From NCBI RefSeq assembly GCF_003633755.1, contig NZ_RBIL01000001.1:853426-917425 (forward strand): a stretch of 64,000 bases of DNA, written 5' to 3'. Below the pieces are notes generated by a model that saw only the letters and a list, made by a program, of their open reading frames with translations, was not told the origin of the DNA and did not search any database. Positions 1 through 64,000 of the stretch are shown here, one piece after another. A program made the translations under genes and the position numbers. The stretch comes from Solirubrobacter pauli (GTDB taxonomy: Bacteria > Actinomycetota > Thermoleophilia > Solirubrobacterales > Solirubrobacteraceae). Position 1 is the stretch's first letter, and each line of letters begins with the position of its first letter.

Positions 1-1161
1 CACGGTCTGCTCGAGCTCGCGCTTGACGAGCTTGAACAGCAGCAGGTGGCGGATGATCTTGATGCCGCCGCCGGTGGAGCCCGCGGACGCGCCGGAGAAC
101 ATCAACAGCAGCAGCGTCACGGTGGCGAGCGGCCCCCAGAGCGCGTAGTCGGTCGTCGCAAAGCCGGTCGTGGTCAGGATCGCCGTGGCCTGGAAGAGCG
201 AGTGGCGGATCGCCGCCTCGCCGCTCTCGTAGCCACCGCCGATCACCTCGATGGCGATCAGGATCGTGCCGATCACGATCAGCGCGAGGTACAGGCGCAG
301 CTCCTCGTCGCGCGTGAGCACCTGGAACCGGCGCTGCACGAAGAAGCGGTACAGGCGCAGGAAGTTGATGCCCGCGATGACCATGAAGATCAGCAGCACG
401 TACTGGGTGATGGGCGCGAACGCCGCGATCGACACCGTGCGCGTGCTGAAGCCGCCGAGCGCCACGACCGACAGCGCGTGGCCGACCGCGTCGAAGAACG
501 TCAGCTCGTCGTCGAGCCCGACCCAGCCGATCAGGCCGAGCACGGCGATGGCGATCAGCGTCAGCACGACGTACAGCCGCCACAGCCGGCGCGCGGTCTC
601 GCGGATGCTGTCGCCGAGCTGCTCGATCTCGGTCGGCCCGGCCAGCTCGGATTGCAGCAGCTGGCGGCCGCCGATCCGCAGGCGTGGCAGGATCGCCACC
701 GCGAGCACGATGATGCCCATGCCGCCGAGCCAGTGGCTGAGCTGGCGCCAGAAGAGCATCCCGCGGTCGAGCTCCTCGATCTTGGGCACGAGCGTCGCGC
801 CGGTCGCGGTGAAGCCGGACACCGCCTCGAAGTAGGCGTCGATCGGCCGGCTCAGCACCGGGCCACCGGCGAGGATGTAGGGCAGGCAGCCGAAGATCGG
901 GATCAGCAGCCACAGCAGCGCCACCACCAGGAAGCTCTCGCGTGGCGTCACCGCCGCGCCTTCCTTGTCGCCCGTGATCTGGTCGAGCGTCCAGCCCGCG
1001 ATGCCGGTGATCAGGGCCGCGAGGGGGAACGCCCACCACGAGGACTCCCCGTAGGCGAGCGCCACCAGCGCGGGCAGCAGGAACGCGGGCGCGAGCCACT
1101 TGAGCACGCCGCCGACGAGGTCCAGCGCGGCCCCGACGTCGATGCCGGTGCGCAGCCTCAC
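1..1161 (-). CDS. trkH: TrkH-family potassium uptake channel subunit (3' end outside window)
   Basis: Membrane K+-conducting subunit of a Trk/Ktr-type uptake system. The visible 387 codons are almost entirely hydrophobic helices and contain four pore-loop-like segments expected for the family: SGFTATGAT near residue 112, LGGFSTRT near 235, TTGFATTD near 332 and AGSTGGGIK near 360. The glycine in each loop would form the selectivity filter. The start is a GTG overlapping the TGA of the upstream trkA gene (GTGA), so the two are translated as a unit and the products should form one complex: TrkH in the membrane, TrkA as its cytoplasmic nucleotide-binding gate. The reading frame runs off the left edge after the fourth pore loop, so only the last part of the protein is missing. 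Confidence 0.92.
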   Translation of the reverse strand, partial: MRLRTGIDVGAALDLVGGVLKWLAPAFLLPALVALAYGESSWWAFPLAALITGIAGWTLDQITGDKEGAAVTPRESFLVVALLWLLIPIFGCLPYILAGGPVLSRPIDAYFEAVSGFTATGATLVPKIEELDRGMLFWRQLSHWLGGMGIIVLAVAILPRLRIGGRQLLQSELAGPTEIEQLGDSIRETARRLWRLYVVLTLIAIAVLGLIGWVGLDDELTFFDAVGHALSVVALGGFSTRTVSIAAFAPITQYVLLIFMVIAGINFLRLYRFFVQRRFQVLTRDEELRLYLALIVIGTILIAIEVIGGGYESGEAAIRHSLFQATAILTTTGFATTDYALWGPLATVTLLLLMFSGASAGSTGGGIKIIRHLLLFKLVKRELEQTV

Positions 1162-2483
1162 AGCACGCGCTCGACCGTGGAGGCGCGGCGCGACTCCACG
1201 AACACGATCACGCGGTCCCCCGCGCGCAGGATGTCCTTCGAGTGCGGGATGATCGCGGCGCCGTTGCGGATGATCGCGCCGATCACCGACCCGGTCTCGG
1301 GCATCTCGTCGAAGCGCATGCCGGCCAGCTCGGACTCCGCGCGGACCGTGAGGTCGAGGATCTCGAAGCGGTCGTCGTCGAGCATCGCGATCTGACGCAG
1401 GCGCGGGTCGTGGCCGAAGCGCACGAGCTCCTCGGCGATCACCGCGCGCGGGTTGATCGCCACGTCGACGCCGCCGCGCTCATAGACCTTCAGCGACGTC
1501 TGGTCGTGCGCGAGCGCGATCGTCAGCTGCACGCCGTGCGCCTTGGCCAGCACGGCGCTGAACAGGTTGCCGGGGTCGTCGTTGAGCGCGAAGACCGCGG
1601 CGGTGGCGCGGCCGATCCGCTCACGCTCGAAGAACTCCGAGTCGAACGCGGACGCGTGGAAGACCCGCGCCTGCGGGATCTCCTCCGCCACCTCGCGCGC
1701 CCGCTCCGGCCGGCCCTCGACGAACCGGACGCGGATCCCGCGGTCGAGCAGCACGTGGGCGATCGTCGTGCCCATCCGGCCGCCGCCGAAGATCACGATG
1801 TCGTCGACGCGCTGGTGCTCGCGTGAGATCAGCCGGCTCCACTGGCGCGCGGCGTCCGGCGAGCCGATGACCACGATCCGGTCGCCCGCGAGGATCCGCT
1901 GGCCACCGTCCGGGATCGTCCGCTCGTCGCCGCGGATGATGCTCACGACCTTCGACTCCGCGGGCAGCTCCGCGTCCCGCAGCTTGCGGCCGACGACGCC
2001 GTTGCCGCCCGCGTCCTTGGGCACGTCGAACTCGACCACCTGGACCTTGCCGTCGGCGAAGACGTCGGTCTGCCGGGCCGCCGGGATGCCGATCAGACCC
2101 GAGATCGCGTTCGCCGTCTCCAGCTCGGAGGACACCATGAAGTCCACGTCGATCTCGCGCTCGCGCCAGGCGTCCAGGTACTCGACGCTCGTGGTCCGCA
2201 CGACGACCCGCGAGCCACTGAGCTTCTTCACCAGCATCGCGCTGACGAGGTTCGCCTCCTCGCGCGACGTGGAGGCGATGAACAGGCTGCAGTGCTGGAT
2301 GCCCGCCTCGCGGATCACCCGCTTGGTCGTGCCGTTGCCCTCGACCGTGCGGACGTCGTAGCGGTCGGCGAGCGCGGTCAGCCGGTCGGCGTTCGTGTCG
2401 ATGACCGTGACCTCGTTCTCCTGGTAGAGCGCGTCCACGATCGCTCTCCCCACATGGCCTGCGCCCAGCACGACGATCCGCAT
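1158..2483 (-). CDS. trkA: Trk system potassium uptake regulatory subunit TrkA
   Basis: Cytoplasmic NAD(H)/ATP-binding gating subunit of the Trk K+ channel. The 441-residue protein has the duplicated RCK layout: a first Rossmann fold beginning VVLGAGHVGRAI at residue 4 with the acidic VIDTN strand end, a TrkA-C domain, then a second Rossmann fold with IFGGGRMGTTIA near residue 233 and a second TrkA-C domain ending in DRVIVFVES. I chose the ATG directly before the first beta strand; the open frame continues about 800 nt upstream, but that part is the opposite-frame shadow of the neighbouring AraC gene. It is followed by trkH with a GTGA overlap. Length is normal for two-domain TrkA. Confidence 0.93.
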   Translation of the reverse strand: MRIVVLGAGHVGRAIVDALYQENEVTVIDTNADRLTALADRYDVRTVEGNGTTKRVIREAGIQHCSLFIASTSREEANLVSAMLVKKLSGSRVVVRTTSVEYLDAWREREIDVDFMVSSELETANAISGLIGIPAARQTDVFADGKVQVVEFDVPKDAGGNGVVGRKLRDAELPAESKVVSIIRGDERTIPDGGQRILAGDRIVVIGSPDAARQWSRLISREHQRVDDIVIFGGGRMGTTIAHVLLDRGIRVRFVEGRPERAREVAEEIPQARVFHASAFDSEFFERERIGRATAAVFALNDDPGNLFSAVLAKAHGVQLTIALAHDQTSLKVYERGGVDVAINPRAVIAEELVRFGHDPRLRQIAMLDDDRFEILDLTVRAESELAGMRFDEMPETGSVIGAIIRNGAAIIPHSKDILRAGDRVIVFVESRRASTVERVL

Positions 2484-2494
2484 CGCCGGGGAGA

Positions 2495-3337
2495 CTAGTC
2501 GGAACGAACCCCGCCGCCGTCCGGAAGCCTGCGGCGCGCGAACTCGGTCGGCGGGGCCCCGGCGAACTGCTGGAAGTCCCGGACCATGTGCGCCTGGTCG
2601 TAGTAGCCCGCGTGCTGGGAGATCTCCGCCCAGCTGCGCATCGTGGCCGACAACGCGACCGCGTGGTTGAAGCGCAGGATCCGCGCGAGCAGCTTCGGCG
2701 AGACGCCCACGTGCTCCTGGAACCCGCGGTTGAGGTAGCGGCGGCTGCAGCCCAGCTCGTCCGTCAGCGCGTTGATCGTCACGGCGCCCTGGGTGGCCTT
2801 CAGGCGGGCGAGCGCGCGCGTGATGCTCGGCACCGGCGACAGCGCGTCGTCGAGGCGGGTGAGGAAGAAGGCGTCGAGGGCGGCGAACCGCTGGGCGTGG
2901 TGGGTGGCGTCGGCGAGCTGCTCGTGCAGGTGCGCGCCGGGCCGGTCGAGCAGCGCTTCGAGCGTCACCACCTGGTGTGTGAGGTGGTGCATCGGCAGGC
3001 GGAGCAGCAGGTGCGCGCCGACCGGCGTGAGGTCGATCTGGACGCCGCGCTGAGCCCCGCTCGTCTCCGTGATCGCGTAGGTGTCGTGCAGGCCGGCGAA
3101 GAAGCCGGTGGCGTGGGTGGCGAAGGGGGAGCCGGGCGCGCCGACGCGGATCGGCGCGCCCAGGTTGACGATCGCGACGATCCGGTCGCCGGGCAGCTCG
3201 CGCCGGCGCACGAAGCTGCCAGTCCGCTCGTCGTAGTCGCAGTAGCGGATGACGTAGCCGTCCAGCCGCGGGTCCGGCAGCGCGTGGACCATCTCCCACT
3301 GGTCCTGCTCGGAGACGTGCCGGACGATCCGCGTCAT
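2495..3337 (-). CDS. AraC-family transcriptional regulator with N-terminal sensor domain
   Basis: DNA-binding regulator of 280 residues. The C-terminal third carries two helix-turn-helix units: the first around INALTDELGCSRRYLNRGF (about 185-205), the second around SWAEISQHAGYYDQAHMVRDF with the usual AraC ending PTEFARRR. The N-terminal about 170 residues form a DUF6597-like sensor region (GDRIVAIVNLGAPIRVG, GVQIDLTPVGAHLLL). The start ATG overlaps the stop of the upstream VOC gene by 4 nt (ATGA), so the VOC gene and the regulator are co-translated. This VOC-AraC pairing recurs near 25.3-26.1 kb. Ligand and targets are unknown. Confidence 0.85.
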   Translation of the reverse strand: MTRIVRHVSEQDQWEMVHALPDPRLDGYVIRYCDYDERTGSFVRRRELPGDRIVAIVNLGAPIRVGAPGSPFATHATGFFAGLHDTYAITETSGAQRGVQIDLTPVGAHLLLRLPMHHLTHQVVTLEALLDRPGAHLHEQLADATHHAQRFAALDAFFLTRLDDALSPVPSITRALARLKATQGAVTINALTDELGCSRRYLNRGFQEHVGVSPKLLARILRFNHAVALSATMRSWAEISQHAGYYDQAHMVRDFQQFAGAPPTEFARRRLPDGGGVRSD

Positions 3338-3687
3338 GCCGGCGGCTGGTGCAGGCCGAACGGCGAGCCCTGGTCGTCCTTGCAGAACTTGAAGCGGCCG
3401 AACTTCTTCACGTTGTCGGCATTGTCGTCCTCGAAGCCGTCCTGCACCTCCCCGCCCAGCGCCTTGACCCGCTCGAGCGCGGCGTCCAGGTCGTCGACGG
3501 CGAAGAACACGTACGGCCACGCGCCCTTGTCGTTCGGGTGCAGCCCGCCCGGCACCCCGGGCGTCTTGATCGCGTAGCCCTGCATGGCCGGGCCCGTCTC
3601 GAACTCCCACCCGAACATCGCGCCGTAGAAGGCCTGCGCCTTCTCCGCGTCGTCCACGCCGAGCTCGAAGAAGCTGATGCTGGTCAT
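3334..3687 (-). CDS. VOC-superfamily (glyoxalase/bleomycin-resistance-like) protein
   Basis: Small 117-residue vicinal-oxygen-chelate protein. It has the paired beta-alpha-beta-beta-beta layout: ISFFELGVDDAEKAQAFYGAMFGW at the N-terminus and FFAVDDLDAALERVKALGGEV in the second half, ending with DDQGSPFGLHQ where a metal-ligand Glu often lies (here replaced by Gly/Leu). The start is the ATG directly before the first strand; upstream in-frame codons are low-complexity and implausible. It is translationally coupled to the AraC regulator downstream. The family includes lyases, dioxygenases and drug-binding proteins; the substrate cannot be read from the sequence. Confidence 0.85.
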   Translation of the reverse strand: MTSISFFELGVDDAEKAQAFYGAMFGWEFETGPAMQGYAIKTPGVPGGLHPNDKGAWPYVFFAVDDLDAALERVKALGGEVQDGFEDDNADNVKKFGRFKFCKDDQGSPFGLHQPPA

Positions 3688-3775
3688 GGGCGGGACGGTA
3701 CGCCGGGTCGGCCCGGCCGTCTTGGACGAATGTGATCGGCGATGAGTTCGCGCGGTCGCGTCCGTCTTGGCTGGC

Positions 3776-4159
3776 ATGGCCTATGCACCCGTCGTCGTCA
3801 GCCTGCCCATCGCCGACCGCCGTGCCTCGCACGCGTTCTACGCGGAGGTGTTGCAACTGCAGGCGTTCGGCGCGCCCGCCGACGACGGCGTGCCCGAGCC
3901 GCTGCAGTTCGCGCTCAACGACGGCGTGCACCTGATGCTCATCCCGCGCGGCGGGTTCGGCTGGGTGATCGGCGACCGCGACGCCGCCGCACGCGGGCAG
4001 GTGGAGACCGTCCTGAGCCTCACGGGCGACGTCGACGCCGTGATCGAGCGCGCCCGCCGGGCCGGCGGCGAGATCGTCACCGAGCCCGCGCGGCAGCCGT
4101 GGGGCTACACCGGGACGTTCGCCGACCGCGACGGCCACCTCTGGATGGTGACCGCCTAG
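3776..4159 (+). CDS. VOC-superfamily protein
   Basis: A second, unrelated VOC protein (127 residues) of the subgroup starting VVVSLPIADRRASHAFYAEV and ending TFADRDGHLWMVT, typical of the YaeR/PhnB-like 'DPDGH' family in which an Asp-x-Asp-Gly-His turn precedes the last strand. An in-frame TTG lies 9 nt upstream, but the ATG gives the family-typical start. The gene runs divergently from the VOC-AraC pair, and its TAG overlaps the stop of the convergent NYN gene by 4 nt (CTAG). Enzymatic activity is not predictable. Confidence 0.83.
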   Translation: MAYAPVVVSLPIADRRASHAFYAEVLQLQAFGAPADDGVPEPLQFALNDGVHLMLIPRGGFGWVIGDRDAAARGQVETVLSLTGDVDAVIERARRAGGEIVTEPARQPWGYTGTFADRDGHLWMVTA

Positions 4160-4710
4160 TTGAGCAGCACCCAGGGGTCGAACTGCTCGATCGGCACGAC
4201 GCGGATGCGCGGCAGCGCGACCGTGAAGGCGCCGACGTCGTCCTCGAGGTCGAACAGCTCGACGTTCTCGATCTCGGTGAGCAGCCCGCTCGTCATCTCG
4301 CGGAAGCCGATCAGGCCGATGCGGCGGCCGGGCTGCTGCGCGAGCTGGGCCACCTGGGGTGCGAAGTCGCCGTCGTGGCTGGCGAGCAGGAGGTCGCCGT
4401 GGCCGCGCTCGGCGAGCGCCTCGATCGTGCGCTGGATGGCGACGTCGACGACCTTCACGTCCGGCGCGCCGCTGAGCAGCACCGGGCGGTAGTCGAGCGC
4501 GGTGAGCGCCTGGACGAACGCCATCGGCACCGTGCCGGAGGCGTTGAGGAAGAACAGGCCGCGGACGGGCTGCTCCCAGACGGAGCGGGCGTAGTCGCGC
4601 ACGCGATCCCAGCGCGGGCGCTCCTCGGGCGCGGGGCGACGGCCGAGCACGCCGGCGCCGAGCGTCGCGTCGATGTTCTCGCCGTCGATGAGCAGGAACG
4701 TCTCAGGCAC
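4156..4710 (-). CDS. NYN-domain (PIN-like) putative RNase
   Basis: 184-residue protein of the NYN/LabA/DUF88 group, a PIN-like metal-dependent ribonuclease fold. Conserved acidic sites are visible: FLLIDGENID at the N-terminus, VKVVDVAI in the middle and LLLASHDGDFAPQV near residue 115. These would form the metal-binding catalytic cluster. The GTG start is chosen because the first strand begins immediately after it. The gene stands alone on its strand and ends in a 4-nt stop overlap with the convergent VOC gene. Relatives act in RNA turnover or in toxin-like and regulatory roles; which applies here is unknown. Confidence 0.82.
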   Translation of the reverse strand: MPETFLLIDGENIDATLGAGVLGRRPAPEERPRWDRVRDYARSVWEQPVRGLFFLNASGTVPMAFVQALTALDYRPVLLSGAPDVKVVDVAIQRTIEALAERGHGDLLLASHDGDFAPQVAQLAQQPGRRIGLIGFREMTSGLLTEIENVELFDLEDDVGAFTVALPRIRVVPIEQFDPWVLLN

Positions 4711-4759
4711 ACCGCGAGCATAAGCGGTCGGCTGCCTCGGACCGGCACTTCGCGCCAAT

Positions 4760-4781
4760 ACTTGCCGTGCGACAAGCAAGT
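4760..4781. promoter_or_regulatory. candidate TetR-type operator upstream of the DUF1330-tetR pair
   Basis: Inverted repeat ACTTGC-N10-GCAAGT, 16 nt before the ATG of the DUF1330 gene. It is distinctly more AT-rich than its surroundings, is 22 bp long as is usual for TetR dimer sites, and the next gene but one encodes a TetR protein. Autoregulation is an inference. Confidence 0.5.
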
Positions 4782-4797
4782 TAGTACGCTGGCTGGC

Positions 4798-5154
4798 ATG
4801 CCCGACTTCTCCGATGCCGCGCTCGACCGCTATCTCGCAGAGGACCCCGGCGGGCCGGTCGTGATGCTCAACCTGCTGCGCTTCCGGCCCGACGGCGGGC
4901 GCGAGCGCTACGACGACTACCGGCGGGCGCTCGCGGCGACCGGCGTGGGCGCCGACGCCGAGCCGCTGTTCTTCGGCGCGGGCGGCGGAGCCGCGCTGCA
5001 GGGCGCGGACTGGGACGCCGTGGCGCTCGTCCGCTACCCCAGCCGTAAGGTGTTCGTGGAGATGGTCCGGTCCCCCGAATACCGCGCGATCGCGCACCTC
5101 CGCCACGAGGCGCTCGTGGACGCGGTACTGCAACCGACGACGTGGCTGTTGTAA
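4798..5154 (+). CDS. DUF1330-like dimeric alpha-beta barrel protein
   Basis: 118-residue protein resembling the DUF1330/ferredoxin-like dimeric alpha-beta barrel family: GPVVMLNLLRFRPDGGRERY is the typical first strand and loop, WDAVALVRYPSRKVFVEMV with SPEYRAIAHLRHEAL the typical second half. Members are small cytoplasmic proteins of mostly unknown function, some monooxygenase- or EthD-like. It starts just downstream of a TetR-like inverted repeat and overlaps the following tetR gene by 13 nt, so the two form an operon and the protein is a likely target of that regulator. Confidence 0.78.
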   Translation: MPDFSDAALDRYLAEDPGGPVVMLNLLRFRPDGGRERYDDYRRALAATGVGADAEPLFFGAGGGAALQGADWDAVALVRYPSRKVFVEMVRSPEYRAIAHLRHEALVDAVLQPTTWLL

Positions 5155-5666
5155 GGCGCACGCAGGCCGAGCGGCGCGCCGAGACGGAGCGCCGGCTGCT
5201 GGACGCGACGATGGAGATCGTCGCCGCCCGCGGCGTGCGCGCGGTGACGCTGGCCGCCGTGGGCACGGCCGCGGGCTACTCGCGCGGGATCGTCACGCAC
5301 CAGTTCGGGTCGCGCCGCGGGCTGCTGGACGCGCTGACCCTGGAGCTGCAGAACCGCTTCGTCCCGCCGGAGACCGACGACGTCCTGGAGCTCGTCGACG
5401 CCTATCTGACCGCGTTCGAGGAACGCCCGCTGGACACGCGCGTCTACGCGGTGCTGTGGGCGGAGGCGCAGGCGGGCGACGAGGACCTCCGCCCCGCCTT
5501 CGAAGCCCGCGACGCGCGCTTCGTGGCCACCTTGGCGGGTTATCTGGACGGCGACGAGGCGATGGCGGCGGTGATCGTCGCCCTCCTGCGCGGCGTCGCG
5601 CTGACGCGTCCGGACGACGTCCGCGCGCAGGTCCGCCGTCTGCTGGACCGCGGCGTCAACGCTTGA
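5142..5666 (+). CDS. TetR/AcrR-family transcriptional regulator
   Basis: 174-residue repressor. The N-terminal helix-turn-helix is clear: LLDATMEIVAARGVRAVTLA followed by VGTAAGYSRGIVTHQFGSR at about residues 20-60, with the family-typical glycine-tyrosine and the H-F-x-S/N-R motif. The rest is an all-helical ligand-binding and dimerisation domain without a recognisable subfamily. It begins at a GTG inside the end of the DUF1330 gene. The likely target is the inverted repeat at 4760-4781. The ligand is unknown. Confidence 0.88.
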   Translation: MAVVRRTQAERRAETERRLLDATMEIVAARGVRAVTLAAVGTAAGYSRGIVTHQFGSRRGLLDALTLELQNRFVPPETDDVLELVDAYLTAFEERPLDTRVYAVLWAEAQAGDEDLRPAFEARDARFVATLAGYLDGDEAMAAVIVALLRGVALTRPDDVRAQVRRLLDRGVNA

Positions 5667-5678
5667 TCCACCGGTTCC

Positions 5679-5702
5679 CGTTTGGTTAGAGTCCCCCAAA
5701 CG
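5679..5702 (+). terminator. stem-loop after tetR (possible terminator)
   Basis: CGTTTGG and CCAAACG form a perfect 7-bp stem around a 10-nt loop, starting 12 nt after the tetR stop codon and ending 19 nt before the next ATG. There is no T-run, so it could equally be an operator or leader hairpin. Confidence 0.35.
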
Positions 5703-5721
5703 AACTGGGGACGTGGTCGAA

Positions 5722-6881
5722 ATGCAGCGAACTGCCCTCGCGACGCTCGTCGCAGTCGGGTTGGTGTGCCTGCCGTCGGCAGCGCAGGCACGGGTCGACG
5801 TGACCGTCGCCACTACCGAGCCGTCGCTGACCGCGGTCGATGGAGGCGGGTTCACGGCGTCGGTCTCGTTGACCAACCTCACGGACGCTGCGGTCCCGGT
5901 CACCACGCCGCCGAAGCTCGGAACGGCCTGCGGCGTCACGCTGACCGGGTCCCCCATACCCACCGCCTCGACCGGCACGGTCAAGCTGGCGTTCGATCGC
6001 GGGTGTGCCAAGGCTGACCTCAACCTCGTGACGCTCACCGCCGCGCGGCGCAGACGATCGAGCTCAAGCCCAAGGACCCGCCGGCCGAGTCGCCGGACTG
6101 GGACGAGTTGTGGTGGTTCGCGAAGGCGTTCGGCACGGCACTCGTGCTCGTGATCGCGCTGGGCGTGTATTGCTGGCGAGCCCCATGGGTGCAGCTGAAG
6201 GGGCTGCCGGACACGTGGAAGTTCGGCGACAGCCTGGTGACCAACGTGACGCTGCTCGGCGGCACGCTGACCGCGGTCGTGGGCTCGGCGGATGTCGTCA
6301 AGGCCTTCCTCGGCCCGGACGCCGACGGATCGGTCGCCCTGATCACGGTCGGCGCGGCCGTGGCGGCGGCGATCATCGCGCTCGGCGCGGTCGTCCTGTT
6401 CACCTTCCGCTGGGGTGGCAACTTCACGCTGTTCGGCCTGCTGCTCGCGGCGGCGGTGACGTTGGCGGGCGCCGGAGGCGAGCTGTGGATCATCTCCCAC
6501 AGCGCGAGCGAGTTGACCCTCGGCGGCTGGGAGGGCCGGATCGAGCCGATCACGTGGGTGTTGGCCGGCCTGCTCGTCGCCTACGCCGTCCGGAGCCTCA
6601 GGGAGACGATCGACCAAGGGCTGACCGAGGCGCCGCCGGCGAAGCTGAGCGCCGAGATCGTCGCGGCGGCGGTGCTCACGGCACACGTGAGCGACAAGCC
6701 GGCCGACGCGCGACAACTCCTGGCGGCGATCCGCTCCGTGCGGGACCGGCCAGATCTGGACGCCGACACGGATGCGGCGGAGCCGGCGGGCGGGACGCTC
6801 TTCCAGCGCTTCCGGCGTGCGCTGAAGGCTGGTCGGCCCAGGCCGAACTTCGAGATGACCGACAAGGCCGCGTTGCTGTAG
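5722..6881 (+). pseudogene. secreted/membrane protein interrupted by a frameshift
   Basis: Two open frames look like halves of one protein of about 385 residues. The 5' half (ATG at 5722) has a signal peptide (ALATLVAVGLVCLPSAAQA) and a beta-rich extracellular part up to LNLVTLTAA near 6045, after which the frame turns into arginine/serine shadow sequence. The sensible continuation is in another frame (codons starting 6045 onward read AAQTIELKPKDPPAESPDWD), leading into a first membrane helix (AFGTALVLVIALGVYCW) and then three or four more helices plus a cytoplasmic tail. The later frame is open only from 6018 and has only a TTG at 6108, so independent initiation is unlikely. No slippery heptamer is visible. 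Function not recognised. A sequencing indel in a GC run near 6040-6050 is possible. Confidence 0.6.
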
Positions 6882-6900
6882 CCGTCCTACCCTCGGAGTC

Positions 6901-8295
6901 ATGCAGCTCGCGACGCTCGAGAACACGTTCGCCCACGAGCTCGAGGGGTTGGGTGTGCCGTGGCAGCCGGTCGCGTCGCCGGAGCCGCAGCTCGTGCTCC
7001 ACAACGAGGCGCTCGCGGCGGAGCTGGGCGTCTCGCTCGACCTCGACGTGTTCGCGGGCCGCGCGGTGCCCGACGGCGCCGTGCCGATCGCGATGGCCTA
7101 CGCCGGCCACCAGTTCGGCGGCTACTCGCCGCGCCTCGGCGACGGGCGTGCGCTGCTGCTCGGCGAGCTCGTCGACCGTGATGGCCGCCGGCGCGACCTG
7201 CACCTGAAGGGCTCCGGCCGCACGCCGTTCGCGCGCGGCGGGGACGGCAAGGCGGTGCTCGGGCCGATGCTGCGCGAAGCCGTGATCGGCGAGGCGATGC
7301 ACGCGCTCGGCATCCCGACCACGCGCGCGCTGGCCGTCGTGGCCACCGGCGACCGCGTGATGCGCGAGGCGGGCGCGCTGCCCGGCGCGATCCTCACGCG
7401 CGTGGCGGCCTCGCACATCCGCGTGGGGACGTTCGAGTACGCGGCGCGCAACGGGGGCCTGCGCGAGCTCGCCGACTACGCGATCGCCCGCCACTACCCG
7501 GGGCTGTCGTACCTGGAGCTCCTGTCCGCGGTGGTCGACGCCCAGGCTCGGCTGATCGCCCAGTGGATGCTCGTCGGCTTCATCCACGGCGTCATGAACA
7601 CCGACAACATGGCGATCTCCGGCGAGACCATCGACTACGGCCCGTGCGCCTTCATGGACCGCTACGACCCGGCGACCGTCTTCAGCTCGATCGACCACAT
7701 GGGCCGCTACGCGTACGGCAACCAGCCCCGGATCGCGGTCTGGAACCTCGCCCGCTTCGCCGAGACGCTCCTCCCCCTGATCGGCGGCGACGACGCGGTG
7801 GAGCGCGCAACCGACGTCCTGCACGGCTTCGACGACGCCTACGGCCGCGCCTGGCGCGCCGGGATGACCGCGAAGCTCGGCCTCGCCGAGCCGGATGCCG
7901 CGTTCTTCGAGGACACGCTGACGCTGCTGCACGAGCAGCGCGTGGACTACACGAGCTTCTTCCGCGCGCTGCCGGACGCCGCGCTGGGCGACACGCGCCG
8001 CGCGCACGCCCTGTTCACCGACCCGGCGGCGTTCGACGCGTGGGCTGACCGCTGGCGGCCGCTGACCTCGTCGGACGCGCTTGCCGCCATGAACGGCGTG
8101 AACCCCGCGTACATCCCCCGCAACCACCTCGTCGAGGAAGCGCTGACGGCGGCGATGAGCGACGACCTCGAGCCGCTCGGCCGCCTGATCGAGGTGCTCG
8201 CGCGGCCGTTCGAGGAGCGCGAGGAACGCGCGGCCTACGCGCAGCCGGCGCCGGACCGGTTCAACGGGGTCTACCAGACGTTCTGCGGCACCTGA
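6901..8295 (+). CDS. selO: Protein adenylyltransferase SelO (YdiU/UPF0061 family)
   Basis: Pseudokinase-fold enzyme that transfers AMP from ATP to protein Ser/Thr/Tyr; in characterised bacteria and mitochondria it links to redox stress. The 464 residues carry the family hallmarks: [18 protein letters not shown] near 68-85, [17 protein letters not shown] near 101, the catalytic-loop HGVMNTDN near 230, DYGPCAFMD near 244, and NPAYIPRNH near the C-terminus. The protein ends in TFCGT; bacterial SelO often keeps a cysteine here, where eukaryotes have selenocysteine. Length is normal. It is a single gene, 19 nt after the broken membrane gene and 15 nt before a small EF-Tu-domain-like gene. Confidence 0.92.
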
Positions 8296-8310
8296 CCTCG
8301 CACCCACGCC

Positions 8311-8676
8311 GTGAGCGTCGTCATCCGCCTGCATGTGGACCTCGCCGAGACCGACCGCGGCGGTCGCCGTCGCCCGGTGCGCGACGGGTACCGCGCGTCT
8401 TTGTCGTTCGGCCGGCGCCGGCGTGACGTCGAGCCGATCGTCCACGACGCGGTGCTCGTCTTCGAGGACGTCGACGAGCTGCAGCCGGGCGCGTCGGCGG
8501 TCGCCCGGGCGTGGATGTTCGACGAGCTGCCCCGGCGCGGCGTGGACGACGACGCCGTGATCGCGCTGCTCGAGCAGGACCGGATCATCGGCCGTGCGCG
8601 CGTCCTGAGCGCGCACGAGGACGAGACGCTGCAGCCGCTGGCCGACCTGGCCGACGCGAAGCGCCGCCCGCTGTAG
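8311..8676 (+). CDS. small protein resembling the EF-Tu C-terminal barrel domain
   Basis: 121 residues starting at GTG. The pattern GYRASLSFG, then a central stretch ELQPGASAVARAWMFD, then IALLEQDRIIGRARVL matches the layout of the third domain of elongation factor Tu, in which a 'G-Y/F-R-P-x-F-x-F' strand is followed by a 'G-x-x-v-x-v' strand and closes with 'R-E-G-G-R-T-I-G-x-G-x-V'. No GTPase motifs are present, so it would be a stand-alone beta barrel. It follows selO closely and may be co-transcribed. Function unknown; assignment rests on motif spacing only. Confidence 0.5.
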   Translation: MSVVIRLHVDLAETDRGGRRRPVRDGYRASLSFGRRRRDVEPIVHDAVLVFEDVDELQPGASAVARAWMFDELPRRGVDDDAVIALLEQDRIIGRARVLSAHEDETLQPLADLADAKRRPL

Positions 8677-8706
8677 CGACGAGCGACCTGGCAGGCTTGG
8701 CGGCAC

Positions 8707-9081
8707 ATGGCCGTCACGTTCAACCACACCATCATCGCCGCGAAGGACCGTGAGGCGTCCGCGCGCTTTCTGGTCGACCTGCTGGGCTTGGAGGAGCCCA
8801 CCCACTGGGGTCCGTTCACCTCCGTCCGGCTCGACGAAGGCGTCGTGCTGCAGTACGCGGAGCCGCCCGTGGACGAGATCCAGATGCAGCACTACGCGTT
8901 CCTGATCGACGACGCGACGTTCGACGCGGCGCTCGAGCGGGTGCGGGCGCAGGGGATCGAGTACTGGGCCGACCCGCAGATGCGACGCGCCGGGGAGCTC
9001 AACGACAACAACGGTGGCCGCGGCTTCTACTTCTTCGATCCGGCCGGGCACGGGCTCGAGGTGCTGACCCGCGCCGACTAG
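8707..9081 (+). CDS. VOC-superfamily protein
   Basis: 124-residue VOC protein: FNHTIIAAKDREASARFLVDL at the start supplies the first His metal-ligand position, MQHYAFLIDDATFDAALERV the second half, and YFFDPAGHGLEVLTR the closing strand with a Glu ligand. With His, His and Glu in register it keeps a plausible metal site, unlike the VOC protein at 3334. It is 30 nt downstream of the EF-Tu-like gene and overlaps the convergent oxidoreductase by 4 nt (CTAG). Substrate unknown. Confidence 0.85.
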   Translation: MAVTFNHTIIAAKDREASARFLVDLLGLEEPTHWGPFTSVRLDEGVVLQYAEPPVDEIQMQHYAFLIDDATFDAALERVRAQGIEYWADPQMRRAGELNDNNGGRGFYFFDPAGHGLEVLTRAD

Positions 9082-10076
9082 AAGCGCACCAGCATCTTGC
9101 CGGTGTTGGCGCCGCGCAGCAGGTCGATGAAGGCTTGCGGCGCGGCCTCCACGCCGCCGTCGACGATCGTCTCCTTGAACTTGACCTTGCCGTCGCGAAC
9201 CCAGGCGCCGACCTCTTCGAGGAAGGCCGGCCGGCGGTCGGCGTGGTCGCCGACGATGAAGCCGCGCAGCGTGAGGCGCTTGCCGACCGCGAGGAACAGG
9301 TTGCGGACGCCGTACGGGTTGCCGTTGTAGCCGGAGATCGCGCCGCACAGCGCGGCGCGGCCGCGCTCGTTGAAGGCGAAGATCGCCGCCTCCAGGTGCT
9401 CGCCGCCGACGTTGTCGAAGTAGACGTCGATGCCGTCGGGCGCGGCGTCCTCGAGCAGCTTGGCGACCTTGCCGTCGTGGTAGTCGAACGCGGCATCGAA
9501 GCCGAGCTCGTCCTTCAGCCACGCGACCTTCTCAGGTGAGCCGGCGCTGCCGATCACGCGCGGGTTGCCGCGCAGCTTGGCGATCTGGCCCGCGAGCGAA
9601 CCGACCGCGCCCGCCGCGCCGGAGACGAACACGACGTCGTCGGGCTGGAGCGCCGCGACGTCCAGCAGGCCCGCGTAGGCGGTGAAGCCGGGCATGCCGA
9701 GGACGCCCAGGAAGGCCGAGTCGCTCACGCCGTCGATCGACTGCACCTTCTGCGCGCGCGTCGCGGGCAGCACCGCGAGCTCGCGCCAGCCGAAGCCGTG
9801 GACGACGGTGTCGCCCGCCTGGAAGCCCTCGGCGCGCGACTCGACCACCTCGCCGAGCGCACCGCCGTCGAGCGCCTGGCCGATCTGCCACGGCGGCGTG
9901 TAGGACTTGGCGTCGTTCATCCGGCCCCGCATGTACGGGTCGACGGACATGAACGTGTTGCGCACCACCAGCTCGCCGTCGCCCGGCGCGGCGACGTCGG
10001 TCTCAGCGAGCTCGAAGTTGGACGGCTGCGGTTCGCCCTCGGGGCGCGAAGCGAGCCTGATCTCTCGGCTGGTCAT
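9078..10076 (-). CDS. NADP-dependent medium-chain oxidoreductase (CurA/leukotriene B4 dehydrogenase-like)
   Basis: 332-residue zinc-free medium-chain dehydrogenase/reductase. The N-terminal GroES-like part has the diagnostic VRNTFMSVDPYMRGRM; the cofactor domain has VFVSGAAGAVGSLAGQIAKL near residue 150 and ends in the family's ANTGKMLVRF. Relatives (E. coli CurA, PTGR-type enzymes) reduce the C=C bond of alpha,beta-unsaturated ketones or aldehydes with NADPH, i.e. detoxification of reactive carbonyls. It is monocistronic and its end overlaps the VOC gene by 4 nt. The exact substrate is not predictable. Confidence 0.9.
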   Translation of the reverse strand: MTSREIRLASRPEGEPQPSNFELAETDVAAPGDGELVVRNTFMSVDPYMRGRMNDAKSYTPPWQIGQALDGGALGEVVESRAEGFQAGDTVVHGFGWRELAVLPATRAQKVQSIDGVSDSAFLGVLGMPGFTAYAGLLDVAALQPDDVVFVSGAAGAVGSLAGQIAKLRGNPRVIGSAGSPEKVAWLKDELGFDAAFDYHDGKVAKLLEDAAPDGIDVYFDNVGGEHLEAAIFAFNERGRAALCGAISGYNGNPYGVRNLFLAVGKRLTLRGFIVGDHADRRPAFLEEVGAWVRDGKVKFKETIVDGGVEAAPQAFIDLLRGANTGKMLVRF

Positions 10077-10087
10077 CGCGTCCCACG

Positions 10088-13000
10088 CTACCCCGGGGGC
10101 GACAGGTCACTCCCGTTGCGCGTCAGCCGACCGGAGCGGGTCAACTCCTCGACCGCGCGCGTCAGCGCAGCCTGGATCGCGGAACCCGCGCGTGCCCAGC
10201 CGAAGAGCCGTGCGGCCTTCTGCTTGACCTCGTCCTCGGTGACGATCCGTGCGTCGGCGACGAAGCGCGTGATGGCCTCCGCCAACTCGACGTCGGGCAC
10301 GTGCTTGACCTCGCGCTGTGTTCGCGGTTCGCCGTCGAGTGGGATGCGGACCAGGTCAACCCGCTGGGCCGGAAGGCAGACGGCGTTGCCGTGCCGGACG
10401 AGCGTCCCGGCTTGCACGAGCGCGTCGACCGCCCCAAGCACGGCGCGCCGCCGCTTCTCGCTGACCACCGTGCCCCAGGCGCTGACGACGCGTCGTGCGA
10501 GCAGGTCATCGACGATCGGCGCTTCCTCGGCGACGGTGTGCAGCACGAGCTGGCGCACCTCGCCCTGGGCGACGACCTCGGTCATGTCGAACGCGCGCCC
10601 GGCCGGCAGCTCGGCGACGGTGTAGGGCTCTGCCCAGGGCGGCGGGGCGTCGAGCTCCACGTCCTCGAACACGACGTCGACTGGCTGCGGGGGCGCCACC
10701 TGCTCGGTCACGCGGGTCGGCGTCGCGAGCAGGGCTCGCTCGATCGCCTCGCGCAGCCGTTGTTCCTCGCCTGAGCGGTCGCGGTACCAGCTCGGCCCCC
10801 AGATCCGGTGCAGCGTCCAGCCGAGCCCGTTCAGCACCTGCTCGCGTAGCCGGTCACGATCACGCGCGACCCGCGACGAGTGATACATCGCTCCGTCGCA
10901 CTCGATCCCGAGCGCGAAATGTCCCGGCCGGTCGGGGTGACGGACGGCGAGATCGATCCGGTAGCCCGCGGTACCGACCTGCGCGACCACGCTGTGGCCC
11001 ATCGCACGCAGCGTCTGCAACACCGCGACCTCGAACGGACTCTCCGGCTCGCCGCCCTCGTCGAGCGCGTCGTCGACGGTGAGCACCACCGGCCCGCGCG
11101 CCGCGAACTCGAGGTACTGGCGCAGCGCGTCGACGCCCTTGTTGCGGCTGCCGTCGGCCAGCTGCTCCGGCGCGAACGAGGAGATCACCTCGACACGCCG
11201 GCGTGCGCGCGTGATCGCGACGTTGAGCCGCCGCCAGCCGCCTTCGCGGTTCATCGGGCCGAAGTTCATCGTCAGCTTGCCGTGCTCGTCCGGTCCGTAT
11301 CCGACCGAGAACACGATGATGTTGCGCTCGTCGCCCTGGACGTTCTCGAGGTTCTTGACGAACAGCGCCGTCAGGCGGTCACCGGCGAACAACTCGGCGT
11401 AGCGCGGGTCGTCGCGCCGCTCGTCACGACGCAGCACCTCCTCGATGAGCGACGCCTGCGCCTCGCTGAAGGCCACGACACCGATGCTCCGTTCCCCCCG
11501 CTCGGCGTGCGCGAACACACGCTCGGCGACGGCGTACGCTTCCGCCGGGTTGTCGCGCGTCGTGCCGCGGCGGTACTGGCCGTCGACCTGGATGAGCTCC
11601 ACGCCGAGGTCCTCGGCGTGCTCAGCCGGGCTCGGGAACGTGACGAGGTCACGTCCGTAGAAGCGGTAGTTCGAGAATGCGATCAGGTGCTCGTGCTGGG
11701 AGCGGTAGTGCCAGCGCAGCGAGAGCGAGCGGAAGCGACCGACGCCCTTGGCGAGGTCGAGCACGGAGTCGTACTCGGCCGGCGCCTCCTCGACCCACTC
11801 GTCGCTGCCGTCGGAGGACTGCTCGAAGAAGCTCGTGGGCGGCAGCTGGTTGCGGTCGCCCGCGATGATCATCGCGTCGCCGCGGTAGAGCGCGTTGACG
11901 GCGTCGCACGGCCTCACCTGGGACGCCTCGTCGAAGATCACGACGTCGAAGCGCATGTCCGGCGCGAGGAACTGGCTGACCGACAGCGGGCTCATCATGA
12001 AGCACGGCTTGATCGCCTGCGCGACCGGCGCTGTCCTGGCGAGCAGGTGCGAGACCGGCATGTGGCGCCGCTTCTTCTGCGCCTCGCTCTGGAGGATCGC
12101 GGCGACACCGAGGATCGCGTTCGGGCGTCGCGCGTTGGCCGCCGCCATCACGCGGTGTGCGGCGTCGCCGACGATCGCGCGGTCCAGCCGTGCATACTCG
12201 GCGATCAGGCGGTCACGATCGACGGAGCGCAGCGGGCCGAGCACGTCGCTGCGCTCGGCGAGCATCCGGTCCGCGAGCGCTTCGAGCGCGCTACGGCGCA
12301 GCACGCCGACGACCTGCCCTGACGGGACGCGGCGGTCGGCGGCGAAGCCGACGGAAGGGCCCAACCCGGCGGCGGCGAGGCGCTCGATCGCCTGCGCGTG
12401 CGCGACCCAGACCTCGATGCTGCCGCGCGTGTCGCGCAGCGTGCCGATCAGCGCAGAGGCGTCATCGAAGTCGCCTTCGAGATCGCCCGCCAGCTGCTCG
12501 CGCCATTGTGCCTGGAACTCGAGGAGCATCTGGTCAACCGCTTCACGCCAGTCGGCGAGCGCTTCGTCCAGGAAGCGTGGATCCGGGGCGACGGTCACGA
12601 GCCGCGCCGCAGCAGCCCCGGGTGGGGGAACGGGCAGCAGCGCACGGATCCGCTCACTCGACGTGACCGCGGCGGCGAGCGCGTCCGGATCGACGTCGAG
12701 CGCGGCCCACTGCTCGAGCACGTCCGTCGCCTCGCGGTCGTCCGCGTGCTCGGCCTCGACGGTCGCGACCTCCTGCCGCGCGGTGGCCGCCGCAACGGCA
12801 GACGTGACCGAGCCGGTGCTGCCGCGCAGGACGTCGACCCGCTCCGTCGCGGCGGCGACAGCGCGCAGCAACGTGCTGGCCTTCCCCAGCTCTTCGGCGG
12901 CTCGTCCGAGCGCGCGCTCGAGCAAGGGGGCCAGCGCCTCGGGCAGCTCAGAACGCAGCCGTGCGGCCGCGGCATCGGTCCGGCCCGCCAGCTCGGCGGC

Positions 13001-16000
13001 GCCAGGGACGGCGCGACGTCCGCTCATGACGTCGGCGAACCGCGCCGGATCGGCGACGCGTGTGCCCGCCACCTCGTGCGCGCGCCGTGCGAGCTCGAGA
13101 CGCGCGCGCAGCGCGGCCACGTCGGTCTCGGGGCCGCTCCACGCATCGGCGAGTACCGCGGACTCACTCGCGGCGGTGTACAGCAGCGCCGCGCGGGCCT
13201 GCTTCCACGCGATGGCGGCGTCGATCGTCGCGATCGCCTGCTTCGCCTTCACGCCGGGTGCCGTCGCTGCGAGCGTGTCCCGGTCCGCCCGGTAGGCGCC
13301 GCCGAGCTTCTTCAGCCCGCGGTGCTCGTCCGCGAAGCGCCGGGCGAGCGCGTCAAGGTCCAGCTCGAGCACGCTCGGCTCGAAGATCTGCGCAGCGGTC
13401 CGTGCGCTCACGTCCGTCTCAAGCAGCTCGATCACGCGTGTCACACCCTCGATCGGTGGACTCGCGAACCAGCTCGCGGGCGGCGGCGAGCCCTCGGCAG
13501 CGAGCGCGGTCAACTCGACCGCGGCTTCGGCGTGCGCGAGCGTCAGCTCCGACGATCGCAGACCGAGCAGCGGAGTCAGATCCTCCGCGTGCGCCGTGAC
13601 CGCCCTGGCTGCCTCGGCAAGACGATCAGCCGCGTCGGCGAGCCGGACAGCGGCAGCGGCGCTCTCCGGCGCGGTGACTCCAAGTTGTTCGAGACTCGCC
13701 AGGCTCGACGCGACCTCGGATTCGTCCAGCTCCCGCCAGCGCTGGCCGGCTGCGGCCGCAGCGGCCTGCGTCGCGCTCGTCCAGCGCCGGGCGCGCTGCG
13801 CCGCACGTTCCGCCGGCTCGCCCGGGTTCGTGGCACCGAGCCAGTCGACGGGAATGCCCTCGGGGCGCTGCTGGAGCGCGACGAGCAACGCGGCGAGCTC
13901 GCGCGCGGCGTGTGGACCCGCCGGTGGCTCGAGCAGCAGGTCCTCCGTGACCGTCTCGGCGACGGTCCGCAGGCTGTCGAGGCGGGTCGCGAGCTGCTCG
14001 AGCCTCGCGAGCACACGCTGGCCGACCGCGGTCGTCCATTCGGTCGCCGCCGCACCGCGCCAGACGAAGTCTTCGCCGCGCTCGACCACCGCCCAGGTCG
14101 ACTCAAGCTGTTTCGCGAGGTCCTCGAGCTCGCCCACCGCGGCGCGCGACGCCGGCGCGTGTTCGGCGACTGGCGCGTGGGGCAGCTGCTGGAGTCCAGC
14201 GATCTCGCCCAGGAGGTGGTGCAGACTGCGTCCGGACAGCTCGTCCGTCGGCGCGTTGAGCGTGGCGGCGTAGCGGCTGAGCGCCTGGCGCCGTTGCTCG
14301 GCCGCGTTGAGGTCGTGCTGGGTGAGCGCGGGGTTCGGCTTCGGCCTGCGCACGAGCGAGGCGCCGAGCGCGCCCGCGACCGCCGCGCGGGTCGTCTTGT
14401 GGCTGTGCAGTTCGAGCGTGTACTCGTCGAGGCCGACATGCGCGAGCCGGTTGTGGACGACATCGAGCGCGGCGGCCTTCTCGCTTACGAACAGGACGGT
14501 CTTCCCGTGCGTGATCAGCTCGGCGATCATGTTCGCGATCGTCTGGCTCTTGCCGGTGCCGGGCGGGCCGTCCATGACGAACGAACGGCCGGCGCGCGCG
14601 GCGGCGATGCACTGGCGCTGGGACGCATCGGCGTCCAAGATCGTGACGGCCGCTTCGGGCTTGTGCTCGCGGTCGAGATCAGCCTCGTCGACGGGCTCGA
14701 AGGCGAAGTCCTCCCCTTCGGAATCGTCGGTCGGCCCGGCGGCGAGCGCGCTCACGATCGGGTGCTCGACGATTTGCTCGAAGTTCGCACGCAGGTCGCG
14801 GTACATCGCCTCCTTGTGGAAGGAGAACGTCGACAGGACCACACGCTCCTCCACCGTCCACGCAGGGTGCGAGGCGACCGCGTCACGGATCTGCGCGAGC
14901 AGCGGCGCGACCTCCAGCGGCTCCTCCGGGTCCAGCTCGGGCAGCTCGATGCCGAGCTCGGTCTCGAGCTTGAGCCACAGCGCCGGGTTCACGAGGGGCT
15001 CTTCCTCGGTGGAGGCGAGCTTCCAGTCGTGGCCGCCCTTGCCTGCCTCCAGCCGCACCGGCACGAGCAGCAACGGGCTGTCCTGATACTCCGCGCGGCC
15101 GTCTGCCGGGTCGGACCAGTGCAGCATCCCGACCCCGAGGTAGAGGACCCATATGCCGCGGTCCATGAACTCAGTGGTCGCGCGGCGCGCGAGGCCCGCG
15201 CAGGCGGCGCGCACGTCCTTGCCGGCGGCCTTGGTCGTCATCAGCAGCGGCGTCGAGGACGAGGCTTTCGCGGGCACCGGCACCCCGAGCACGCGGCGCT
15301 TGGACGGCACGAACGGCAGCCCTTCCTCGGTGCCCGCGAGGCCCGCGAGGATCCCGTCGCGCGGCCCTTCGGAGATCAGCACGGTCGGGGTGACGTCGAG
15401 TGTCTCGTCCATGAGCGCCTTGTGCTGAGCGGAGCTGAGGATGCCGATGCGGTCGTCGATACGGCCGCTGAGCGGCTCGAGCTGCGTGCGCAGGTGGTTG
15501 AACGCCTCCTCGATGCCGGCGCTCTCGATCCGGTAGCGCTCCTCGCCGAGGTCGTACTCGAACTGGCGCTGGAAATGAGCGACGACCGCGGGGTTGACGA
15601 TCAGCTCGTGCGCGCGCAACCGCAGCCGACGGTTGACGATCTCAGCCGGGACGAGGAAGAGCGCGGCGGCGTGCGTGCCGTCGTGCTGCCAGTGGAGAAC
15701 GCCGAACGACACGTGAACATCTCCGCCCGGGGCGAGCCGGTCCAGCGCCTCGGTGACGGCCGCGGCGGTCGACGGCGCACGGTCGGCGGGGCCGAGCGCG
15801 ACGCGCGCCGCGGTGGGATCGAGATCCTCGGCCTGTGTCTGCTCGTCGGGCGGGATGTGGAACGTCCACTCGCGCGAGCGGCCGTCGACGAGGCGGTCGA
15901 GGATCGTCTGGGCGTCCGGCGCCGAGACTTCCAGCGACGCGGTCTTCGTGTGTCGGAAACGCAGCAGCCGGTTTCGACCGGTCAGGTCGAGCAGGTCGTC

Positions 16001-16048
16001 GCGCCACTGTGCAAGCTGCGCTCGGACGCGCTCTTCACGGCTGTTCAC
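10088..16048 (-). CDS. DUF4011 - superfamily 1 helicase - Vsr/DUF559-like nuclease - DUF3320 protein (Hhe-like candidate defence protein)
   Basis: A 1986-residue multidomain protein. N-terminus: DUF4011 (WRDDLLDLTGRNRLLRFRHT). Near residue 491: Walker A GPPGTGKSQTIANMI of an AAA_11/SF1 (Upf1-like) helicase. Between about 570 and 1300: a long Ala/Glu/Arg helical insert. Near 1369: Walker B FDVVIFDEASQ with AGDRNQLPP; then WHYRSQHE, ENVQGDERNIIVFS and LNVAITRARRR (near 1610). Near 1690-1760: a Vsr/DUF559 PD-(D/E)xK-like fold with YRIDLAV and LGIECDGAMYHSS. C-terminus: DUF3320-like. The GTG start is the first before DUF4011; the 70 upstream codons are the shadow of the oxidoreductase. DUF4011-helicase-Vsr proteins are known as the Hhe anti-phage type; defence here is inferred from architecture, as no other defence gene is adjacent. 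It lies 7 nt after the molybdopterin gene. Confidence 0.88.
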   Translation of the reverse strand: MNSREERVRAQLAQWRDDLLDLTGRNRLLRFRHTKTASLEVSAPDAQTILDRLVDGRSREWTFHIPPDEQTQAEDLDPTAARVALGPADRAPSTAAAVTEALDRLAPGGDVHVSFGVLHWQHDGTHAAALFLVPAEIVNRRLRLRAHELIVNPAVVAHFQRQFEYDLGEERYRIESAGIEEAFNHLRTQLEPLSGRIDDRIGILSSAQHKALMDETLDVTPTVLISEGPRDGILAGLAGTEEGLPFVPSKRRVLGVPVPAKASSSTPLLMTTKAAGKDVRAACAGLARRATTEFMDRGIWVLYLGVGMLHWSDPADGRAEYQDSPLLLVPVRLEAGKGGHDWKLASTEEEPLVNPALWLKLETELGIELPELDPEEPLEVAPLLAQIRDAVASHPAWTVEERVVLSTFSFHKEAMYRDLRANFEQIVEHPIVSALAAGPTDDSEGEDFAFEPVDEADLDREHKPEAAVTILDADASQRQCIAAARAGRSFVMDGPPGTGKSQTIANMIAELITHGKTVLFVSEKAAALDVVHNRLAHVGLDEYTLELHSHKTTRAAVAGALGASLVRRPKPNPALTQHDLNAAEQRRQALSRYAATLNAPTDELSGRSLHHLLGEIAGLQQLPHAPVAEHAPASRAAVGELEDLAKQLESTWAVVERGEDFVWRGAAATEWTTAVGQRVLARLEQLATRLDSLRTVAETVTEDLLLEPPAGPHAARELAALLVALQQRPEGIPVDWLGATNPGEPAERAAQRARRWTSATQAAAAAAGQRWRELDESEVASSLASLEQLGVTAPESAAAAVRLADAADRLAEAARAVTAHAEDLTPLLGLRSSELTLAHAEAAVELTALAAEGSPPPASWFASPPIEGVTRVIELLETDVSARTAAQIFEPSVLELDLDALARRFADEHRGLKKLGGAYRADRDTLAATAPGVKAKQAIATIDAAIAWKQARAALLYTAASESAVLADAWSGPETDVAALRARLELARRAHEVAGTRVADPARFADVMSGRRAVPGAAELAGRTDAAAARLRSELPEALAPLLERALGRAAEELGKASTLLRAVAAATERVDVLRGSTGSVTSAVAAATARQEVATVEAEHADDREATDVLEQWAALDVDPDALAAAVTSSERIRALLPVPPPGAAAARLVTVAPDPRFLDEALADWREAVDQMLLEFQAQWREQLAGDLEGDFDDASALIGTLRDTRGSIEVWVAHAQAIERLAAAGLGPSVGFAADRRVPSGQVVGVLRRSALEALADRMLAERSDVLGPLRSVDRDRLIAEYARLDRAIVGDAAHRVMAAANARRPNAILGVAAILQSEAQKKRRHMPVSHLLARTAPVAQAIKPCFMMSPLSVSQFLAPDMRFDVVIFDEASQVRPCDAVNALYRGDAMIIAGDRNQLPPTSFFEQSSDGSDEWVEEAPAEYDSVLDLAKGVGRFRSLSLRWHYRSQHEHLIAFSNYRFYGRDLVTFPSPAEHAEDLGVELIQVDGQYRRGTTRDNPAEAYAVAERVFAHAERGERSIGVVAFSEAQASLIEEVLRRDERRDDPRYAELFAGDRLTALFVKNLENVQGDERNIIVFSVGYGPDEHGKLTMNFGPMNREGGWRRLNVAITRARRRVEVISSFAPEQLADGSRNKGVDALRQYLEFAARGPVVLTVDDALDEGGEPESPFEVAVLQTLRAMGHSVVAQVGTAGYRIDLAVRHPDRPGHFALGIECDGAMYHSSRVARDRDRLREQVLNGLGWTLHRIWGPSWYRDRSGEEQRLREAIERALLATPTRVTEQVAPPQPVDVVFEDVELDAPPPWAEPYTVAELPAGRAFDMTEVVAQGEVRQLVLHTVAEEAPIVDDLLARRVVSAWGTVVSEKRRRAVLGAVDALVQAGTLVRHGNAVCLPAQRVDLVRIPLDGEPRTQREVKHVPDVELAEAITRFVADARIVTEDEVKQKAARLFGWARAGSAIQAALTRAVEELTRSGRLTRNGSDLSPPG

Positions 16049-16055
16049 GCTGGAA

Positions 16056-18125
16056 CTATATGTCCAACAAGACCGAGCGTTGAGCGAAGCTGGACTCGCG
16101 TTGCGCCACCTCGGCCCGCTCGATCTCGACGCGGTTGTCGTGATAGACGGCGCCGCCACCCATGTCCGAGTCGCGCTCGTCGGTGGTCGCGTTGACGTTC
16201 GCGCCCCCGCGGACGTGCTTGAGCCAATGGCCCTTGGTGGAGGCGACGACGCCCTCACGGACCGTGTCGGCGACCAGCACGTCAGCCAGGAACTCGCCGC
16301 GGGCGTTGAAGACGCGGGCGGTGTCGCCGGTCTCGAGGCCGCGCGCTTGGGCGTCGGCCGGGTGCAGCGTCACGCGGGGGCCGCCGGCCTTCGCCATCAG
16401 GTCCGGCTTGTTGGCGAAGATCGTGTTCAGGAACCAGTGGCTCGCGGGGGCGATCAGCGCGAGCGGGTGGTCGTCGTCCGGGCGCGTCGCCTGGCTGGGC
16501 GTGTAGCCGGGGATCGGGTCCAGGCCGTCCTGCTCCGCTTTCTCGGAGTAGAACTCGAGCTTGCCCGACGGCGTCGGGAAGCCGTCCGTGAACGGGACGT
16601 AGCGCTCGGGCAGGTAGCGCTTCCAGCCGGTCTCCCACAGCTCGTCGAACAGCTCGTCACCGAGCAGGGTGCGCGCGACCTCCTCGTCGCTCGCGTAGAG
16701 CGCGGGCTCGGTGAGGTCCATCGCGCGTGCGATCCGGCGGAACGTCTCCAGCGTGGACACGGCCTCGCCGCGGGGCGCGGTCGCCGGGCGGTTGAGGTGG
16801 ATGTAGGAGTGCCCGTAGCCGTCGTTGACGTCCAGGTGCTCGGTCTGCATCGTGCTCGGCAGGACGATGTCGGCGTAGTCGACCGTGTCGGTCGGGAACT
16901 GCTCCATCACGACCGTGAACAGGTCCTCGCGCAGCAGGCCTTCACGCACGCGCTTCTGGTCCGGGTTCGAGCCCATCGGGTTGGCCTGGTAGACGACGAG
17001 CGCCTTGATCGGCGGCGCGTCCTGGTTGAGCAGCTCGTCGGCGAGCCGGACCATGTTCAGCGAGCGGACCGGCTGCTGGAGCAGGTCGTCGCGGTAGACG
17101 CCGGCGATGTTCGGATGGAACCGGCCCGAGGTGCTGTAGGACGCGCCGCCGCCCGGGTACTGCCAGTCGCCGGTGATGCCGGGGATGGCGTAGAGCATCC
17201 GCAGCGCGGCGCCGCCGCCCGCATGGCGCTGCATGCCCTGGGTGCAGCGGATGCCGGTCGGGCGCGTGGTCGCGAGCCGCTCGCCCAGCGCGCGGATGCG
17301 CTCCTCGGGCAGGCCCGTGAGCTCGGCGACACGGGCCGGCGGGAAAAGGAGGATGCGCTCCTTGAAGGCCTCGAAGCCGACCGTGTGCTCGGCGATGTAC
17401 TCGCGGTCCTCGGCGCCCAGCTCCAGGACGATGTGGAGCAGGCCGAGCGCGAGGGCGGCATCGCTGCCGGGAAGCGGCGCGAGCCACTCGTCGGCGCGCT
17501 CGGCGGTGCGGGTCTTGATCGGGTCGATCGAGACGACGTGCGCGCCGCGCTTCTGCGCCTCGCGCATGAACTTGAAGACGTGATGGCCGGACGTGAGCGG
17601 GTTCGTGCCCCAGAGCAGGATGAGCTTGGAGTCCGCGAACGTCTCGGGGTCCATGCCCGCGGACGTGCCCGTGGTGTAGGAGGCGCCGATCCGGCCGGCG
17701 ACGCTGCACGCGGTCATCTCGTGCCGGGACGCCCCGAGCACGTTCCACAGCGGCCGGCCCGCGGCGCCTTCGAGGCCCTGGACCCAGCCGAGCGAGCCCG
17801 TGCCCTGGAACGGCCAGATCGCCTCGCCGCCGAACTCGTCGCGGACCTCGAGCAGCCGATCCGCGATCTCCTTCGTCGCCTCGTCCCAGCTGATGCGCTC
17901 GAACCGGCCCTCGCCCTTCTTGCCGACGCGGCGCAGCGGGTACAGCAGCCGGTCCTCGGCCTGGACGTGCTCGAGGTAGCCGTTGACCTTGGCGCACAGC
18001 GCGCCCGCCGTGTACGGATGCTCGCGGTTGCCGCGCAGCCGCGTCGCCTTCCCGTCCTCGACCGTCACGACCCAGCTGCAGCCGTCCGGGCAGTCCAGCG
18101 GGCAGGCACCGAAGACGTCAGGCAT
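16056..18125 (-). CDS. Molybdopterin-dependent oxidoreductase (DMSO reductase family) with 4Fe-4S motif
   Basis: 689-residue Mo/W-bisPGD enzyme. The N-terminus has CPLDCPDGC and a fourth Cys in AGALCAK (Cys 8, 12, 16 and 44), the usual [4Fe-4S] site. The Mo region contains HEMTACSVAGRIGASY near residue 137, where the Cys is the likely metal ligand, and LLWGTNPLTSGHH. The C-terminal molydop-binding domain holds PRVTLHPADAQARGLETGD and GANVNATTDERDSDMGGGA. There is no Tat signal, so it is probably cytoplasmic. No electron-transfer or chaperone subunit is adjacent; substrate unknown (formate-, polysulfide- or nitrate-type all possible). It is followed after 7 nt by the giant helicase and flanked on the other side by a divergent small gene 23 nt away. 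Confidence 0.88.
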   Translation of the reverse strand: MPDVFGACPLDCPDGCSWVVTVEDGKATRLRGNREHPYTAGALCAKVNGYLEHVQAEDRLLYPLRRVGKKGEGRFERISWDEATKEIADRLLEVRDEFGGEAIWPFQGTGSLGWVQGLEGAAGRPLWNVLGASRHEMTACSVAGRIGASYTTGTSAGMDPETFADSKLILLWGTNPLTSGHHVFKFMREAQKRGAHVVSIDPIKTRTAERADEWLAPLPGSDAALALGLLHIVLELGAEDREYIAEHTVGFEAFKERILLFPPARVAELTGLPEERIRALGERLATTRPTGIRCTQGMQRHAGGGAALRMLYAIPGITGDWQYPGGGASYSTSGRFHPNIAGVYRDDLLQQPVRSLNMVRLADELLNQDAPPIKALVVYQANPMGSNPDQKRVREGLLREDLFTVVMEQFPTDTVDYADIVLPSTMQTEHLDVNDGYGHSYIHLNRPATAPRGEAVSTLETFRRIARAMDLTEPALYASDEEVARTLLGDELFDELWETGWKRYLPERYVPFTDGFPTPSGKLEFYSEKAEQDGLDPIPGYTPSQATRPDDDHPLALIAPASHWFLNTIFANKPDLMAKAGGPRVTLHPADAQARGLETGDTARVFNARGEFLADVLVADTVREGVVASTKGHWLKHVRGGANVNATTDERDSDMGGGAVYHDNRVEIERAEVAQRESSFAQRSVLLDI

Positions 18126-18148
18126 GCATCCAGACTACCTTTGCGCGC

Positions 18149-18469
18149 GTGGACCTCCCCGCCCATGCCCGCGCCGTGCTCGGCGGCCCGGACTTCCTGG
18201 CCCGGCGCGTCGCGGGCTCGCAGTCCGACCCGCAGCAGCGCTGGATGCTCGCCCGCCCGCGGGACCTTCGCCGGTCGTTCCTGCACGAGGTCGTCGAAGG
18301 CGGCGGCGACCAGGAGCGCTGGATGCTGCTGCAGAGCGACGAGGTCTGCCGATCGTTCGCGGACGAGGTCCTGTCCGAGTCGGACACACCCGACCGCCAG
18401 GCGATCTGGCTGCTGCGCCAGCCGCGCGGCGTGCGCCAGTCCTACGTGCGCGACGTGCTCGACGCGTAG
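18149..18469 (+). CDS. small protein with three internal repeats, unknown function
   Basis: 106 residues from a GTG. I do not recognise the family. The protein is built of about 26-residue repeats: QQRWMLARPRDLRRSFLHEV, QERWMLLQSDEVCRSFADEV and RQAIWLLRQPRGVRQSYVRDV share a W-M/L-L core, a basic or acidic turn and an R-x-S-F/Y-x-x-x-V ending; the N-terminal 25 residues may be a decayed fourth copy. It is predicted all-helical and soluble and contains one Cys. It is transcribed divergently from the molybdopterin oxidoreductase with only 23 nt between starts, so shared regulation is likely. Confidence 0.65.
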   Translation: MDLPAHARAVLGGPDFLARRVAGSQSDPQQRWMLARPRDLRRSFLHEVVEGGGDQERWMLLQSDEVCRSFADEVLSESDTPDRQAIWLLRQPRGVRQSYVRDVLDA

Positions 18470-18802
18470 AGCGCCTCCCTGACCTTGCGCTGCACGGCGC
18501 CGGGGGGATGTACCGCGTGCCCGGCAGGCGCGGGTTCACGAGCGGTCGCGGAAGTTGCGCCACCTTTTCCACGCGACAGGTGGGGAAGTGATCGGTCGCG
18601 GGGCATGGTTCGATGGTCGCGTCTCCGGCTGTCACGAAACAAGACGCGACTGCCACAACCTCGTGACTTCTCAGATGAGAACCGGTGTCGCCTACCGGAC
18701 AGCGTGTCCTGAGTCCGCAGAAGCGCGGGCTAGTCTCGGACGCCAAGGAGCCGGGACGGCTGGGGAGTTTGTCCCGGAAGCACTCAACGCCGGGAGGCGT
18801 AC
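18470..18802. other. 333-nt non-coding region before the M6 peptidase, with two inverted repeats
   Basis: No convincing open frame. It contains CCACCT and AGGTGG arms 12 nt apart near 18560-18585, and a perfect 9-bp inverted repeat (GTCGCGTCT at 18616-18624, AGACGCGAC at 18642-18650, 17-nt loop). The final 15 nt hold the ribosome binding site GGGAGG. The length suggests a regulated 5' leader for the secreted peptidase; I could not match it to a known riboswitch. Confidence 0.4.
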
Positions 18803-21184
18803 ATGCGGAGAGTTGCAGCCGGGCTGGGGAGCCTGGCGATTGCTGCTGGGCTGGCGACGGCGGTCGCGCTGGACGCGAACGCGGCCCCGCCGGTCGGGAC
18901 GACGCAGCAGGGAGGCCAGCCGGTCATCAGCGATGACCTGCCGAACCCGGTCGAGGAGAAGCGGCGGGAGCTGCGCGCGGAGGCGATCCAGGACGTGCTC
19001 ACGGGGCGCGCGAAGGTCGAGCAGCGCGGGGCCAGCAAGGTGGTCAAGGTGGGCAAGACCGGGGCGCCGACCGCGCAGGCCGAGGAGGATCAGTACGTCG
19101 AGCTCGCGCGCGAGAAGACGGACAAGATCTTCGTCGTGCTCGCCGAGTTCGGGAACGAGCGGGCGCCGCAGTACCCGGACCAGGACACGAACAAGAACAT
19201 CCCGGGCCCGACGACGTGGAACGGGCCGGCGCACAACCAGATCCCGGCGCCGGACCGGGCGAACGACAACAGCACGGTGTGGCAGCCGAGCTACGACAAG
19301 GCGCACTACGAGCAGGTCTACTTCGGTGACGGCGAGCTCGCGGACTCCGTGAAGTCCTACTACGAGCGCCAGAGCTCGGGCCGGTACAGCGTCGAGGGCC
19401 AGGTCACCGACTGGGTGAAGGTCCGCTACAACGAGGCGCGCTACGGCCGCTCGGGCGGCTTCCCGTGCGGGGACAACGTGTGCGACAACACGTGGGCGCT
19501 GATCAAGGACGCGATCGACACGTGGGTCGCCGACCAGAAGGCCAAGGGCCGCACCGACGCGGACATCAAGGCCGACCTGCAGTCCTATGACCAATGGGAC
19601 CGCAACGACTTCGACCACGACGGCAACTTCAACGAGCCCGACGGGTACATCGACCACTTCCAGATCGTCCACGCCGGCGGCGACGAGGCCGACGGCGACC
19701 CGCACCAGGGTGAGGACGCGATCTGGTCGCACCGCTGGAAGGCCTTCCAGGGCACGGGCGAGGGCCCGGCCGGCAACAAGGACGGCGGCACCCAGATCGG
19801 CACGACCGGCCTGTGGGTCGCCGACTACACGATCCAGCCGGAGAACGGCGGCGTGTCCGTGTTCGCGCACGAGTACGGCCACGACCTCGGCCTGCCGGAC
19901 CACTACGACACCGCGGGCGGCCCGGACAACGCCGTCAACTGGTGGACGCTGATGGCCCAGAGCCGCGCGTCGGCGCCGGAGGACCAGGCGATCGGCACGC
20001 GCGCCGCGGACCTGGGCGCGTGGGACAAGCTGCAGCTCGGCTGGCTCGACTACGAGATCGTCCCGGCGGGCCAGAACCGCACGCTGGACCTCGGCCCGCA
20101 CGAGTACAACAGCGCGAAGGCGCAGGGCGTCGTCGTGCCGCTGCCGCAGAAGACGGTCAGCCACGACGTCGGCGCGCCCGCCGCGGGCGCCAAGCAGTGG
20201 TGGTCGGGCACGGGCAACGACCTCGACAACACGCTCACGCGCTCGGTCGCGGTCCCCGCGGGCACGACCACGCTGACCTTCCAGGCCCGCTGGAACATCG
20301 AGGACTGCGGCACCACGCCGTGCGACTACGGCTACGTCGAGGTCGACGACGGCACCGGCTTCAAGGCGATCGCCGGCAGCATCACCAAGGCCGCCGAGAA
20401 GAGCGGCATCGACGGCTTTCAGGCGACGTACGTGCCGGCCACGTTCGACCTGTCCGCCTACGCGGGGAAGACGATCCAGCTGCGCCTGCGGTACAAGACC
20501 GACGGCGCGGCCGAGGGCCAGAACCCGAACGTCGAGGCGGGCTTCTTCGCCGACGAGATCAAGGTCACCAACGGCACCACCACGGTGTTCAGCGACGGCG
20601 CCGAATCCGGCACCAACGGCTGGACGGCGAACGGCTGGACGACGGTCGCCGGCGCCTTCGAGACCAAGCACGACCACTTCTACATCGCCTCCAACCGCAC
20701 GTACGCGTCCTACGACCAGTACCTGCAGACCGGCCCGTACAACTTCGGGTTCCCGAGCCGGCCGGACTGGACGGAGCACTTCCCGTACCAGAACGGCCTG
20801 CTCGTCTCCTACTGGGACACCAGCCAGGGCGACAACAACGAGTCCGAGCACCCGGGCCAGGGCCTGATCCTCCCGATCGACGCGAACCCGCGGCCGATCT
20901 ACCGCCTCGACGGCAAGCCGTGGCGCGGGCGGGTCCAGACCTACGACGCCCCGTTCGGGCTCGAGAAGTCCGACTCGTTCACCCTGCACGCGCAGGAGAC
21001 CGGCGCCGCCAGCTACATCCGCGGCCAGGCCGCCGTGCCCACCTTCGACGACCGCAAGGAGTACTGGGATCCGGCGCTCCCGACGGTCGGCGTGAAGGTG
21101 CCGCACGTGGGCGTCCAGATCCGCGTGACGCAGCAGAGCGGCACCTCCATGCGCGTCCGCGTCAGCGGGACGCCCGGCACCTAG
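18803..21184 (+). CDS. Secreted M6-family metallopeptidase (immune inhibitor A-like)
   Basis: 793-residue extracellular zinc protease. A signal peptide covers about 1-28 (GSLAIAAGLATAVALDANAA), then a propeptide, then the M6 catalytic domain with HEYGHDLGLPDH near residue 356 (two His and the third His/Asp ligand, Glu as base) preceded by WVADYTIQPENGGVSVFAHE. The C-terminal half contains beta-sandwich modules (GYVEVDDGTGFKAIAGS, RLRYKTDGAAEG, TTVFSDGAESGTNGW) typical of immune inhibitor A. GGGAGG lies 5 nt before the ATG. The gene has a long leader and a hairpin just after its stop. It ends with a 4-nt stop overlap with the MMPL gene. Probable role: degradation of extracellular protein. Confidence 0.92.
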   Translation: MRRVAAGLGSLAIAAGLATAVALDANAAPPVGTTQQGGQPVISDDLPNPVEEKRRELRAEAIQDVLTGRAKVEQRGASKVVKVGKTGAPTAQAEEDQYVELAREKTDKIFVVLAEFGNERAPQYPDQDTNKNIPGPTTWNGPAHNQIPAPDRANDNSTVWQPSYDKAHYEQVYFGDGELADSVKSYYERQSSGRYSVEGQVTDWVKVRYNEARYGRSGGFPCGDNVCDNTWALIKDAIDTWVADQKAKGRTDADIKADLQSYDQWDRNDFDHDGNFNEPDGYIDHFQIVHAGGDEADGDPHQGEDAIWSHRWKAFQGTGEGPAGNKDGGTQIGTTGLWVADYTIQPENGGVSVFAHEYGHDLGLPDHYDTAGGPDNAVNWWTLMAQSRASAPEDQAIGTRAADLGAWDKLQLGWLDYEIVPAGQNRTLDLGPHEYNSAKAQGVVVPLPQKTVSHDVGAPAAGAKQWWSGTGNDLDNTLTRSVAVPAGTTTLTFQARWNIEDCGTTPCDYGYVEVDDGTGFKAIAGSITKAAEKSGIDGFQATYVPATFDLSAYAGKTIQLRLRYKTDGAAEGQNPNVEAGFFADEIKVTNGTTTVFSDGAESGTNGWTANGWTTVAGAFETKHDHFYIASNRTYASYDQYLQTGPYNFGFPSRPDWTEHFPYQNGLLVSYWDTSQGDNNESEHPGQGLILPIDANPRPIYRLDGKPWRGRVQTYDAPFGLEKSDSFTLHAQETGAASYIRGQAAVPTFDDRKEYWDPALPTVGVKVPHVGVQIRVTQQSGTSMRVRVSGTPGT

Positions 21185-23358
21185 CGCACACGCCCCGCGA
21201 GTGCCCTCGGCCGCCTGGCCGAGGGCGCCCGCCCGGGCCACCAGGCCCGCTGCCCGACCAGCGCGGTGACCGCCGGCACGAGCACGGAGGACACCACGAG
21301 CGAGGCGAGCAGGATCCCGAACGCCATCGCGAAGCCCATCTGCCGGGCCGACTGATCCGGCTCGAGCATGAGCGTCCCGAACGAGGTCGCGAGCACCAGC
21401 CCGGCGGCCGCGATCGCGGGTGCCACGCGGCGCACGGCCTCGGCGACCGCCTCACGCGGCGACCGGCCGGCGAGCATCTCCTCGCGCAGCCGCGCGGTCA
21501 TGAGGATGTTGTAGTCCGTGCCCAGCGCGACCACGAACAGGAACAGCACCAACGGCAGCGTGAACGCCACGCCGTCCGCCCCGCCGAGCACCTGGAACAC
21601 CAGGACCGACGCGCCGAGCGTCGCCGCGAACTCCAGCGCGACCGCCGCCAGCAGGTAGGCGGGCGCCACCACGCTGCGCAGCATCACGACCAGGATCAGG
21701 CCGATCAGCCCCGCGGCCAGCGGGAAGATCAGCCGCAGGTCGTGGTCGATCGCGTCGCTGACGTCCGCGAACACCGCGGCGTTGCCGGCGACCATCACCG
21801 TCGCGTGAGCCGGCGCCGCGCCGTGGGCGGCGTCACGCAGCGGGCCGCGGGCGACCGCCATGCCGGCAGCGCTCGTGGCCTCGTCGTCGAGCGCGACGTC
21901 GAGCTGCGCGCCACGCCGATCGGGCGTCAGCACGGGCTCGCCCGCGCTGCCGACGCCGTCGACCGCGCCCAGCGCCTGCCGCAACGGCGCGAGCTCGCCC
22001 ACCGTCAGCGGATGGTCGGCGCGCACATAGACCGGCTGCAGGTCGGTGGCACCGCGGGGCAGCGTCGCGGCGATCTCGTCCGCGGTGCGCGACGCGGCCG
22101 TCGACGGACCGCTGGAGCCGAGGTCGTAGTTGGACTGCGTCCCGAGCGCGGCGGCGGCGAGCGCGACGAGGACGGCGGTGACCGCCAGCGCCGTGCGACC
22201 GGGATGCGCCGCGATGCGGACGCCGAGCCGCTCGGCGGGACCGCCGACCGGCTCCTGCTGCCAGCGCTTGGACGGCCAGAACAGCACGCGGCCGGACACC
22301 GCGGCGATCGCCGGCATCAGCGTCACGCCGGCCGCCAGCATCACCAGCACGGAGATCGCGACGGCCGGGCCGAGCACGCGGAACTGGCCGAACTGCGCGA
22401 TGCCGAGCGTCGCGAACGCGGCCACGATCGCCAGCGCCGCCGACGCGATCACCGGTCCGACGCGACCGGCGGCGTGCCGGGCCGCCGTGCGCTTGTCCTC
22501 CCCCAGCCGCAGCCGCTCGCGCAGGCGGAAGAGCAGGAACAGGAAGTAGTCGATGCCGACGCCGACGAGCACGACGGTGATCAGCTGCGGCGTGCCCGTG
22601 TCGAGCTTGAAGCCGAAGACGAGCGCCGCCGTGACGACGAGGCCGGTGGCCGCGCCGCTGACGACGACGATCGCCAGCAACGGGATGACCGCCGCCAGCA
22701 CGCCGCGGAAGAACAGCAGGCTCAGCCCGAGCACCGCGGCGAACAGCAGCACCGACGCCACGTACTGGCTGACCTCGCTCGCCTTCGCCGCGTCGGCGAC
22801 CGACGCGATGCCGCCGGTGAAGCCGGCCCGCAGGTCGTGCGCGGCAGCCTGGTCGGCGATGTGGTCGCGGAGCTGGCGATACGCCCCGAGCGCGACCGGG
22901 TCGGTGGTGTTGGCCTGCCACTGCACGCCGGCGAGCTGGAACCGCCCGTCGGGCGCGACGGGACCGGCGGAGACGCCCAGCACCTTGCCCGCGCGGTCGC
23001 CGAGGCCGAACGGCTCGGCCTCGCCCTTCAGTGGCTCGAGGTCAGGCCGCCAGCGCGGTATGTCCCGCGTGATCGACGCGACCGCGGCACGATCGGCGGC
23101 GGTGAGCCGGGCGCCGTCGGCGCGCGCCAGCAGCACGGTGGCGGTCGTCGTGCCTTCACGGGCGTCGAACGCGTCGCGGGCGTACCGCAGCGCCGCCGCC
23201 GACTCGGACTGCTTGGGCAGGAACTGGGCGGTGGCGTCGGTGGTGACGCTGTACGACTGCCACGCGCCGATCACGCTCAGCGACAGGCCGAGCACGATCC
23301 AGGTGGCGATGACGCGCTTCGGGCGGAAGGTGGCGTAGTTGAGGATCCGGGCCAGCAT
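21181..23358 (-). CDS. MMPL/RND-family transporter
   Basis: 725-residue membrane protein with the duplicated RND layout: a first helix (ATWIVLGLSLSVIGAW), an extracellular loop, then six helices including the conserved VGIDYFLFLLFRLRERL (MMPL 'G-x-D-Y' helix, near residue 265), a second loop and six more helices with LGTDYNILMTARLREEML near 615. The two Asp-Tyr pairs are the proton-relay sites. MMPL proteins in Actinobacteria export lipids, siderophores or drugs. It lies divergent from a two-component system (136 nt between starts), which probably controls it. Confidence 0.9.
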   Translation of the reverse strand: MLARILNYATFRPKRVIATWIVLGLSLSVIGAWQSYSVTTDATAQFLPKQSESAAALRYARDAFDAREGTTTATVLLARADGARLTAADRAAVASITRDIPRWRPDLEPLKGEAEPFGLGDRAGKVLGVSAGPVAPDGRFQLAGVQWQANTTDPVALGAYRQLRDHIADQAAAHDLRAGFTGGIASVADAAKASEVSQYVASVLLFAAVLGLSLLFFRGVLAAVIPLLAIVVVSGAATGLVVTAALVFGFKLDTGTPQLITVVLVGVGIDYFLFLLFRLRERLRLGEDKRTAARHAAGRVGPVIASAALAIVAAFATLGIAQFGQFRVLGPAVAISVLVMLAAGVTLMPAIAAVSGRVLFWPSKRWQQEPVGGPAERLGVRIAAHPGRTALAVTAVLVALAAAALGTQSNYDLGSSGPSTAASRTADEIAATLPRGATDLQPVYVRADHPLTVGELAPLRQALGAVDGVGSAGEPVLTPDRRGAQLDVALDDEATSAAGMAVARGPLRDAAHGAAPAHATVMVAGNAAVFADVSDAIDHDLRLIFPLAAGLIGLILVVMLRSVVAPAYLLAAVALEFAATLGASVLVFQVLGGADGVAFTLPLVLFLFVVALGTDYNILMTARLREEMLAGRSPREAVAEAVRRVAPAIAAAGLVLATSFGTLMLEPDQSARQMGFAMAFGILLASLVVSSVLVPAVTALVGQRAWWPGRAPSARRPRALAGRVR
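21203..21226 (+). terminator. GC-rich hairpin downstream of the M6 peptidase gene
   Basis: GCCCTCGGC and GCCGAGGGC form a perfect 9-bp stem with a 6-nt loop, 18 nt after the peptidase stop. It lies inside the last codons of the convergent MMPL gene and has no T-run, so it may slow transcription from both sides. Confidence 0.45.
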
Positions 23359-23494
23359 CGTGGCTCCTTGCGGTGGATGGGGAGGTCGTCCTCATCGTGG
23401 GTCGCGGCGGCCGTGCCGGCATCGGCGGCGCGACGGGTTCACGCTCCGTCGAAAGTCGGAGGCGCTGTGGCGCGGACGCACCTAGGCTGGAGCC

Positions 23495-24640
23495 ATGAGC
23501 TGGGTCCGACCGACGCGCGCCGACCTCCTGCTGGCCGGGGTCGCGACGCTGTTCGGGGTCGTGTCGGTGCTGATCGTCCACCCCGCACCGGGCAGCGGCG
23601 TGCGCCGCGACGCGGACGTGTGGGCCGTCGCGTTCGCGGTCCTGGCGACCGCTCCGCTCGCACTGCGCCGGGCCGCCCCGCTGCTGACGGTCGCCGCGAC
23701 CGGCCTCGGGCTCGTCCTCGCCTCCGCCCGCGGCTACCCGATCGCCGCCGCCGGCCTGGGGCCCGCCCTCGCGACCACGTCGGCCGCCTACCTGACCGAC
23801 CGCCGCGGCACGATCGTGGCGGCGGTGACCTTCCTCGTGACCGCGGAGACGAGCACCGCGCTCGCGCTGCGCGGCGACGCGCTGCAGAGCGTGCAGCTCG
23901 CGACGGTCGTGGTGATCGGCGTGCTCGCGGCCGCGGTCGGCGACATCCTGCGCACGCTGCGCGCGCGCAACGCCGAGCTGGACGCGCTGCGGACGATCGA
24001 GGCGCGGGAGGCGGTCGCGCAGGAGCGCGTCCGGATCGCGCGTGACGTGCACGACGTCGTCGGCCACGCGCTGGCGGGGATCGCGCTGCAGGCGCGGGCC
24101 GGGCGCCGGCTGCTCGAGCGCGACACGGCTCGCGCCGGGGAGGCGCTGCGGGAGATCGACGAGCTGGCCACGCGCGCGCTCGGCGAGACGCGCGACGCGA
24201 TCGGCCGCATCCGCATGCCCGACCAGCCGGCCGAGCTGCAGCCGCAACCGCGCCTCGACGACCTCGACGAGCTCGTCGCCCGGCTCCACGACGACGAGCT
24301 CGAGGTCCGGCTGCGGCGCGAGGGCGACGCGGCCGCCGTGCCGCCGTTCGTGCAGGCGTCCGCGTACCGGATCGTGCAGGAGGCGCTCAACAACGTGGTC
24401 AAGCACGCCCGCCCGGCCCACGCCGTCGTGACCGTCGCCGCGCGCGCCGACGGCATGGTCGAGATCGACGTGCGCGACGACGGCCGCCGCCCCGCCGCCG
24501 ACGACGGCCGTGGCCACGGGCTGCGCGGCATGCGCGAGCGGGCGGCCCAGCACGGCGGCTCGCTGGAGGCCGGCCCGGCACCGGACGGCGGCTGGCGCGT
24601 GCACGCGCGGCTGCCGGCCGGAGGACGGGGCGCCCGATGA
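23495..24640 (+). CDS. NarL-type sensor histidine kinase
   Basis: 381 residues. N-terminal half: four to six membrane helices (LLLAGVATLFGVVSVLIV, LTVAATGLGLVLASA, ATVVVIGVLAAAVGDIL). Then a HisKA_3 dimerisation helix with the phosphoacceptor His in RIARDVHDVVGHALAGIAL (about residue 186) and a HATPase domain with N-box EALNNVVKHA near 297 and GHGLRGMRERA. It phosphorylates the LuxR-type response regulator encoded immediately downstream (ATGA overlap). The adjacent divergent MMPL transporter is the likely target. The signal is unknown. Confidence 0.9.
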   Translation: MSWVRPTRADLLLAGVATLFGVVSVLIVHPAPGSGVRRDADVWAVAFAVLATAPLALRRAAPLLTVAATGLGLVLASARGYPIAAAGLGPALATTSAAYLTDRRGTIVAAVTFLVTAETSTALALRGDALQSVQLATVVVIGVLAAAVGDILRTLRARNAELDALRTIEAREAVAQERVRIARDVHDVVGHALAGIALQARAGRRLLERDTARAGEALREIDELATRALGETRDAIGRIRMPDQPAELQPQPRLDDLDELVARLHDDELEVRLRREGDAAAVPPFVQASAYRIVQEALNNVVKHARPAHAVVTVAARADGMVEIDVRDDGRRPAADDGRGHGLRGMRERAAQHGGSLEAGPAPDGGWRVHARLPAGGRGAR

Positions 24641-25314
24641 TCAAGGTGCTGATCGCCGACGACCAGGCGATCGTCCGCGGCGGCTTCCGCGTGCTGCTCG
24701 AGTCCGAGCCCGACCTGGAGGTGGTCGGCGAGGCCGAGGACGGCGAGCAGGCCGTCGCGCTGGCCCGGCGCCGCGCGGCCGACGTCGTGCTGATGGACGT
24801 GCGCATGCCGCGGCTCGACGGCCTGGCGGCGACCCGGCGGCTCGCCGGCCCGGACGTCGCGCCCGAGGACCGCGTCGACGTGATCGTCGTCACCACGTTC
24901 GACCTCGACGAGTACGTGTTCGGCGCGCTGCGCGCCGGCGCCGCGGGGTTCCTGCTCAAGGACGCCCAGCCGGAGGTGCTCGTCGACGCCATCCGCGCCG
25001 TCGCGGACGGCAAGGGCCTCGTCGACCCTGACGTGACGCGCCGCCTGATCGCCCGCTTCGCCGAGCTCGCGCCCGACCCGAGCCGGGCGGCCGCGCTGGC
25101 GGCACTGAGCGAACGCGAGCGCGAGGTGCTGCTCCAGGTCGCGAGCGGACGCAGCAACGCCGAGATCGCCCGCGCCCTGACCGTCGAGGAGTCGACGGTC
25201 AAGACGCACGTCAGCGCGGTGCTGGCCAAGCTCGGCCTGCGCAGCCGCGTCCAGGCCGTGATCCTGGCCTACGAGAGCGGGCTCGTCACGCCTGGCGGCC
25301 GCCTCACTGGCTGA
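24637..25314 (+). CDS. NarL/FixJ-family response regulator
   Basis: 225 residues. Receiver domain: LIADDQAIVRGGFRVLL, phosphoacceptor Asp in VVLMDVRMPRLDG (about residue 54), and LLKDAQPEVLVDAI with the conserved Lys. The C-terminal LuxR helix-turn-helix contains LSEREREVLLQVASGRSNAE followed by the recognition helix in EESTVKTHVSAVLAKLGL. Partner of the kinase directly upstream, with an ATGA overlap. Its end overlaps the convergent VOC gene by 11 nt. Confidence 0.93.
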   Translation: MIKVLIADDQAIVRGGFRVLLESEPDLEVVGEAEDGEQAVALARRRAADVVLMDVRMPRLDGLAATRRLAGPDVAPEDRVDVIVVTTFDLDEYVFGALRAGAAGFLLKDAQPEVLVDAIRAVADGKGLVDPDVTRRLIARFAELAPDPSRAAALAALSEREREVLLQVASGRSNAEIARALTVEESTVKTHVSAVLAKLGLRSRVQAVILAYESGLVTPGGRLTG

Positions 25315-25708
25315 AGCGCAGCATGTTCCCCGACGGATCGCGGAACGCGCAGTCGCGCACGCCGTAGGGCTGGTCGAACGGCTCCTGCAGCACCTCGCCG
25401 CCCGCCGCCTGGATGCGCTCGAACGTCGCGTCCACGTCGTCGGTCTTGAAGTTCACCGCGCGCAGGAAGCCCTTGGCGAGCAGCTCGCTCATCGCCTCAC
25501 GATCGGCCGCGGGCGCGTTCGGATCGGCGAGCGGCGGCTCGAGCACGATGCTGACGTCGGGCTGGTTCGGCGGGCCGACGGTGACCCAGCGCATGTTCTC
25601 GTAGGAGACGTCGTTGCGGACCTCGAGGCCGAGGACGTCGCGGTAGAAGGGCAACGCCTGCTCGTGGTCGTGCACGGCGATGAAGCACTGCGCGATGTTG
25701 ATGCTCAT
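25304..25708 (-). CDS. VOC-superfamily protein of an AraC-linked operon
   Basis: 134-residue VOC protein: INIAQCFIAVHDHEQALPFY at the N-terminus, AVNFKTDDVDATFERIQAAG in the second half, and CAFRDPSGNMLRFSQ at the end. It is the last gene of the operon SDR-MFS-MBL-AraC-VOC; its ATG is 10 nt after the AraC stop. Like the 3334/2495 pair it is linked to an AraC gene, though in the opposite gene order. Substrate unknown; the final ligand position is Arg/Phe, so the metal site may be lost. Confidence 0.83.
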   Translation of the reverse strand: MSINIAQCFIAVHDHEQALPFYRDVLGLEVRNDVSYENMRWVTVGPPNQPDVSIVLEPPLADPNAPAADREAMSELLAKGFLRAVNFKTDDVDATFERIQAAGGEVLQEPFDQPYGVRDCAFRDPSGNMLRFSQ

Positions 25709-25718
25709 GGACCGCAAG

Positions 25719-26138
25719 CTACCGGCGGCCCGCGGCCTTGGCTTCTCCATTTCTGACCGGTCGCGTGTTGACCTTGGCGATGCACGGCGCGATCTCCGCG
25801 CTGTCGTCATGGTCGCGGGCGCGGTAGGCGCTCGGCGTCTCCCCCACGAGCTCGGTGAAGCGCGTGCTGAAGGATCCGAGCGACGTGCACCCGACCTCGA
25901 AGCAGATCTCGGTGACCGACAGGTCGCCGCGCCGCAGCAGCGCCTTCGCGCGCTCGATCCGGCGCGTCATCAGGTACGAGTGCGGCGTCTCGCCGTAGGC
26001 CGCGCGGAAGCTGCGCGAGAAGTGCCCCGGGGACATCAGCGCGACGCGAGCGAGCGCCGGCACGTCGAGCGGCTGCGCGTAGTCGCGGTCCATCGTGTCG
26101 CGCGCCTGGCGCAGCCGGCGGATGTCGTCGAGCTCCAT
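25719..26138 (-). CDS. short AraC-family regulator (DNA-binding domain only)
   Basis: 139 residues consisting almost only of the AraC double helix-turn-helix: PLDVPALARVALMSPGHFSR (about 23-43) with the family-typical FRAAYGETPHSYLMTRRIERAKALL, then VTEICFEVGCTSLGSFSTRF. No N-terminal effector domain is present. The ATG follows the TAG of the MBL-like gene with no spacer, so it is translationally coupled to it. It probably controls the operon it lies in; sensing must occur another way or through the VOC partner 10 nt downstream. Confidence 0.87.
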   Translation of the reverse strand: MELDDIRRLRQARDTMDRDYAQPLDVPALARVALMSPGHFSRSFRAAYGETPHSYLMTRRIERAKALLRRGDLSVTEICFEVGCTSLGSFSTRFTELVGETPSAYRARDHDDSAEIAPCIAKVNTRPVRNGEAKAAGRR

Positions 26139-26774
26139 CTAAGCCCCTTCGACCTCGCCCCAGGGCGCGCGCCGCAGCGCCGCCTCGAAGTCCGCGCGCG
26201 TGTGCACCGGCTCGCCATGGGAGACGAGCACGTGCTCGAACGGCAGGCCGAGCATCGCGGTGAGCGCGGGCAGCACGCGCGTCTCGTGGAACGGCGTCGT
26301 CCACACGCGCAGCTCGCCGTCCGGCGCGGTCAGGCCGTCGGCGAACACCAGCGCCCGCTGCTCGGGGAGGTAGAGCGGCGTCTCGAGCATGTTGCGCCCG
26401 TCGTCGAGCGCGACGATCCCGCCCGGCAGGACGTCGCCGGGACGTACCGGCGCGAGGTCGGTCCGCGGGATGTCGTCGGGCCAGAACATCAGCGGGCCGT
26501 GCGCGCGAGCGTCGTACCAGCGCACGAACAGGTCGACGTCGCGCACGTGGTCGGGCTTCATGACGACGACGTGGTCGACCGCGTCGATCCGGTCCCAGAC
26601 GGCGCGCTCGCGCGGGTGTGGCGCGAGCGGGTCGAGCAGGATCTCCACTCCGCCCGAGCGCACGGCGAACGACGCCACCTCGGGGTTCCAGTCGTCGTTG
26701 TCCGGCGTCCACGCCGGATGGGGCTGGCGCCACAGCCACAGGCCGTCCGCCACGTCGCGTACCTCGACGCTCAT
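26139..26774 (-). CDS. metallo-beta-lactamase-fold-like protein lacking the canonical metal motif
   Basis: 211 residues with the strand order of the metallo-beta-lactamase fold: FAVRSGGVEILLDPLAP, then DAVDHVVVMKPDHVRDVDLF where the family normally has HxHxDH, then LVFADGLTAPDGEL and EHVLVSHGEPVH. Only the Asp-His of the first motif survives, so two or three zinc ligands are missing. It may bind one metal or be non-catalytic. It overlaps the preceding MFS gene by 4 nt (ATGA) and directly abuts the AraC gene. Role unknown. Confidence 0.65.
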   Translation of the reverse strand: MSVEVRDVADGLWLWRQPHPAWTPDNDDWNPEVASFAVRSGGVEILLDPLAPHPRERAVWDRIDAVDHVVVMKPDHVRDVDLFVRWYDARAHGPLMFWPDDIPRTDLAPVRPGDVLPGGIVALDDGRNMLETPLYLPEQRALVFADGLTAPDGELRVWTTPFHETRVLPALTAMLGLPFEHVLVSHGEPVHTRADFEAALRRAPWGEVEGA

Positions 26775-27997
26775 GCCGGAGACTCTACGTGCGCGATGTC
26801 GCCGAGGGCGCGCCAGATCAGCGCGAGGATCAGGGCGGAGCCGGCGAAAGCGAACCAGAACGGCGCGGTCACGCCGCCCAGGCGTGCGACGACGCCACCG
26901 ATCGCCTGGCCGACGAGGATGCCGCCGAACATCGCGACGCCGTAGACGCTGCCGGCGCGGCCCTGCAGCTCGGTCGGCACGGCGCGCATCCGCACGGCGG
27001 TGGACAACGTCCCCCAGACGAAGGCCTCCGCGCCGAACACGACCATGATCGCCATCGCCACCCAGGCGGTGGTCGTGAGCGCCAGCCCGAGATGCGTGAG
27101 CGTCTCGAGGACCAGCACGGCGCGCATCAACGTCGCGAGCCGCGCGCGGCGCTCCAGCCAGCCGTAGCCCAGCGTCCCCGCGATCCCGCCGACGGCCACG
27201 AACGTCGACAGCAGCCCGAATCCGACCGCACCCAGCCCGAGCCGCTGCGTCGCGTAGAGCACGAGCACCGCCCACGCCGCGCCGTAGGTGACGTTGAAGG
27301 CGACGATCGTCAGCGTGAGCGTGCGCACCGGCGGGTGCTGCCAGACCCAGCTGAAGCCCTCCCCCACCTCGCGCAGGAGGTGCGCCTCCGGGGCGGCGCG
27401 CTCGTAGCCCGGGACGCGCATCCGCGCGACCATCAGCGCGGCGAACACGAGCAGGACCGCGCAGGCGAAGAACGGGACGGCCGTGCCGGCGGCGAACAGG
27501 AACGCGCCGACGGCCGGGCCGACGAGCTGGTTGGCGGTGAGGAAGCACGCCATCAGCCGGGCGGCGCCGACGCCGAGGTCGTCGCGGTCGACGACCATCG
27601 GCAGCAGCGTCTGGGACGCGTTGTCGGCGAACACCTCCGCCACGCCGAGCGCGAGCAGGGCGACGAGCGTGATGACGACGTGCCCGCTGTCGACGAGCAG
27701 CGCGGCCGCGAGCACGACCAGCACCAGCACCCGCAGCAGGTCGGAGATGACCAGCATCGCGCGCCGGTCGACCCGGTCGGCCAGCGCGCCCGCGTAGAGG
27801 CCGAACAGCAGCCACGGGAGCCGCTGCAGCAGCGCGCCGAGCGCCACCAGCAGCGGGTCCTGCGTCTGCGAGGCGATCAGCAGCGGCCCAGCGGCGACCG
27901 TGATGCCGTCGCCGAGGTTGCTCAGCCAGGTGGACCCGATCAGCCACCGGAAGGCCAGGCCCATCCGGGCCGGCAGCGCTGCTTCGAGGACCCCCAC
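26771..27997 (-). CDS. MFS transporter (MdfA/enterobactin-exporter-like 12-helix)
   Basis: 408-residue major facilitator with about 12 helices. Motif A lies between helices 2 and 3: FGLYAGALADRVDRRAML near residue 65. The large cytoplasmic loop lies after helix 6 (RMRVPGYERAAPEAHLL). The fold resembles the MFS_3/EntS group of exporters. The GTG start has GGAGG just upstream, 12 nt after the SDR stop; an in-frame ATG 11 codons later (MGLAFRWLIG) is an alternative. It is the second gene of the SDR-MFS-MBL-AraC-VOC operon. Substrate unknown, probably export of a small molecule. Confidence 0.88.
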   Translation of the reverse strand: MGVLEAALPARMGLAFRWLIGSTWLSNLGDGITVAAGPLLIASQTQDPLLVALGALLQRLPWLLFGLYAGALADRVDRRAMLVISDLLRVLVLVVLAAALLVDSGHVVITLVALLALGVAEVFADNASQTLLPMVVDRDDLGVGAARLMACFLTANQLVGPAVGAFLFAAGTAVPFFACAVLLVFAALMVARMRVPGYERAAPEAHLLREVGEGFSWVWQHPPVRTLTLTIVAFNVTYGAAWAVLVLYATQRLGLGAVGFGLLSTFVAVGGIAGTLGYGWLERRARLATLMRAVLVLETLTHLGLALTTTAWVAMAIMVVFGAEAFVWGTLSTAVRMRAVPTELQGRAGSVYGVAMFGGILVGQAIGGVVARLGGVTAPFWFAFAGSALILALIWRALGDIAHVESPA

Positions 27998-28009
27998 CGC
28001 CCTCCGAGG

Positions 28010-28663
28010 CTACGCAGCCCCGATGAGCTCCGCGCGGGTGAGCGCGGTGTCCTCGTCGGCGATCACCTCCGTCGCGTCCGCCTCGATCCCGTCCAGGGCC
28101 TGGCGGACGACGTCCGCGGGGTCGTTCAACGGGCCGTCGTAGCCGGCCATCATGTCCGTGTCGGTTCCGCTCAGGTACAGGCCGGTGACGAGCGCGTCGG
28201 GCAGCTCGAGCCGGACGCCGTTGGTGAGGCTCCACTCGGCCGCCTTCGACGCCGCGTAGCCGTTCGCGCCCACGTAGTTGAGCCAGGACAGGCGCGAGTT
28301 GACGTTGAGGATCGCCCGCGCCGACGCGAACGCGCGGATCACGTGCAGCGTGCCGAAGAAGTTCGTCTCCATCTCGCGCCGGATCGCGTCCACGTCGCCG
28401 GTGACGAAGTTCTGGTGCAGGCTGATGCCGGCGTTGTTGATCAGCACCTCGACGCCGGTGGCGGTCGCGGCGGCGCGCGCGACCGACTCGGGGTCGGTGA
28501 TGTCGAGCTGGATCGGGACCACGCCGGGGAGGTCGATCGCCTCGGGGTTGCGGGCGGCGGCGTAGACGGTGCTCGCGCCGCGCTCGAGCAGCTGCTGGGC
28601 GAAGTGGCGGCCGAGGCCGCGGTTGGCGCCCGTGACGAGGGCGGTGGTGCCGTTGAGGTTCAT
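28010..28663 (-). CDS. Short-chain dehydrogenase/reductase (SDR)
   Basis: 217-residue classical SDR. It has TALVTGANRGLGRHFAQQL at the N-terminus, the VEVLINNAGISL strand, a catalytic Ser in NVNSRLSWLNYVG and Tyr-Lys in NGYAASKAAEW (about residue 150). The length is slightly short for the family. It is the first gene of the five-gene operon and lies divergent from an AraC regulator with a cupin sensor, a common arrangement for a regulator and its target oxidoreductase. The substrate is not predictable. Confidence 0.9.
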   Translation of the reverse strand: MNLNGTTALVTGANRGLGRHFAQQLLERGASTVYAAARNPEAIDLPGVVPIQLDITDPESVARAAATATGVEVLINNAGISLHQNFVTGDVDAIRREMETNFFGTLHVIRAFASARAILNVNSRLSWLNYVGANGYAASKAAEWSLTNGVRLELPDALVTGLYLSGTDTDMMAGYDGPLNDPADVVRQALDGIEADATEVIADEDTALTRAELIGAA

Positions 28664-28682
28664 GACTTCGCAGGCTACGCTG

Positions 28683-28725
28683 GGATATGAGCCATTCAAT
28701 GACTATTAGCGGCGAATCCATATCC
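28683..28725. promoter_or_regulatory. AT-rich divergent promoter/operator between SDR and AraC genes
   Basis: GGATATG (28683-28689) and CATATCC (28719-28725) form an inverted repeat spanning 43 nt in the 64-nt divergent intergenic region. This is one of the most AT-rich stretches of the window. The right arm ends 2 nt before the AraC-family start codon. A site for the adjacent regulator is the obvious inference. Confidence 0.4.
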
Positions 28726-28727
28726 AT

Positions 28728-29609
28728 ATGACTCAGGCAGACGTGCTCGAAGATGTGCTGGCCGTCACCGGCGTACGCGGCGTGCTCGGCGCGCGGATCG
28801 ACGCCGGGGACGACTGGGCGTGGCACGCGTGCGAGGTCTCCACCGCCGCGTTCCACGCCGTCACGCACGGCAGCGCGTGGTTCAGCGTCGCGGGCGGCGA
28901 GCCGTTCGAGCTGCGCGCCGGCGACGTGATCCTGCTCCCCCACGGCACCGAGCACGCGCTCGGCAGCGACCCGCGGGTGCTGGAGCGGACGTCGTCGATG
29001 GCCGAGGACGCCGGCGCGGGCGTCTACCGGATCGGCTCGGGCGCCACGCGCGCCCACATCCTGTGCGCGCACTACGAGTACGACACGCCGCCGTTCGCGT
29101 CGCTGCCCGACCTGGTCGTGCTGCGCGGCGCCGACGAGCTGGAGGACACGCTGCGGCTGATCGCGCGCGAGCTCGTCGACCCACGCCCGGCGACCGCCGT
29201 GATCCTCAACAGCATGGTCGACGTGCTGCTCGTCCAGCTGCTGCGGGCGTGGCTGCCGACGCAGCCGTCGTGGCTCGGCGCGCTGCGCGACCCGGTGGTC
29301 GGCGCGGCCGTCGCCAAGCTCCACGCCGACCCGGCGCGCGACTGGACCACCGCGACCCTGGCCCGCGAGACCGCGGTCTCACGGGCCACCTTGACACGCC
29401 GCTTCGCGTCCACGCTCGGAGAGTCACCGGGCGCGTACCTCACGCGCTGGCGGATGGACCTCGCGGCGCGCCGCCTCCGCGACAGCGACGACAGCCTGGA
29501 GCAGGTCGCCGCCGCGGTCGGATACACCTCGGTCTACGCGTTCAGCCGCGCGTTCAGCCGCGCCCGCGCGGTCCCGCCGGGGCGGTTCCGCGCGGCCGCG
29601 CGGGTCTAG
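28728..29609 (+). CDS. AraC-family regulator with cupin_6 sensor domain
   Basis: 293 residues. The N-terminal cupin (AFHAVTHGSAWFSVAGGEPF, LRAGDVILLPHGTEHAL) covers about 1-130; the C-terminal AraC domain has WTTATLARETAVSRATLTRR (about 205-225) and LEQVAAAVGYTSVYAFSRAF. This cupin_6-AraC type is frequently found divergent to an SDR oxidoreductase, exactly as here, and usually responds to a small hydrophobic or aldehyde-like compound. It likely acts on the 64-nt intergenic region. Its TAG is directly followed by the stop codon of the convergent secreted protein. Confidence 0.9.
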   Translation: MTQADVLEDVLAVTGVRGVLGARIDAGDDWAWHACEVSTAAFHAVTHGSAWFSVAGGEPFELRAGDVILLPHGTEHALGSDPRVLERTSSMAEDAGAGVYRIGSGATRAHILCAHYEYDTPPFASLPDLVVLRGADELEDTLRLIARELVDPRPATAVILNSMVDVLLVQLLRAWLPTQPSWLGALRDPVVGAAVAKLHADPARDWTTATLARETAVSRATLTRRFASTLGESPGAYLTRWRMDLAARRLRDSDDSLEQVAAAVGYTSVYAFSRAFSRARAVPPGRFRAAARV

Positions 29610-31418
29610 CTACGAGACGCCGGAGAGGCTCCACATGCCCGTGCGGGCGGCCTTCGTGATGTCCGGCCCGGTCGGGCCCTGGCCCCAGAAGTAGTCGCCG
29701 ATGTTGGTGACGCCGCCGGCGCCGACGTTGCCGATCGAGCGGTAGCGGATGCCGGACGGCTCCTTGATCTGGGCCATCAGCGCCCACGCGTTGCGCACCG
29801 GGAAGGCCGGCAGGCCGAGCTGCGGGAACAGCAGCTGGGCGAACGTGCGGCCCGTGCCGCCGTCGACGCAGATCGCGTTCGTGTGGAAGCCGTTCATCAT
29901 GTGCAGGCCGTTGATGGCGCCACCCCAGCGGGCGAGCTGGTCCATGCTGCCGTTGGTGTCACGCAGCACCTGGCAGGACTCGAGCTGCAGCCACTCGAGG
30001 TCGCCGTTGCCCCAGTCGGCGTCGCCCGGGACGATCCACTTGTCGTCGTGCGTCGTGTTCTTGAACGTGAAGCCGTTCGGGTTGCCGTGGCCGGTGTACC
30101 AGGTGGCGTCCACGTTGTCGACGTAGCTGCTGTCGGTGCCGCCGGCGGAGCCCTTCTTGAAGTCCCGCTCCCACGCGCTCGTGCCGTGGAACTGGAACGC
30201 GGTCGGGACGCCGCGGGCCGCCATCGCGTTGCGGAACCCGAAGCCCGAGTCCTGCGCGCACTGCCACTCGTCGACGGTCTGCTCGACGCCGACGTCGACC
30301 GGCCCGATCGCGAGCTTGCCGAAGCCGCCGCCACCCGGGATCGACTGGCCCTTGACCGAGCCGTCGCCGGCAAAGCTCGCCGTGGCGGTCGACGTGAGGC
30401 CGTTGGCGTCGGTGACGGTGAGCGTCAGCGCCTCGCCGACGAGCTTGTCGCGCGCGTCACGGACGTAGTCGACCGCCGCGCCCTCGTTGCGCTCGATCAC
30501 GGTCGTCGAGGAGGACCACTTGAAGCGGTACGGCGCGGTGCCGCCGGTCGCGGTCGCGACGCCGCGCACGGAGCCGTCGCCGAGCTTGGCCTCGAGCGTC
30601 GCCGTCGGCGCGCTGCCCTTGACGGCGGGCAGGAGCAGGTTGGCCTGCTGCTCGTCACCGCCGATCGGGTTGCAGGTGTAGACGGGGAAGATCTGCTTCG
30701 CGGAGCCGAGCGCCGGCGCGTGGTAGCCAAGCGTCGGCGTGTCCTGGCGGACCTTGTCGCCGTAGAGCGCGGCGCAACCCTTGGCCGCCTCGTCGACGGC
30801 GATGATCGCGACGGTCGCGCCCGGCTTGAGCCGCCGGTTCGCGCTGGTGAGCTGCGTGAGCTTGCCGTCGGGCCCGTAGGCGGCGCGGAGCTTGGCGCCG
30901 GGACCGGTGAGCGGCAGGCCGCCGAGCGTCTGCTCGAACGACACCGACGTGTCGAGCTTGTAGCTGGCCGTCGGGCGGCCGTTGGCGTCGGCGAGGTCGA
31001 GCTCGGTGTGCGACACGGTCGGCTTGAGCCCGACGACGTCGCCGTCGACGCCGACGTAGTCCATGAAGATCGGGACGCGCTTGAGCACGTCGTCGTCCGG
31101 CAGCGGCCGCAGGCGCTTGAGCGCGTCCGTGTCCAGCGCCTGCGAGGTCGTCGCCCGGCCGGATTCGTCCTTGCCGGTCGCGACCGTCTTCTGCGGCACC
31201 TTCGCGAACTCCGGGCTCGCGTAGATGTAGCTGCCGTCGGGCTGCAACGCGCCCTCGACGCCGAGCGTGGCGTCGAGGCGCTTGGCCTGGTCGGCCGTGA
31301 GGCCCTCCTGCACGACGTCGTAGATCGTGGCGCGCTCTTGGGCGAACGCACCGGGCACGGCGAACATCAGGACGCCCGCGGCGAGCGCGGGCACGGCCAT
31401 CCAGGACCGGGAGGACAT
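29610..31418 (-). CDS. secreted DUF6345-like protein with clan-CD-like His/Cys motifs
   Basis: 602-residue exported protein. Signal peptide 1-26 (AVPALAAGVLMFAVPGAFAQ). Residues 30-290 are beta-rich and repeat 'D-A-N/D-G' turns (a PKD/Ig-like strand set TATATGGTAPYRFKWSSS near 275). The C-terminal about 220 residues resemble DUF6345: WYTGHGNPNGFTF near residue 441 and LEWLQLESCQVL near 480, i.e. a hydrophobic strand ending in His-Gly and another ending in Ser-Cys. That order matches the catalytic dyad of caspase/gingipain-type peptidases; catalysis is an inference. AAGGAG lies 9 nt upstream of the ATG. A substrate or partner is not evident. Confidence 0.72.
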   Translation of the reverse strand: MSSRSWMAVPALAAGVLMFAVPGAFAQERATIYDVVQEGLTADQAKRLDATLGVEGALQPDGSYIYASPEFAKVPQKTVATGKDESGRATTSQALDTDALKRLRPLPDDDVLKRVPIFMDYVGVDGDVVGLKPTVSHTELDLADANGRPTASYKLDTSVSFEQTLGGLPLTGPGAKLRAAYGPDGKLTQLTSANRRLKPGATVAIIAVDEAAKGCAALYGDKVRQDTPTLGYHAPALGSAKQIFPVYTCNPIGGDEQQANLLLPAVKGSAPTATLEAKLGDGSVRGVATATGGTAPYRFKWSSSTTVIERNEGAAVDYVRDARDKLVGEALTLTVTDANGLTSTATASFAGDGSVKGQSIPGGGGFGKLAIGPVDVGVEQTVDEWQCAQDSGFGFRNAMAARGVPTAFQFHGTSAWERDFKKGSAGGTDSSYVDNVDATWYTGHGNPNGFTFKNTTHDDKWIVPGDADWGNGDLEWLQLESCQVLRDTNGSMDQLARWGGAINGLHMMNGFHTNAICVDGGTGRTFAQLLFPQLGLPAFPVRNAWALMAQIKEPSGIRYRSIGNVGAGGVTNIGDYFWGQGPTGPDITKAARTGMWSLSGVS

Positions 31419-31587
31419 TGGGCGAAGCTCCTTGGGGAGGTGGGACATACGCCGGACCAGAGCGCGTCCCCGGCGCCCTGATACGCCGCCGTCCAGCGCA
31501 CCAAGATCCTGCCAATGTCGCTCCAAGGATCAGAGCGCAGAGTTCCGGTCGCGGCGGGCGGTTCCCCCCGGATCGCCCGCCGCGTGA

Positions 31588-32313
31588 TCAGCCGCGACCG
31601 ATGTACGGCATCGAGGTCGCCATGACGGTCATCGTCTGGACGTTCGCGTCCAGCGGCAGCGACGCCATGTAGGCCACCGCGCGGCCCACGTGCGCGACGT
31701 CCATCGTCGGCTCCGGCGCGAGCGAGCCGTCGGCCTGCAACACGCCGCCGATCATGCGCGCGGTCATCTCCGTCGCCGCGTTGCCGATGTCCAGCTGGCC
31801 GCAGGCGATGTCGAACGCGCGGCCTTCGAGCGCGAGCGACTTCGTCAGCCCGGTCACCGCATGCTTGGTCGCGTTGTAGGCGATCGCCTGCGGGCGCGGC
31901 ACGTGGGCCGAGAGCGAGCCGTTGTTGATGATCCGGCCGCCGCGCGGGTCCTGCTCGGCCATCGCCCGGAACGCGGCCTGGGCGCACAGGAACGCGCCGG
32001 TGAGGTTGACGTCGACGACGGCCCGCCACTCGTCGTAGGCGATCTCGGTGACGGGCTTGGTCAACCCGGCGCCCGCGTTGTTGAACAGCAGGTCCACGCG
32101 CCCGTACGCCTGCAGCGTCTTCGTGAACAGGGACGCGACGGAGTCGGGGTCCGTGACGTCGGTGGGGACGGCGAGCCCGCTCGCGTCCCCGATGGTCTCC
32201 TGCAGCGGTGCCTCGCGCCGGCCCGCCGCGACGACGGTCCAGCCGTCCGCGATCAGCGCCTGCGCGGCGGCCCGGCCGATGCCCGATCCGGCACCCGTGA
32301 CGACAGCGATCAT
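31588..32313 (-). CDS. Short-chain dehydrogenase/reductase (SDR)
   Basis: 241-residue classical [23 protein letters not shown] at the N-terminus, [14 protein letters not shown], catalytic Ser in [14 protein letters not shown] and Tyr-Lys in [20 protein letters not shown] (about residue 146). Closest in look to 3-oxoacyl-ACP/glucose dehydrogenase-type SDRs. The start codon sits in the loop of a perfect 13-bp hairpin (32284-32326), which could limit translation. Monocistronic; neighbours are secreted proteins. Substrate unknown. Confidence 0.9.
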
Positions 32314-32326
32314 GGGTGCCGGATCG
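32284..32326 (-). promoter_or_regulatory. 13-bp inverted repeat flanking the SDR start codon
   Basis: CGATCCGGCACCC (32284-32296) and GGGTGCCGGATCG (32314-32326) are perfect reverse complements with a 17-nt spacer holding the first codons of the SDR. In the mRNA the arm upstream of AUG pairs with the codons of the TGAGSG cofactor motif, leaving AUG in the loop. A translation-control hairpin is inferred. Confidence 0.55.
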
Positions 32327-32334
32327 TACGCGCC

Positions 32335-34641
32335 TCAGGGCGTCGTGGTCGCCAGCGTGAGCGTGACCGTGCGCGTGTACTCGCCGGCGCGCAGCGGATC
32401 GTCGGCGCCGACGTGCTGCTTGAACGTCACCGCCACGCGGTCGTTGCTGACCGGCGCCGCCCACGTCGCCCTCGCCAGCTCGACGACGAGCGGCGAGGCC
32501 AGGGAGAACGGGCCGTTGACCAGATGGCCGGGGTCGACGACGCTGAGCCGCGCGTCGCCCGCAGACGAGGTGACCGTGGCGACCGTTCCCGCGGTGTAGT
32601 CGCGCTCGACGCCGGGCGTGAAGGGCGTGAACGTCGCGGGACCGTCGAGCGTCAGCGACAGCACCGACGGCACGGTCGCGCGGACCGTCGCGGGCGCGGT
32701 GTGCGGCAGCACGTGGTCCTTCGTCACCGGCGCGAACGGGTCGTCGGCCTTGCCCGTCCACGCCTGCAGGGTCAGCGTCGCGGTCTGGTTGCCGCCGTCG
32801 GTGCCGTTCGTGGCCAGGTAGTAGAGCCCGTCACCGAGCGCCTGGATGCCGACGTCCGCCTTCTGGCGCCAGCCGCGGATGCCGGTCGCGGCGTCGAGCA
32901 GGCCGTCCGCGGCGAGCGGGAGGAGCCGGCCCTGCTCGCCGCTCAGGCCGCGCAGCACGCTCAGCACCGGCGGCGACGTCGCGTCCACCGCGAACAGGCC
33001 GTAGTTCGGGTACTGCGGCTTGGTGCCGGTGTAGACGCCGAGGAACCAGCGCGCGAGCCACGGGTCGTACTCGAGGGTCTGGACGCCGTACGTGGTGTTG
33101 CCCGTGAAGACGAAGAACTTGCCGTCGGGCGCGGCGGGGCCTTCGCGGTGCGGCGCCGACTCCACCAGCGGGCGCTCGAAGCGCTTCCAGCCGGCGGTGT
33201 CGTACTGCAGCAGCACCTGGTGGTCGTTGTCGGCGCGCGACGTGTTCGCGTAGACGCCGTAGGCGACGGTCAGCCGCTGCGGCCCGCCGGTGGTGCCGAA
33301 CGTCGGCCCGAAGGCGACGCCGTCGATGCCGCTCGAGCCGTAGCGGTGGTCAGGCGTGTTGGCCGTGTCGCCGTCGAAGACGCCGTTGCCGTCGAGGTCG
33401 GCGGTGAAGTCGTCGACGACCTCCGCCAGGTGCACCGTCGAGACGATCGGCGAGCTCTGCGCGCTCATCCCGACCCGGTCGATCTGGTCGACGTCGAAGA
33501 TCGCGATGTAGAACGCCTTGGCCGCCTTGTACTCGAGCGAGCCGTACACGCGCCCGTCGGCCGGGTCGAAGTCGAGGTCGCCGAGGTGCCCGGTGAAGCC
33601 ACCGACGGTGCCGACGACGTTGCCGGCGAAGTCCGTCTTGACCAGCAGGTTCGTGAACGAGTAGTAGATGAACCGCTTGGCCGGGTCGACCGCGATGCCC
33701 TGCACGTGCCCGCTCGGCCAGGCGCCGCCGCTCACCTGCAGCTTGTAGCCGCCGACGGTCACGGCGCCGCGCATGGTCCGCACCGACGCGGCCGGGCCGG
33801 CGAGCCCGTCGCCGCCGACGGCGCGCACGCGCAGCACCTGCTCGCTCTCGGGCAAGCCGGTGAACGTGTGGCTGAGCGCGTCCACGCGCTGCCACGCCCC
33901 GTCGCCGGCCGCGACCTCGTAGTGGCTGATCGTGCCCTGGGCCGGCGCCGTCCACGTGATCGTGGCGGTGTCGGCGACCTCGCTCAGCTTGACGTCCCGC
34001 GGTGCGGTCGGCGCGAGCGGCTGCGCCGCGAGCTCGACCACCTTGACGTCGTCGAACTGCACGGTCGAGTTGTTGATCACGAACCCGAACGCGCCGCCCG
34101 TCCGGCGCAGGTTGGTGGCGCTGAGCGCCGGCTTGCCGTCGAGCGTGACCGCGAGCTGCGTGCCGTGGACCTCGATCGCCAGCCGGTGGTCCGCGCCAGT
34201 GCCGATCGCGACCGGCGCCGGGCCGACCGGGCTCGACGCGTAGGCGCCGCCCTTGGCCGCGGCCTGCGCGAGCTCCAGCCCGTTGGTGGCGACCGTGTTG
34301 CTGCGCGCGACGAGCACCGCGCCATAGTCGTCGGCCGCGTGGTAGTCGACGCCGACGTTGAGCCACCGCGCCGGGTCCGCGACCGCCACGAAGCGCACCG
34401 TCGCCTCGACGCGGAAGTCCGACGGCGCGGCGGGCCCGAACGCGATCCGCGCCCGCGCGCTGGTGGTCGTCGCCTGCAGGCGACCGCCTGAGACCTTCCA
34501 GTCGCCGAGCACGGACGTCCAGCCCGCGGGCAGCGTGCCCGCGGAGAAGCTCTCGTCGACGAGCACGCGCTCCTGCGCGCCCGCCGCGGGGGCGGCGAGC
34601 ACGGTGATGGCGGCGAGCGTCGCGCCCGCCAGAGACCTCAT
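32335..34641 (-). CDS. large secreted protein: LamG/DUF1080-like domain, fibronectin III, propeller-like C-terminus
   Basis: 768 residues. Signal peptide 1-22 (LAGATLAAITVLAAPAAGAQ). Residues 25-200: concanavalin-like sandwich (ESFSAGTLPAGWTSVLGDW, GFVINNSTVQFDDVKVVEL), as in 3-keto-disaccharide hydrolase/DUF1080 domains. Residues 205-290: fibronectin type III (APRDVKLSEVADTATITWTA, LRVRAVGGDGLAGP). The remainder has repeated strand blocks such as GHVQGIAVDPAKRFIYYSF and HLGDLDFDPADGRVYGSLEY suggesting a beta-propeller, followed by a final beta-sandwich. ATG chosen; a GTG three codons upstream is possible. No catalytic motif is recognised; extracellular binding or glycan role is possible. Confidence 0.75.
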   Translation of the reverse strand: MRSLAGATLAAITVLAAPAAGAQERVLVDESFSAGTLPAGWTSVLGDWKVSGGRLQATTTSARARIAFGPAAPSDFRVEATVRFVAVADPARWLNVGVDYHAADDYGAVLVARSNTVATNGLELAQAAAKGGAYASSPVGPAPVAIGTGADHRLAIEVHGTQLAVTLDGKPALSATNLRRTGGAFGFVINNSTVQFDDVKVVELAAQPLAPTAPRDVKLSEVADTATITWTAPAQGTISHYEVAAGDGAWQRVDALSHTFTGLPESEQVLRVRAVGGDGLAGPAASVRTMRGAVTVGGYKLQVSGGAWPSGHVQGIAVDPAKRFIYYSFTNLLVKTDFAGNVVGTVGGFTGHLGDLDFDPADGRVYGSLEYKAAKAFYIAIFDVDQIDRVGMSAQSSPIVSTVHLAEVVDDFTADLDGNGVFDGDTANTPDHRYGSSGIDGVAFGPTFGTTGGPQRLTVAYGVYANTSRADNDHQVLLQYDTAGWKRFERPLVESAPHREGPAAPDGKFFVFTGNTTYGVQTLEYDPWLARWFLGVYTGTKPQYPNYGLFAVDATSPPVLSVLRGLSGEQGRLLPLAADGLLDAATGIRGWRQKADVGIQALGDGLYYLATNGTDGGNQTATLTLQAWTGKADDPFAPVTKDHVLPHTAPATVRATVPSVLSLTLDGPATFTPFTPGVERDYTAGTVATVTSSAGDARLSVVDPGHLVNGPFSLASPLVVELARATWAAPVSNDRVAVTFKQHVGADDPLRAGEYTRTVTLTLATTTP

Positions 34642-34673
34642 CCTGTTCACGCGTGGCGACGCTAGGCGCGGCC

Positions 34674-34713
34674 GTAAGGGGACTTGGGACGAAGCTGTGA
34701 ACGAGGTAAGGGG
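34674..34713. repeat. 8-bp direct repeat at 32-bp spacing upstream of two divergent genes
   Basis: GTAAGGGG occurs at 34674-34681 and again at 34706-34713, a distance of about three helical turns, in the 174-nt intergenic region between the secreted protein (minus) and the small GNAT-like gene (plus). It may be an activator binding site; no regulator is adjacent. Confidence 0.3.
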
Positions 34714-34803
34714 TGGGTGCCCGGAGCGCGCACCATCCGCCTGATGTGAGGGGTGCGTCTCAGCACGATCATGGCTCTCATGTTCAACCAGCTCACACGA
34801 CGC

Positions 34804-34809
34804 AAGGAG
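34804..34809 (+). promoter_or_regulatory. Shine-Dalgarno AAGGAG that fixes the start of the small GNAT-like gene
   Basis: AAGGAG lies 6 nt before a GTG at 34816. Upstream in-frame ATGs at 34771 and 34780 have no such site, so the GTG is the better start. Confidence 0.6.
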
Positions 34810-34815
34810 ATCCCC

Positions 34816-35094
34816 GTGACGCACTCCACGCTGCGGATCCGCCAGGCCCGCCACTCGGACGCGGCCGCGCTCGAGCGGCTGGCCGCCCTGGACTCCAGCC
34901 GCATGCCGCACGGCGACGTGCTGCTCGCCGAGGTCGGCGACGAGCTGTGGGCCGCGCTGTCGCTCGACGACGGCCACGCCGTCGCCGACCCGCTGCGCCC
35001 GAGCGCCGACGCCGTGCTGCTGCTCGGCCAGCGCGGCCGTCAGCTGCGCCGGCGCGCGCGCCGTGGCGCGCACGCCCGCTTGCGCTTCGCCTGA
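34816..35094 (+). CDS. small GNAT-like truncated protein
   Basis: 92 residues. STLRIRQARHSDAAALERLA and VLLAEVGDELWAALSLDDGHAVADP match the N-terminal strands and first helices of GNAT acetyltransferases, but the acetyl-CoA-binding motif (R/Q-x-x-G-x-G/A) is absent. The protein ends in an Arg-rich tail (GQRGRQLRRRARRGAHARL). It is likely a non-enzymatic stand-alone domain of unknown role. A clear ribosome binding site supports expression, and a strong stem-loop follows 10 nt after the stop. Confidence 0.6.
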   Translation: MTHSTLRIRQARHSDAAALERLAALDSSRMPHGDVLLAEVGDELWAALSLDDGHAVADPLRPSADAVLLLGQRGRQLRRRARRGAHARLRFA

Positions 35095-35104
35095 CCAATC
35101 CGTG

Positions 35105-35142
35105 CATGCGGCGCCGAGCGGCTATAAGCTCGGCGCCGCATG
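35105..35142 (+). terminator. perfect 15-bp stem-loop overlapping the next start codon
   Basis: CATGCGGCGCCGAGC (35105-35119) and GCTCGGCGCCGCATG (35128-35142) pair perfectly around the loop GGCTATAA. It starts 10 nt after a stop codon and its 3' arm ends with the ATG of the DUF4097 gene. It can serve as a terminator or attenuator, or hide that start codon. Confidence 0.6.
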
Positions 35143-35850
35143 TTGTCGCCGTGGGGCCGTGTTGTGGCAGTCTCGGCCCTCCTGGTGGTGGGAGGGGCGC
35201 TTGCGCTGTTCGTCGCGTCCGTCGCCTCCACGAAGGCGACGCAGCCGTCCTTCGAGGTCGTGGGGACGGTCGAGGCGCTGACGTTCGACGTCGCCGACAG
35301 CGACGTCCTGGTCGTCGGCGGCGGCCGTCGGGACGCCGTCGAGGTCCAACGCACCGAGCGCTTCGCGTTCGGCCACGAGCCGCGGATCGAGAAGCGGGCC
35401 GAGGGCGCCTCGTTCGGGCTGCGCGCCCGCTGCCCGGTGTCGCTGCTCGGCCCGTGCAGGGTGTCGTTCCGCGTGGTCGTGCCGGACAACGTCGCGCTGG
35501 ACATCCGCACCACGGGCGGGAACGTGAGCCTGCGCGGCTACCGCGGTTCCGCGAAGGTCACGACCGGCGACGGCCGCATCGCGATCGCGGGCTACTGCGG
35601 CAACTCGCTCGACGCCCGCGCGGGCCGCGGCACGATCGCCGTCCAGGCTGCGTGCGCCCCGCCGCGGATGTCCCTGCGGACCGGCAGCGGCGCGATCCGC
35701 GCGATCATGCCGCCCGGCCGCTACGACCTCGACGCCGAGAGCACCTCGGGGGACGAGGCCGTCCGCGGCGTCACCGCCCAGCCGGACGCGCCGTACTCGG
35801 TCCAGGTGCTGAGCGGCTCGGGCGACGTGTGGGTGGAGGGCCGTTCGTGA
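35140..35850 (+). CDS. DUF4097-like exported beta-helix protein
   Basis: 236 residues. One N-terminal membrane anchor or signal (VAVSALLVVGGALALFVASVAS), then regular short beta strands with repeating 'G-x-G/S-x-I/V' turns (IRTTGGNVSLRGYRGSAKV, TTGDGRIAIAGYCG, LRTGSGAIRAIMPPG, SGSGDVWVEG), the pattern of the DUF4097 beta-helix. Three Cys could form disulfides. The ATG lies inside a stem-loop; a GTG at 35164 is an alternative start. It overlaps the histidine kinase gene by 4 nt (GTGA), so it probably belongs to the same envelope-sensing operon. Confidence 0.75.
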   Translation: MLSPWGRVVAVSALLVVGGALALFVASVASTKATQPSFEVVGTVEALTFDVADSDVLVVGGGRRDAVEVQRTERFAFGHEPRIEKRAEGASFGLRARCPVSLLGPCRVSFRVVVPDNVALDIRTTGGNVSLRGYRGSAKVTTGDGRIAIAGYCGNSLDARAGRGTIAVQAACAPPRMSLRTGSGAIRAIMPPGRYDLDAESTSGDEAVRGVTAQPDAPYSVQVLSGSGDVWVEGRS

Positions 35851-37355
35851 TCGAGGCGCTCGAGCTCGACCGGCGGCTCAACCGCGCCGGCCACGCGATC
35901 GCCTACCTCGTCGTCAGCCTCCCCGTGACGCTGCTGGCGTGGCCGGCCGTGGCGCTGCTGGTGATCGGCGCGGCGCTCAGCGTGCTCGGGATCGGGCTGC
36001 CGCTCGTCGTCGCCGGCGCGACCGCCTGCCGCACGCTCGCCAAGCTCGACCGGCGCGCCGCGAACCGCTGGCTGGACGCGCAGGTGCCGCGCTACCCGGG
36101 CCGGACCCGCAGCAACGGCGGCGCGCTGCGGCGGACGCTCGACCTGCTGTCCGAGCGCGGCCTGTGGCGGATGGCCGCGTTCCTGACGATCCGGCCGCTG
36201 CTGGCGCTCGCGCTGATCGCCGTCGCGCTCGCGCCCGTCGCCGTGCTGGCCGTCCTGCTGGAGCTCGGGGTGGAGGGGATCGCCGGCTCGGCGGAGGTCG
36301 ACTACATCGGGCCGTGGGCACTCACGACCGCGCTCGGAGTGCTGCTGCTCGCGCTCGCGCTGCCCGCCGCCGCGCTGACGATCGCGACGCTGGAGACGCT
36401 CTACCGCGTCCTCTGCGTGATCACGCGCGCGGTCATGATCCCGCGCACGGGCGGCTCGCCCGGACCGGTGCGCGAGATGCTCGCCGAGTCGCTCGGAGAC
36501 CGCTCGATCAGCGTCGCCTACTGGCTGCCGGACCGCGAGAAGTTCGTCGACGAGCAGGGCCACGACGTCACGCTGCCCGCGCCGGGCTCTGGCCGCGCGT
36601 GGACGGCGGTGGAGCGCGACGGGCGGCGCGTCGCGGCGATCCTGCACGACGCGTCGCTGGACACGTCGGCGGAGCTGGTGGAGGCGGCCGCGGCCGCGTC
36701 GTCGATGGCGCTGGACAACGAGCGCCTGCGCGCGGACCTGCAGGCGCGCGTGGAGGAGCTGCGGCTCTCGCGCTACCGGATCATGGAGGCGGGCGACGCC
36801 GCGCGCCGGCGGATCGAGCGCAACCTGCACGACGGCGCGCAGCAGCAGCTCGTCGCGCTCGCGCTGGACCTGCGGATGCTCAAGGCGCGCCTCAAGGACG
36901 ACGCGATCGACGACCTGTCCGAGCGCCTCGCCAGCGCGCTGGCCGAGCTGCGGGAGCTCGCGCGCGGGATCCACCCCGCGGTGCTCACCGACCGCGGCCT
37001 CGCCCCGGCGGTCACGTCGCTGGCCGAGCGCGCCACGGTGCCCGTCGACGTCCAGCTCGACCTGCCCGAGGAGCGCCTCCCCGCGCCGGTCGAGGCCGCG
37101 GCGTACTTCCTCGTCGCCGAGGCGCTGACCAACGTCGCGCGCTACGCGGAGGCGACGCGCGCGTGGGTCGAGGTCAAGCTCGAGCCGGAGGCGCTCGTCG
37201 TGCTCGTGGCCGACGACGGCGTGGGCGGCGTCGACCCGTCCGCGGGCGGCGGCCTGCGCGGGCTCGACGACCGCGTCGCCACCGTCGGCGGCACGCTGGA
37301 GATCGACAGCCCGATCGGCGAAGGTACGCGGCTGATGGCGAGGCTCCCGGTTTGA
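35847..37355 (+). CDS. Sensor histidine kinase (PspC/LiaS-type, HisKA_3) with N-terminal sensor membrane domain
   Basis: 502 residues. N-terminal putative sensor domain with about four membrane helices (LVVSLPVTLLAWPAVALLVI, LALALIAVALAPVAVLAVLL, TALGVLLLALALPAAALTIA), then a GAF-like or linker region containing YWLPDREKF, a coiled coil (DNERLRADLQARVEELRLSR), HisKA_3 with phosphoacceptor His in RIERNLHDGAQQQLVALALD (about residue 326), and a HATPase domain with EALTNVARYAEA and GGGLRGLDDRVA. The LHDGAQQ motif is the typical actinobacterial form. No response regulator is adjacent; instead a sugar-binding lipoprotein follows (TTGA overlap). Confidence 0.9.
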   Translation: MIEALELDRRLNRAGHAIAYLVVSLPVTLLAWPAVALLVIGAALSVLGIGLPLVVAGATACRTLAKLDRRAANRWLDAQVPRYPGRTRSNGGALRRTLDLLSERGLWRMAAFLTIRPLLALALIAVALAPVAVLAVLLELGVEGIAGSAEVDYIGPWALTTALGVLLLALALPAAALTIATLETLYRVLCVITRAVMIPRTGGSPGPVREMLAESLGDRSISVAYWLPDREKFVDEQGHDVTLPAPGSGRAWTAVERDGRRVAAILHDASLDTSAELVEAAAAASSMALDNERLRADLQARVEELRLSRYRIMEAGDAARRRIERNLHDGAQQQLVALALDLRMLKARLKDDAIDDLSERLASALAELRELARGIHPAVLTDRGLAPAVTSLAERATVPVDVQLDLPEERLPAPVEAAAYFLVAEALTNVARYAEATRAWVEVKLEPEALVVLVADDGVGGVDPSAGGGLRGLDDRVATVGGTLEIDSPIGEGTRLMARLPV

Positions 37356-38350
37356 GGTCCGCGCTGCTGATCCTGGTGGCGGCGCTCGTGCTCGCCGGTT
37401 GCGGCGAGCCCGTGGCCGAGCGCGAGCCGACCGTGCGCGTCTCCGGCACGGCCAGCTCGTCCCCCGTACCGGGCGCGCCCGCCCCGGACGGCGCGGTGCG
37501 CCTCGCGGTCGTCACGCACGGCCCCGCGTCCTCGAAGTTCTGGGCGATCATCCGCAACGGCGTCGAGTCGGCCGCGCGGCGCCTGGACGTGCTCGTCGAC
37601 TACCAGTCGCCGGACGAGTACTCGCTCGAGCGCATGAGCGCCCTGATCGACGACGCGGTCGCGACCAAGCCCGACGGCCTGGTCGTGTCGATCCCCGAGC
37701 CCGGACTGGCACCCGCGATCCGCCGGGCCGTGAAGGCCGGCATCCCGGTCGTCTCGATCAACTCCGGCAGCGGGCAGTTCCGGCGCCTCGGCGTGCTCGC
37801 GCACGTCGGGCAGGAGGAGGACCGCGCCGGGCTGGAGGCCGGGCGCCGGCTGGCGAAGGCCGGCGTGCGGCGCGCGATCTGCGTCAACCAGCAGATCGGC
37901 AACACCGGGCTCGACCTGCGCTGCTCCGGGCTGGAGAAGGCGATGAAGGAGGCCGGCGGCACGTCACGCGTGCTGGCCATCACCGACGACGATCCGGGCA
38001 CCCCGGAGCGGATCGCCGCCGCGGTCGCGTCCGACCGCGCCGACGGCGTGCTCACCACGAACTCCCTCGGCGGGCTCGCGGCGGCCGACGCGCTCGCCGG
38101 CAAGCCGGTCAAGATCGGGACGTTCGACCTCGGGCCGGACGTCCTGAAGGCGGTCCAGGCGGGCCGGATCGGCTTCGCCGTGGACCAGCAGGCGTTCCTG
38201 CAGGGCTACCTGCCGATCGAGATGCTCGCCCTGCGCGCTCGCTACGGGATCTTCCCGTCCCAGGGCGACGTGGTCGCGACGGGGCCGCACTTCGTCACCC
38301 GCGGTGACGCTGCGCAGGCGCTCGAGCTGAGCGAGCGTTCGATCCGCTAA
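37352..38350 (+). CDS. Periplasmic sugar-binding lipoprotein (ribose/LacI-type SBP)
   Basis: 332 residues. Lipoprotein signal with lipobox LVLAGC (Cys about residue 16). Type I periplasmic-binding fold: AVVTHGPASSKFWAIIRNGV, DGLVVSIPEPGLAPAIRRAV, GIPVVSINSG, and DGVLTTNSLGGLAAADAL, as in RbsB/AraF proteins. The TTG start overlaps the kinase stop by 4 nt. No ABC permease or ATPase gene is nearby, so the protein may hand its ligand signal to the kinase instead of a transporter. The stop overlaps the convergent DoxX gene by 4 nt. Confidence 0.88.
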   Translation: MRSALLILVAALVLAGCGEPVAEREPTVRVSGTASSSPVPGAPAPDGAVRLAVVTHGPASSKFWAIIRNGVESAARRLDVLVDYQSPDEYSLERMSALIDDAVATKPDGLVVSIPEPGLAPAIRRAVKAGIPVVSINSGSGQFRRLGVLAHVGQEEDRAGLEAGRRLAKAGVRRAICVNQQIGNTGLDLRCSGLEKAMKEAGGTSRVLAITDDDPGTPERIAAAVASDRADGVLTTNSLGGLAAADALAGKPVKIGTFDLGPDVLKAVQAGRIGFAVDQQAFLQGYLPIEMLALRARYGIFPSQGDVVATGPHFVTRGDAAQALELSERSIR

Positions 38351-38859
38351 GCGGCCTCGGCCGGTGCCTCCGGGGTCTCGGCGGGCGTGTTCGCCTTGGA
38401 GTACTCGATGGCGAGGTAGCCGCCACCGATGCCGGCGGCGAGCGCGCCGAGCGCCCAGGCGGTGCCCCACTCGCGGCGGTCCAGCGCGAAGCTGCCCGGC
38501 CCGCTGCCGGTGATCGCGAACAGCGCCGCCGTCATCACGAGCGGCAGCTCGAAGCCATTGTTCTGACCCCAGACGCCGTTCTGGCCGTGCACCTTCAGCG
38601 TGGCGACGGTCATCGAGCCCGTGAGCGCGGCCGACGCGACCGGCGTCGCGAAGCCGGCGACGAGCAGCGCGCCGCCCGCCGTCTCGGCCACGCCGCCCGC
38701 CGTGGCGTGGTGCTTGCCGGGATACAGCCCGACCGATTCCATCCAGCCACCGGTGCCTTCGATGCCGAAGCCGCCGAACCAGCCCTTGAGCTTCTGGAGC
38801 CCGTGACCGATGAAGAGCCCCCCGATTACGGCGCGGAGGATCGCGATGCCGAATCTCAT
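38347..38859 (-). CDS. DoxX-family membrane protein
   Basis: 170 residues with four helices (AILRAVIGGLFIGHGLQKL, GVAETAGGALLVAGFATPVA, LVMTAALFAITGSGPGSFAL, GALAAGIGGGYLAIEY), the DoxX/DoxD-like layout with the conserved GHGLQKL and G-P-G-x-x-x-L-D motifs. Members accompany redox enzymes and are thought to help quinone-linked or thiosulfate oxidation, mostly without proof. It is divergent to NDH-2 with 18 nt between start codons. C-terminal tail is Ala/Pro/Glu-rich. Confidence 0.87.
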   Translation of the reverse strand: MRFGIAILRAVIGGLFIGHGLQKLKGWFGGFGIEGTGGWMESVGLYPGKHHATAGGVAETAGGALLVAGFATPVASAALTGSMTVATLKVHGQNGVWGQNNGFELPLVMTAALFAITGSGPGSFALDRREWGTAWALGALAAGIGGGYLAIEYSKANTPAETPEAPAEAA

Positions 38860-38877
38860 GCCAATAGTCTGGTGCAA

Positions 38878-40158
38878 ATGGCCAAGCATCGTGTCGTCAT
38901 CGTGGGCGGAGGCTTCGGCGGCCTCCAAACCGCGCTTCATCTGAAGGGCGCAGACGTCGACGTGACGATCGTCGACCGTCGCAACTTCCACCTGTTCCAG
39001 CCGCTCGCGTACCAGGTCGCCACCGGCGCGCTGGCGACCGGCGAGGTCGCGTACCCGCTGCGCAGCATCTTCCGCAAGCAGGAGAACGTGCGGGTGATGC
39101 TCGCCGAGGCGACCGGCTTCGACCTGGATGCCAAGACCATCAACCTGCGCACCGCCGCGGGGGACGAGACGATCGGCTACGACACGCTCGTCGTCGGCGG
39201 CGGCTCCAAGTACAACTACTTCGGCCACCCGGAATGGCAGGAGCACGCCGCCGAGCTCAAGACGCTCGAGGGCGCGCTGCACATCCGCGCGCAGATCCTG
39301 CGCGCGTTCGAGGAGGCCGAGGTCGTCTCGGACCCGGTCGAGCGCGAACGGCTGCTGACGTTCGTGATCGTCGGCGCCGGGCCGACGGGCGCGGAGATGG
39401 CCGGGCAGATCGCGGAGATCGCGCGCGACACGCGCCGGGAGTTCCGCGTCATCGACACGTGGAAGACGCGCGTGCTGCTCGTCGAGGCGGGCCCGCGCGT
39501 GCTGGCGGCGTTCCCCGAGCGGCTCTCGAAGAAGGCCAAGAAGTCGCTGGAGTCGCTCGGGGTCGAGGTGGCGACCGACAACATGGTCAACGCCATCGAC
39601 GCCGACGGCGTGACCGTCAAGTCCGACAAGGGCGAGGAGAAGATCCGCGCCGGCACGGTCATCTGGGCCGCGGGCGTGCTCGCCTCGAGCGTCACGACGT
39701 CGCTGGCGAAGGCGGCGGGTGCCGAGCAGGACCGCGTCGACCGGCTGCTGGTCGAGCCGAACCTCACCGTGCCCGGCTACCCGGACGTGCTCGCGATCGG
39801 CGACATGGTGCAGGTGAAGGACGGCGATCCGCTGCCGGGCGTCGCGCCCGTGGCGATGCAGATGGGCCGCTACGCCGCGCGTTCGATCAAGTCCAAGCTG
39901 CGCGGCGGTGAGGCGCGGCCGTTCAAGTACAAGGACAAGGGCAACCTGGCGACGCTCGGCCGCGCCCGGGCGATCGCGGAGCTCCCGCCCGGCTTCCGCG
40001 TCTCGGGCTTCATCGCCTGGGTCCTCTGGCTCGGCATCCACCTCTGGTACCTGGTCGGCTTCGAGAACCGCGTGCTGGTGTTCACGCGCTGGGGCTTCAG
40101 CTTCCTCACCCACGGCCGCGGGACGCGCCTGATCACGGGCGAAGACCACATGCCGTGA
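38878..40158 (+). CDS. ndh: Type II NADH dehydrogenase-like FAD oxidoreductase
   Basis: 426 residues, a peripheral membrane flavoprotein passing electrons from NADH to quinone. Two Rossmann folds: FAD site VVIVGGGFGGLQTALHL at the N-terminus, NAD site FVIVGAGPTGAEMAGQIAEI near residue 160, and the FAD closing motif PGYPDVLAIGDMV near 300. C-terminal hydrophobic helix FIAWVLWLGIHLWYLVGFEN is the family's membrane anchor. It lies divergent to DoxX with 18 nt spacing and overlaps the arsR gene by GTGA, so a small respiratory or redox operon with its regulator is likely. Confidence 0.9.
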   Translation: MAKHRVVIVGGGFGGLQTALHLKGADVDVTIVDRRNFHLFQPLAYQVATGALATGEVAYPLRSIFRKQENVRVMLAEATGFDLDAKTINLRTAAGDETIGYDTLVVGGGSKYNYFGHPEWQEHAAELKTLEGALHIRAQILRAFEEAEVVSDPVERERLLTFVIVGAGPTGAEMAGQIAEIARDTRREFRVIDTWKTRVLLVEAGPRVLAAFPERLSKKAKKSLESLGVEVATDNMVNAIDADGVTVKSDKGEEKIRAGTVIWAAGVLASSVTTSLAKAAGAEQDRVDRLLVEPNLTVPGYPDVLAIGDMVQVKDGDPLPGVAPVAMQMGRYAARSIKSKLRGGEARPFKYKDKGNLATLGRARAIAELPPGFRVSGFIAWVLWLGIHLWYLVGFENRVLVFTRWGFSFLTHGRGTRLITGEDHMP

Positions 40159-40478
40159 GGCTCTTCGACGTCCTCACCGACGAGTCGCGACGCCAGATCC
40201 TCGATCTGCTGCGCGAGCGTGAGCGGTCCGTCGGTGAGCTCGTCGAGCGGCTCGGCCAGTCGCAGCCGAACGTCTCCAAGCACCTGCGCGTGCTGCGCGA
40301 GGCCGGGCTGGTGAAGGTCCGCGTGGACGCCCAGCGGCGCTGGTACGGGCTCGACCCTCAGCCTCTAGTCGAGCTTGACCTATGGCTTGCGCCCTACCGC
40401 CGCTACTGGGCGGATCGCCTGGACGACCTCGAGCGTCACCTGGTCCGCCGGGAAGAAGGCCTCGATCGCGAGCTCTGA
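40155..40478 (+). CDS. ArsR-family winged-helix regulator
   Basis: 107 residues: LFDVLTDESRRQILDLLRER, then the recognition helix LGQSQPNVSKHLRVLREAGL and the wing VRVDAQRRWYGL, ending WLAPYRRYWADRLDDLERHL, the conserved tail of the ArsR group often paired with SRPBCC proteins. No cysteine cluster for metals is present, so it is probably not metal-sensing. It starts at a GTG overlapping the NDH-2 stop and its last 99 nt run antisense to the end of the XRE gene. Confidence 0.88.
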   Translation: MRLFDVLTDESRRQILDLLRERERSVGELVERLGQSQPNVSKHLRVLREAGLVKVRVDAQRRWYGLDPQPLVELDLWLAPYRRYWADRLDDLERHLVRREEGLDREL

Positions 40479-41153
40479 CACCGTGACGTCCAGCGCGGTG
40501 CCGAACGTGGTGCGCGTGGACAGGAACGTCAGGCCGTCGATCTTCAGCGGGACGAACACGTCGTGGTGCCCGTGCGGCTCGGTCGGGCCCGGGAGCGCCG
40601 CGAGCTCGTCGTAGAGCGCCTGCAGCCCGTCGTCCGCGGTCTGGTCGATCTGGACCTGCAGGTCGGCCAGCAGGTGCGCCCGCCACTGGGCGAGGTTCTC
40701 GATCCGCGGTGCCATGCCGTCGGGGTGCAGCGCGAGGCGGAGCACGTTGACCGGAGGCTCCAGCAGGTGCGCCGCGACGCCCTGGGTGAGCAACCCGGCG
40801 GCGCGGTTCGCCGCGACGAGGTTGCTGGCCCGGTCGACGACGACCGCGGGGAACGGCTCGTGCGCCGTGAGCAGCTGGTCGAGCGCCTGCTTGACCGGCT
40901 GCAGCTCGGGCGCGTCGAGGTCGCGCTGCTGGTAGGCGGGCGCGTACCCGGCGGCGAGCAGCAGCCGGTTGCGCTCGCGCAGTGGCACGTCGAGGTGCTC
41001 GGCGAGGTGCAGGACCATCTGCTCGCTGGGCCGGCTGCGGCCCGTCTCGACGAAGCTCAGGTGCCGCGCGGAGACGCCCGCCTCGAGCGCGAGGTCGAGC
41101 TGGGACAGGCGCCGGCGGGTGCGCCACTGCTTGATCAAAGGGCCGACGGACAC
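40380..41153 (-). CDS. XRE-family regulator with MmyB-like ligand-binding domain
   Basis: 257 residues. N-terminal helix-turn-helix: RRRLSQLDLALEAGVSARHL with FVETGRSRPSEQMVLHLAEH (about 12-55). The remainder is an MmyB/MltR-like PAS-type ligand-binding domain (LTAHEPFPAVVVDRASNLVA, VNVLRLALHPDGMAP, ending ELAIEAFFPADQVT). The GTG start follows the last base of an operator palindrome, and AGAGG is 3 nt upstream. It is divergent to the NTF2-like gene; in other Actinobacteria such pairs are regulator and target. The end runs antisense to arsR. Confidence 0.88.
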   Translation of the reverse strand: MSVGPLIKQWRTRRRLSQLDLALEAGVSARHLSFVETGRSRPSEQMVLHLAEHLDVPLRERNRLLLAAGYAPAYQQRDLDAPELQPVKQALDQLLTAHEPFPAVVVDRASNLVAANRAAGLLTQGVAAHLLEPPVNVLRLALHPDGMAPRIENLAQWRAHLLADLQVQIDQTADDGLQALYDELAALPGPTEPHGHHDVFVPLKIDGLTFLSTRTTFGTALDVTVSELAIEAFFPADQVTLEVVQAIRPVAAVGRKP

Positions 41154-41184
41154 TTACCTCTGAGGTAATTGAAGCACTTACCTC
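41154..41184. promoter_or_regulatory. operator of the XRE regulator: TTACCTC-T-GAGGTAA plus a second half-site
   Basis: A perfect 15-bp palindrome (41154-41168) followed by a direct copy of its left half with flank, ACTTACCTC, at 41176-41184. The palindrome abuts the start codon of the XRE gene and lies 36 nt before the ATG of the divergent gene. Binding would block both. Confidence 0.6.
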
Positions 41185-41204
41185 GGTCGGTGAGGATGCC
41201 GGGC

Positions 41205-41561
41205 ATGACGAACACCATCACCTCCGTCGTGGACACCTACATCGCGGCCTGGAACGAGGCCGACCCGGAGCGGCGCCGCGCGCTCGTCGGCGAGACGTGG
41301 ACCGAGGACGGCACGTACCTGGACCCGCTGATGGCCGGTCGCGGGCCGGACGAGATCGCGGCGATGATCGGCGCGGCGCAGGCGCAGTTCCCCGGTCACC
41401 GGTTCGAGCTCGCGTTCGGGCCGGACGCGCACAACGACGTCGTGCGGTTCGCGTGGACGCTGACCGCCGGCCACGGTCCGGTCGCGCGTGGCACGGACTT
41501 CGCGACCGTCGGCGCGGATGGGCGCTTGCGTTCGGTCACCGGTTTCCTCGAGACTGCCTGA
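41205..41561 (+). CDS. NTF2-like/SnoaL-type protein
   Basis: 118 residues of the NTF2-like cone fold: ITSVVDTYIAAWNEADPERR, ETWTEDGTYLDPLMAGRGPD, and the C-terminal strands FAWTLTAGHGPVARGTDFAT. Relatives are SnoaL-like cyclases, isomerases and ligand-binding proteins. It is divergent to an XRE regulator with a shared operator and 3 nt upstream of the methyltransferase-like gene. The ATG at 41205 is preferred over one three codons earlier. Substrate unknown. Confidence 0.83.
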   Translation: MTNTITSVVDTYIAAWNEADPERRRALVGETWTEDGTYLDPLMAGRGPDEIAAMIGAAQAQFPGHRFELAFGPDAHNDVVRFAWTLTAGHGPVARGTDFATVGADGRLRSVTGFLETA

Positions 41562-41564
41562 GCC

Positions 41565-42071
41565 ATGAAGCGCTCCTCGGCGGCGGCCGGCAGCTCCCTG
41601 TTCTTCGCGGCGGCGCCGTGCGTCGTCGCGGGCGTGGTCCCGTGGGCGATCACGGGCTGGGAGGGCTCACCCGGCTGGATGGGCTGGCGGGTGGTCGGCG
41701 CCGTCGTGACCGCGTGCGCCGCGGCCGTGCTCGTGCACGCGTTCGCGCGGTTCGTGCGCGAGGGGATCGGCACGCCGGCGCCGGTCGCGCCCACCCGGCA
41801 CCTCGTCGTCGGCGGGCTCTACCGCTGGGTGCGCAATCCGATGTACATCGCCGTCGTCGCGTGCGTGCTCGGCCAGGCGGGCATCTTCGGGTCGGACGCG
41901 CTGCTCGTGTACGGCGCGGCGCTGATGGTCGTGTTCTTCAGCTTCGTGCGGCTGTACGAGGAGCCGACGCTGGCGCGGCAGTTCGGCGCGGAGTACGCGG
42001 CGTACCGGCGGGCGGTGCCGGGCTGGTTCCCGCGAGCACGGCCGGCAGCAGTCCCGCCAAGGACGAGCTGA
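41565..42071 (+). CDS. isoprenylcysteine carboxyl methyltransferase-family membrane protein
   Basis: 168 residues with four or five helices and the ICMT/PEMT signature GLYRWVRNPMYIAVVACVLG (about residue 85), followed by the SAM-binding EEPTLARQFGAEYAAYRRAV. Members methylate small lipids or thiols, or have unknown substrates. The start is 3 nt after the NTF2-like stop, so they are co-transcribed. The last 134 nt are antisense to the end of the pabBC gene. Confidence 0.85.
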   Translation: MKRSSAAAGSSLFFAAAPCVVAGVVPWAITGWEGSPGWMGWRVVGAVVTACAAAVLVHAFARFVREGIGTPAPVAPTRHLVVGGLYRWVRNPMYIAVVACVLGQAGIFGSDALLVYGAALMVVFFSFVRLYEEPTLARQFGAEYAAYRRAVPGWFPRARPAAVPPRTS

Positions 42072-43872
42072 CCAGCAGCTCGTCGCCCGGCTGGAGGGTG
42101 AGGTCGCGCTGGACCGCGTCGGGGCGCGACGTGCTCGGCAGGATGCGGCCGTCCTCGCGCGGCGTGTAGCGGACGCCGTCGCGCTCGACGATCACGCTCG
42201 CCCACGCCACTTCGAGGATCGTGCCGTCCCCGTCGAGCAGCAGCGCGCAGGGGTCGAGTGCGTCGAGCAGCGTGCGGTCGCGCCACTTGTGCGCTCCGAG
42301 GCCGCCCGGGAGCGTGTACGGCGTGAGCACGATCGGCAGCGGGCGGGCCACGATCGGACGTGTGCTGACCGTGACCTCCCCGCCGGGCCGGTAGTCGATC
42401 CGCACGGCCGCGTCGACGTCCGGCACGTCGATCTCGGGCAGCTCCTCGCCGTACAGCTCCCACACGGACGCACGCAGCCGCGCGAGGTGCGCCTCGAGGT
42501 TGCGCCGGCCGTGGAGCGTCTCGAAGACGCCCAGTGCGGGGTCGGGCCGGCCGTGCACGAGCGGCGCGGGGAAACCTAAAGTGCCATGCACTTTATGTTC
42601 GGCGATCGTGCCGCCGATGGCGGAGACGAGCGGGCGGGCCTTGACCATGCACTCCTCCAGCTCGGCGTGCGGGTCTGAGTCGGCGACGATGCCGCCGCCC
42701 GCGCCGAGCCACAGGCGGCCGGCGCGGTGCTCGAACGTGCGGATGGCGACGTTGAGCTCCAGGCCCGCGTGCGGGCTGACGTAGCCGATCGCGCCCGTGT
42801 AGACCTCGCGCCCCGTCGACTCGAGCTGCGAGATGACGTGCAGCGCCTGCACCTTCGGCGCGCCCGTGACCGAGCCAGGCGGGAACGTCGCGCGCAGCAG
42901 GTCCGCGTCGCCGCGGGAGGGAGCGAGCGTCGCGTGCACGTCGGACACCAGGTGCCACACGCCGCTGTGCGGTTGCAGCTGCGGCTCGACCGGCGCGTGG
43001 ACGCTGCCGAACGCGGCGACCCGGCCGAGGTCGTTGCGCATCAGGTCGACGATCATCACGTGCTCCGCGCGGTCCTTCTCGGAGTGCTGCAGCGCCTCCG
43101 GGTGCGGTGCGGTGCCCTTGATCGGGCCGGTCGTGACGTCCCGTCCCTCGCGCCGCAGGAACAACTCCGGCGACAGGCTCGCGATCCCGCCCCACGGCGT
43201 GATGAAGCACGCCGAGTACGCCGGCTGGAGCCGCGTGCGCGCGCGGGCGAACAGCTCCGCGACGTCCCCATCCCACGCCGCCTCCAGCCGCAGGCACAGG
43301 TTGGCCTGGAAGATCTCGCCGGCCGCGATCCGCTCGACGCAGTCGGCGACGGCGGCGACGTGCCCGGCGCCGCCGCGCAACGTGAACGCGGGTGGGGTGT
43401 CCGCCGCGTCCGCGGACGCGCCCGGCGCAGCCGCGGCGGCGGCTGGCGGCTCGGCGGCGGCGGCCAGCAGCGTCTGCAGCCGGTCCAGCGGCGCGAGGTC
43501 GCCCGTCAGCGTCTCGAACCACCACTGGCCGTCGGCGTCGAGGTGCAGGACGTGGTCGTAGAAGGCGAGGTGCGCATCCGGCAGCGGCACCGGGCGCGGC
43601 GGGCGCGGCGGGAGCCGCTCGACGCGCTCGCCGAGGCCGTAGCCGAGCCAGCCGAACCAGCCGCCGCCGACGGTCGCCTCGCCCGTGGGCGCGGGCAGGT
43701 CCTCCAGCCGCTCGAACGGGTCCTCGCCCGGCGCGAGCAGCCGCGTCGGGTTGCAGCCGACGATCGCGCCGCCGCCCGCCCAACGCCCGGCGAGCGCGAA
43801 CGGCCACGCTTCGCCGCGCAGCGCGAGCAACGCGGCTTCGGGTGAGAGGGAGCAGTTCAGCGGGACCCGCAC
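41938..43872 (-). CDS. pabBC: Fused aminodeoxychorismate synthase component I and aminodeoxychorismate lyase (PabB-PabC)
   Basis: 644 residues: PabB (1-about 435) makes 4-amino-4-deoxychorismate from chorismate and ammonia; PabC (about 440-620) releases p-aminobenzoate for folate. PabB motifs: the PIKGT lysine motif in TTGPIKGTAPHPEAL near residue 247, VDLMRNDLGRVA, and FPPGSVTGAPKVQALHVI near 330. PabC motifs: GVFETLHGRRNLEAHLARL, PLP lysine in GGLGAHKWRDRTLLD, and LLVSSSLAGLLPAVL. No PabA amidotransferase is nearby, so ammonia must come from a protein encoded elsewhere. The tail after residue 610 is Pro/Ala/Arg-rich and antisense to the ICMT-like gene, probably through loss of an earlier stop. 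Confidence 0.92.
   Translation of the reverse strand: MRVPLNCSLSPEAALLALRGEAWPFALAGRWAGGGAIVGCNPTRLLAPGEDPFERLEDLPAPTGEATVGGGWFGWLGYGLGERVERLPPRPPRPVPLPDAHLAFYDHVLHLDADGQWWFETLTGDLAPLDRLQTLLAAAAEPPAAAAAAPGASADAADTPPAFTLRGGAGHVAAVADCVERIAAGEIFQANLCLRLEAAWDGDVAELFARARTRLQPAYSACFITPWGGIASLSPELFLRREGRDVTTGPIKGTAPHPEALQHSEKDRAEHVMIVDLMRNDLGRVAAFGSVHAPVEPQLQPHSGVWHLVSDVHATLAPSRGDADLLRATFPPGSVTGAPKVQALHVISQLESTGREVYTGAIGYVSPHAGLELNVAIRTFEHRAGRLWLGAGGGIVADSDPHAELEECMVKARPLVSAIGGTIAEHKVHGTLGFPAPLVHGRPDPALGVFETLHGRRNLEAHLARLRASVWELYGEELPEIDVPDVDAAVRIDYRPGGEVTVSTRPIVARPLPIVLTPYTLPGGLGAHKWRDRTLLDALDPCALLLDGDGTILEVAWASVIVERDGVRYTPREDGRILPSTSRPDAVQRDLTLQPGDELLVSSSLAGLLPAVLAGTSPAPPAGTPRTPRRTAAPASAPRTAARS
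42577..42595. repeat. perfect 19-bp AT-rich palindrome inside pabBC
   Basis: TAAAGTGC and GCACTTTA with a 3-nt centre (CAT). It lies at the junction of the PabB and PabC domains, where it encodes part of the linker (KVHGTL). Its AT-rich codons contrast with the gene. Confidence 0.5.
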
Positions 43873-43893
43873 GGCACAGCTACGTTACGCGGG

Positions 43894-44823
43894 GTGATCG
43901 AGCGGCTCGCTCGCCGGTACCGGGACTTCGCCCACCACGAGGCGCACCGCTCACCGCTGTACGCGGAGCTCGGCGCGGGGCTCGCCGGCGACCGGGAGCT
44001 GCTCGAGTGGCTCGACGCGCTGCCGGTCGGCAAGCGCCAGCCGAACCTGGTGTTCGCGTCCTACCGGCTGGTCGCCGGGACGCCGTCGGGCTGGGCGGAG
44101 TTCGAGACGACGGTCAAGGACCGGCGCGACGAGGTCGAGGCGGTGATGCTCGAGCGGCGCACGCAGACCAACGAGGCCGCGCGCTGCGCGCTGATGCTGC
44201 CGCTGCTGGCGGCGTTGCCGCAGCCGCTCGCGCTGCTCGAGGTCGGCGCGAGCGCCGGGCTGTGCCTGTTCCCGGACCGGTACGGCTACGACTACGACGA
44301 CGGCGCGCACGTGCTGGGCACCGGCCCGCCGGTGCTGCGCTGCCGCACCGAGGGGTCTCCCCCGCTCCCGGACGCGCCGCCGGAGGTGGTGTGGCGCGCC
44401 GGGCTCGACCTGGACCCGATCGACGTCTTCGACGAGGACCGCGTCCGCTGGCTGGAGCTGCTGATCTGGCCGGGGATGGAGCACCGGATCGAGACGCTGC
44501 ACCGCGCGGTCGACGTGGCGCGCCGTGACCCGCCGCGGATCGTCGAGGGCGATCTGCGGACGGCGGACCTCGACGCGCTCGCCGCGGAGGCGCCCCGGGA
44601 CGCGACGCTCGTGATCTTCCACACCGCGGTGCTGGCCTACGTGCCGCGCGACGGGCGCGCGGCGTTCCGCGAGCGCGTGCGGCGGCTCGGCGCCGCGTGG
44701 TTCGCGGCCGAGGCGCCGGACCTGCTCGGCTTCGAGCCCCACCCGCAGCTGATGGCGCTGGCCAGCGGCGGCGAGCGCGTGGCCATGGTCGACGGCCACG
44801 GCGGCTTCCTCAGCTGGGGCTGA
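43894..44823 (+). CDS. DUF2332-family protein (methyltransferase-like fold)
   Basis: 309 residues matching the DUF2332 family, which is common in Actinobacteria: RRYRDFAHHEAHRSPLYAEL, MLPLLAALPQPLALLEVGAS with SAGLCLFPDRYGYDY, WRAGLDLDPIDVFDEDRVRW, and TLVIFHTAVLAYVPRDGR. The LLEVGASAGL segment resembles the SAM-binding motif of Rossmann-fold methyltransferases, but no catalytic activity is established. It starts at GTG 21 nt from the divergent pabBC start, so they may share regulation. Its end overlaps the convergent GNAT gene by 14 nt. Confidence 0.83.
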   Translation: MIERLARRYRDFAHHEAHRSPLYAELGAGLAGDRELLEWLDALPVGKRQPNLVFASYRLVAGTPSGWAEFETTVKDRRDEVEAVMLERRTQTNEAARCALMLPLLAALPQPLALLEVGASAGLCLFPDRYGYDYDDGAHVLGTGPPVLRCRTEGSPPLPDAPPEVVWRAGLDLDPIDVFDEDRVRWLELLIWPGMEHRIETLHRAVDVARRDPPRIVEGDLRTADLDALAAEAPRDATLVIFHTAVLAYVPRDGRAAFRERVRRLGAAWFAAEAPDLLGFEPHPQLMALASGGERVAMVDGHGGFLSWG

Positions 44824-45304
44824 GCTCGTCCGCGAGCAGGTCCATCAGCAGGCCGTCGTGCCAGTCGCCCTCCGGGCCGCGCTCGTAGTTGCGCATGACA
44901 CCGACCGGTTTGAAGCCGAGCGACGCGTAGACCTTGATCGCGTTGGCGTTGGCGGCGGCCGGATCGATGATCAGCCGATGGTGGCCACGCACGTCGATCA
45001 GCCAGCGCGCGGCGAGCCGCAGCGCCTCACGCCCCAGTCCGCGCCCGTGGAACGTCGGCGCCAGGAAGATGTCCAGCCCGCCGTGCCGGTAGTCCGGGTC
45101 GTCCTCCTCGTACCAGCCGACCCAGCCGGCGATCTCGCCGTCGACGACGATCGTGAACGCATCCTGGTCGTCCACGGTCGGATCGGTGCCCCACCAGCGG
45201 CGCACCTCGGGGAGCGCGATGATCGCGTTCAGCGCCGGCACGTCGCTGTCGGCGAGCGGGCGAAGCGTCACGCGCTCACCGTGCAAGATCGGACCGTCCT
45301 CCAT
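44810..45304 (-). CDS. GNAT-family acetyltransferase (RimJ/AAC(6')-like)
   Basis: 164 residues. It has VTLRPLADSDVPALNAIIAL, WVGWYEEDDPDYRHGGLDIF, the acetyl-CoA site TFHGRGLGREALRLAARWLI (about residue 90), and AAANANAIKVYASLGFKPVG. The YRHGGLDIFLAP strand is typical of AAC(6')-Ib-like and RimJ-like members, so substrates may be an aminoglycoside-type amine or a protein N-terminus. It starts 49 nt from a divergent small gene. The N-terminal extension seen upstream of the ATG is implausible. Confidence 0.85.
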   Translation of the reverse strand: MEDGPILHGERVTLRPLADSDVPALNAIIALPEVRRWWGTDPTVDDQDAFTIVVDGEIAGWVGWYEEDDPDYRHGGLDIFLAPTFHGRGLGREALRLAARWLIDVRGHHRLIIDPAAANANAIKVYASLGFKPVGVMRNYERGPEGDWHDGLLMDLLADELSPS

Positions 45305-45353
45305 CCTCTGGCCAACCCTACTCATGCATCGCGTGGCATCGGGCACCCTCTAG

Positions 45354-45515
45354 ATGACAATGCCCACCGCCAAGACAATGCTCACCGCCTACCAGCGCCA
45401 GGTGCGCGTCGCCAGCGCCGCCGGCATGGCCGGACTCGACGAGCAGGCCCGCCTGGCCGGCACGATCCGCGCCCTGCTCGACGTGGTCAACGACGACCAC
45501 GACCCGCGCCGCTGA
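45354..45515 (+). CDS. small hypothetical protein (53 residues)
   Basis: Encodes a short soluble protein with Ala/Asp-rich helices, ending VVNDDHDPRR. No family recognised. The first 36 nt contain an 18-nt tandem duplication (ACAATGCCCACCGCCAAG and ACAATGCTCACCGCCTAC), giving two similar tripeptide-rich starts. The stop is 1 nt from the end of the convergent coiled-coil gene, which fits the spacing of real genes here. No Shine-Dalgarno is visible, so it could be leaderless. It is the only sensible frame in the interval between its neighbours. Confidence 0.45.
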   Translation: MTMPTAKTMLTAYQRQVRVASAAGMAGLDEQARLAGTIRALLDVVNDDHDPRR

Positions 45516-45516
45516 C

Positions 45517-46542
45517 TCAGCCGTAGCGCTCGCGCCGGGCGGCGTCCACGAGCCGCTCGATCTCGCGCCGGCGTCGCGCGATCTCGTCGTCGACCTCGGC
45601 CCGCAGCCGCGCGGCGTAGTCGTCGGCCTCGCGCTCGGCGTCCCGTAGGAGCGCGTCGCGCTGGGCGGCGACCTCGCGCTCGGCGGCCGCCAGCAGCCGC
45701 TCCCGCTCCGCGTCGATCGACCCCGCGTGCTCGCGCGCGGCGGCGACGATCCGCGCGGCGTCGTCGTGCGCGGCGGCGAGCCGCGCCTCGCGGTCCGCGT
45801 CCACGCCCGCCGCACGATCACGGGCGGCAGCGACGATGTCCGCGCCCTGCTCCCGCGCGTCCGCCAGCGCCGCCTCGCGGTCGGCGTCGATGGTCGCGGC
45901 CCGCGCCTGCGCGGCGGCGACGATGCGCTCGGCCTCCTCGCGCGCGGTGGCGAGCGCGCGCTCGGCGTCGGACCGGGCGGCAGCGGCACGCTCGCGACCG
46001 GCGGCGACGATGCGCTCGGCTTCCTCGCCCGCCTCGGCCAACGCGGCGTCGCGGTCCGCGTCGATCGTCGCCACGCGCGCCTGCGCGGCGGCCACGAGCG
46101 CCGCGGCCTCGTCGCGTGCGGCGGCCAGCACGGACTCGCGCTCGGCGTCGAGCGCGGCGACGCGCGCCTGCGCCGCCACCACGTGCGCGTCGGCCTCGAC
46201 GGCGCGCGCGTCGGCGGCCGCGAGCAGCGCATCCGCCTCCGACGTGGCCGCGGCGACGCCCTCGGCGCGCGCCGCCTCGCGGATCGTCGCGGCCTCCGCG
46301 CGCGCCGCCGCGAGGTCGGCGTCCGCCTTCAGGCGGGCGCCTTCGAGCGTCGCCTCCGCCTCGAGCTTCGCCCCGCGCGCCTCCTCGGCGAGCAGCTCGG
46401 CCTCCTTGCGGCGCTCGCCCGCCAGGCCGCGGTTGAACATCTCCGAGACGAGCTCGAGGTGGCGGTCCACCTCGTCTGGGTCGTAGCCACGGCGGACCGT
46501 GCCGAACGTCCGCTGCACCACGAAGACCGACCGTGAGTCCAT
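45517..46542 (-). CDS. DivIVA-like long coiled-coil protein with six 29-residue repeats
   Basis: 341 residues. The N-terminus FGTVRRGYDPDEVDRHLELV is the DivIVA membrane-curvature-binding motif (GYxxxEVD). The rest is a continuous Ala/Glu/Arg-rich helix. Residues 121-294 are six tandem repeats of 29 residues (such as VAAAQARVATIDADRDAALA plus about nine more); 29 equals two hendecads plus one heptad, which would make a nearly straight coil. Such proteins organise the cell pole or septum. The start is 37 nt from the divergent glycosidase gene. The target or partner is unknown. Confidence 0.8.
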   Translation of the reverse strand: MDSRSVFVVQRTFGTVRRGYDPDEVDRHLELVSEMFNRGLAGERRKEAELLAEEARGAKLEAEATLEGARLKADADLAAARAEAATIREAARAEGVAAATSEADALLAAADARAVEADAHVVAAQARVAALDAERESVLAAARDEAAALVAAAQARVATIDADRDAALAEAGEEAERIVAAGRERAAAARSDAERALATAREEAERIVAAAQARAATIDADREAALADAREQGADIVAAARDRAAGVDADREARLAAAHDDAARIVAAAREHAGSIDAERERLLAAAEREVAAQRDALLRDAEREADDYAARLRAEVDDEIARRRREIERLVDAARRERYG

Positions 46543-46579
46543 CCGCCTCCATGTAAGCGCATGTGACAGCGTTCGCGGC

Positions 46580-47500
46580 ATGCTGCAGGACCCCGAGCAC
46601 TGGATCTGGGACAGCTGGATCGCCGACGACGGCGAGCGCTACCACCTGTTCTTCCTCAAGGCCCCGGCCGCGTTGAAGGACCCGGCGCTGCGCCACGAAG
46701 CGGCCGTGATCGGCCACGCGAGCTCGACCGACCTCGTCCACTGGGACGTGCACCCCGACGCGCTTCGCCCCGGCGAGCACGCCACCTGGGACGACCTGGC
46801 GCTGTGGACGGGATCGGTCGCGCGCGGCGACGACGGTGTCTGGCGGATGTACTACACCGCGCTCAACACGTCGCGCGGGCACGGCGTGCGCGACCAGCAG
46901 ATCGGCCTCGCCGAGTCCGACGACCTGCTGCGCTGGCGCCGGGTCGGCGAGATGCCGCTCGTCGCGCCGGACCCGCGCTGGTACCTCACACACGCGGACC
47001 GCGTGAGCGAGACCTGGCGCGACCCGTTCGTGTTCCGCCACGAAGGCGTCTGGCACATGCTGATCACCGCCCGCGCGGCGACGGCCCCCCGCCTGAGCGA
47101 TGGCGTGGTCGGCCACGCGACCAGCGGCGACGGGCGCTCCTGGACGCTGCAGCCGCCGCTGAGCACGCCCGCCGGCTTCGGCCAGCTCGAGGTGATGCAG
47201 GTCCGCGAGGTCGACGGCCGGTGGCTGCTCGTGTTCACCTGCCATCCGGAGGAGCAGAGCGAGAGCCAGCGGCTGTCGTTCGGGGACTTCTCGACCTGGA
47301 TCGTCGCCGCGGACTCGCCGGTCGGCCCGTTCGACCTCACCCGCGCGAAGCCGTTCACGACGGATCCGAAGCTGTTCGCGGCGCCGCTCGTCCAGACACG
47401 GGACGGCGAGTGGGTGTTCATCGGCTTCCGCAACACCGAGCCGGAGGGCGTCCTGAGCTTCCACATCATCGACCCGATCCCGTTCACCACGCCGGGTTAA
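46580..47500 (+). CDS. GH43/GH32-like five-bladed beta-propeller glycosidase
   Basis: 306 residues. The opening WIWDSWIADDGERYHLFFLK contains the Asp near the N-terminus used as nucleophile in the GH32/43/68 clan. Next come the second-blade strand WTGSVARGDDGVWRMYYTA and the WRDPFVFRHEGVWHMLITAR 'RDP' motif near residue 152. The acid Glu may be in GQLEVMQVREVD near 215. There is no signal peptide, so it is probably cytoplasmic. It could act on fructans, arabinans or xylans; specificity not readable. Divergent from the DivIVA gene. Confidence 0.8.
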   Translation: MLQDPEHWIWDSWIADDGERYHLFFLKAPAALKDPALRHEAAVIGHASSTDLVHWDVHPDALRPGEHATWDDLALWTGSVARGDDGVWRMYYTALNTSRGHGVRDQQIGLAESDDLLRWRRVGEMPLVAPDPRWYLTHADRVSETWRDPFVFRHEGVWHMLITARAATAPRLSDGVVGHATSGDGRSWTLQPPLSTPAGFGQLEVMQVREVDGRWLLVFTCHPEEQSESQRLSFGDFSTWIVAADSPVGPFDLTRAKPFTTDPKLFAAPLVQTRDGEWVFIGFRNTEPEGVLSFHIIDPIPFTTPG

Positions 47501-47555
47501 GCGCTGTTCGCAAGTGGCCTCGCGCCATCCGCCGCGGGGCACACTGCACCCTGAC

Positions 47556-49034
47556 GTGAACCGCTTCGCCGCCCGTCAGCCGGTCGTTGTGGCCGGCGCG
47601 CTCCTGCTCCTGATGGCCGCCTCGCTGCTGCTGCGGACGGGCGCGCTCGACGGCGGCTACTGGATCGACGAGGGCATCTCGGTCGGGATCGCGTCGCACG
47701 ACCTGCGCGACATCCCGGGCGCACTCGGCCAGGACGGCAACCCGCCGCTGTACTACCTGCTCCTGCACGGCTGGATGCAGGTGGTCGGCACGACCGAGGC
47801 GGCCACGCGTGGGCTGAGCCTGATCTTCGCGCTGCTGGCCATCCCCGCGTCGCTGTGGGCGGGCACGCGGCTGTTCGGCAAGCGCGCCGGCGTGCTCGCC
47901 GCGGCCGGCGCGGCGGGCAGCCCGTTCCTCACGTACTACGCGCAGGAGACGCGCATGTACTCGCTGGTCGTGCTGCTGTCGATCCTCGCGTCGGCGAGCT
48001 TCGTGCTGGCGTTCGTGCGCGGGGAGCGCCGGCACGTCGCGTGGCTGGGCGTGTGGCTCACGCTGCTGCTCTACACGCACACGTGGGCGCTGTTCATGGC
48101 CGCCGCGATGGGCGCGGTGTGGCTGCACCTGCGCCGCCGGCAGGAGGTCAGCACCGCCGACGGCGTGCGCCTCGCCGTGCTCGTCGCGCTGGCCTACCTG
48201 CCGTGGCTGCCGGTCGTGCTCTTCCAGGCCTCGCATACCGCCGCGCCCTGGGCGGAGCGTCCGTCGGCGCTCGTGCTGCTGATCATCCCGGGCGGCCTGT
48301 TCGGGCACTTCGCGATTCCGCTGCTGCTGGTCGCGGTGTTCTTCGCCGTGCGCCGGCACCCGCCGGTCGACCGGGCCGTGAAGATGCTGCTCGGCATCGC
48401 GATCGGCACCGCGCTGCTGGCGTGGCTGTGCTCGCAGGTCCAGCCCGCATGGGCGACGCGCTACAGCGCGATCCTGCTCGGCCCGCTGCTGCTCGCGCTC
48501 GCGTCGGTCGTCTCACGCGGCAAGGGCTGGACGGTCCTGGCGCTCATCGGCGTCGCCGGTGTCTGGGCCGTCAACAGCCCGCCGCCGTCCAAGAGCAACG
48601 TGCGCACCGTGTCCACCGGCGTCGCGCCGTCGATCCGCCCCGGCGACCTCGTCGTCTCCACCCAGCCTGAGCAGGTCCCGGCGCTGAACCGCTACCTGCC
48701 GCAGGGCGTCGTCTACCTCACGCCGATGGGCCTGGTCTCCGATCCCCGCCAGACCGACTGGCGGGACGGGCTCGCGCGTCTGCGCGGCGGCCAGGCCGAG
48801 ACGGAGCTGCTGCCGGCGATCGACCGCCTGCCCTCGGGCAAGCGGATCCTGATCGTCACGCCCGAGCCGGGCCAGCGGCTCTCGCAGTCGCCCTGGGCGC
48901 GCGCCGTGCGCATCCGCACGCGGGAGTGGCGCGCGGCGATGCAGGCCTCGCCGCGGCTGCGCGCGATCGGCACCGTGGAGACGCTCCCGTGGCGCAAGAA
49001 CACGGTGCGCGCGGAGCTCTACCAGGTCCGCTAG
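47556..49034 (+). CDS. GT39-type membrane glycosyltransferase
   Basis: 492 residues with 10 to 11 helices. The N-terminal loop contains YWIDEGISVGIASHDL, the 'D-E' motif of ArnT/PMT-type enzymes that transfer a sugar from polyprenyl phosphate at the outer membrane face. Further helices: PLYYLLLHGWMQVV, LTYYAQETRMYSLVVLLSIL, TLLLYTHTWALFMAAAMG. The C-terminal about 130 residues are soluble. GTG start after a 55-nt gap; ends in a CTAG stop overlap with the murein endopeptidase gene. Acceptor unknown; protein mannosylation or lipid modification is possible. Confidence 0.83.
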   Translation: MNRFAARQPVVVAGALLLLMAASLLLRTGALDGGYWIDEGISVGIASHDLRDIPGALGQDGNPPLYYLLLHGWMQVVGTTEAATRGLSLIFALLAIPASLWAGTRLFGKRAGVLAAAGAAGSPFLTYYAQETRMYSLVVLLSILASASFVLAFVRGERRHVAWLGVWLTLLLYTHTWALFMAAAMGAVWLHLRRRQEVSTADGVRLAVLVALAYLPWLPVVLFQASHTAAPWAERPSALVLLIIPGGLFGHFAIPLLLVAVFFAVRRHPPVDRAVKMLLGIAIGTALLAWLCSQVQPAWATRYSAILLGPLLLALASVVSRGKGWTVLALIGVAGVWAVNSPPPSKSNVRTVSTGVAPSIRPGDLVVSTQPEQVPALNRYLPQGVVYLTPMGLVSDPRQTDWRDGLARLRGGQAETELLPAIDRLPSGKRILIVTPEPGQRLSQSPWARAVRIRTREWRAAMQASPRLRAIGTVETLPWRKNTVRAELYQVR

Positions 49035-49759
49035 CGCACTCTGACGTGCAGGTGGTCGTCGTGGTAGATCAGCGGCACGACGACGTTTCTCGGGCCTTTG
49101 AGCTTGAGCTTGGGCCCCACGAAGACCTTGATCGCCCCGGCGGCGACGAAGCGGTCCACGAGCTCCTGGGAGAGCTTGCGGTCGACCTGTGAGGGCTTGG
49201 TCGGCCGGGCTTCCGTGCCGTCCTTGCGCGGATAGAGGATGTCGATGTCGAGCCCGTTCTGGTGCGACGCGTGGCCGAGCCCGCCGTACTCGCGCCCGAA
49301 CCTGCCGCCGTGCGTGCGCGACAGGTCCATGATCCCGACGCGCTGGGCGCTGTCGTGCTCGGTGCGGAACTGATGGATCACGGTCAGCACGGTGCGGATC
49401 AGCCGGTCGGTGCCGTAGCGGCGCCACTCGCGGTTGGGGATCCGGTTGAAGATCGGGTCCCAGGTGAAGAAGTCCTCGCCCAGCTCCGGGAGCAGGACGC
49501 CACGCACCAGCCGGCCCTTGCGCGCCCAGCTGCCCTTGGCCTCGGAGGCGCGCCACTGGATCGCGGCGAAGTCCGGCGGGACGCTCGGCTGGTCGACCGG
49601 GTCCTCGAACGCCGGCGTGCCGGCGGGGACCGGGGTCTCCGTGGCGACCGGTGACGGCGTCGGCGTCGGCGTCGGCTCGGGCGCGGGCGTCGGCTCCTGC
49701 GCGAAGGCCACCGCACCGGCGGCGAGCACGAGGCCGACCATGAGCACGACGTACCGCAT
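49031..49759 (-). CDS. MepA-like penicillin-insensitive murein endopeptidase, secreted
   Basis: 242 residues. Signal peptide 1-20 (VVLMVGLVLAAGAVAFAQ) followed by a Pro/Thr/Ala linker (PTPAPEPTPTPTPSPV). The catalytic region holds the M74 zinc motifs: GGLGHASHQNGLDIDILYPR (His...Asp ligands) and IYHDDHLHVRVR (His-x-His). Preceding text GTDRLIRTVLTVIHQFRTEH is typical of MepA. The enzyme cuts D-alanyl-m-DAP crosslinks in peptidoglycan. Starts 27 nt from the divergent methyltransferase. Stop overlaps the GT39 gene by 4 nt. Confidence 0.88.
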   Translation of the reverse strand: MRYVVLMVGLVLAAGAVAFAQEPTPAPEPTPTPTPSPVATETPVPAGTPAFEDPVDQPSVPPDFAAIQWRASEAKGSWARKGRLVRGVLLPELGEDFFTWDPIFNRIPNREWRRYGTDRLIRTVLTVIHQFRTEHDSAQRVGIMDLSRTHGGRFGREYGGLGHASHQNGLDIDILYPRKDGTEARPTKPSQVDRKLSQELVDRFVAAGAIKVFVGPKLKLKGPRNVVVPLIYHDDHLHVRVR

Positions 49760-49786
49760 CCACCTCCAGGTATACCGTTGCGCGGC

Positions 49787-50581
49787 ATGGACGCCCTTGA
49801 CGTCAACCGCGCCCACTGGGACGCGCTCGCGGCCGTCCACGGCCAAGACGCCTACTACGACAAGGAAGCACTCGTCGCCGGGCGCGATTCGCTGAGCGAG
49901 CACGAGGCGGCGGCGGTCGGGGATGTGACCGACCTCGACGTGCTGCACCTGCAGTGCCACATCGGGTTCGACTCGATCTCGCTCGCCCGTCGCGGCGCGC
50001 GCGTGACCGGCGTGGACTTCTCGCCGCGGTCGCTCGCGGCGGCCGCCGAGCTGGCCGAGCGGGCCGGGGTCGAGATCGAGTGGGTCCAGGCCGACGCCAC
50101 CGCGCTGCCCGAGGCGCTGCACGGCCGCTTCGACGTCGTCTACTCGACCGCCGGCGTGCTCTGCTGGATCGCGGACATCGACGCGTGGATGCGCAGCGTC
50201 GCCACGGCGCTGCGCCCGGGCGGTCGGCTCGTGCTGGTCGAGCTGCACCCGCTGTTCCTGATGGTCGGCTCGCCCGACCCGCTGGTGCTGGACTTCCCGT
50301 ACGCGTTCGACGGGGCGCGCACGTTCGACGAGCCGGGCTCCTACGCCGACGCGAAGGCCGACGTCGCCGCGACCGCGACGGTGGAGTACGCGCATTCGCT
50401 GGGCGAGGTCGTCACCGCCGCGATCGGCGCCGGGCTGCGGATCGACGCGCTGCACGAGCACATGGACGCGGCCCGCGACCTGCGCGGCGACCTGCTGCCA
50501 CGGGAGGCCGACGGCCGCTGCCGGCTACGCATCGGTGGCGAGGTCCTTCCGATCATCTACACGCTGCAGGCGACGCGTTGA
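49787..50581 (+). CDS. Class I SAM-dependent methyltransferase
   Basis: 264 residues. SAM-binding motif LDVLHLQCHIGFDSISLARR (motif I; 'L-Q-C-H-I-G' is a variant common in the Methyltransf_11/25 group), ARVTGVDFSPRSLAAAAEL (motif II), FDVVYSTAGVLCWIADIDAW, and LRPGGRLVLVELHPLF. The start ATG is preferred over the TTG three codons upstream. It is the first gene of a tightly coupled trio (methyltransferase, hydrolase, GNAT), with a TTGA overlap downstream. Substrate unknown. Confidence 0.87.
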   Translation: MDALDVNRAHWDALAAVHGQDAYYDKEALVAGRDSLSEHEAAAVGDVTDLDVLHLQCHIGFDSISLARRGARVTGVDFSPRSLAAAAELAERAGVEIEWVQADATALPEALHGRFDVVYSTAGVLCWIADIDAWMRSVATALRPGGRLVLVELHPLFLMVGSPDPLVLDFPYAFDGARTFDEPGSYADAKADVAATATVEYAHSLGEVVTAAIGAGLRIDALHEHMDAARDLRGDLLPREADGRCRLRIGGEVLPIIYTLQATR

Positions 50582-51342
50582 CGCTCCACGTCGAGTCCGA
50601 GGGCACCGGCGAGCCGGTCCTGCTCCTGCACGGCGTGAGCGGCTCCGGCGCGACCTACCGCTGGCTCACGCTCGAGGGCCGGCGCACCGTGCGGCTGACC
50701 TTCCGCGGCCACGGCCGGTCCGGCCGCGCCGCGTCGTACCTGCTGGACGACTACGTCGAGGACGCGCTGTCCGTGCTCGAGGACCTCGGCCCGGCGGCGA
50801 TCGTCGGGCACTCGCTCGGCGGCGTCGTCGCGTGGACGGTCGCCCAGCGCCGGCCCGACCTCGTCACCCGGCTCTTCCTCGAGGACCCGCCGCTGTTCAT
50901 GGGCGAGCCGGACGCGCATGCCGCCAACCCGGCGATCCCCCCGTTCCGCCAGCGCCAGTCGGCGGTGCGCGCGTGGCAGGCGCGCGGCGCCACTGAGGCG
51001 GAGATCGAGGCCGAGCTCGACCCCGAGGGCGAGCAGACGCCGGAGGCGCTGGCCGCCCGGTCGCACGCGCTGCACGCGCTCGACCCCAAGCTGCTGGACC
51101 CGGTGATCGCCGGCACCCTGCTCGCCACCGCCGACACGCGCGCGCCGGTCACGGTGCCGGTGCTGATCCTCGCCGCCGACCCCGCGCTGGGCTCCGCGTT
51201 CCCGCCCGAGCACGAGGCCCGGCTCGCCGAGACGCACCCCGACGTCAAGGTCGTCCGGCTGGCCGGCGCACCGCACACGATCCACGACACCGCCGCCGTC
51301 CGTGACGAGTACGTCGCGCAGCTGGTCGCCTTCCTCGGGTGA
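50578..51342 (+). CDS. alpha/beta-hydrolase
   Basis: 254 residues. Strand and oxyanion motif VLLLHGVSGSGATYRWLTLE, nucleophile elbow AAIVGHSLGGVVAWTVAQRR (Ser about residue 80), acid Asp in LILAADPALGSAF and the catalytic His in RLAGAPHTIHDTA. The enzyme family covers esterases, haloperoxidases and C-C hydrolases; substrate not readable. Initiates at TTG overlapping the methyltransferase stop (TTGA), and the GNAT gene overlaps its own stop (GTGA), so the three are translated together. Confidence 0.87.
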   Translation: MTLHVESEGTGEPVLLLHGVSGSGATYRWLTLEGRRTVRLTFRGHGRSGRAASYLLDDYVEDALSVLEDLGPAAIVGHSLGGVVAWTVAQRRPDLVTRLFLEDPPLFMGEPDAHAANPAIPPFRQRQSAVRAWQARGATEAEIEAELDPEGEQTPEALAARSHALHALDPKLLDPVIAGTLLATADTRAPVTVPVLILAADPALGSAFPPEHEARLAETHPDVKVVRLAGAPHTIHDTAAVRDEYVAQLVAFLG

Positions 51343-51812
51343 GGATCCGCCACGTCCGTGCCCACGAGGCCGAGCGCCTGCGTGAGATCCGCCTGCGCTC
51401 GCTCGCGACCGACCCGGACGCGTTCGGCGCCACGTTCGAGGGCGACGCGTCCCGCCCCGCCGACTGGTGGGAGCGTGGCGCGCGGCGCTCCGAGCAGGGC
51501 GGGCAACGGACGTTCGTGATCGTCGACGACGCCGACCGCTGGCTCGGGATGGCGCTCGTGCGTCCCGACGACGAGTCGCCGGGCGACGCCGTCATCAACG
51601 CCATGTGGGTCGCGCCCGAGGCGCGCCGCCAGGGCATGGGCCGCGCGCTGCTCGAGGCATGCGTGGAGTGGGCGGGCGAGCGCCGCTTCCGGGCGGTGAA
51701 CCTGGCCGTGCGGATCAGCAACGCGCCTGCTCGTGCCGCCTACGCCGCCGCGGGCTTCGCGTTCGAACGCGCCGAGCGTGACGAGTACCGCCTCAAGCGC
51801 AGGCTGGTGTGA
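51339..51812 (+). CDS. GNAT-family N-acetyltransferase
   Basis: 157 residues: IRHVRAHEAERLREIRLRSL, DRWLGMALVRPDDESPGDAV, acetyl-CoA motif MWVAPEARRQGMGRALLEAC (about residue 95) and RAVNLAVRISNAPARAAYAAAGF. GTG start overlapping the hydrolase TGA. Third gene of the methyltransferase-hydrolase-GNAT unit. The amine substrate is unknown. Confidence 0.87.
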   Translation: MRIRHVRAHEAERLREIRLRSLATDPDAFGATFEGDASRPADWWERGARRSEQGGQRTFVIVDDADRWLGMALVRPDDESPGDAVINAMWVAPEARRQGMGRALLEACVEWAGERRFRAVNLAVRISNAPARAAYAAAGFAFERAERDEYRLKRRLV

Positions 51813-51905
51813 CCGAGAACACACGTAACGGCACTCCGAAACGGGCGTACTTCCCCCATCTTCCACCCACGACCCCCACTGATCGGCATCCTCACGCACG
51901 AGCTC

Positions 51906-52631
51906 GTGGAAGAGCCCGGTGCGGCCCTGGCGCCTGCGCCGGGCCGGTCGGCGCGTGACCTCGCCCCACCGCGCCTGCACCTGCGCCTGACGTACGTGCA
52001 CGCCGTCCAGGAGGCGGGCGGGATCGCGGTCGTGCTGCCCGCGCACGGGTTCGGCGACGACGCGCACCACCTGCTCGACCGCGTCGACGGCCTGCTGATC
52101 AGCGGCGGTCCGGACCTCGACCCCGCCACCTACGGCCAGGAGCGCCACCCGCAGCTCGGCCCGAACGTGGACCGCGTCGCCGACCACTACGAGCTGCGCA
52201 TGCACGAGGCCGCCCGTGAGCGCGACCTGCCCGTGCTGGCGATCTGCCGTGGCCTGCAGGCGATGAACGTCGCCCGCGGCGGGACGTTGCATCAGCACAT
52301 CCTCAACCACCGTCAGACGCCGGTCGCGCCGCACGAGCCGACGCACGCGGTGTCGGTCGCCGCGGGCTCGCCGCTGCACCGGATCACCAGCCGGCGCCGG
52401 CTCGCGGTGAACTCGTTCCACCATCAGGCGATCGACGAGCTCGGCCACGGGCTCGAGGTCATCGCCACCGCGCCCGACGGCACGATCGAGGCCGTCCACG
52501 ACCCGTCGGCGCGGTTCCACCTCGCGGTGCAGTGGCACGCGGAGGTGCTCACGCACCGCCCCGAGCACGCGGCGGTCATGCGCTCGCTGATCGACGCCGC
52601 GGCCCGCCCGGGCCTCGCGCTCGTGGCTTAG
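51906..52631 (+). CDS. PuuD-like gamma-glutamyl-GABA/class I glutamine amidotransferase hydrolase
   Basis: 241 residues from the first normal start (GTG). Peptidase C26 motifs: GLLISGGPDLDPATYGQERH near residue 62, nucleophile Cys in LPVLAICRGLQAMNVARGG near 112, and VQWHAEVLTHR (His/Glu of the triad, near 210; the usual 'HPE' is 'HAE'). It hydrolyses gamma-glutamyl amides in putrescine-type catabolism. The first strand of the family (LIGILTHE) lies just upstream in the same frame at 51879-51902 with no ATG/GTG/TTG before it, so a CTG at 51879 may be the true start. It overlaps the convergent gene by 4 nt (TTAG). Confidence 0.82.
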   Translation: MEEPGAALAPAPGRSARDLAPPRLHLRLTYVHAVQEAGGIAVVLPAHGFGDDAHHLLDRVDGLLISGGPDLDPATYGQERHPQLGPNVDRVADHYELRMHEAARERDLPVLAICRGLQAMNVARGGTLHQHILNHRQTPVAPHEPTHAVSVAAGSPLHRITSRRRLAVNSFHHQAIDELGHGLEVIATAPDGTIEAVHDPSARFHLAVQWHAEVLTHRPEHAAVMRSLIDAAARPGLALVA

Positions 52632-54562
52632 CGGACGACGATCCGCGCGCTCAGGCGCGTGGTCGTCCTGGCGAGGCGGACGGCGAGCGTCGGGCCGGGA
52701 CGCGGGTTCGTCGCCTGCGGGCTGGTGCGCAGCGCGCGGGCGGACGCGCCGCCGCTGACCGTGACGGTGTAGGCGCCGCAGTCCAGCCGGACGACGCCGT
52801 CGAGCTTGATGCCGGGCTGGCCGGGGCGCAGCGGTGTGACGCGGCCGTCGGCGTGCACGGCCTCGATCGTCGCGTCGTGGGCCGTCGGGAACTGCGCGTC
52901 GATGGTCACCGCGCGCTTGCGGGCGATGGTCCAGGCGGTCTCGATCGCGGTCGCGGTGAAGCGGTGGGTGGCGGAGACGGTGACGTCGGCGTTGGCGATC
53001 CGCGTCGTGGCGCGCAGGTCCTCGAACGGGCCGGGGCGGCGTGGTTCGACGAGGCGCAGCTCGCCGCGGTCGGCGGTCTGCGTCGCGAAGCGCCCGGCCG
53101 GGCCGCGCACGAGGAGGCCGAACGCCTGGTCCCCGCGTCCACCGAGGCTGATCGGGGCGCCCGCGCCGGTGAGCAGGCGGGCCGGCTCCAGCCCGCCGTA
53201 CGGGAACGCGCCGCGGCTGGAGGCGACGATCGCCGTCCCGTAGCGGGGCGTCGAGACGGCGAGACGGCCGATGTCGGAGTCGTAGGCGAAGAACGGCGGC
53301 GGCTCGGGCGCAGGCCGGTCGCCGAGGCCGAGCGTGACGGCGCGGGCCGCGTTGGCCGCCATCCGCGCGGAGAACACGCGCCGGTCGCCGGCGGACTGGT
53401 GCTTGGTCGTCGCGCCGTACAGGTGGGGCGACGGGTAGGCGCGCGTGTCGCCGTCGACGAGCATCGCCTCATACAGCGCGAGCGAGCGGTCGAAGAGGTG
53501 CTTGGCCCAGCCGCCGTAGCGCGGGTCCTCGTGGAAGCGCGGCGCGGAAGCGATCGTCAGCAGGCCCTGCAGCGCGTACGCCCACGTCTTGGCCTTCATC
53601 CAGCGGGCGACGCCGAGCCCGGTGTCCCAGTTGAGCATCCCGCTGTGCAGCCAGTAGCCGAACAGGCAGCGGCGCACCCAGGCGCGCAGGCGGGCGACCT
53701 CGTGCGGCGGCAGCGGCGTCATCCCCGCTTGCAACGCCGGCTCGTAGGCGAGCAGCGCGTGCAGCGTGATGTTCGCGTACTCGGCGCTGTCGAGGTTGGT
53801 GGGATCGTCGGCCGGGAAGTGCGGCAGGTAGTTGAAGCGGAAGCTCGGGCCGAGGTTGCGCTTGGAGCGGATGAAGCGCCGCAGCTGGCGCCGGTAGTCG
53901 CGGCGCAGGAGCTCCGGGTCGCCCGTCAGCGTCGCGGCCGCCAGGTACAGCTCGGCGTTCCAGTTGATCTGGTTCAGACGGACGTTGGGGTAGCGGAAGA
54001 ACGAATCGCGCGCGACGCGGTCGACGCAGAACGTGAGCCGCTCGATCGTCTGCTGGTCGAGCTGGAGCGCCTCCCGCGCCCGCCACGCGGCCACCAGGCC
54101 TTCCGCGACCTTCGGGTCGATCGACTTGTCCTGCGACGCGTTCGCGCGGTCGAGGTCCGCCAGCCAGCCCGGCGAGTGGAACATCTTGTCGCGCCGGCCG
54201 CGCGGACCGGTGAAGAACGCCGGCTTCTCGATCAGCTGCTGGACGAGCGCCCGGGCCCGGCCGTCGTTGCGCGAGCGGCCCTTGTGGCCCTGCTCCGCCG
54301 CGGTCGCGTGGACGGTCAGGATCGCCGCGTTGTAAATCGTCCCGACCTCGAGCGAGCCCGCGCTGTAGGCCTGCTTGTGCCGCACCCACGTGTGGTTGAG
54401 GCGGTCCATGATGCGGTCGGCGAGGAGCAGGTACTCGCGGTCGGTGAGCGGCGGTGCGGTGACGACGGGCACGTCCGGCGGACGCGGGGCGGCGAGGCTC
54501 AGCCGCGGGTTGGCGGCGGCCACCGCGGCGGCGGCCAGGAACGTCCGGCGCGTGCTGCTCAC
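52628..54562 (-). CDS. Tat-exported alpha-toroid/beta-sandwich protein (polysaccharide lyase-like)
   Basis: 644 residues starting at GTG with a twin-arginine signal (STRRTFLAAAAVAAANPRLS). Residues 40-400 are helix-rich with motifs like LNQINWNAELYLAAATLTGD, LPHFPADDPTNLDSAEYANI and HSGMLNWDTGLGVARWMKA, the look of an (alpha/alpha) toroid, while 420-644 are beta strands, as in heparinase/alginate lyase-type enzymes. Family not certain. It overlaps the isochorismatase gene by GTGA and is part of the minus-strand arm of the glycan locus. Probable role: periplasmic or cell-surface glycan cleavage. Confidence 0.68.
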   Translation of the reverse strand: MSSTRRTFLAAAAVAAANPRLSLAAPRPPDVPVVTAPPLTDREYLLLADRIMDRLNHTWVRHKQAYSAGSLEVGTIYNAAILTVHATAAEQGHKGRSRNDGRARALVQQLIEKPAFFTGPRGRRDKMFHSPGWLADLDRANASQDKSIDPKVAEGLVAAWRAREALQLDQQTIERLTFCVDRVARDSFFRYPNVRLNQINWNAELYLAAATLTGDPELLRRDYRRQLRRFIRSKRNLGPSFRFNYLPHFPADDPTNLDSAEYANITLHALLAYEPALQAGMTPLPPHEVARLRAWVRRCLFGYWLHSGMLNWDTGLGVARWMKAKTWAYALQGLLTIASAPRFHEDPRYGGWAKHLFDRSLALYEAMLVDGDTRAYPSPHLYGATTKHQSAGDRRVFSARMAANAARAVTLGLGDRPAPEPPPFFAYDSDIGRLAVSTPRYGTAIVASSRGAFPYGGLEPARLLTGAGAPISLGGRGDQAFGLLVRGPAGRFATQTADRGELRLVEPRRPGPFEDLRATTRIANADVTVSATHRFTATAIETAWTIARKRAVTIDAQFPTAHDATIEAVHADGRVTPLRPGQPGIKLDGVVRLDCGAYTVTVSGGASARALRTSPQATNPRPGPTLAVRLARTTTRLSARIVVR

Positions 54563-55086
54563 AGCGCGAACGGCGCCGGCCGGGGAAGCACCTGCGCACC
54601 CTCGACCGTTCGCGCCCACTCGTACGCCAGCGCTTTGGCGTGCGTGAGCCGGACGCCCGCGTCACGCAACCGCTGCAGGCCGCGCGCGTGCATCTCGCCC
54701 GGCGAGCCGACCGCGTCCTCGACGACGATCACCGCGAATCCGTGGTCGAGCAGGCCGACCGCCGACTGGTACACGCACACATCCGTCTCGAACCCGACGA
54801 GCACGGCGGTGTTGCGCTGGGGTCCCTTCACGGCGTCGAGGATCTCCGGCGTGCCGGCGAGGCCGAACGTCGGCTTGCGGAACACCGGCGTGCCCGGCTG
54901 GGCGAAGCCGGGCCGCGTCGGGCCGTGCCGCTCCGGCTCCTCCTCGGTCACCACGATCGGGACGTCCAGCGCGCGGGCGAGCGTCGTCAGCCAGTGCGCG
55001 CGGGCCAGCACGTCGGCGTCACCGCCGAAGCCGGGCTGCACGTCGATCACGACGAGCACGCAGTCCTCATGGTCGGTCAGGGGCAT
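54559..55086 (-). CDS. Isochorismatase-family hydrolase
   Basis: 175 residues of the cysteine-hydrolase family. Catalytic triad in register: Asp 15 in VVIDVQPGF, Lys 71 in VFRKPTFG, and Cys 104 in GFETDVCVYQSAVGLLDHGF. Members hydrolyse nicotinamide, N-carbamoyl amides or isochorismate; this one has no carrier domain and no siderophore genes nearby. It lies between the deacetylase (10-nt overlap) and the Tat protein (4-nt overlap), an unexpected member of a glycan operon. Substrate unknown. Confidence 0.88.
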   Translation of the reverse strand: MPLTDHEDCVLVVIDVQPGFGGDADVLARAHWLTTLARALDVPIVVTEEEPERHGPTRPGFAQPGTPVFRKPTFGLAGTPEILDAVKGPQRNTAVLVGFETDVCVYQSAVGLLDHGFAVIVVEDAVGSPGEMHARGLQRLRDAGVRLTHAKALAYEWARTVEGAQVLPRPAPFAL

Positions 55087-55757
55087 AGGTCGCGCATCGA
55101 TCTTGCCGTGACGTGGGGATGGTTGGCAAGCAGCTCGAGCAGCTCGCTCGCGCGGGCCATGTCGTCGGGTTCCATCACGCCGTGGTGGAACATCACGCCG
55201 ACCGGGCCGCCTTCGCGGACCTGGGCCGCGAACCGCTCGTCCAGCTGGTCGGGGCTGAGCCGCGCAACATCCAGGTGCACGGGCAGCTCCGGGAGGCGCC
55301 CGAACGGCTCGGCCTTGTGCTCGCGCGACAGGAGCACGAAGTCCAGCTCGACCAGGACCTCCGCCGTGTCTCGGGTGCAGCGGTTCCAGGGCGGCGTGAA
55401 GAACGGGTCGAGCCGGTCGCCGAGCAGCGCCTGGAGCCGCGCCTGCCCGCGCTCGATGTCCGCGTGCTGAGCCGCCCGGTCGCGCGCCGGTCCGAACTCG
55501 CACTTGCGCCCCTCGAGCTGGTGGTTGGTGTGCGCGTACCCGTGCTGGTGCAGGCCGGCGTGGCTCTCGCGCAGGCGCTGCGCGAGCGGCTCGTCCAGCT
55601 CCGCCGGGATCACCGCCAGGTCGACCGGCAACCCGTGCTCGGCGAACCGCCCGACCAGCTCGAGCAGCCGTGCGTCCTCCCAGCCCGCGTCATCGTCGCG
55701 GAAGAACACCTCGACCCCTTCGGTGGCGTCGAGCGCCTGTGACAGCTCGCCGCTCAA
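55077..55757 (-). CDS. polysaccharide deacetylase-like (NodB-type) protein
   Basis: 226 residues. VEVFFRDDDAGWEDARLLEL has the Asp-Asp start motif, AGLHQHGYAHTNHQLEGRKC the His-x-x-x-His metal motif, and FFTPPWNRCTRDTAEVL the RxxW/P groove motif. The family removes N-acetyl groups from GlcNAc-type polysaccharides. TTG start overlapping the preceding stop (TTGA). It sits between a small membrane protein and the isochorismatase in the minus-strand glycan arm. The first residues before the first strand are short, so the protein is cytoplasmic unless the partner exports it. Confidence 0.78.
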   Translation of the reverse strand: MSGELSQALDATEGVEVFFRDDDAGWEDARLLELVGRFAEHGLPVDLAVIPAELDEPLAQRLRESHAGLHQHGYAHTNHQLEGRKCEFGPARDRAAQHADIERGQARLQALLGDRLDPFFTPPWNRCTRDTAEVLVELDFVLLSREHKAEPFGRLPELPVHLDVARLSPDQLDERFAAQVREGGPVGVMFHHGVMEPDDMARASELLELLANHPHVTARSMRDLCP

Positions 55758-56119
55758 CGGTCGAGCAGCTTGCCGAGCCGAACGGAGCCGGAGTCGTTGA
55801 GCGCCGCGGGTACCGCGTACGTGGCGGGGACGACGACGAAGGCGGCGGCGACCGTCAGCGTCGCGACCAGCCACCGGCGTGCGCCCCGCAGCAGATAGCG
55901 CGCCAAGGCGAACAGCGACACCAGCATGAGCGCGAGGACCACCAGGTGCCCGGCCCCCCACGCGACGGACTCGTCTATGACGGTGCAGCCGGAAGGCGAG
56001 CCGGCGCGGAACGTGTCGGCGCAGACCTGGATCGTCTCCCCGCTCCACGCCACCGCCAGCCAGGCCGCCAGCCCGTTGGCCGCGAGCACGAAGGCGATCA
56101 GGACGGCGCGACGGACCAT
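55754..56119 (-). CDS. small membrane protein (three or four helices)
   Basis: 121 residues. Helices: AVLIAFVLAANGLAAWLAVA, HLVVLALMLVSLFALARYLL, WLVATLTVAAAFVVVPATYA. Between helices 1 and 2 lies an extracellular loop with two Cys (IQVCADTFRAGSPSGCTVI). No family recognised. First gene of the minus-strand arm, with the divergent glycosyltransferase starting 77 nt away. Overlaps the deacetylase start (TTGA). Possibly an anchor or partner of the downstream enzymes. Confidence 0.7.
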   Translation of the reverse strand: MVRRAVLIAFVLAANGLAAWLAVAWSGETIQVCADTFRAGSPSGCTVIDESVAWGAGHLVVLALMLVSLFALARYLLRGARRWLVATLTVAAAFVVVPATYAVPAALNDSGSVRLGKLLDR

Positions 56120-56196
56120 GCCGCCCGTTGTCGCGGGTGAAGGTAAAAGCTTCGTAAAGGGCGTGACGCCGAGCGCATGGCGGTTGTCACCGGAGT

Positions 56197-57498
56197 GTGA
56201 ACGGGTCGGTCGCCTACATCCTGATGGGGTTCCCGCGGGTCTCGGAGACGTTCATCGCGTCCGAGATCCACCGGGTGGAGCAGGCGGGCGTGCCGCTGAA
56301 GCTGTTCGTGATCAAGCCGGTCGAGGCGCGCGAGCAGGGGCACGACCATCCGGTGCTGGACGCGATCGTCGCGCGGCCGGAGTACCTGCCGGACCCGGTC
56401 GGGCTGACGAAGCCGATGCACTTGTGGCGGTGGCGGGACCTGCGGGCGTTCGCGCCGGCGCTGCGGCGGTGCGCGCGGCGGCGGCCGCTCGGCGTCGCGC
56501 GGGCGGCGCGGACCGCGTTCGCCCAGGCCTTCCGCGATCGGCGCAGCCGCGTCTCCGGCCCGCGCAAGATCTACGTGAAGGAGCTGATCCAGGCGATCAC
56601 GCTCGCGGACCGGCTGCTGCAGGAGCCGGACGTGCGGCACCTGCACGCGCACTTCGCGCACGGGACGACGACGATCACGTGGCTCGCGGCGTGCATCGCG
56701 GGGCTGCCGTTCTCCTTCACGGGCCACGCGCGGGACATCTACGCGCCCGAGCTGAACCCGAAGGGCTGGCTGCGGCGCAAGCTGAACGCGGCGCGGTTCG
56801 TCGTCACGTGCACGGAGGCGAACGTGCGGCATCTGCGCCGGATCGCGCCGCGCGCGAACGTCCACCTCGTCTATCACGGCCTGTCCGCCGACTTCACCAC
56901 GCTCCTGCGCGCCGACCGGCCGCGCCCTGAGACGAACGGGACGCTGCGCGTGCTGGGCGTCGGCCGGCTCGTGGCCAAGAAGGGGTTCGACACGCTCGTC
57001 GACGCCTGCGCGGTGCTGCGCGAGCGCGGGGTGCCGTTCGAGGCGCTGATCGTCGGCCAGGACGACAAGGACGGCGAGCGCCTGCGCGCGCACATCGCGG
57101 CGCGCGGCGTGCCGGTCGCCCTGCCCGGGCCGGTCGGGCCCGCGGACCTGCTGGACGAGTACCGCCGGGCGGGCGCGCTGTGCATGCCGAGCCGGCTGCT
57201 GGCCAACGACCGCGACGGCATCCCGAACGTGCTCGTGGAGGCGATGGCCGCGGGCGCGCCGGTGGTCGCCACGAACGTGTCCGGCATCCCGGAGCTGGTC
57301 GAGGACGAGGTCAACGGGCTGCTCGTCGAGCCCGACGACCCGGAGGCGCTTGCAGAGGCGCTCATCCGGCTTCACGAGGACAAGCCGCTCGCGCGCCGCC
57401 TGACCGAGAACGGCCGCGCGACCGTCCAGGCCCGCTTCGACGGCGAGCGGCTCGCGCAAGACCTCGCGGCGTTGTTCCAGGAGGCGATCGCGCGGTGA
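56197..57498 (+). CDS. Family 4 glycosyltransferase
   Basis: 433 residues. GT-B fold: N-terminal YILMGFPRVSETFIASEIHR, HLHAHFAHGTTTITWLAACI, and C-terminal VLGVGRLVAKKGFDTLVDAC, then the E-x7-E motif in VLVEAMAAGAPVVATNVSGI and PELVEDEVNGLLVEPDDPEA. It adds a sugar from an NDP-sugar with retention. First gene of the six-gene plus-strand operon; GTG start; overlaps the heparinase gene by GTGA. Acceptor is probably a lipid-linked glycan made by this cluster. Confidence 0.9.
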   Translation: MNGSVAYILMGFPRVSETFIASEIHRVEQAGVPLKLFVIKPVEAREQGHDHPVLDAIVARPEYLPDPVGLTKPMHLWRWRDLRAFAPALRRCARRRPLGVARAARTAFAQAFRDRRSRVSGPRKIYVKELIQAITLADRLLQEPDVRHLHAHFAHGTTTITWLAACIAGLPFSFTGHARDIYAPELNPKGWLRRKLNAARFVVTCTEANVRHLRRIAPRANVHLVYHGLSADFTTLLRADRPRPETNGTLRVLGVGRLVAKKGFDTLVDACAVLRERGVPFEALIVGQDDKDGERLRAHIAARGVPVALPGPVGPADLLDEYRRAGALCMPSRLLANDRDGIPNVLVEAMAAGAPVVATNVSGIPELVEDEVNGLLVEPDDPEALAEALIRLHEDKPLARRLTENGRATVQARFDGERLAQDLAALFQEAIAR

Positions 57499-59003
57499 TC
57501 ATCGTCGCCCGCACCGCTCGCCCGCGCCCGGTCCACTGCGTCACCGAGCACGAGCACCGCGACCGCGCGCTCGCCGACGCGGTCACGGCCGGCCGCTTCA
57601 CCTTCGCCGGTGAGACCCGCGTGCTCGGCCTCGAGCCCGACTGGTTGCACGCCGACCTGCCCGAGGACGAGGAGTGGCGGATCGACTGGGTCAAGTTCTA
57701 TTACGGGCTCGACCTCGCGGACGCGTTCCGATCGACCGGTGACCCGCGGTACCTGAAGACGTGGGAGCGGCTCGTCGCCGGCTACGTGCTGCAGGTCCCG
57801 CCCGACCACGACGACAGCGAGGTGACCGCGCGCCGGATCCTGAACTGGATCTACGCATGGCAGCGGCTGCCCGAGGTCGACGAGTGCGTCGCCCACGCGG
57901 TGCACGAGCACCTCGGCCAGCAGGCCCGCCACGTGCGCGCGACGCTCTCGCCCGAGCGCAACCACCGCACGCTGGAGCTGTACGCGCTGCTGATCGCGGC
58001 GCTCGCGCTGCCGGACCTCGGGCTCGAGCCACCGCTCGCCGAGCTGCACGAGAACCTGCTGACCGACTTCCTCCCCGACGGCGTCCACCGGGAGCGCTCG
58101 ACGCACTACCACTGCATCGCGCTGCGCAGCTTCGTCGGCGCGCGGGAGAACTGCCGCCGCTTCGGCGTGGCGTTGCCGCCCGGCTTCGACGAGCGGCTGG
58201 CGCGCGCCTGCGAGTTCGCCCGCGACTGCCGCCGCCCCGACGGCACGATCCCCGCGCTCAGCGACAGCGACACCGGCGACTACACCGAGCTGCTGCGGCT
58301 CGCCGCGCGGCTGCTTGCGCGGGAGGACCTGCTGGAGAGCCGCGCCGGCGACTACCCGGACGGCGGCTACTTCGTCCAGCGCGCCCGCGACCGCTACCTG
58401 ATCTTCGACTGCGGCCCGCTCGGCGACGGCGGCCACGGCCACTACGACGCGCTGAGCGTCGAGGCGTGGGCGAACGGCGAGCCGCTCGTGGTCGACCCCG
58501 GGCGCTACACGTACGCGGAGGGCGAGCCGAACCTGCGCCACTGGTTCCGCGGCACCCCCGCGCACAACACCGTGACGGTCGACGGCGCCGACCAGACGCC
58601 GTACGCGCGCACGCGCTCCTCGCTGCCGAGCGCGCAGGCCACGTTCCTCGGCCGCGACGGGGACACGCTGGCCGGCGAGGTGCGCAGCCCGTGCTACGAC
58701 GCCGTCCATCGCCGGCGGATCAGGCTCGTCGACGGCCGCTGGGTGATCGAGGACGAGCTGGAGGGCGAGCGCGACCATCGCTACGACCTGCGCTGGCACC
58801 TTCCGCCCGGTCCGGCGCGCCTGTTCCCGAACGGCGTCGTCACGCCGACCGCGCGGATCGCGATCGAGGGCGCCCGCTCGGTCGCGCTCGAGGACGGCTG
58901 GGTGAGCCCCGCGTACGGCGTCAAGCACCCGGCGAAGGTCGTGAGCGCGGTCGCCGTCGGTCGCAGCGCGCGCTTCGTGACCGTCCTGGAGCCGCGCGCA
59001 TGA
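57495..59003 (+). CDS. Heparinase II/III-family protein
   Basis: 502 residues. N-terminal alpha-toroid (IDWVKFYYGLDLADAFRSTG, NWIYAWQRLPEVDECV, SPERNHRTLELYALLIAALA). The catalytic Tyr is likely in RERSTHYHCIALRSFVGARE. The C-terminal beta-sandwich has CGPLGDGGHGHYDALSVEAW and GTPAHNTVTVDG. The family cleaves or modifies uronic-acid-containing polysaccharides; in exopolysaccharide operons it is thought to edit the glycan. No signal peptide is visible. Overlaps both neighbours by 4 nt (GTGA, ATGA). Confidence 0.88.
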   Translation: MIIVARTARPRPVHCVTEHEHRDRALADAVTAGRFTFAGETRVLGLEPDWLHADLPEDEEWRIDWVKFYYGLDLADAFRSTGDPRYLKTWERLVAGYVLQVPPDHDDSEVTARRILNWIYAWQRLPEVDECVAHAVHEHLGQQARHVRATLSPERNHRTLELYALLIAALALPDLGLEPPLAELHENLLTDFLPDGVHRERSTHYHCIALRSFVGARENCRRFGVALPPGFDERLARACEFARDCRRPDGTIPALSDSDTGDYTELLRLAARLLAREDLLESRAGDYPDGGYFVQRARDRYLIFDCGPLGDGGHGHYDALSVEAWANGEPLVVDPGRYTYAEGEPNLRHWFRGTPAHNTVTVDGADQTPYARTRSSLPSAQATFLGRDGDTLAGEVRSPCYDAVHRRRIRLVDGRWVIEDELEGERDHRYDLRWHLPPGPARLFPNGVVTPTARIAIEGARSVALEDGWVSPAYGVKHPAKVVSAVAVGRSARFVTVLEPRA

Positions 59004-59989
59004 TGCTTGCCGCCGACCCGGCCGTGCCGCGCCGTGACGCGCTCCTCCGGCCGGAGACGATGGCCGGCGTGCTGTCGCAGCGGCTGCACGCCGGCGTGCC
59101 GGTCGAGGCCTGCGAGCGCCACTACGTCAAGTACCGCGTCGGCGAGAGCGTGCGCGTCGTCTATCGCTACCGAGTGGGGACCACCACGACGTTCGCGGCG
59201 GCCCGGAGCGGCCGCCGCGACGGCGTCCCCGCGCCCGAGGTCGACGCCGCGCTCTATCCCTTCCCGCACGACCGCAAGCTGCCCGCCCTCACCCGGCTGC
59301 CGGGCGAGCTGGTCGCCTGGGCCTCCGAGCAGTCGGCGACGTCGCGCACCGCCACCGCGTACGCGAAGGTCCAGCGCGGCGACGGCGAACGCCGCGGCCT
59401 GCGCGCCCTCGCGGACCAGGACGCCGTCCGCGTGCCGCGCCTCCTCGACGACGCGAACGGCGTCCTGACGATCGAGGCCCTGCACGGCACCCGCCCGACG
59501 CTCCACGCCTTCGGCAACGCCCTGGCGACGCTCCACGAACTTAAACGTCCTGGACGTTTAAGTTCGTTCGACCGGCTCGATCCCGCTCGGCTGCACACCG
59601 CCGCGCGGGTCATCGCGCAGGCGCGGCCCGACGTCGGCGACGCGGCGCGCAGGCTGGCGGAGCGGCTCGGCGAGCCGCCCGCGCGACCGCTCGTCACGGT
59701 CCACGGGGACGCGAACCTCGGCAACGCGCTGCAGCTGCACGACGGCACCGTCGTGCTGCTCGACCTCGAGCATCTGAGCGAAGGACCGGCCGCGGCGGAC
59801 GTCGGGCAGGTGGTCGCCAACCTGCTCGTCGCGCGCACGGACGCGCGGCCGTTCCTGGACGGCTACGGGCCGATCGACCCGGAGGCGCTGCGCTGGTACA
59901 CGGCCGCGTCGCTGCTCGCGCGGGTCGCTTTGCCCGCCGTGAGCCGTGTGCGCCAGGACCTGCTGCCCCGGCTGGCGAGGCTGCTGTGA
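59000..59989 (+). CDS. APH-type phosphotransferase of the glycan operon
   Basis: 329 residues. Kinase-fold phosphotransferase: catalytic loop LVTVHGDANLGNALQLHDG (HGD, about residue 235) and metal-binding VVLLDLEHLSEGPAAADVGQ. The ATP-loop region is divergent. The likely role is phosphorylation of a sugar or a glycan intermediate. ATG at 59000 overlaps the heparinase stop; it is followed by the glycosyltransferase by GTGA. It holds a 33-bp palindrome near codons 179-190 that encodes the HELKRPGRLSSF segment. Confidence 0.8.
   Translation: MMLAADPAVPRRDALLRPETMAGVLSQRLHAGVPVEACERHYVKYRVGESVRVVYRYRVGTTTTFAAARSGRRDGVPAPEVDAALYPFPHDRKLPALTRLPGELVAWASEQSATSRTATAYAKVQRGDGERRGLRALADQDAVRVPRLLDDANGVLTIEALHGTRPTLHAFGNALATLHELKRPGRLSSFDRLDPARLHTAARVIAQARPDVGDAARRLAERLGEPPARPLVTVHGDANLGNALQLHDGTVVLLDLEHLSEGPAAADVGQVVANLLVARTDARPFLDGYGPIDPEALRWYTAASLLARVALPAVSRVRQDLLPRLARLL
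59535..59567. repeat. perfect 33-bp palindrome inside the phosphotransferase gene
   Basis: The left arm ACGAACTTAAACGTCC (59535-59550), a single central T and the exact reverse complement (59552-59567). AT content is far above the surrounding gene. It is in frame and adds a Lys/Arg-rich loop. Confidence 0.55.
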
Positions 59990-61053
59990 AACCCGCGCTG
60001 CTGTTCTACTGCCAGCACTCGGTCGGCCTCGGGCACCTGATGCGCAGCTATGCGCTGTGCGACCGGCTCGCCGAGCGCTTCGACGTGACGTTGCTCGCCG
60101 GCGGCCAGCTGCCGAGCGACATCCCGCCGCCGCGCGGCGTGCGGATCGTCGCGCTGCCGCCGCTGGGCATGTCCGCCGCCGGCTTCGGCAGCACCGACCC
60201 GCGCTACACGACCGAACGCGCGTGGGACGTCCGCCTCCACCGCATCCTCGACACCGTCCGGGACGTCCGGCCGAAGGTCGTGCTCGTCGAGCTGTACCCG
60301 TTCGGCCGGGCGAAGTTCACGCGCGAGATCGTGCCGCTGCTGGGCGCCGCCGACGACGCGTTCAAGGCCTGCAGCCTGCGCGACATCCTCGTCTCCGGCG
60401 ACGCGCAGCGAGACGACCGCGCGCGCAAGCTCGCCGACGCGCACCTGGACGCGATCCTCGTCCACGCCGACCCGCGCTTCGCCCGCCTCGAGGAGACCTT
60501 CAAGCCCCCGACGCCGCTCAGCGTCCCGGTCCACTACACGGGCTTCGTCACCGGCCGCGAGCAGGCGGACGAGCCCGCGCGCGGAGACCACGTGGTCATC
60601 AGCGCCGGCGGCGGACGCGTCGGCCGGCCGCTGCTCGAGGAGGCGATCGAGCGCCTGAACGGCACGCCGATGCGGGCGATCGCCGGCCCGCTGATGCCGG
60701 ACGAGGACTTCGAGGCGCTCCGCCGGCGGGCGCCCCGCAACGTCGACCTCATCCGCTCCGTCCCCGACCTCGCCGCCGAGCTCAAGCGCGCCGCCGCGAG
60801 CATCAGCCAGTGCGGGTACAACACCGCGCTGGACGTCGTCCGCGCGCGGGTCCCCGCGCTCGTCGTGCCCTACGCGACGCCCGAGGAGGACGAGCAGACG
60901 CGCCGCGCGCAACGCCTGCAGGACCTCGGCCTGGTGCGGGTCGCCGACCACGTGGAGCCGCGGCTGCTCGACGACTTCGAGCCGGCCCCCGCGAGCCTCG
61001 ACCTCGACGGCGCCGCGACCACCCGCGACCTCCTCTACGAGCTGATCGCGTGA
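59986..61053 (+). CDS. MurG-like glycosyltransferase (GT28-type)
   Basis: 355 residues. It starts FYCQHSVGLGHLMRSYALCD, the glycine-rich loop of MurG-type GT-B enzymes, and its C-terminal half has ISQCGYNTALDVVRARVPAL with VVPYATPEEDEQTRRAQRLQ, the nucleotide-sugar-binding site of GT28/GT1 members. Substrate not assigned. GTG start overlapping the phosphotransferase stop, and GTGA overlap with the ABC exporter. Confidence 0.87.
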   Translation: MKPALLFYCQHSVGLGHLMRSYALCDRLAERFDVTLLAGGQLPSDIPPPRGVRIVALPPLGMSAAGFGSTDPRYTTERAWDVRLHRILDTVRDVRPKVVLVELYPFGRAKFTREIVPLLGAADDAFKACSLRDILVSGDAQRDDRARKLADAHLDAILVHADPRFARLEETFKPPTPLSVPVHYTGFVTGREQADEPARGDHVVISAGGGRVGRPLLEEAIERLNGTPMRAIAGPLMPDEDFEALRRRAPRNVDLIRSVPDLAAELKRAAASISQCGYNTALDVVRARVPALVVPYATPEEDEQTRRAQRLQDLGLVRVADHVEPRLLDDFEPAPASLDLDGAATTRDLLYELIA

Positions 61054-62732
61054 GCGACGGCGCCAAGGTCCTGCGCCCCTACGTGCTGCGCCAGTGGCGC
61101 GCGCTCGCGGGCGCCTCCGCCGGCACCGCCGTGCTCGCCCTGGCCGAGCTGGCCAAGCCGTGGCCGATCGCGCTGATCGTCGACCACGTGATCGCCGACC
61201 GCGAGGCGCCCTTCACGCCCGACCTGACGCTCCTGCTCGGGATCGGCGCGATGATCCTCGCGATCGCCGTCGCCGAGTCCGCCTCCACGTACTTCACGGG
61301 CCTGTGGCTGCAGAGCGCCGGCGAGCGGATCGCGCATCAGCTGCGCGTCGCGATCTACGACCACCTGCAGCGGCTGAGCCTCGCCTACCACCAGCGCACG
61401 CCCAAGGGCGACCTCCTCACGCGCGTGACCGAGGACGTCAACGACATGGGCGAGCTGTTCAGCGACACGCTCGGCGAGATGCTCCAGAGCGCGCTGCTCG
61501 CGGTCGGCATGACGGTCGTGCTGCTGGTCATCGACCCCGTCCTCGCGCTGCTGAGCCTCGTCACCGCGCCGCTGCTGGTGATCATCAGCTTCGTCTTCCG
61601 GCGCAAGGTGCGCGACCGCGCGCGCCGCCAGCGCCGTCACGAGGGCGACCTCGCGAGCATCGCCAACGAGGCGCTCTCCGCCATGACCGTCGTGAAGGCG
61701 TTCGGCGCCGAACGGCAAGAGGCCGACCGCGTGCGCACCCGCTCCGAGCAGCGCATGGGCGTCGGCGTCGAGGTCGCCCGGCTCCAGGCCCGCTTCGACG
61801 GCACCGTCGGCGTGATCCGCGCCATGGCGACCGCGCTCGTGACCGTCGTCGGCGTGTTCCGCGTCGCCAAGGGCGAGCTGAGCGTGGGTGACCTCATCAT
61901 CTTCGTCTCCTACACGCGCAAGGCGTCCTCCCCCATGCGCTCGTTCGCGCGCGAGGCGGCCAAGCTCACCGCAGCGCTCGCCCGCGCCGACCGGATCGCC
62001 GAGGTCCTGACCGAGGACGACGTGATCGAGGACCGCCCGCACGCGTACCACGGCGGTCGGGCGCGCGGGGAGATCGAGCTGGAGGACGTCAGCTTCCGGT
62101 ACGCGCACGAGCGTCCCGCGTTGCAGGACGTGTCGATCAAGCTCCACGCCGGCCAGCGGCTCGCGCTCACCGGCGCATCCGGAGCCGGCAAGTCCACGCT
62201 TGCCGCACTCGTCGCCCGCTTCTACGACCCGACGTCCGGACGCGTGCTGATCGACGGCCGCGACGCCCGCGACTGCGCCCAGGCCTGGCTGCGCGACCAG
62301 ATCGCGGTCGTCCTCCAGGACACGGTGCTGTTCACCGGCACCGTGCGTGAGAACATCGCCTACGGGGCGGACGCCCCCGACGAAGCCGTCGTCGACGCCG
62401 CCAAGGCCGCCGCCGCGCACGACTTCATCCAGCGCCTGCCCGACGGCTACGACACGCGGCTCGGCCCGCAGGGCACGGGCCTCTCCGGCGGTCAGCGCCA
62501 GCGGCTCGGCATCGCCCGCACGCTGCTGCGCGACCCGCCGATCATCATCCTCGACGAGCCCACCACGGCGCTCGACCAGGACGCGGAGAACCAGGTGATG
62601 GACGGCCTGGACCGCCTGATGCGCGGACGGACGTGCATCCTCATCACCCACTCGGCGCGGCTCGCGAGCACCGCCGACCAGATTCTCGAACTCGACCACG
62701 GACGGATCACGGAGGCCACGACGCATGGCTAG
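61050..62732 (+). CDS. ABC exporter (fused permease-ATPase)
   Basis: 560 residues: six membrane helices (VLALAELAKPWPIALIVDHV, LLLGIGAMILAIAVAESAST, LLAVGMTVVLLVIDPVLALL) then an ATPase with Walker A LTGASGAGKSTLAALVARF (about residue 374), signature LSGGQRQRLGIARTLLR (about 479) and Walker B IIILDEPTTALDQDA. The half-transporter likely works as a homodimer. Homologues (MsbA-like) flip lipid-linked sugars or lipids. In this operon the likely cargo is the lipid-linked glycan made by the two glycosyltransferases. 8-nt overlap with the epimerase gene. Confidence 0.9.
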   Translation: MSDGAKVLRPYVLRQWRALAGASAGTAVLALAELAKPWPIALIVDHVIADREAPFTPDLTLLLGIGAMILAIAVAESASTYFTGLWLQSAGERIAHQLRVAIYDHLQRLSLAYHQRTPKGDLLTRVTEDVNDMGELFSDTLGEMLQSALLAVGMTVVLLVIDPVLALLSLVTAPLLVIISFVFRRKVRDRARRQRRHEGDLASIANEALSAMTVVKAFGAERQEADRVRTRSEQRMGVGVEVARLQARFDGTVGVIRAMATALVTVVGVFRVAKGELSVGDLIIFVSYTRKASSPMRSFAREAAKLTAALARADRIAEVLTEDDVIEDRPHAYHGGRARGEIELEDVSFRYAHERPALQDVSIKLHAGQRLALTGASGAGKSTLAALVARFYDPTSGRVLIDGRDARDCAQAWLRDQIAVVLQDTVLFTGTVRENIAYGADAPDEAVVDAAKAAAAHDFIQRLPDGYDTRLGPQGTGLSGGQRQRLGIARTLLRDPPIIILDEPTTALDQDAENQVMDGLDRLMRGRTCILITHSARLASTADQILELDHGRITEATTHG

Positions 62733-63708
62733 AGCGCTCGTCACCGGAGCCGCGGGGTTCATCGGCTCGCACCTCGTCGACGCCCTGCTCGCGGACGGCC
62801 ACGCCGTCCTGGGCGTGGACTGCTTCAACGACAACTACGCCGCCGAGGACAAGCGCGCGAACCTGGCGGGCGCGAACGACCACGACGCGTTCGAGCTGCT
62901 CACCGGCGACCTCGTCGACCTCGACGCGCACCGCCTCGTCGAGCAGAGCGACGTGATCTTCCACCTCGCCGGCGAGCCGGGCGTGCGCGGGAGCTGGGGC
63001 AAGCGCTTCGACCGCTACACGCACCACAACGTCGGCGCGACCCAGCACCTGCTGGAGGCGATGGCGGACGCGGGCGACGGCAAGCGGTTCGTGTACGCCT
63101 CGTCGAGCAGCGTCTACGGCGACGCGCTCACGCTCCCCACGCGGGAGGACGCGACACCGCGGCCGCTCTCGCCCTACGGCGTGACCAAGCTGGCCGCCGA
63201 GCACCTGTGCGTCCTCTACGGCGAGGAGCAGGACGTCAACACGGTCGCCCTGCGCTTCTTCTCCGTCTACGGCCCGCGCCAGCGGCCCGACATGGCGTTC
63301 CGCCGCTTCTGCGAGGCGATCGTCGGCGGCCGGCCGATCGAGGTGTTCGGCGACGGCCGCCAGTCGCGCGACTTCACCTACGTCGCCGACATCGTCGCCG
63401 CCACCCTCGCGGCGGGCTTCGCGGACACGCCGCCCGGACGGGTCTACAACCTGGGCGGTGGCGGCAGCGTGAGCGTCAACCGGGCGTTGGAGACGCTCGC
63501 CGCGCTCGCCGGCCGCCCGCTCGACGTCCGCCACGGCGAGCGCCAGGAAGGCGACGTCGCCGACACGGGCGCGGACACGGCCCGCGCCCGCGCCGAGCTG
63601 GGCTGGACGCCCGCGACCCCGCTCCGCGACGGCCTCGCCGCTGAGCTGGACTGGGTGCGCGAGCGCGCGGTCCCGTTTCCGCGCATGCGGAGCTTGAGCG
63701 CTTCTTGA
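62725..63708 (+). CDS. NAD-dependent sugar nucleotide epimerase/dehydratase
   Basis: 327 residues of the extended SDR family (GalE/UDP-glucuronate-epimerase-like). Cofactor motif ALVTGAAGFIGSHLVDALLA, catalytic Ser in FVYASSSSVYGDAL, Tyr-Lys in LSPYGVTKLAAEHLC, and FFSVYGPRQRPDMAFRRFCE for the nucleotide sugar. The product would supply an epimerised NDP-sugar to the two glycosyltransferases of the same operon. ATG start inside the last codons of the ABC exporter gene. It is the last gene before the operon end; 45 nt later another gene starts. Confidence 0.9.
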   Translation: MARALVTGAAGFIGSHLVDALLADGHAVLGVDCFNDNYAAEDKRANLAGANDHDAFELLTGDLVDLDAHRLVEQSDVIFHLAGEPGVRGSWGKRFDRYTHHNVGATQHLLEAMADAGDGKRFVYASSSSVYGDALTLPTREDATPRPLSPYGVTKLAAEHLCVLYGEEQDVNTVALRFFSVYGPRQRPDMAFRRFCEAIVGGRPIEVFGDGRQSRDFTYVADIVAATLAAGFADTPPGRVYNLGGGGSVSVNRALETLAALAGRPLDVRHGERQEGDVADTGADTARARAELGWTPATPLRDGLAAELDWVRERAVPFPRMRSLSAS

Positions 63709-63730
63709 CGTTCGCTCCACACTCGCTTGA

Positions 63731-63752
63731 GGGGACGTCCCGATACGTCCCC
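63731..63752. promoter_or_regulatory. 8-bp inverted repeat directly before the chemoreceptor-tip gene
   Basis: GGGGACGT and ACGTCCCC around a 6-nt spacer (CCCGAT), ending 1 nt before the ATG at 63754. The centre contains CCGATA, similar to the -10 element of flagellar sigma factors, but no clear -35 is seen. It may be an operator or hairpin. Confidence 0.4.
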
Positions 63753-63753
63753 C

Positions 63754-64000
63754 ATGTCCCGCTTCACGCCCAATCGCCCTGATCACCTCGTCGCCTCGAT
63801 CGTCGCCCTCGCCGAGCAGAGCAACCGCCTCGCGCTCGACGCCGCCATGGAGGCCGCTCGCGCCGACCGCGAGGGCCACACCGCCACCGTCGTCGACCAG
63901 ATCTGCCGCCTCGCGGTCGGCGCCGGCGTCTCCGCCGGCGAGATCGTCTGGCTCGTCACCGAGCTCGAGAGCGCGACCGAGGACCTCGGCCAGCTGGCCG
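63754..64000 (+). CDS. small orphan protein with chemoreceptor (MCP) signalling-tip sequence, 3' end outside window
   Basis: 82 codons visible. Residues 15-82 follow the methyl-accepting chemotaxis protein hairpin tip: IVALAEQSNRLALDAAMEAA (canonical I-x-x-I-A-x-Q-T-N-L-L-A-L-N-A-A-I-E-A-A), then RADREGHTATVVDQICRLA in place of RAGE-x-GrGFAVVA-x-EVR-x-LA, and GAGVSAGEIVWLV in the C-terminal helix. There is no sensor domain, membrane helix, HAMP domain or N-terminal arm of the hairpin upstream: the epimerase gene ends 45 nt before. The protein begins at the tip with a 14-residue lead (SRFTPNRPDHLVA). It could interact with CheA/CheW; function is unproved. Confidence 0.65.
   Translation, partial: MSRFTPNRPDHLVASIVALAEQSNRLALDAAMEAARADREGHTATVVDQICRLAVGAGVSAGEIVWLVTELESATEDLGQLA

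What the first reader, a model, noticed from the sequence alone, without database searches (positions are those of the whole stretch)
63754..64000. Orphan chemoreceptor hairpin-tip protein without receptor
The start of this gene encodes, nearly residue for residue, the conserved tip of MCP signalling domains (see the feature) but nothing of the sensor, membrane or N-terminal coiled-coil arm, and the upstream gene ends 45 nt away, so it is not a truncated receptor within this window. A free-standing tip could bind CheA/CheW, modulate receptor arrays, or have been recruited for another function. Several invariant tip residues are kept (E21, Q22, N24, E33, R36), while GFAVVA is changed to HTATVV, suggesting selection for a modified interface.
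Basis: partly seen in the sequence, partly recalled or inferred. Interest (0 to 1): 0.75.

Follow-up and report, generated by a model that had tools for sequence, protein, structure and literature searches.

The report
Free-standing protein from chemoreceptor tip
A small soil-bacterium gene family (genus Solirubrobacter) makes a free-standing protein cut from the signalling tip of a bacterial "smell" receptor; it is predicted to be refolded into a compact bundle, has lost the usual partner-binding residues, and sits in the same promoter family as receptor and second-messenger genes, so it looks like a receptor tip recruited to a new job.

Summary
Beyond the window edge the gene stops after 138 codons, so it is a complete stand-alone protein and not a cut-off receptor. 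Residues 12-75 are significantly related to the MCP hairpin tip (Pfam MCPsignal E 2.8e-8, just under its cut-off; 48 bits against a model of this genome's own receptors, shuffles at most 10). Five of six other Solirubrobacter genomes hold copies (up to three). Among 232 genomes of the order and 396 of the phylum, no other clear stand-alone copy was seen. AlphaFold predicts four separate helices (pLDDT 92.6, pTM 0.85), whereas the matching segment of a normal receptor from the same genome gives one continuous helix. Tip residues invariant in the genome's receptors (I377, N381, F396, R404 positions) are replaced in all nine family members, and the turn is one residue shorter. All copies share a promoter-like array (phased CTTGA-type repeats plus CCGATA) that also precedes receptors, a CheY-like regulator and c-di-GMP enzymes. 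Most likely this is a receptor tip recruited as an accessory protein of the chemosensory/c-di-GMP regulon. A direct CheA/CheW decoy role is possible but not favoured. Function is inferred, not shown.

The parts
63754..64000 (+). First 82 codons of a 138-aa free-standing MCP-tip-derived protein; the gene ends with its stop 170 nt beyond the window (genome C1:917595). Predicted helices: 9-39, 43-74, 78-107, 112-135.
   Evidence: conserved in 5 of 6 other Solirubrobacter genomes
63693..63730 (+). Four 11-bp-phased direct repeats (CTTGA 63693, CTTGA 63704, degenerate CTCCA 63715, CTTGA 63726); probable activator operator. It overlaps the last codons and stop of the upstream gene.
   Evidence: same spacing upstream of all family copies; pattern searches; downstream genes
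63740..63745 (+). CCGATA, probable -10 element at fixed distance (9 nt) from the last repeat; 8 nt before the ATG, so the mRNA is probably leaderless (inferred)
   Evidence: exact CTTGA-N9-CCGATA occurs only 3 times in the 7.1-Mb genome: this gene, its decayed paralogue, one MCP
62725..63708 (+). Upstream NAD-dependent epimerase-like gene (neighbour, end of a sugar/ABC-transporter cluster); synteny conserved with orthologues but no functional link shown

Best explanation
A genus-specific family of free-standing soluble proteins that descends from the tip of a chemoreceptor signalling domain. Shown: residues 12-75 are homologous to the MCP hairpin tip; the gene is complete; it is conserved and duplicated within Solirubrobacter; it carries a promoter-like array shared with chemoreceptor, CheY-like and c-di-GMP genes. 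Predicted: the chain no longer forms a long hairpin but four separate helices, most simply a compact single-chain bundle in which the C-terminal half packs where the second subunit sits in a receptor dimer. Inferred: because canonical CheA/CheW- and trimer-contact residues are replaced while core positions are kept, it does not act as a normal kinase-activating tip but as an accessory ('pseudo-tip') protein made together with receptors and c-di-GMP enzymes, binding a partner in that pathway through its altered surface.
For: Homology. Complete 138-aa gene. Family limited to the genus, orthologues 82-89% identical, three paralogues in one genome. Purifying selection, approximate dN/dS 0.2-0.37 among the four closest orthologues, GC3 about 0.9. 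Predicted four helices with pLDDT 92.6, pTM 0.85; the matching receptor segment comes out as one helix 2-141, pTM 0.53; prolines occur at the helix starts and loops in the family and nowhere in the 20 receptor segments. Tip residues invariant in receptors but lost in 9 of 9 members, core positions I16, A27, A31, A34, A54 kept 9 of 9. Regulon.
Against: No experiment and no complex prediction. The packing of the four helices into a single bundle was not inspected (no coordinates available), and the model rests on nine sequences. The main orthologue group still keeps Q22, N24, E33 and R36, as a functional tip would. Absence in one genome (G136) and decay of a second copy in the window's own genome show that members are dispensable.
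Confidence: 0.5

Rival explanations
1. A decoy or modulator of arrays: the free tip binds CheA-P5/CheW or enters receptor trimers and so titrates or jams signalling.
For: Tip homology; E33 and R36, equivalents of the trimer-contact residues E385 and R388, kept in 8 of 9; che genes and 20 receptors with an invariant tip in the genome; shared promoter array with receptors. Precedent: PMC4692393 cites work on soluble Tar and Tsr fragments (those papers were not read here) and shows that single-chain receptors can signal.
Against: N381 position is D/E/Q, I377 position R/K/T/A, the F of GFAVV and R404 are lost in all members, the turn is one residue short; divergent paralogues lose Q22 and N24 as well; predicted four-helix fold without the long arms.
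Confidence: 0.27
2. A decaying receptor remnant with no present function.
For: One paralogue in the window's genome is a remnant of about 45 codons, and G136 has none.
Against: Conserved reading frame, promoter and synteny in other genomes; dN/dS well below 1; three intact copies in G137.
Confidence: 0.08
3. The likeness to MCP tips is convergence of alanine-rich helices, not descent.
For: The C-terminal half shows no reliable homology; the protein is alanine-rich.
Against: 48 bits against at most about 10 for composition-matched shuffles; contiguous match over the turn.
Confidence: 0.04
4. An ordinary receptor cut by the window edge or by an assembly error.
For: Only the edge position suggested it.
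Against: In-frame stop at codon 139, about the same length in independent assemblies of other species.
Confidence: 0.01

Closest known systems
MCP signalling domain (PF00015), hairpin-tip subdomain
   Same: Residues 12-75 align over the hairpin with the LAL.AA.EAAR core
   Different: No sensor, HAMP or methylation arms; tip contact residues replaced; turn one residue short; predicted four short helices instead of a long coiled coil
Soluble single-chain MCP signalling domains of Rhodospirillum centenum and others (named in PMC4692393, citing Berleman & Bauer 2005 and Wuichet & Zhulin 2010)
   Same: Soluble, receptor-derived, probably one chain supplying a whole four-helix cross-section, function unknown
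   Different: Those are single-chain versions of whole signalling domains; here only one tip is recognisable, the second half is not a tip copy, and the protein is only 138 aa
Cytoplasmic (class IV) chemoreceptors such as Agrobacterium MCP514 (PMC8466855)
   Same: Soluble, tip present
   Different: MCP514 keeps a full signalling domain and trimer-contact residues; this protein does not
Engineered soluble Tar/Tsr cytoplasmic fragments (cited in PMC4692393, not read)
   Same: Free receptor tips in the cytoplasm
   Different: Natural, conserved, with altered tip residues

Membership tests
MCP signalling domain (PF00015) | Profile match above the curated cut-off | tested here: inconclusive
   34.2 bits against cut-off 34.6, E 2.8e-8; another member reaches E 1.5e-10
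MCP signalling domain (PF00015) | Hairpin tip sequence homologous to receptors | tested here: met
   48.4 bits, shuffles at most 10.4; divergent paralogues about 17 bits
MCP signalling domain (PF00015) | Long antiparallel coiled-coil arms with methylation helices | tested here: not met
   Only 138 aa, N-terminal side of the tip starts at an invariant Pro9; four short helices predicted
MCP signalling domain (PF00015) | Conserved tip contact residues (N381, I377, F396, R404 positions of Tsr) | tested here: not met
   Replaced or deleted in 9 of 9 members; E385 and R388 positions kept in 8 of 9. The role of these residues is partly from PMC8466855, partly from general knowledge
MCP signalling domain (PF00015) | Binds CheW/CheA and controls the kinase | not testable with these tools
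   needs binding or kinase assay
Natural single-chain soluble MCP signalling domains | Two tip-bearing signalling halves in one chain | tested here: not met
   C-terminal half scores like shuffles against the tip model
Chemosensory/c-di-GMP regulon of Solirubrobacter (defined here by the CTTGA-repeat array) | Phased CTTGA repeats and CCGATA upstream | tested here: met

The most novel reading that the evidence does not exclude
A natural single-chain mimic of a receptor-dimer tip: by breaking the receptor's C-terminal arm and folding it back, the protein makes a monomeric four-helix tip that docks into or caps chemosensory arrays (or a CheY-like/c-di-GMP partner) and tunes their assembly, a regulator class I found no description of.
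Probability: 0.2. Interest if true: 0.75.

Novelty: new variant of a known kind. Interest (0 to 1): 0.5.

Why it matters
The MCP tip is among the most invariant sequences in bacterial signalling. Here a lineage has cut it free, dropped hallmark residues and kept it under selection in the same promoter family as its receptors. It offers a small test object for which tip positions serve folding and which serve partner binding, and a possible natural regulator of arrays or of the link between chemotaxis and c-di-GMP. [quoted passage not shown]

Tried and rejected
Truncated receptor at the window edge: refuted by the genome. C-terminal half as a second tip copy: no signal. C-terminal half as the receptor's descending arm: suggestive alignment but only 6-11 bits with 0-4 of 300 shuffles reaching it for seven members and no signal for the two most divergent, so left open. 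Fold search in PDB: only generic helical bundles, no Foldseek match at E 0.001 or better; VIA-align Z up to 14 to designed bundles and STAT coiled coils, within the range noted for unrelated helical bundles; MCPs are not among the rows shown, which says nothing against the fold. Plasmid and viral collections: no relative. A general sigma28-like promoter: several receptors have TCAA/TAAA...GCCGATGA-like sequences, but this gene's array differs. One-mismatch versions of CTTGA-N9-CCGATA are near background (32 sites against 17 in the reversed control), so only exact or full-array sites were used. Complex prediction with CheA/CheW could not be run. Several papers on tip residues and on soluble receptor fragments are not held.

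Full report
What is there. The reading frame that starts at 63754 continues past the window for 170 nt and stops, giving a 138-residue protein. The window lies at G000:C1:853426-917425 of a 7.1-Mb, four-contig genome; the best relatives found by name are Solirubrobacter species. The neighbours are an NAD-epimerase-like gene upstream (stop at 63708) and a convergent PucR-type regulator-like gene downstream (named from the sequence, not scanned); this order is kept in the orthologous loci examined.

Is the tip likeness real? Pfam MCPsignal matches residues 12-108 with E 2.8e-8 and 34.2 bits, 0.4 bits under its curated cut-off; one family member reaches E 1.5e-10. Against a model of the tips of 20 receptors of the same genome the protein's residues 7-74 score 48.4 bits and the most divergent paralogues about 17 bits, while 300 shuffles of each never reached the observed score. 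The same genome has 21 receptor-type matches over the cut-off, a main che cluster (CheW, CheB-, CheR-, CheA-, CheC-, CheD- and FliM-like genes) and a second CheA-CheC-CheD-like cluster (names other than the CheW-domain proteins were read from sequence, not scanned).

The family. The window's own genome keeps only a remnant of the second copy, near C2:228250, with intact promoter array and about 45 codons. Over 232 genomes of the order and 396 sampled from the phylum, strong matches (E 1e-50 or better) were found only in this genus; the weaker matches lie in longer frames, nearly all receptor-sized, the shortest 212 codons. The first look scored only the best candidates per genome, so rare divergent forms could be missed. 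Approximate (Nei-Gojobori) dN/dS is 0.2-0.37 among the four closest orthologues and about 0.45-0.54 against a G137 copy.

Anatomy. In the alignment with the genome's receptors, positions kept in all nine members include I16, A27, A31, A34, G41 and A54. Positions nearly invariant in the receptors but changed in all nine are, in Tsr numbering from general knowledge, I377 (L in these receptors; R/K/T/A in the family), N381 (D/E/Q), V384 (I in these receptors; M), G390, E391, the F of GFAVV, E402 and R404. The turn is one residue shorter; exactly which residue is missing depends on the alignment. E385 and R388 positions are kept in 8 of 9. PMC8466855 lists F373, N381, E385 and R388 among Tsr residues important for clustering and function. 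The 20 receptor segments contain no proline; the family has proline at the start of helix 1, in the loop before helix 3 (three members), and in the loop before helix 4. AlphaFold gives helices 9-39, 43-74, 78-107 and 112-135 with pLDDT 92.6 and pTM 0.85. As a control, the equivalent 142-residue segment of a receptor from the same genome came out as a single helix 2-141 with pTM 0.53, so the break-up is a property of the family and not of the method on any such segment. That the four helices pack as one compact bundle follows from their lengths, the short loops and the pTM, but coordinates were not inspected. The C-terminal half is not a second tip and its descent from the receptor's descending arm is unproven.

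Regulation. All nine aligned copies, and the remnant, are preceded at identical spacing by CTTGA-N6-CTTGA-N17-CTTGA-N9-CCGATA (GATATG in one copy after the motif), then about 8 nt to ATG or GTG. Read in 11-bp steps this is four phased repeats, the third degenerate. The full pattern with up to three mismatches occurs four times in the genome, its reversed control never; the other two sites precede a receptor and a PAS-GGDEF-EAL protein. The first two repeats alone (CTTGR-N5-TCTTGA) occur five times without mismatch in the genome, all before signalling genes: this gene, the remnant, a 4HB receptor, a CheY-like 120-aa regulator and the PAS-GGDEF-EAL protein. Across the genus, after merging two near-identical genomes, about 20 of 26 sites precede the tip family, receptors (including a soluble HAMP-MCP), the CheY-like regulator, or GGDEF/EAL proteins; the rest look like background, in line with about four reversed-control matches (the tally is my own reading of those outputs). 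G136, which lacks the family, has no such site and fewer CheW-domain proteins than the others, but that is one lineage and proves nothing. 11-bp direct repeats next to a -10 recall OmpR/PhoB-type operators; this is from memory and not tested.

Mechanism. The tip has been cut free, its partner-contact surface changed, its core kept, and its gene kept in the same promoter family as receptors and c-di-GMP enzymes. The favoured reading is recruitment as an accessory protein of that pathway; a decoy that binds CheA/CheW or receptor trimers is the main rival. Natural soluble single-chain MCP signalling domains are known and their function was called unknown (PMC4692393); engineered single-chain receptors do signal (same paper), so a one-chain tip is mechanically plausible. 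Nothing here shows binding or a phenotype.

Verdict. Observation confirmed; identity as a conserved MCP-tip-derived, free-standing protein well supported; function inferred at moderate to low confidence. New variant of a known kind.

Noticed in passing
own genome C1:1730037, C2:1086669, C2:1204095, C2:1616829; L197, L198, L207, L217, L218, L219: A regulon with 11-bp-phased CTTGA repeats and CCGATA-like -10 joins chemoreceptors, a CheY-like regulator and c-di-GMP enzymes in Solirubrobacter; the regulator reading it is unknown.
   Followed up: partly
own genome C2:228195-228400 (L082): Remnant of a second tip-protein gene: intact promoter array and first codons, then a diverged frame that stops after about 45 codons; intact orthologues exist at the same locus in G135 and G138.
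   Followed up: partly
L220 (C2:239-243 kb), G135:C93, G138:C302: A second CheA-CheC-CheD-like cluster lies roughly 13-18 kb from the divergent tip paralogue (or its remnant) in three genomes.
   Followed up: partly
L122, L127 (upstream of MCP genes): Sequences like TAAA/TCAA ... GCCGATGA upstream of several receptors, resembling a sigma28-type promoter.
   Followed up: no
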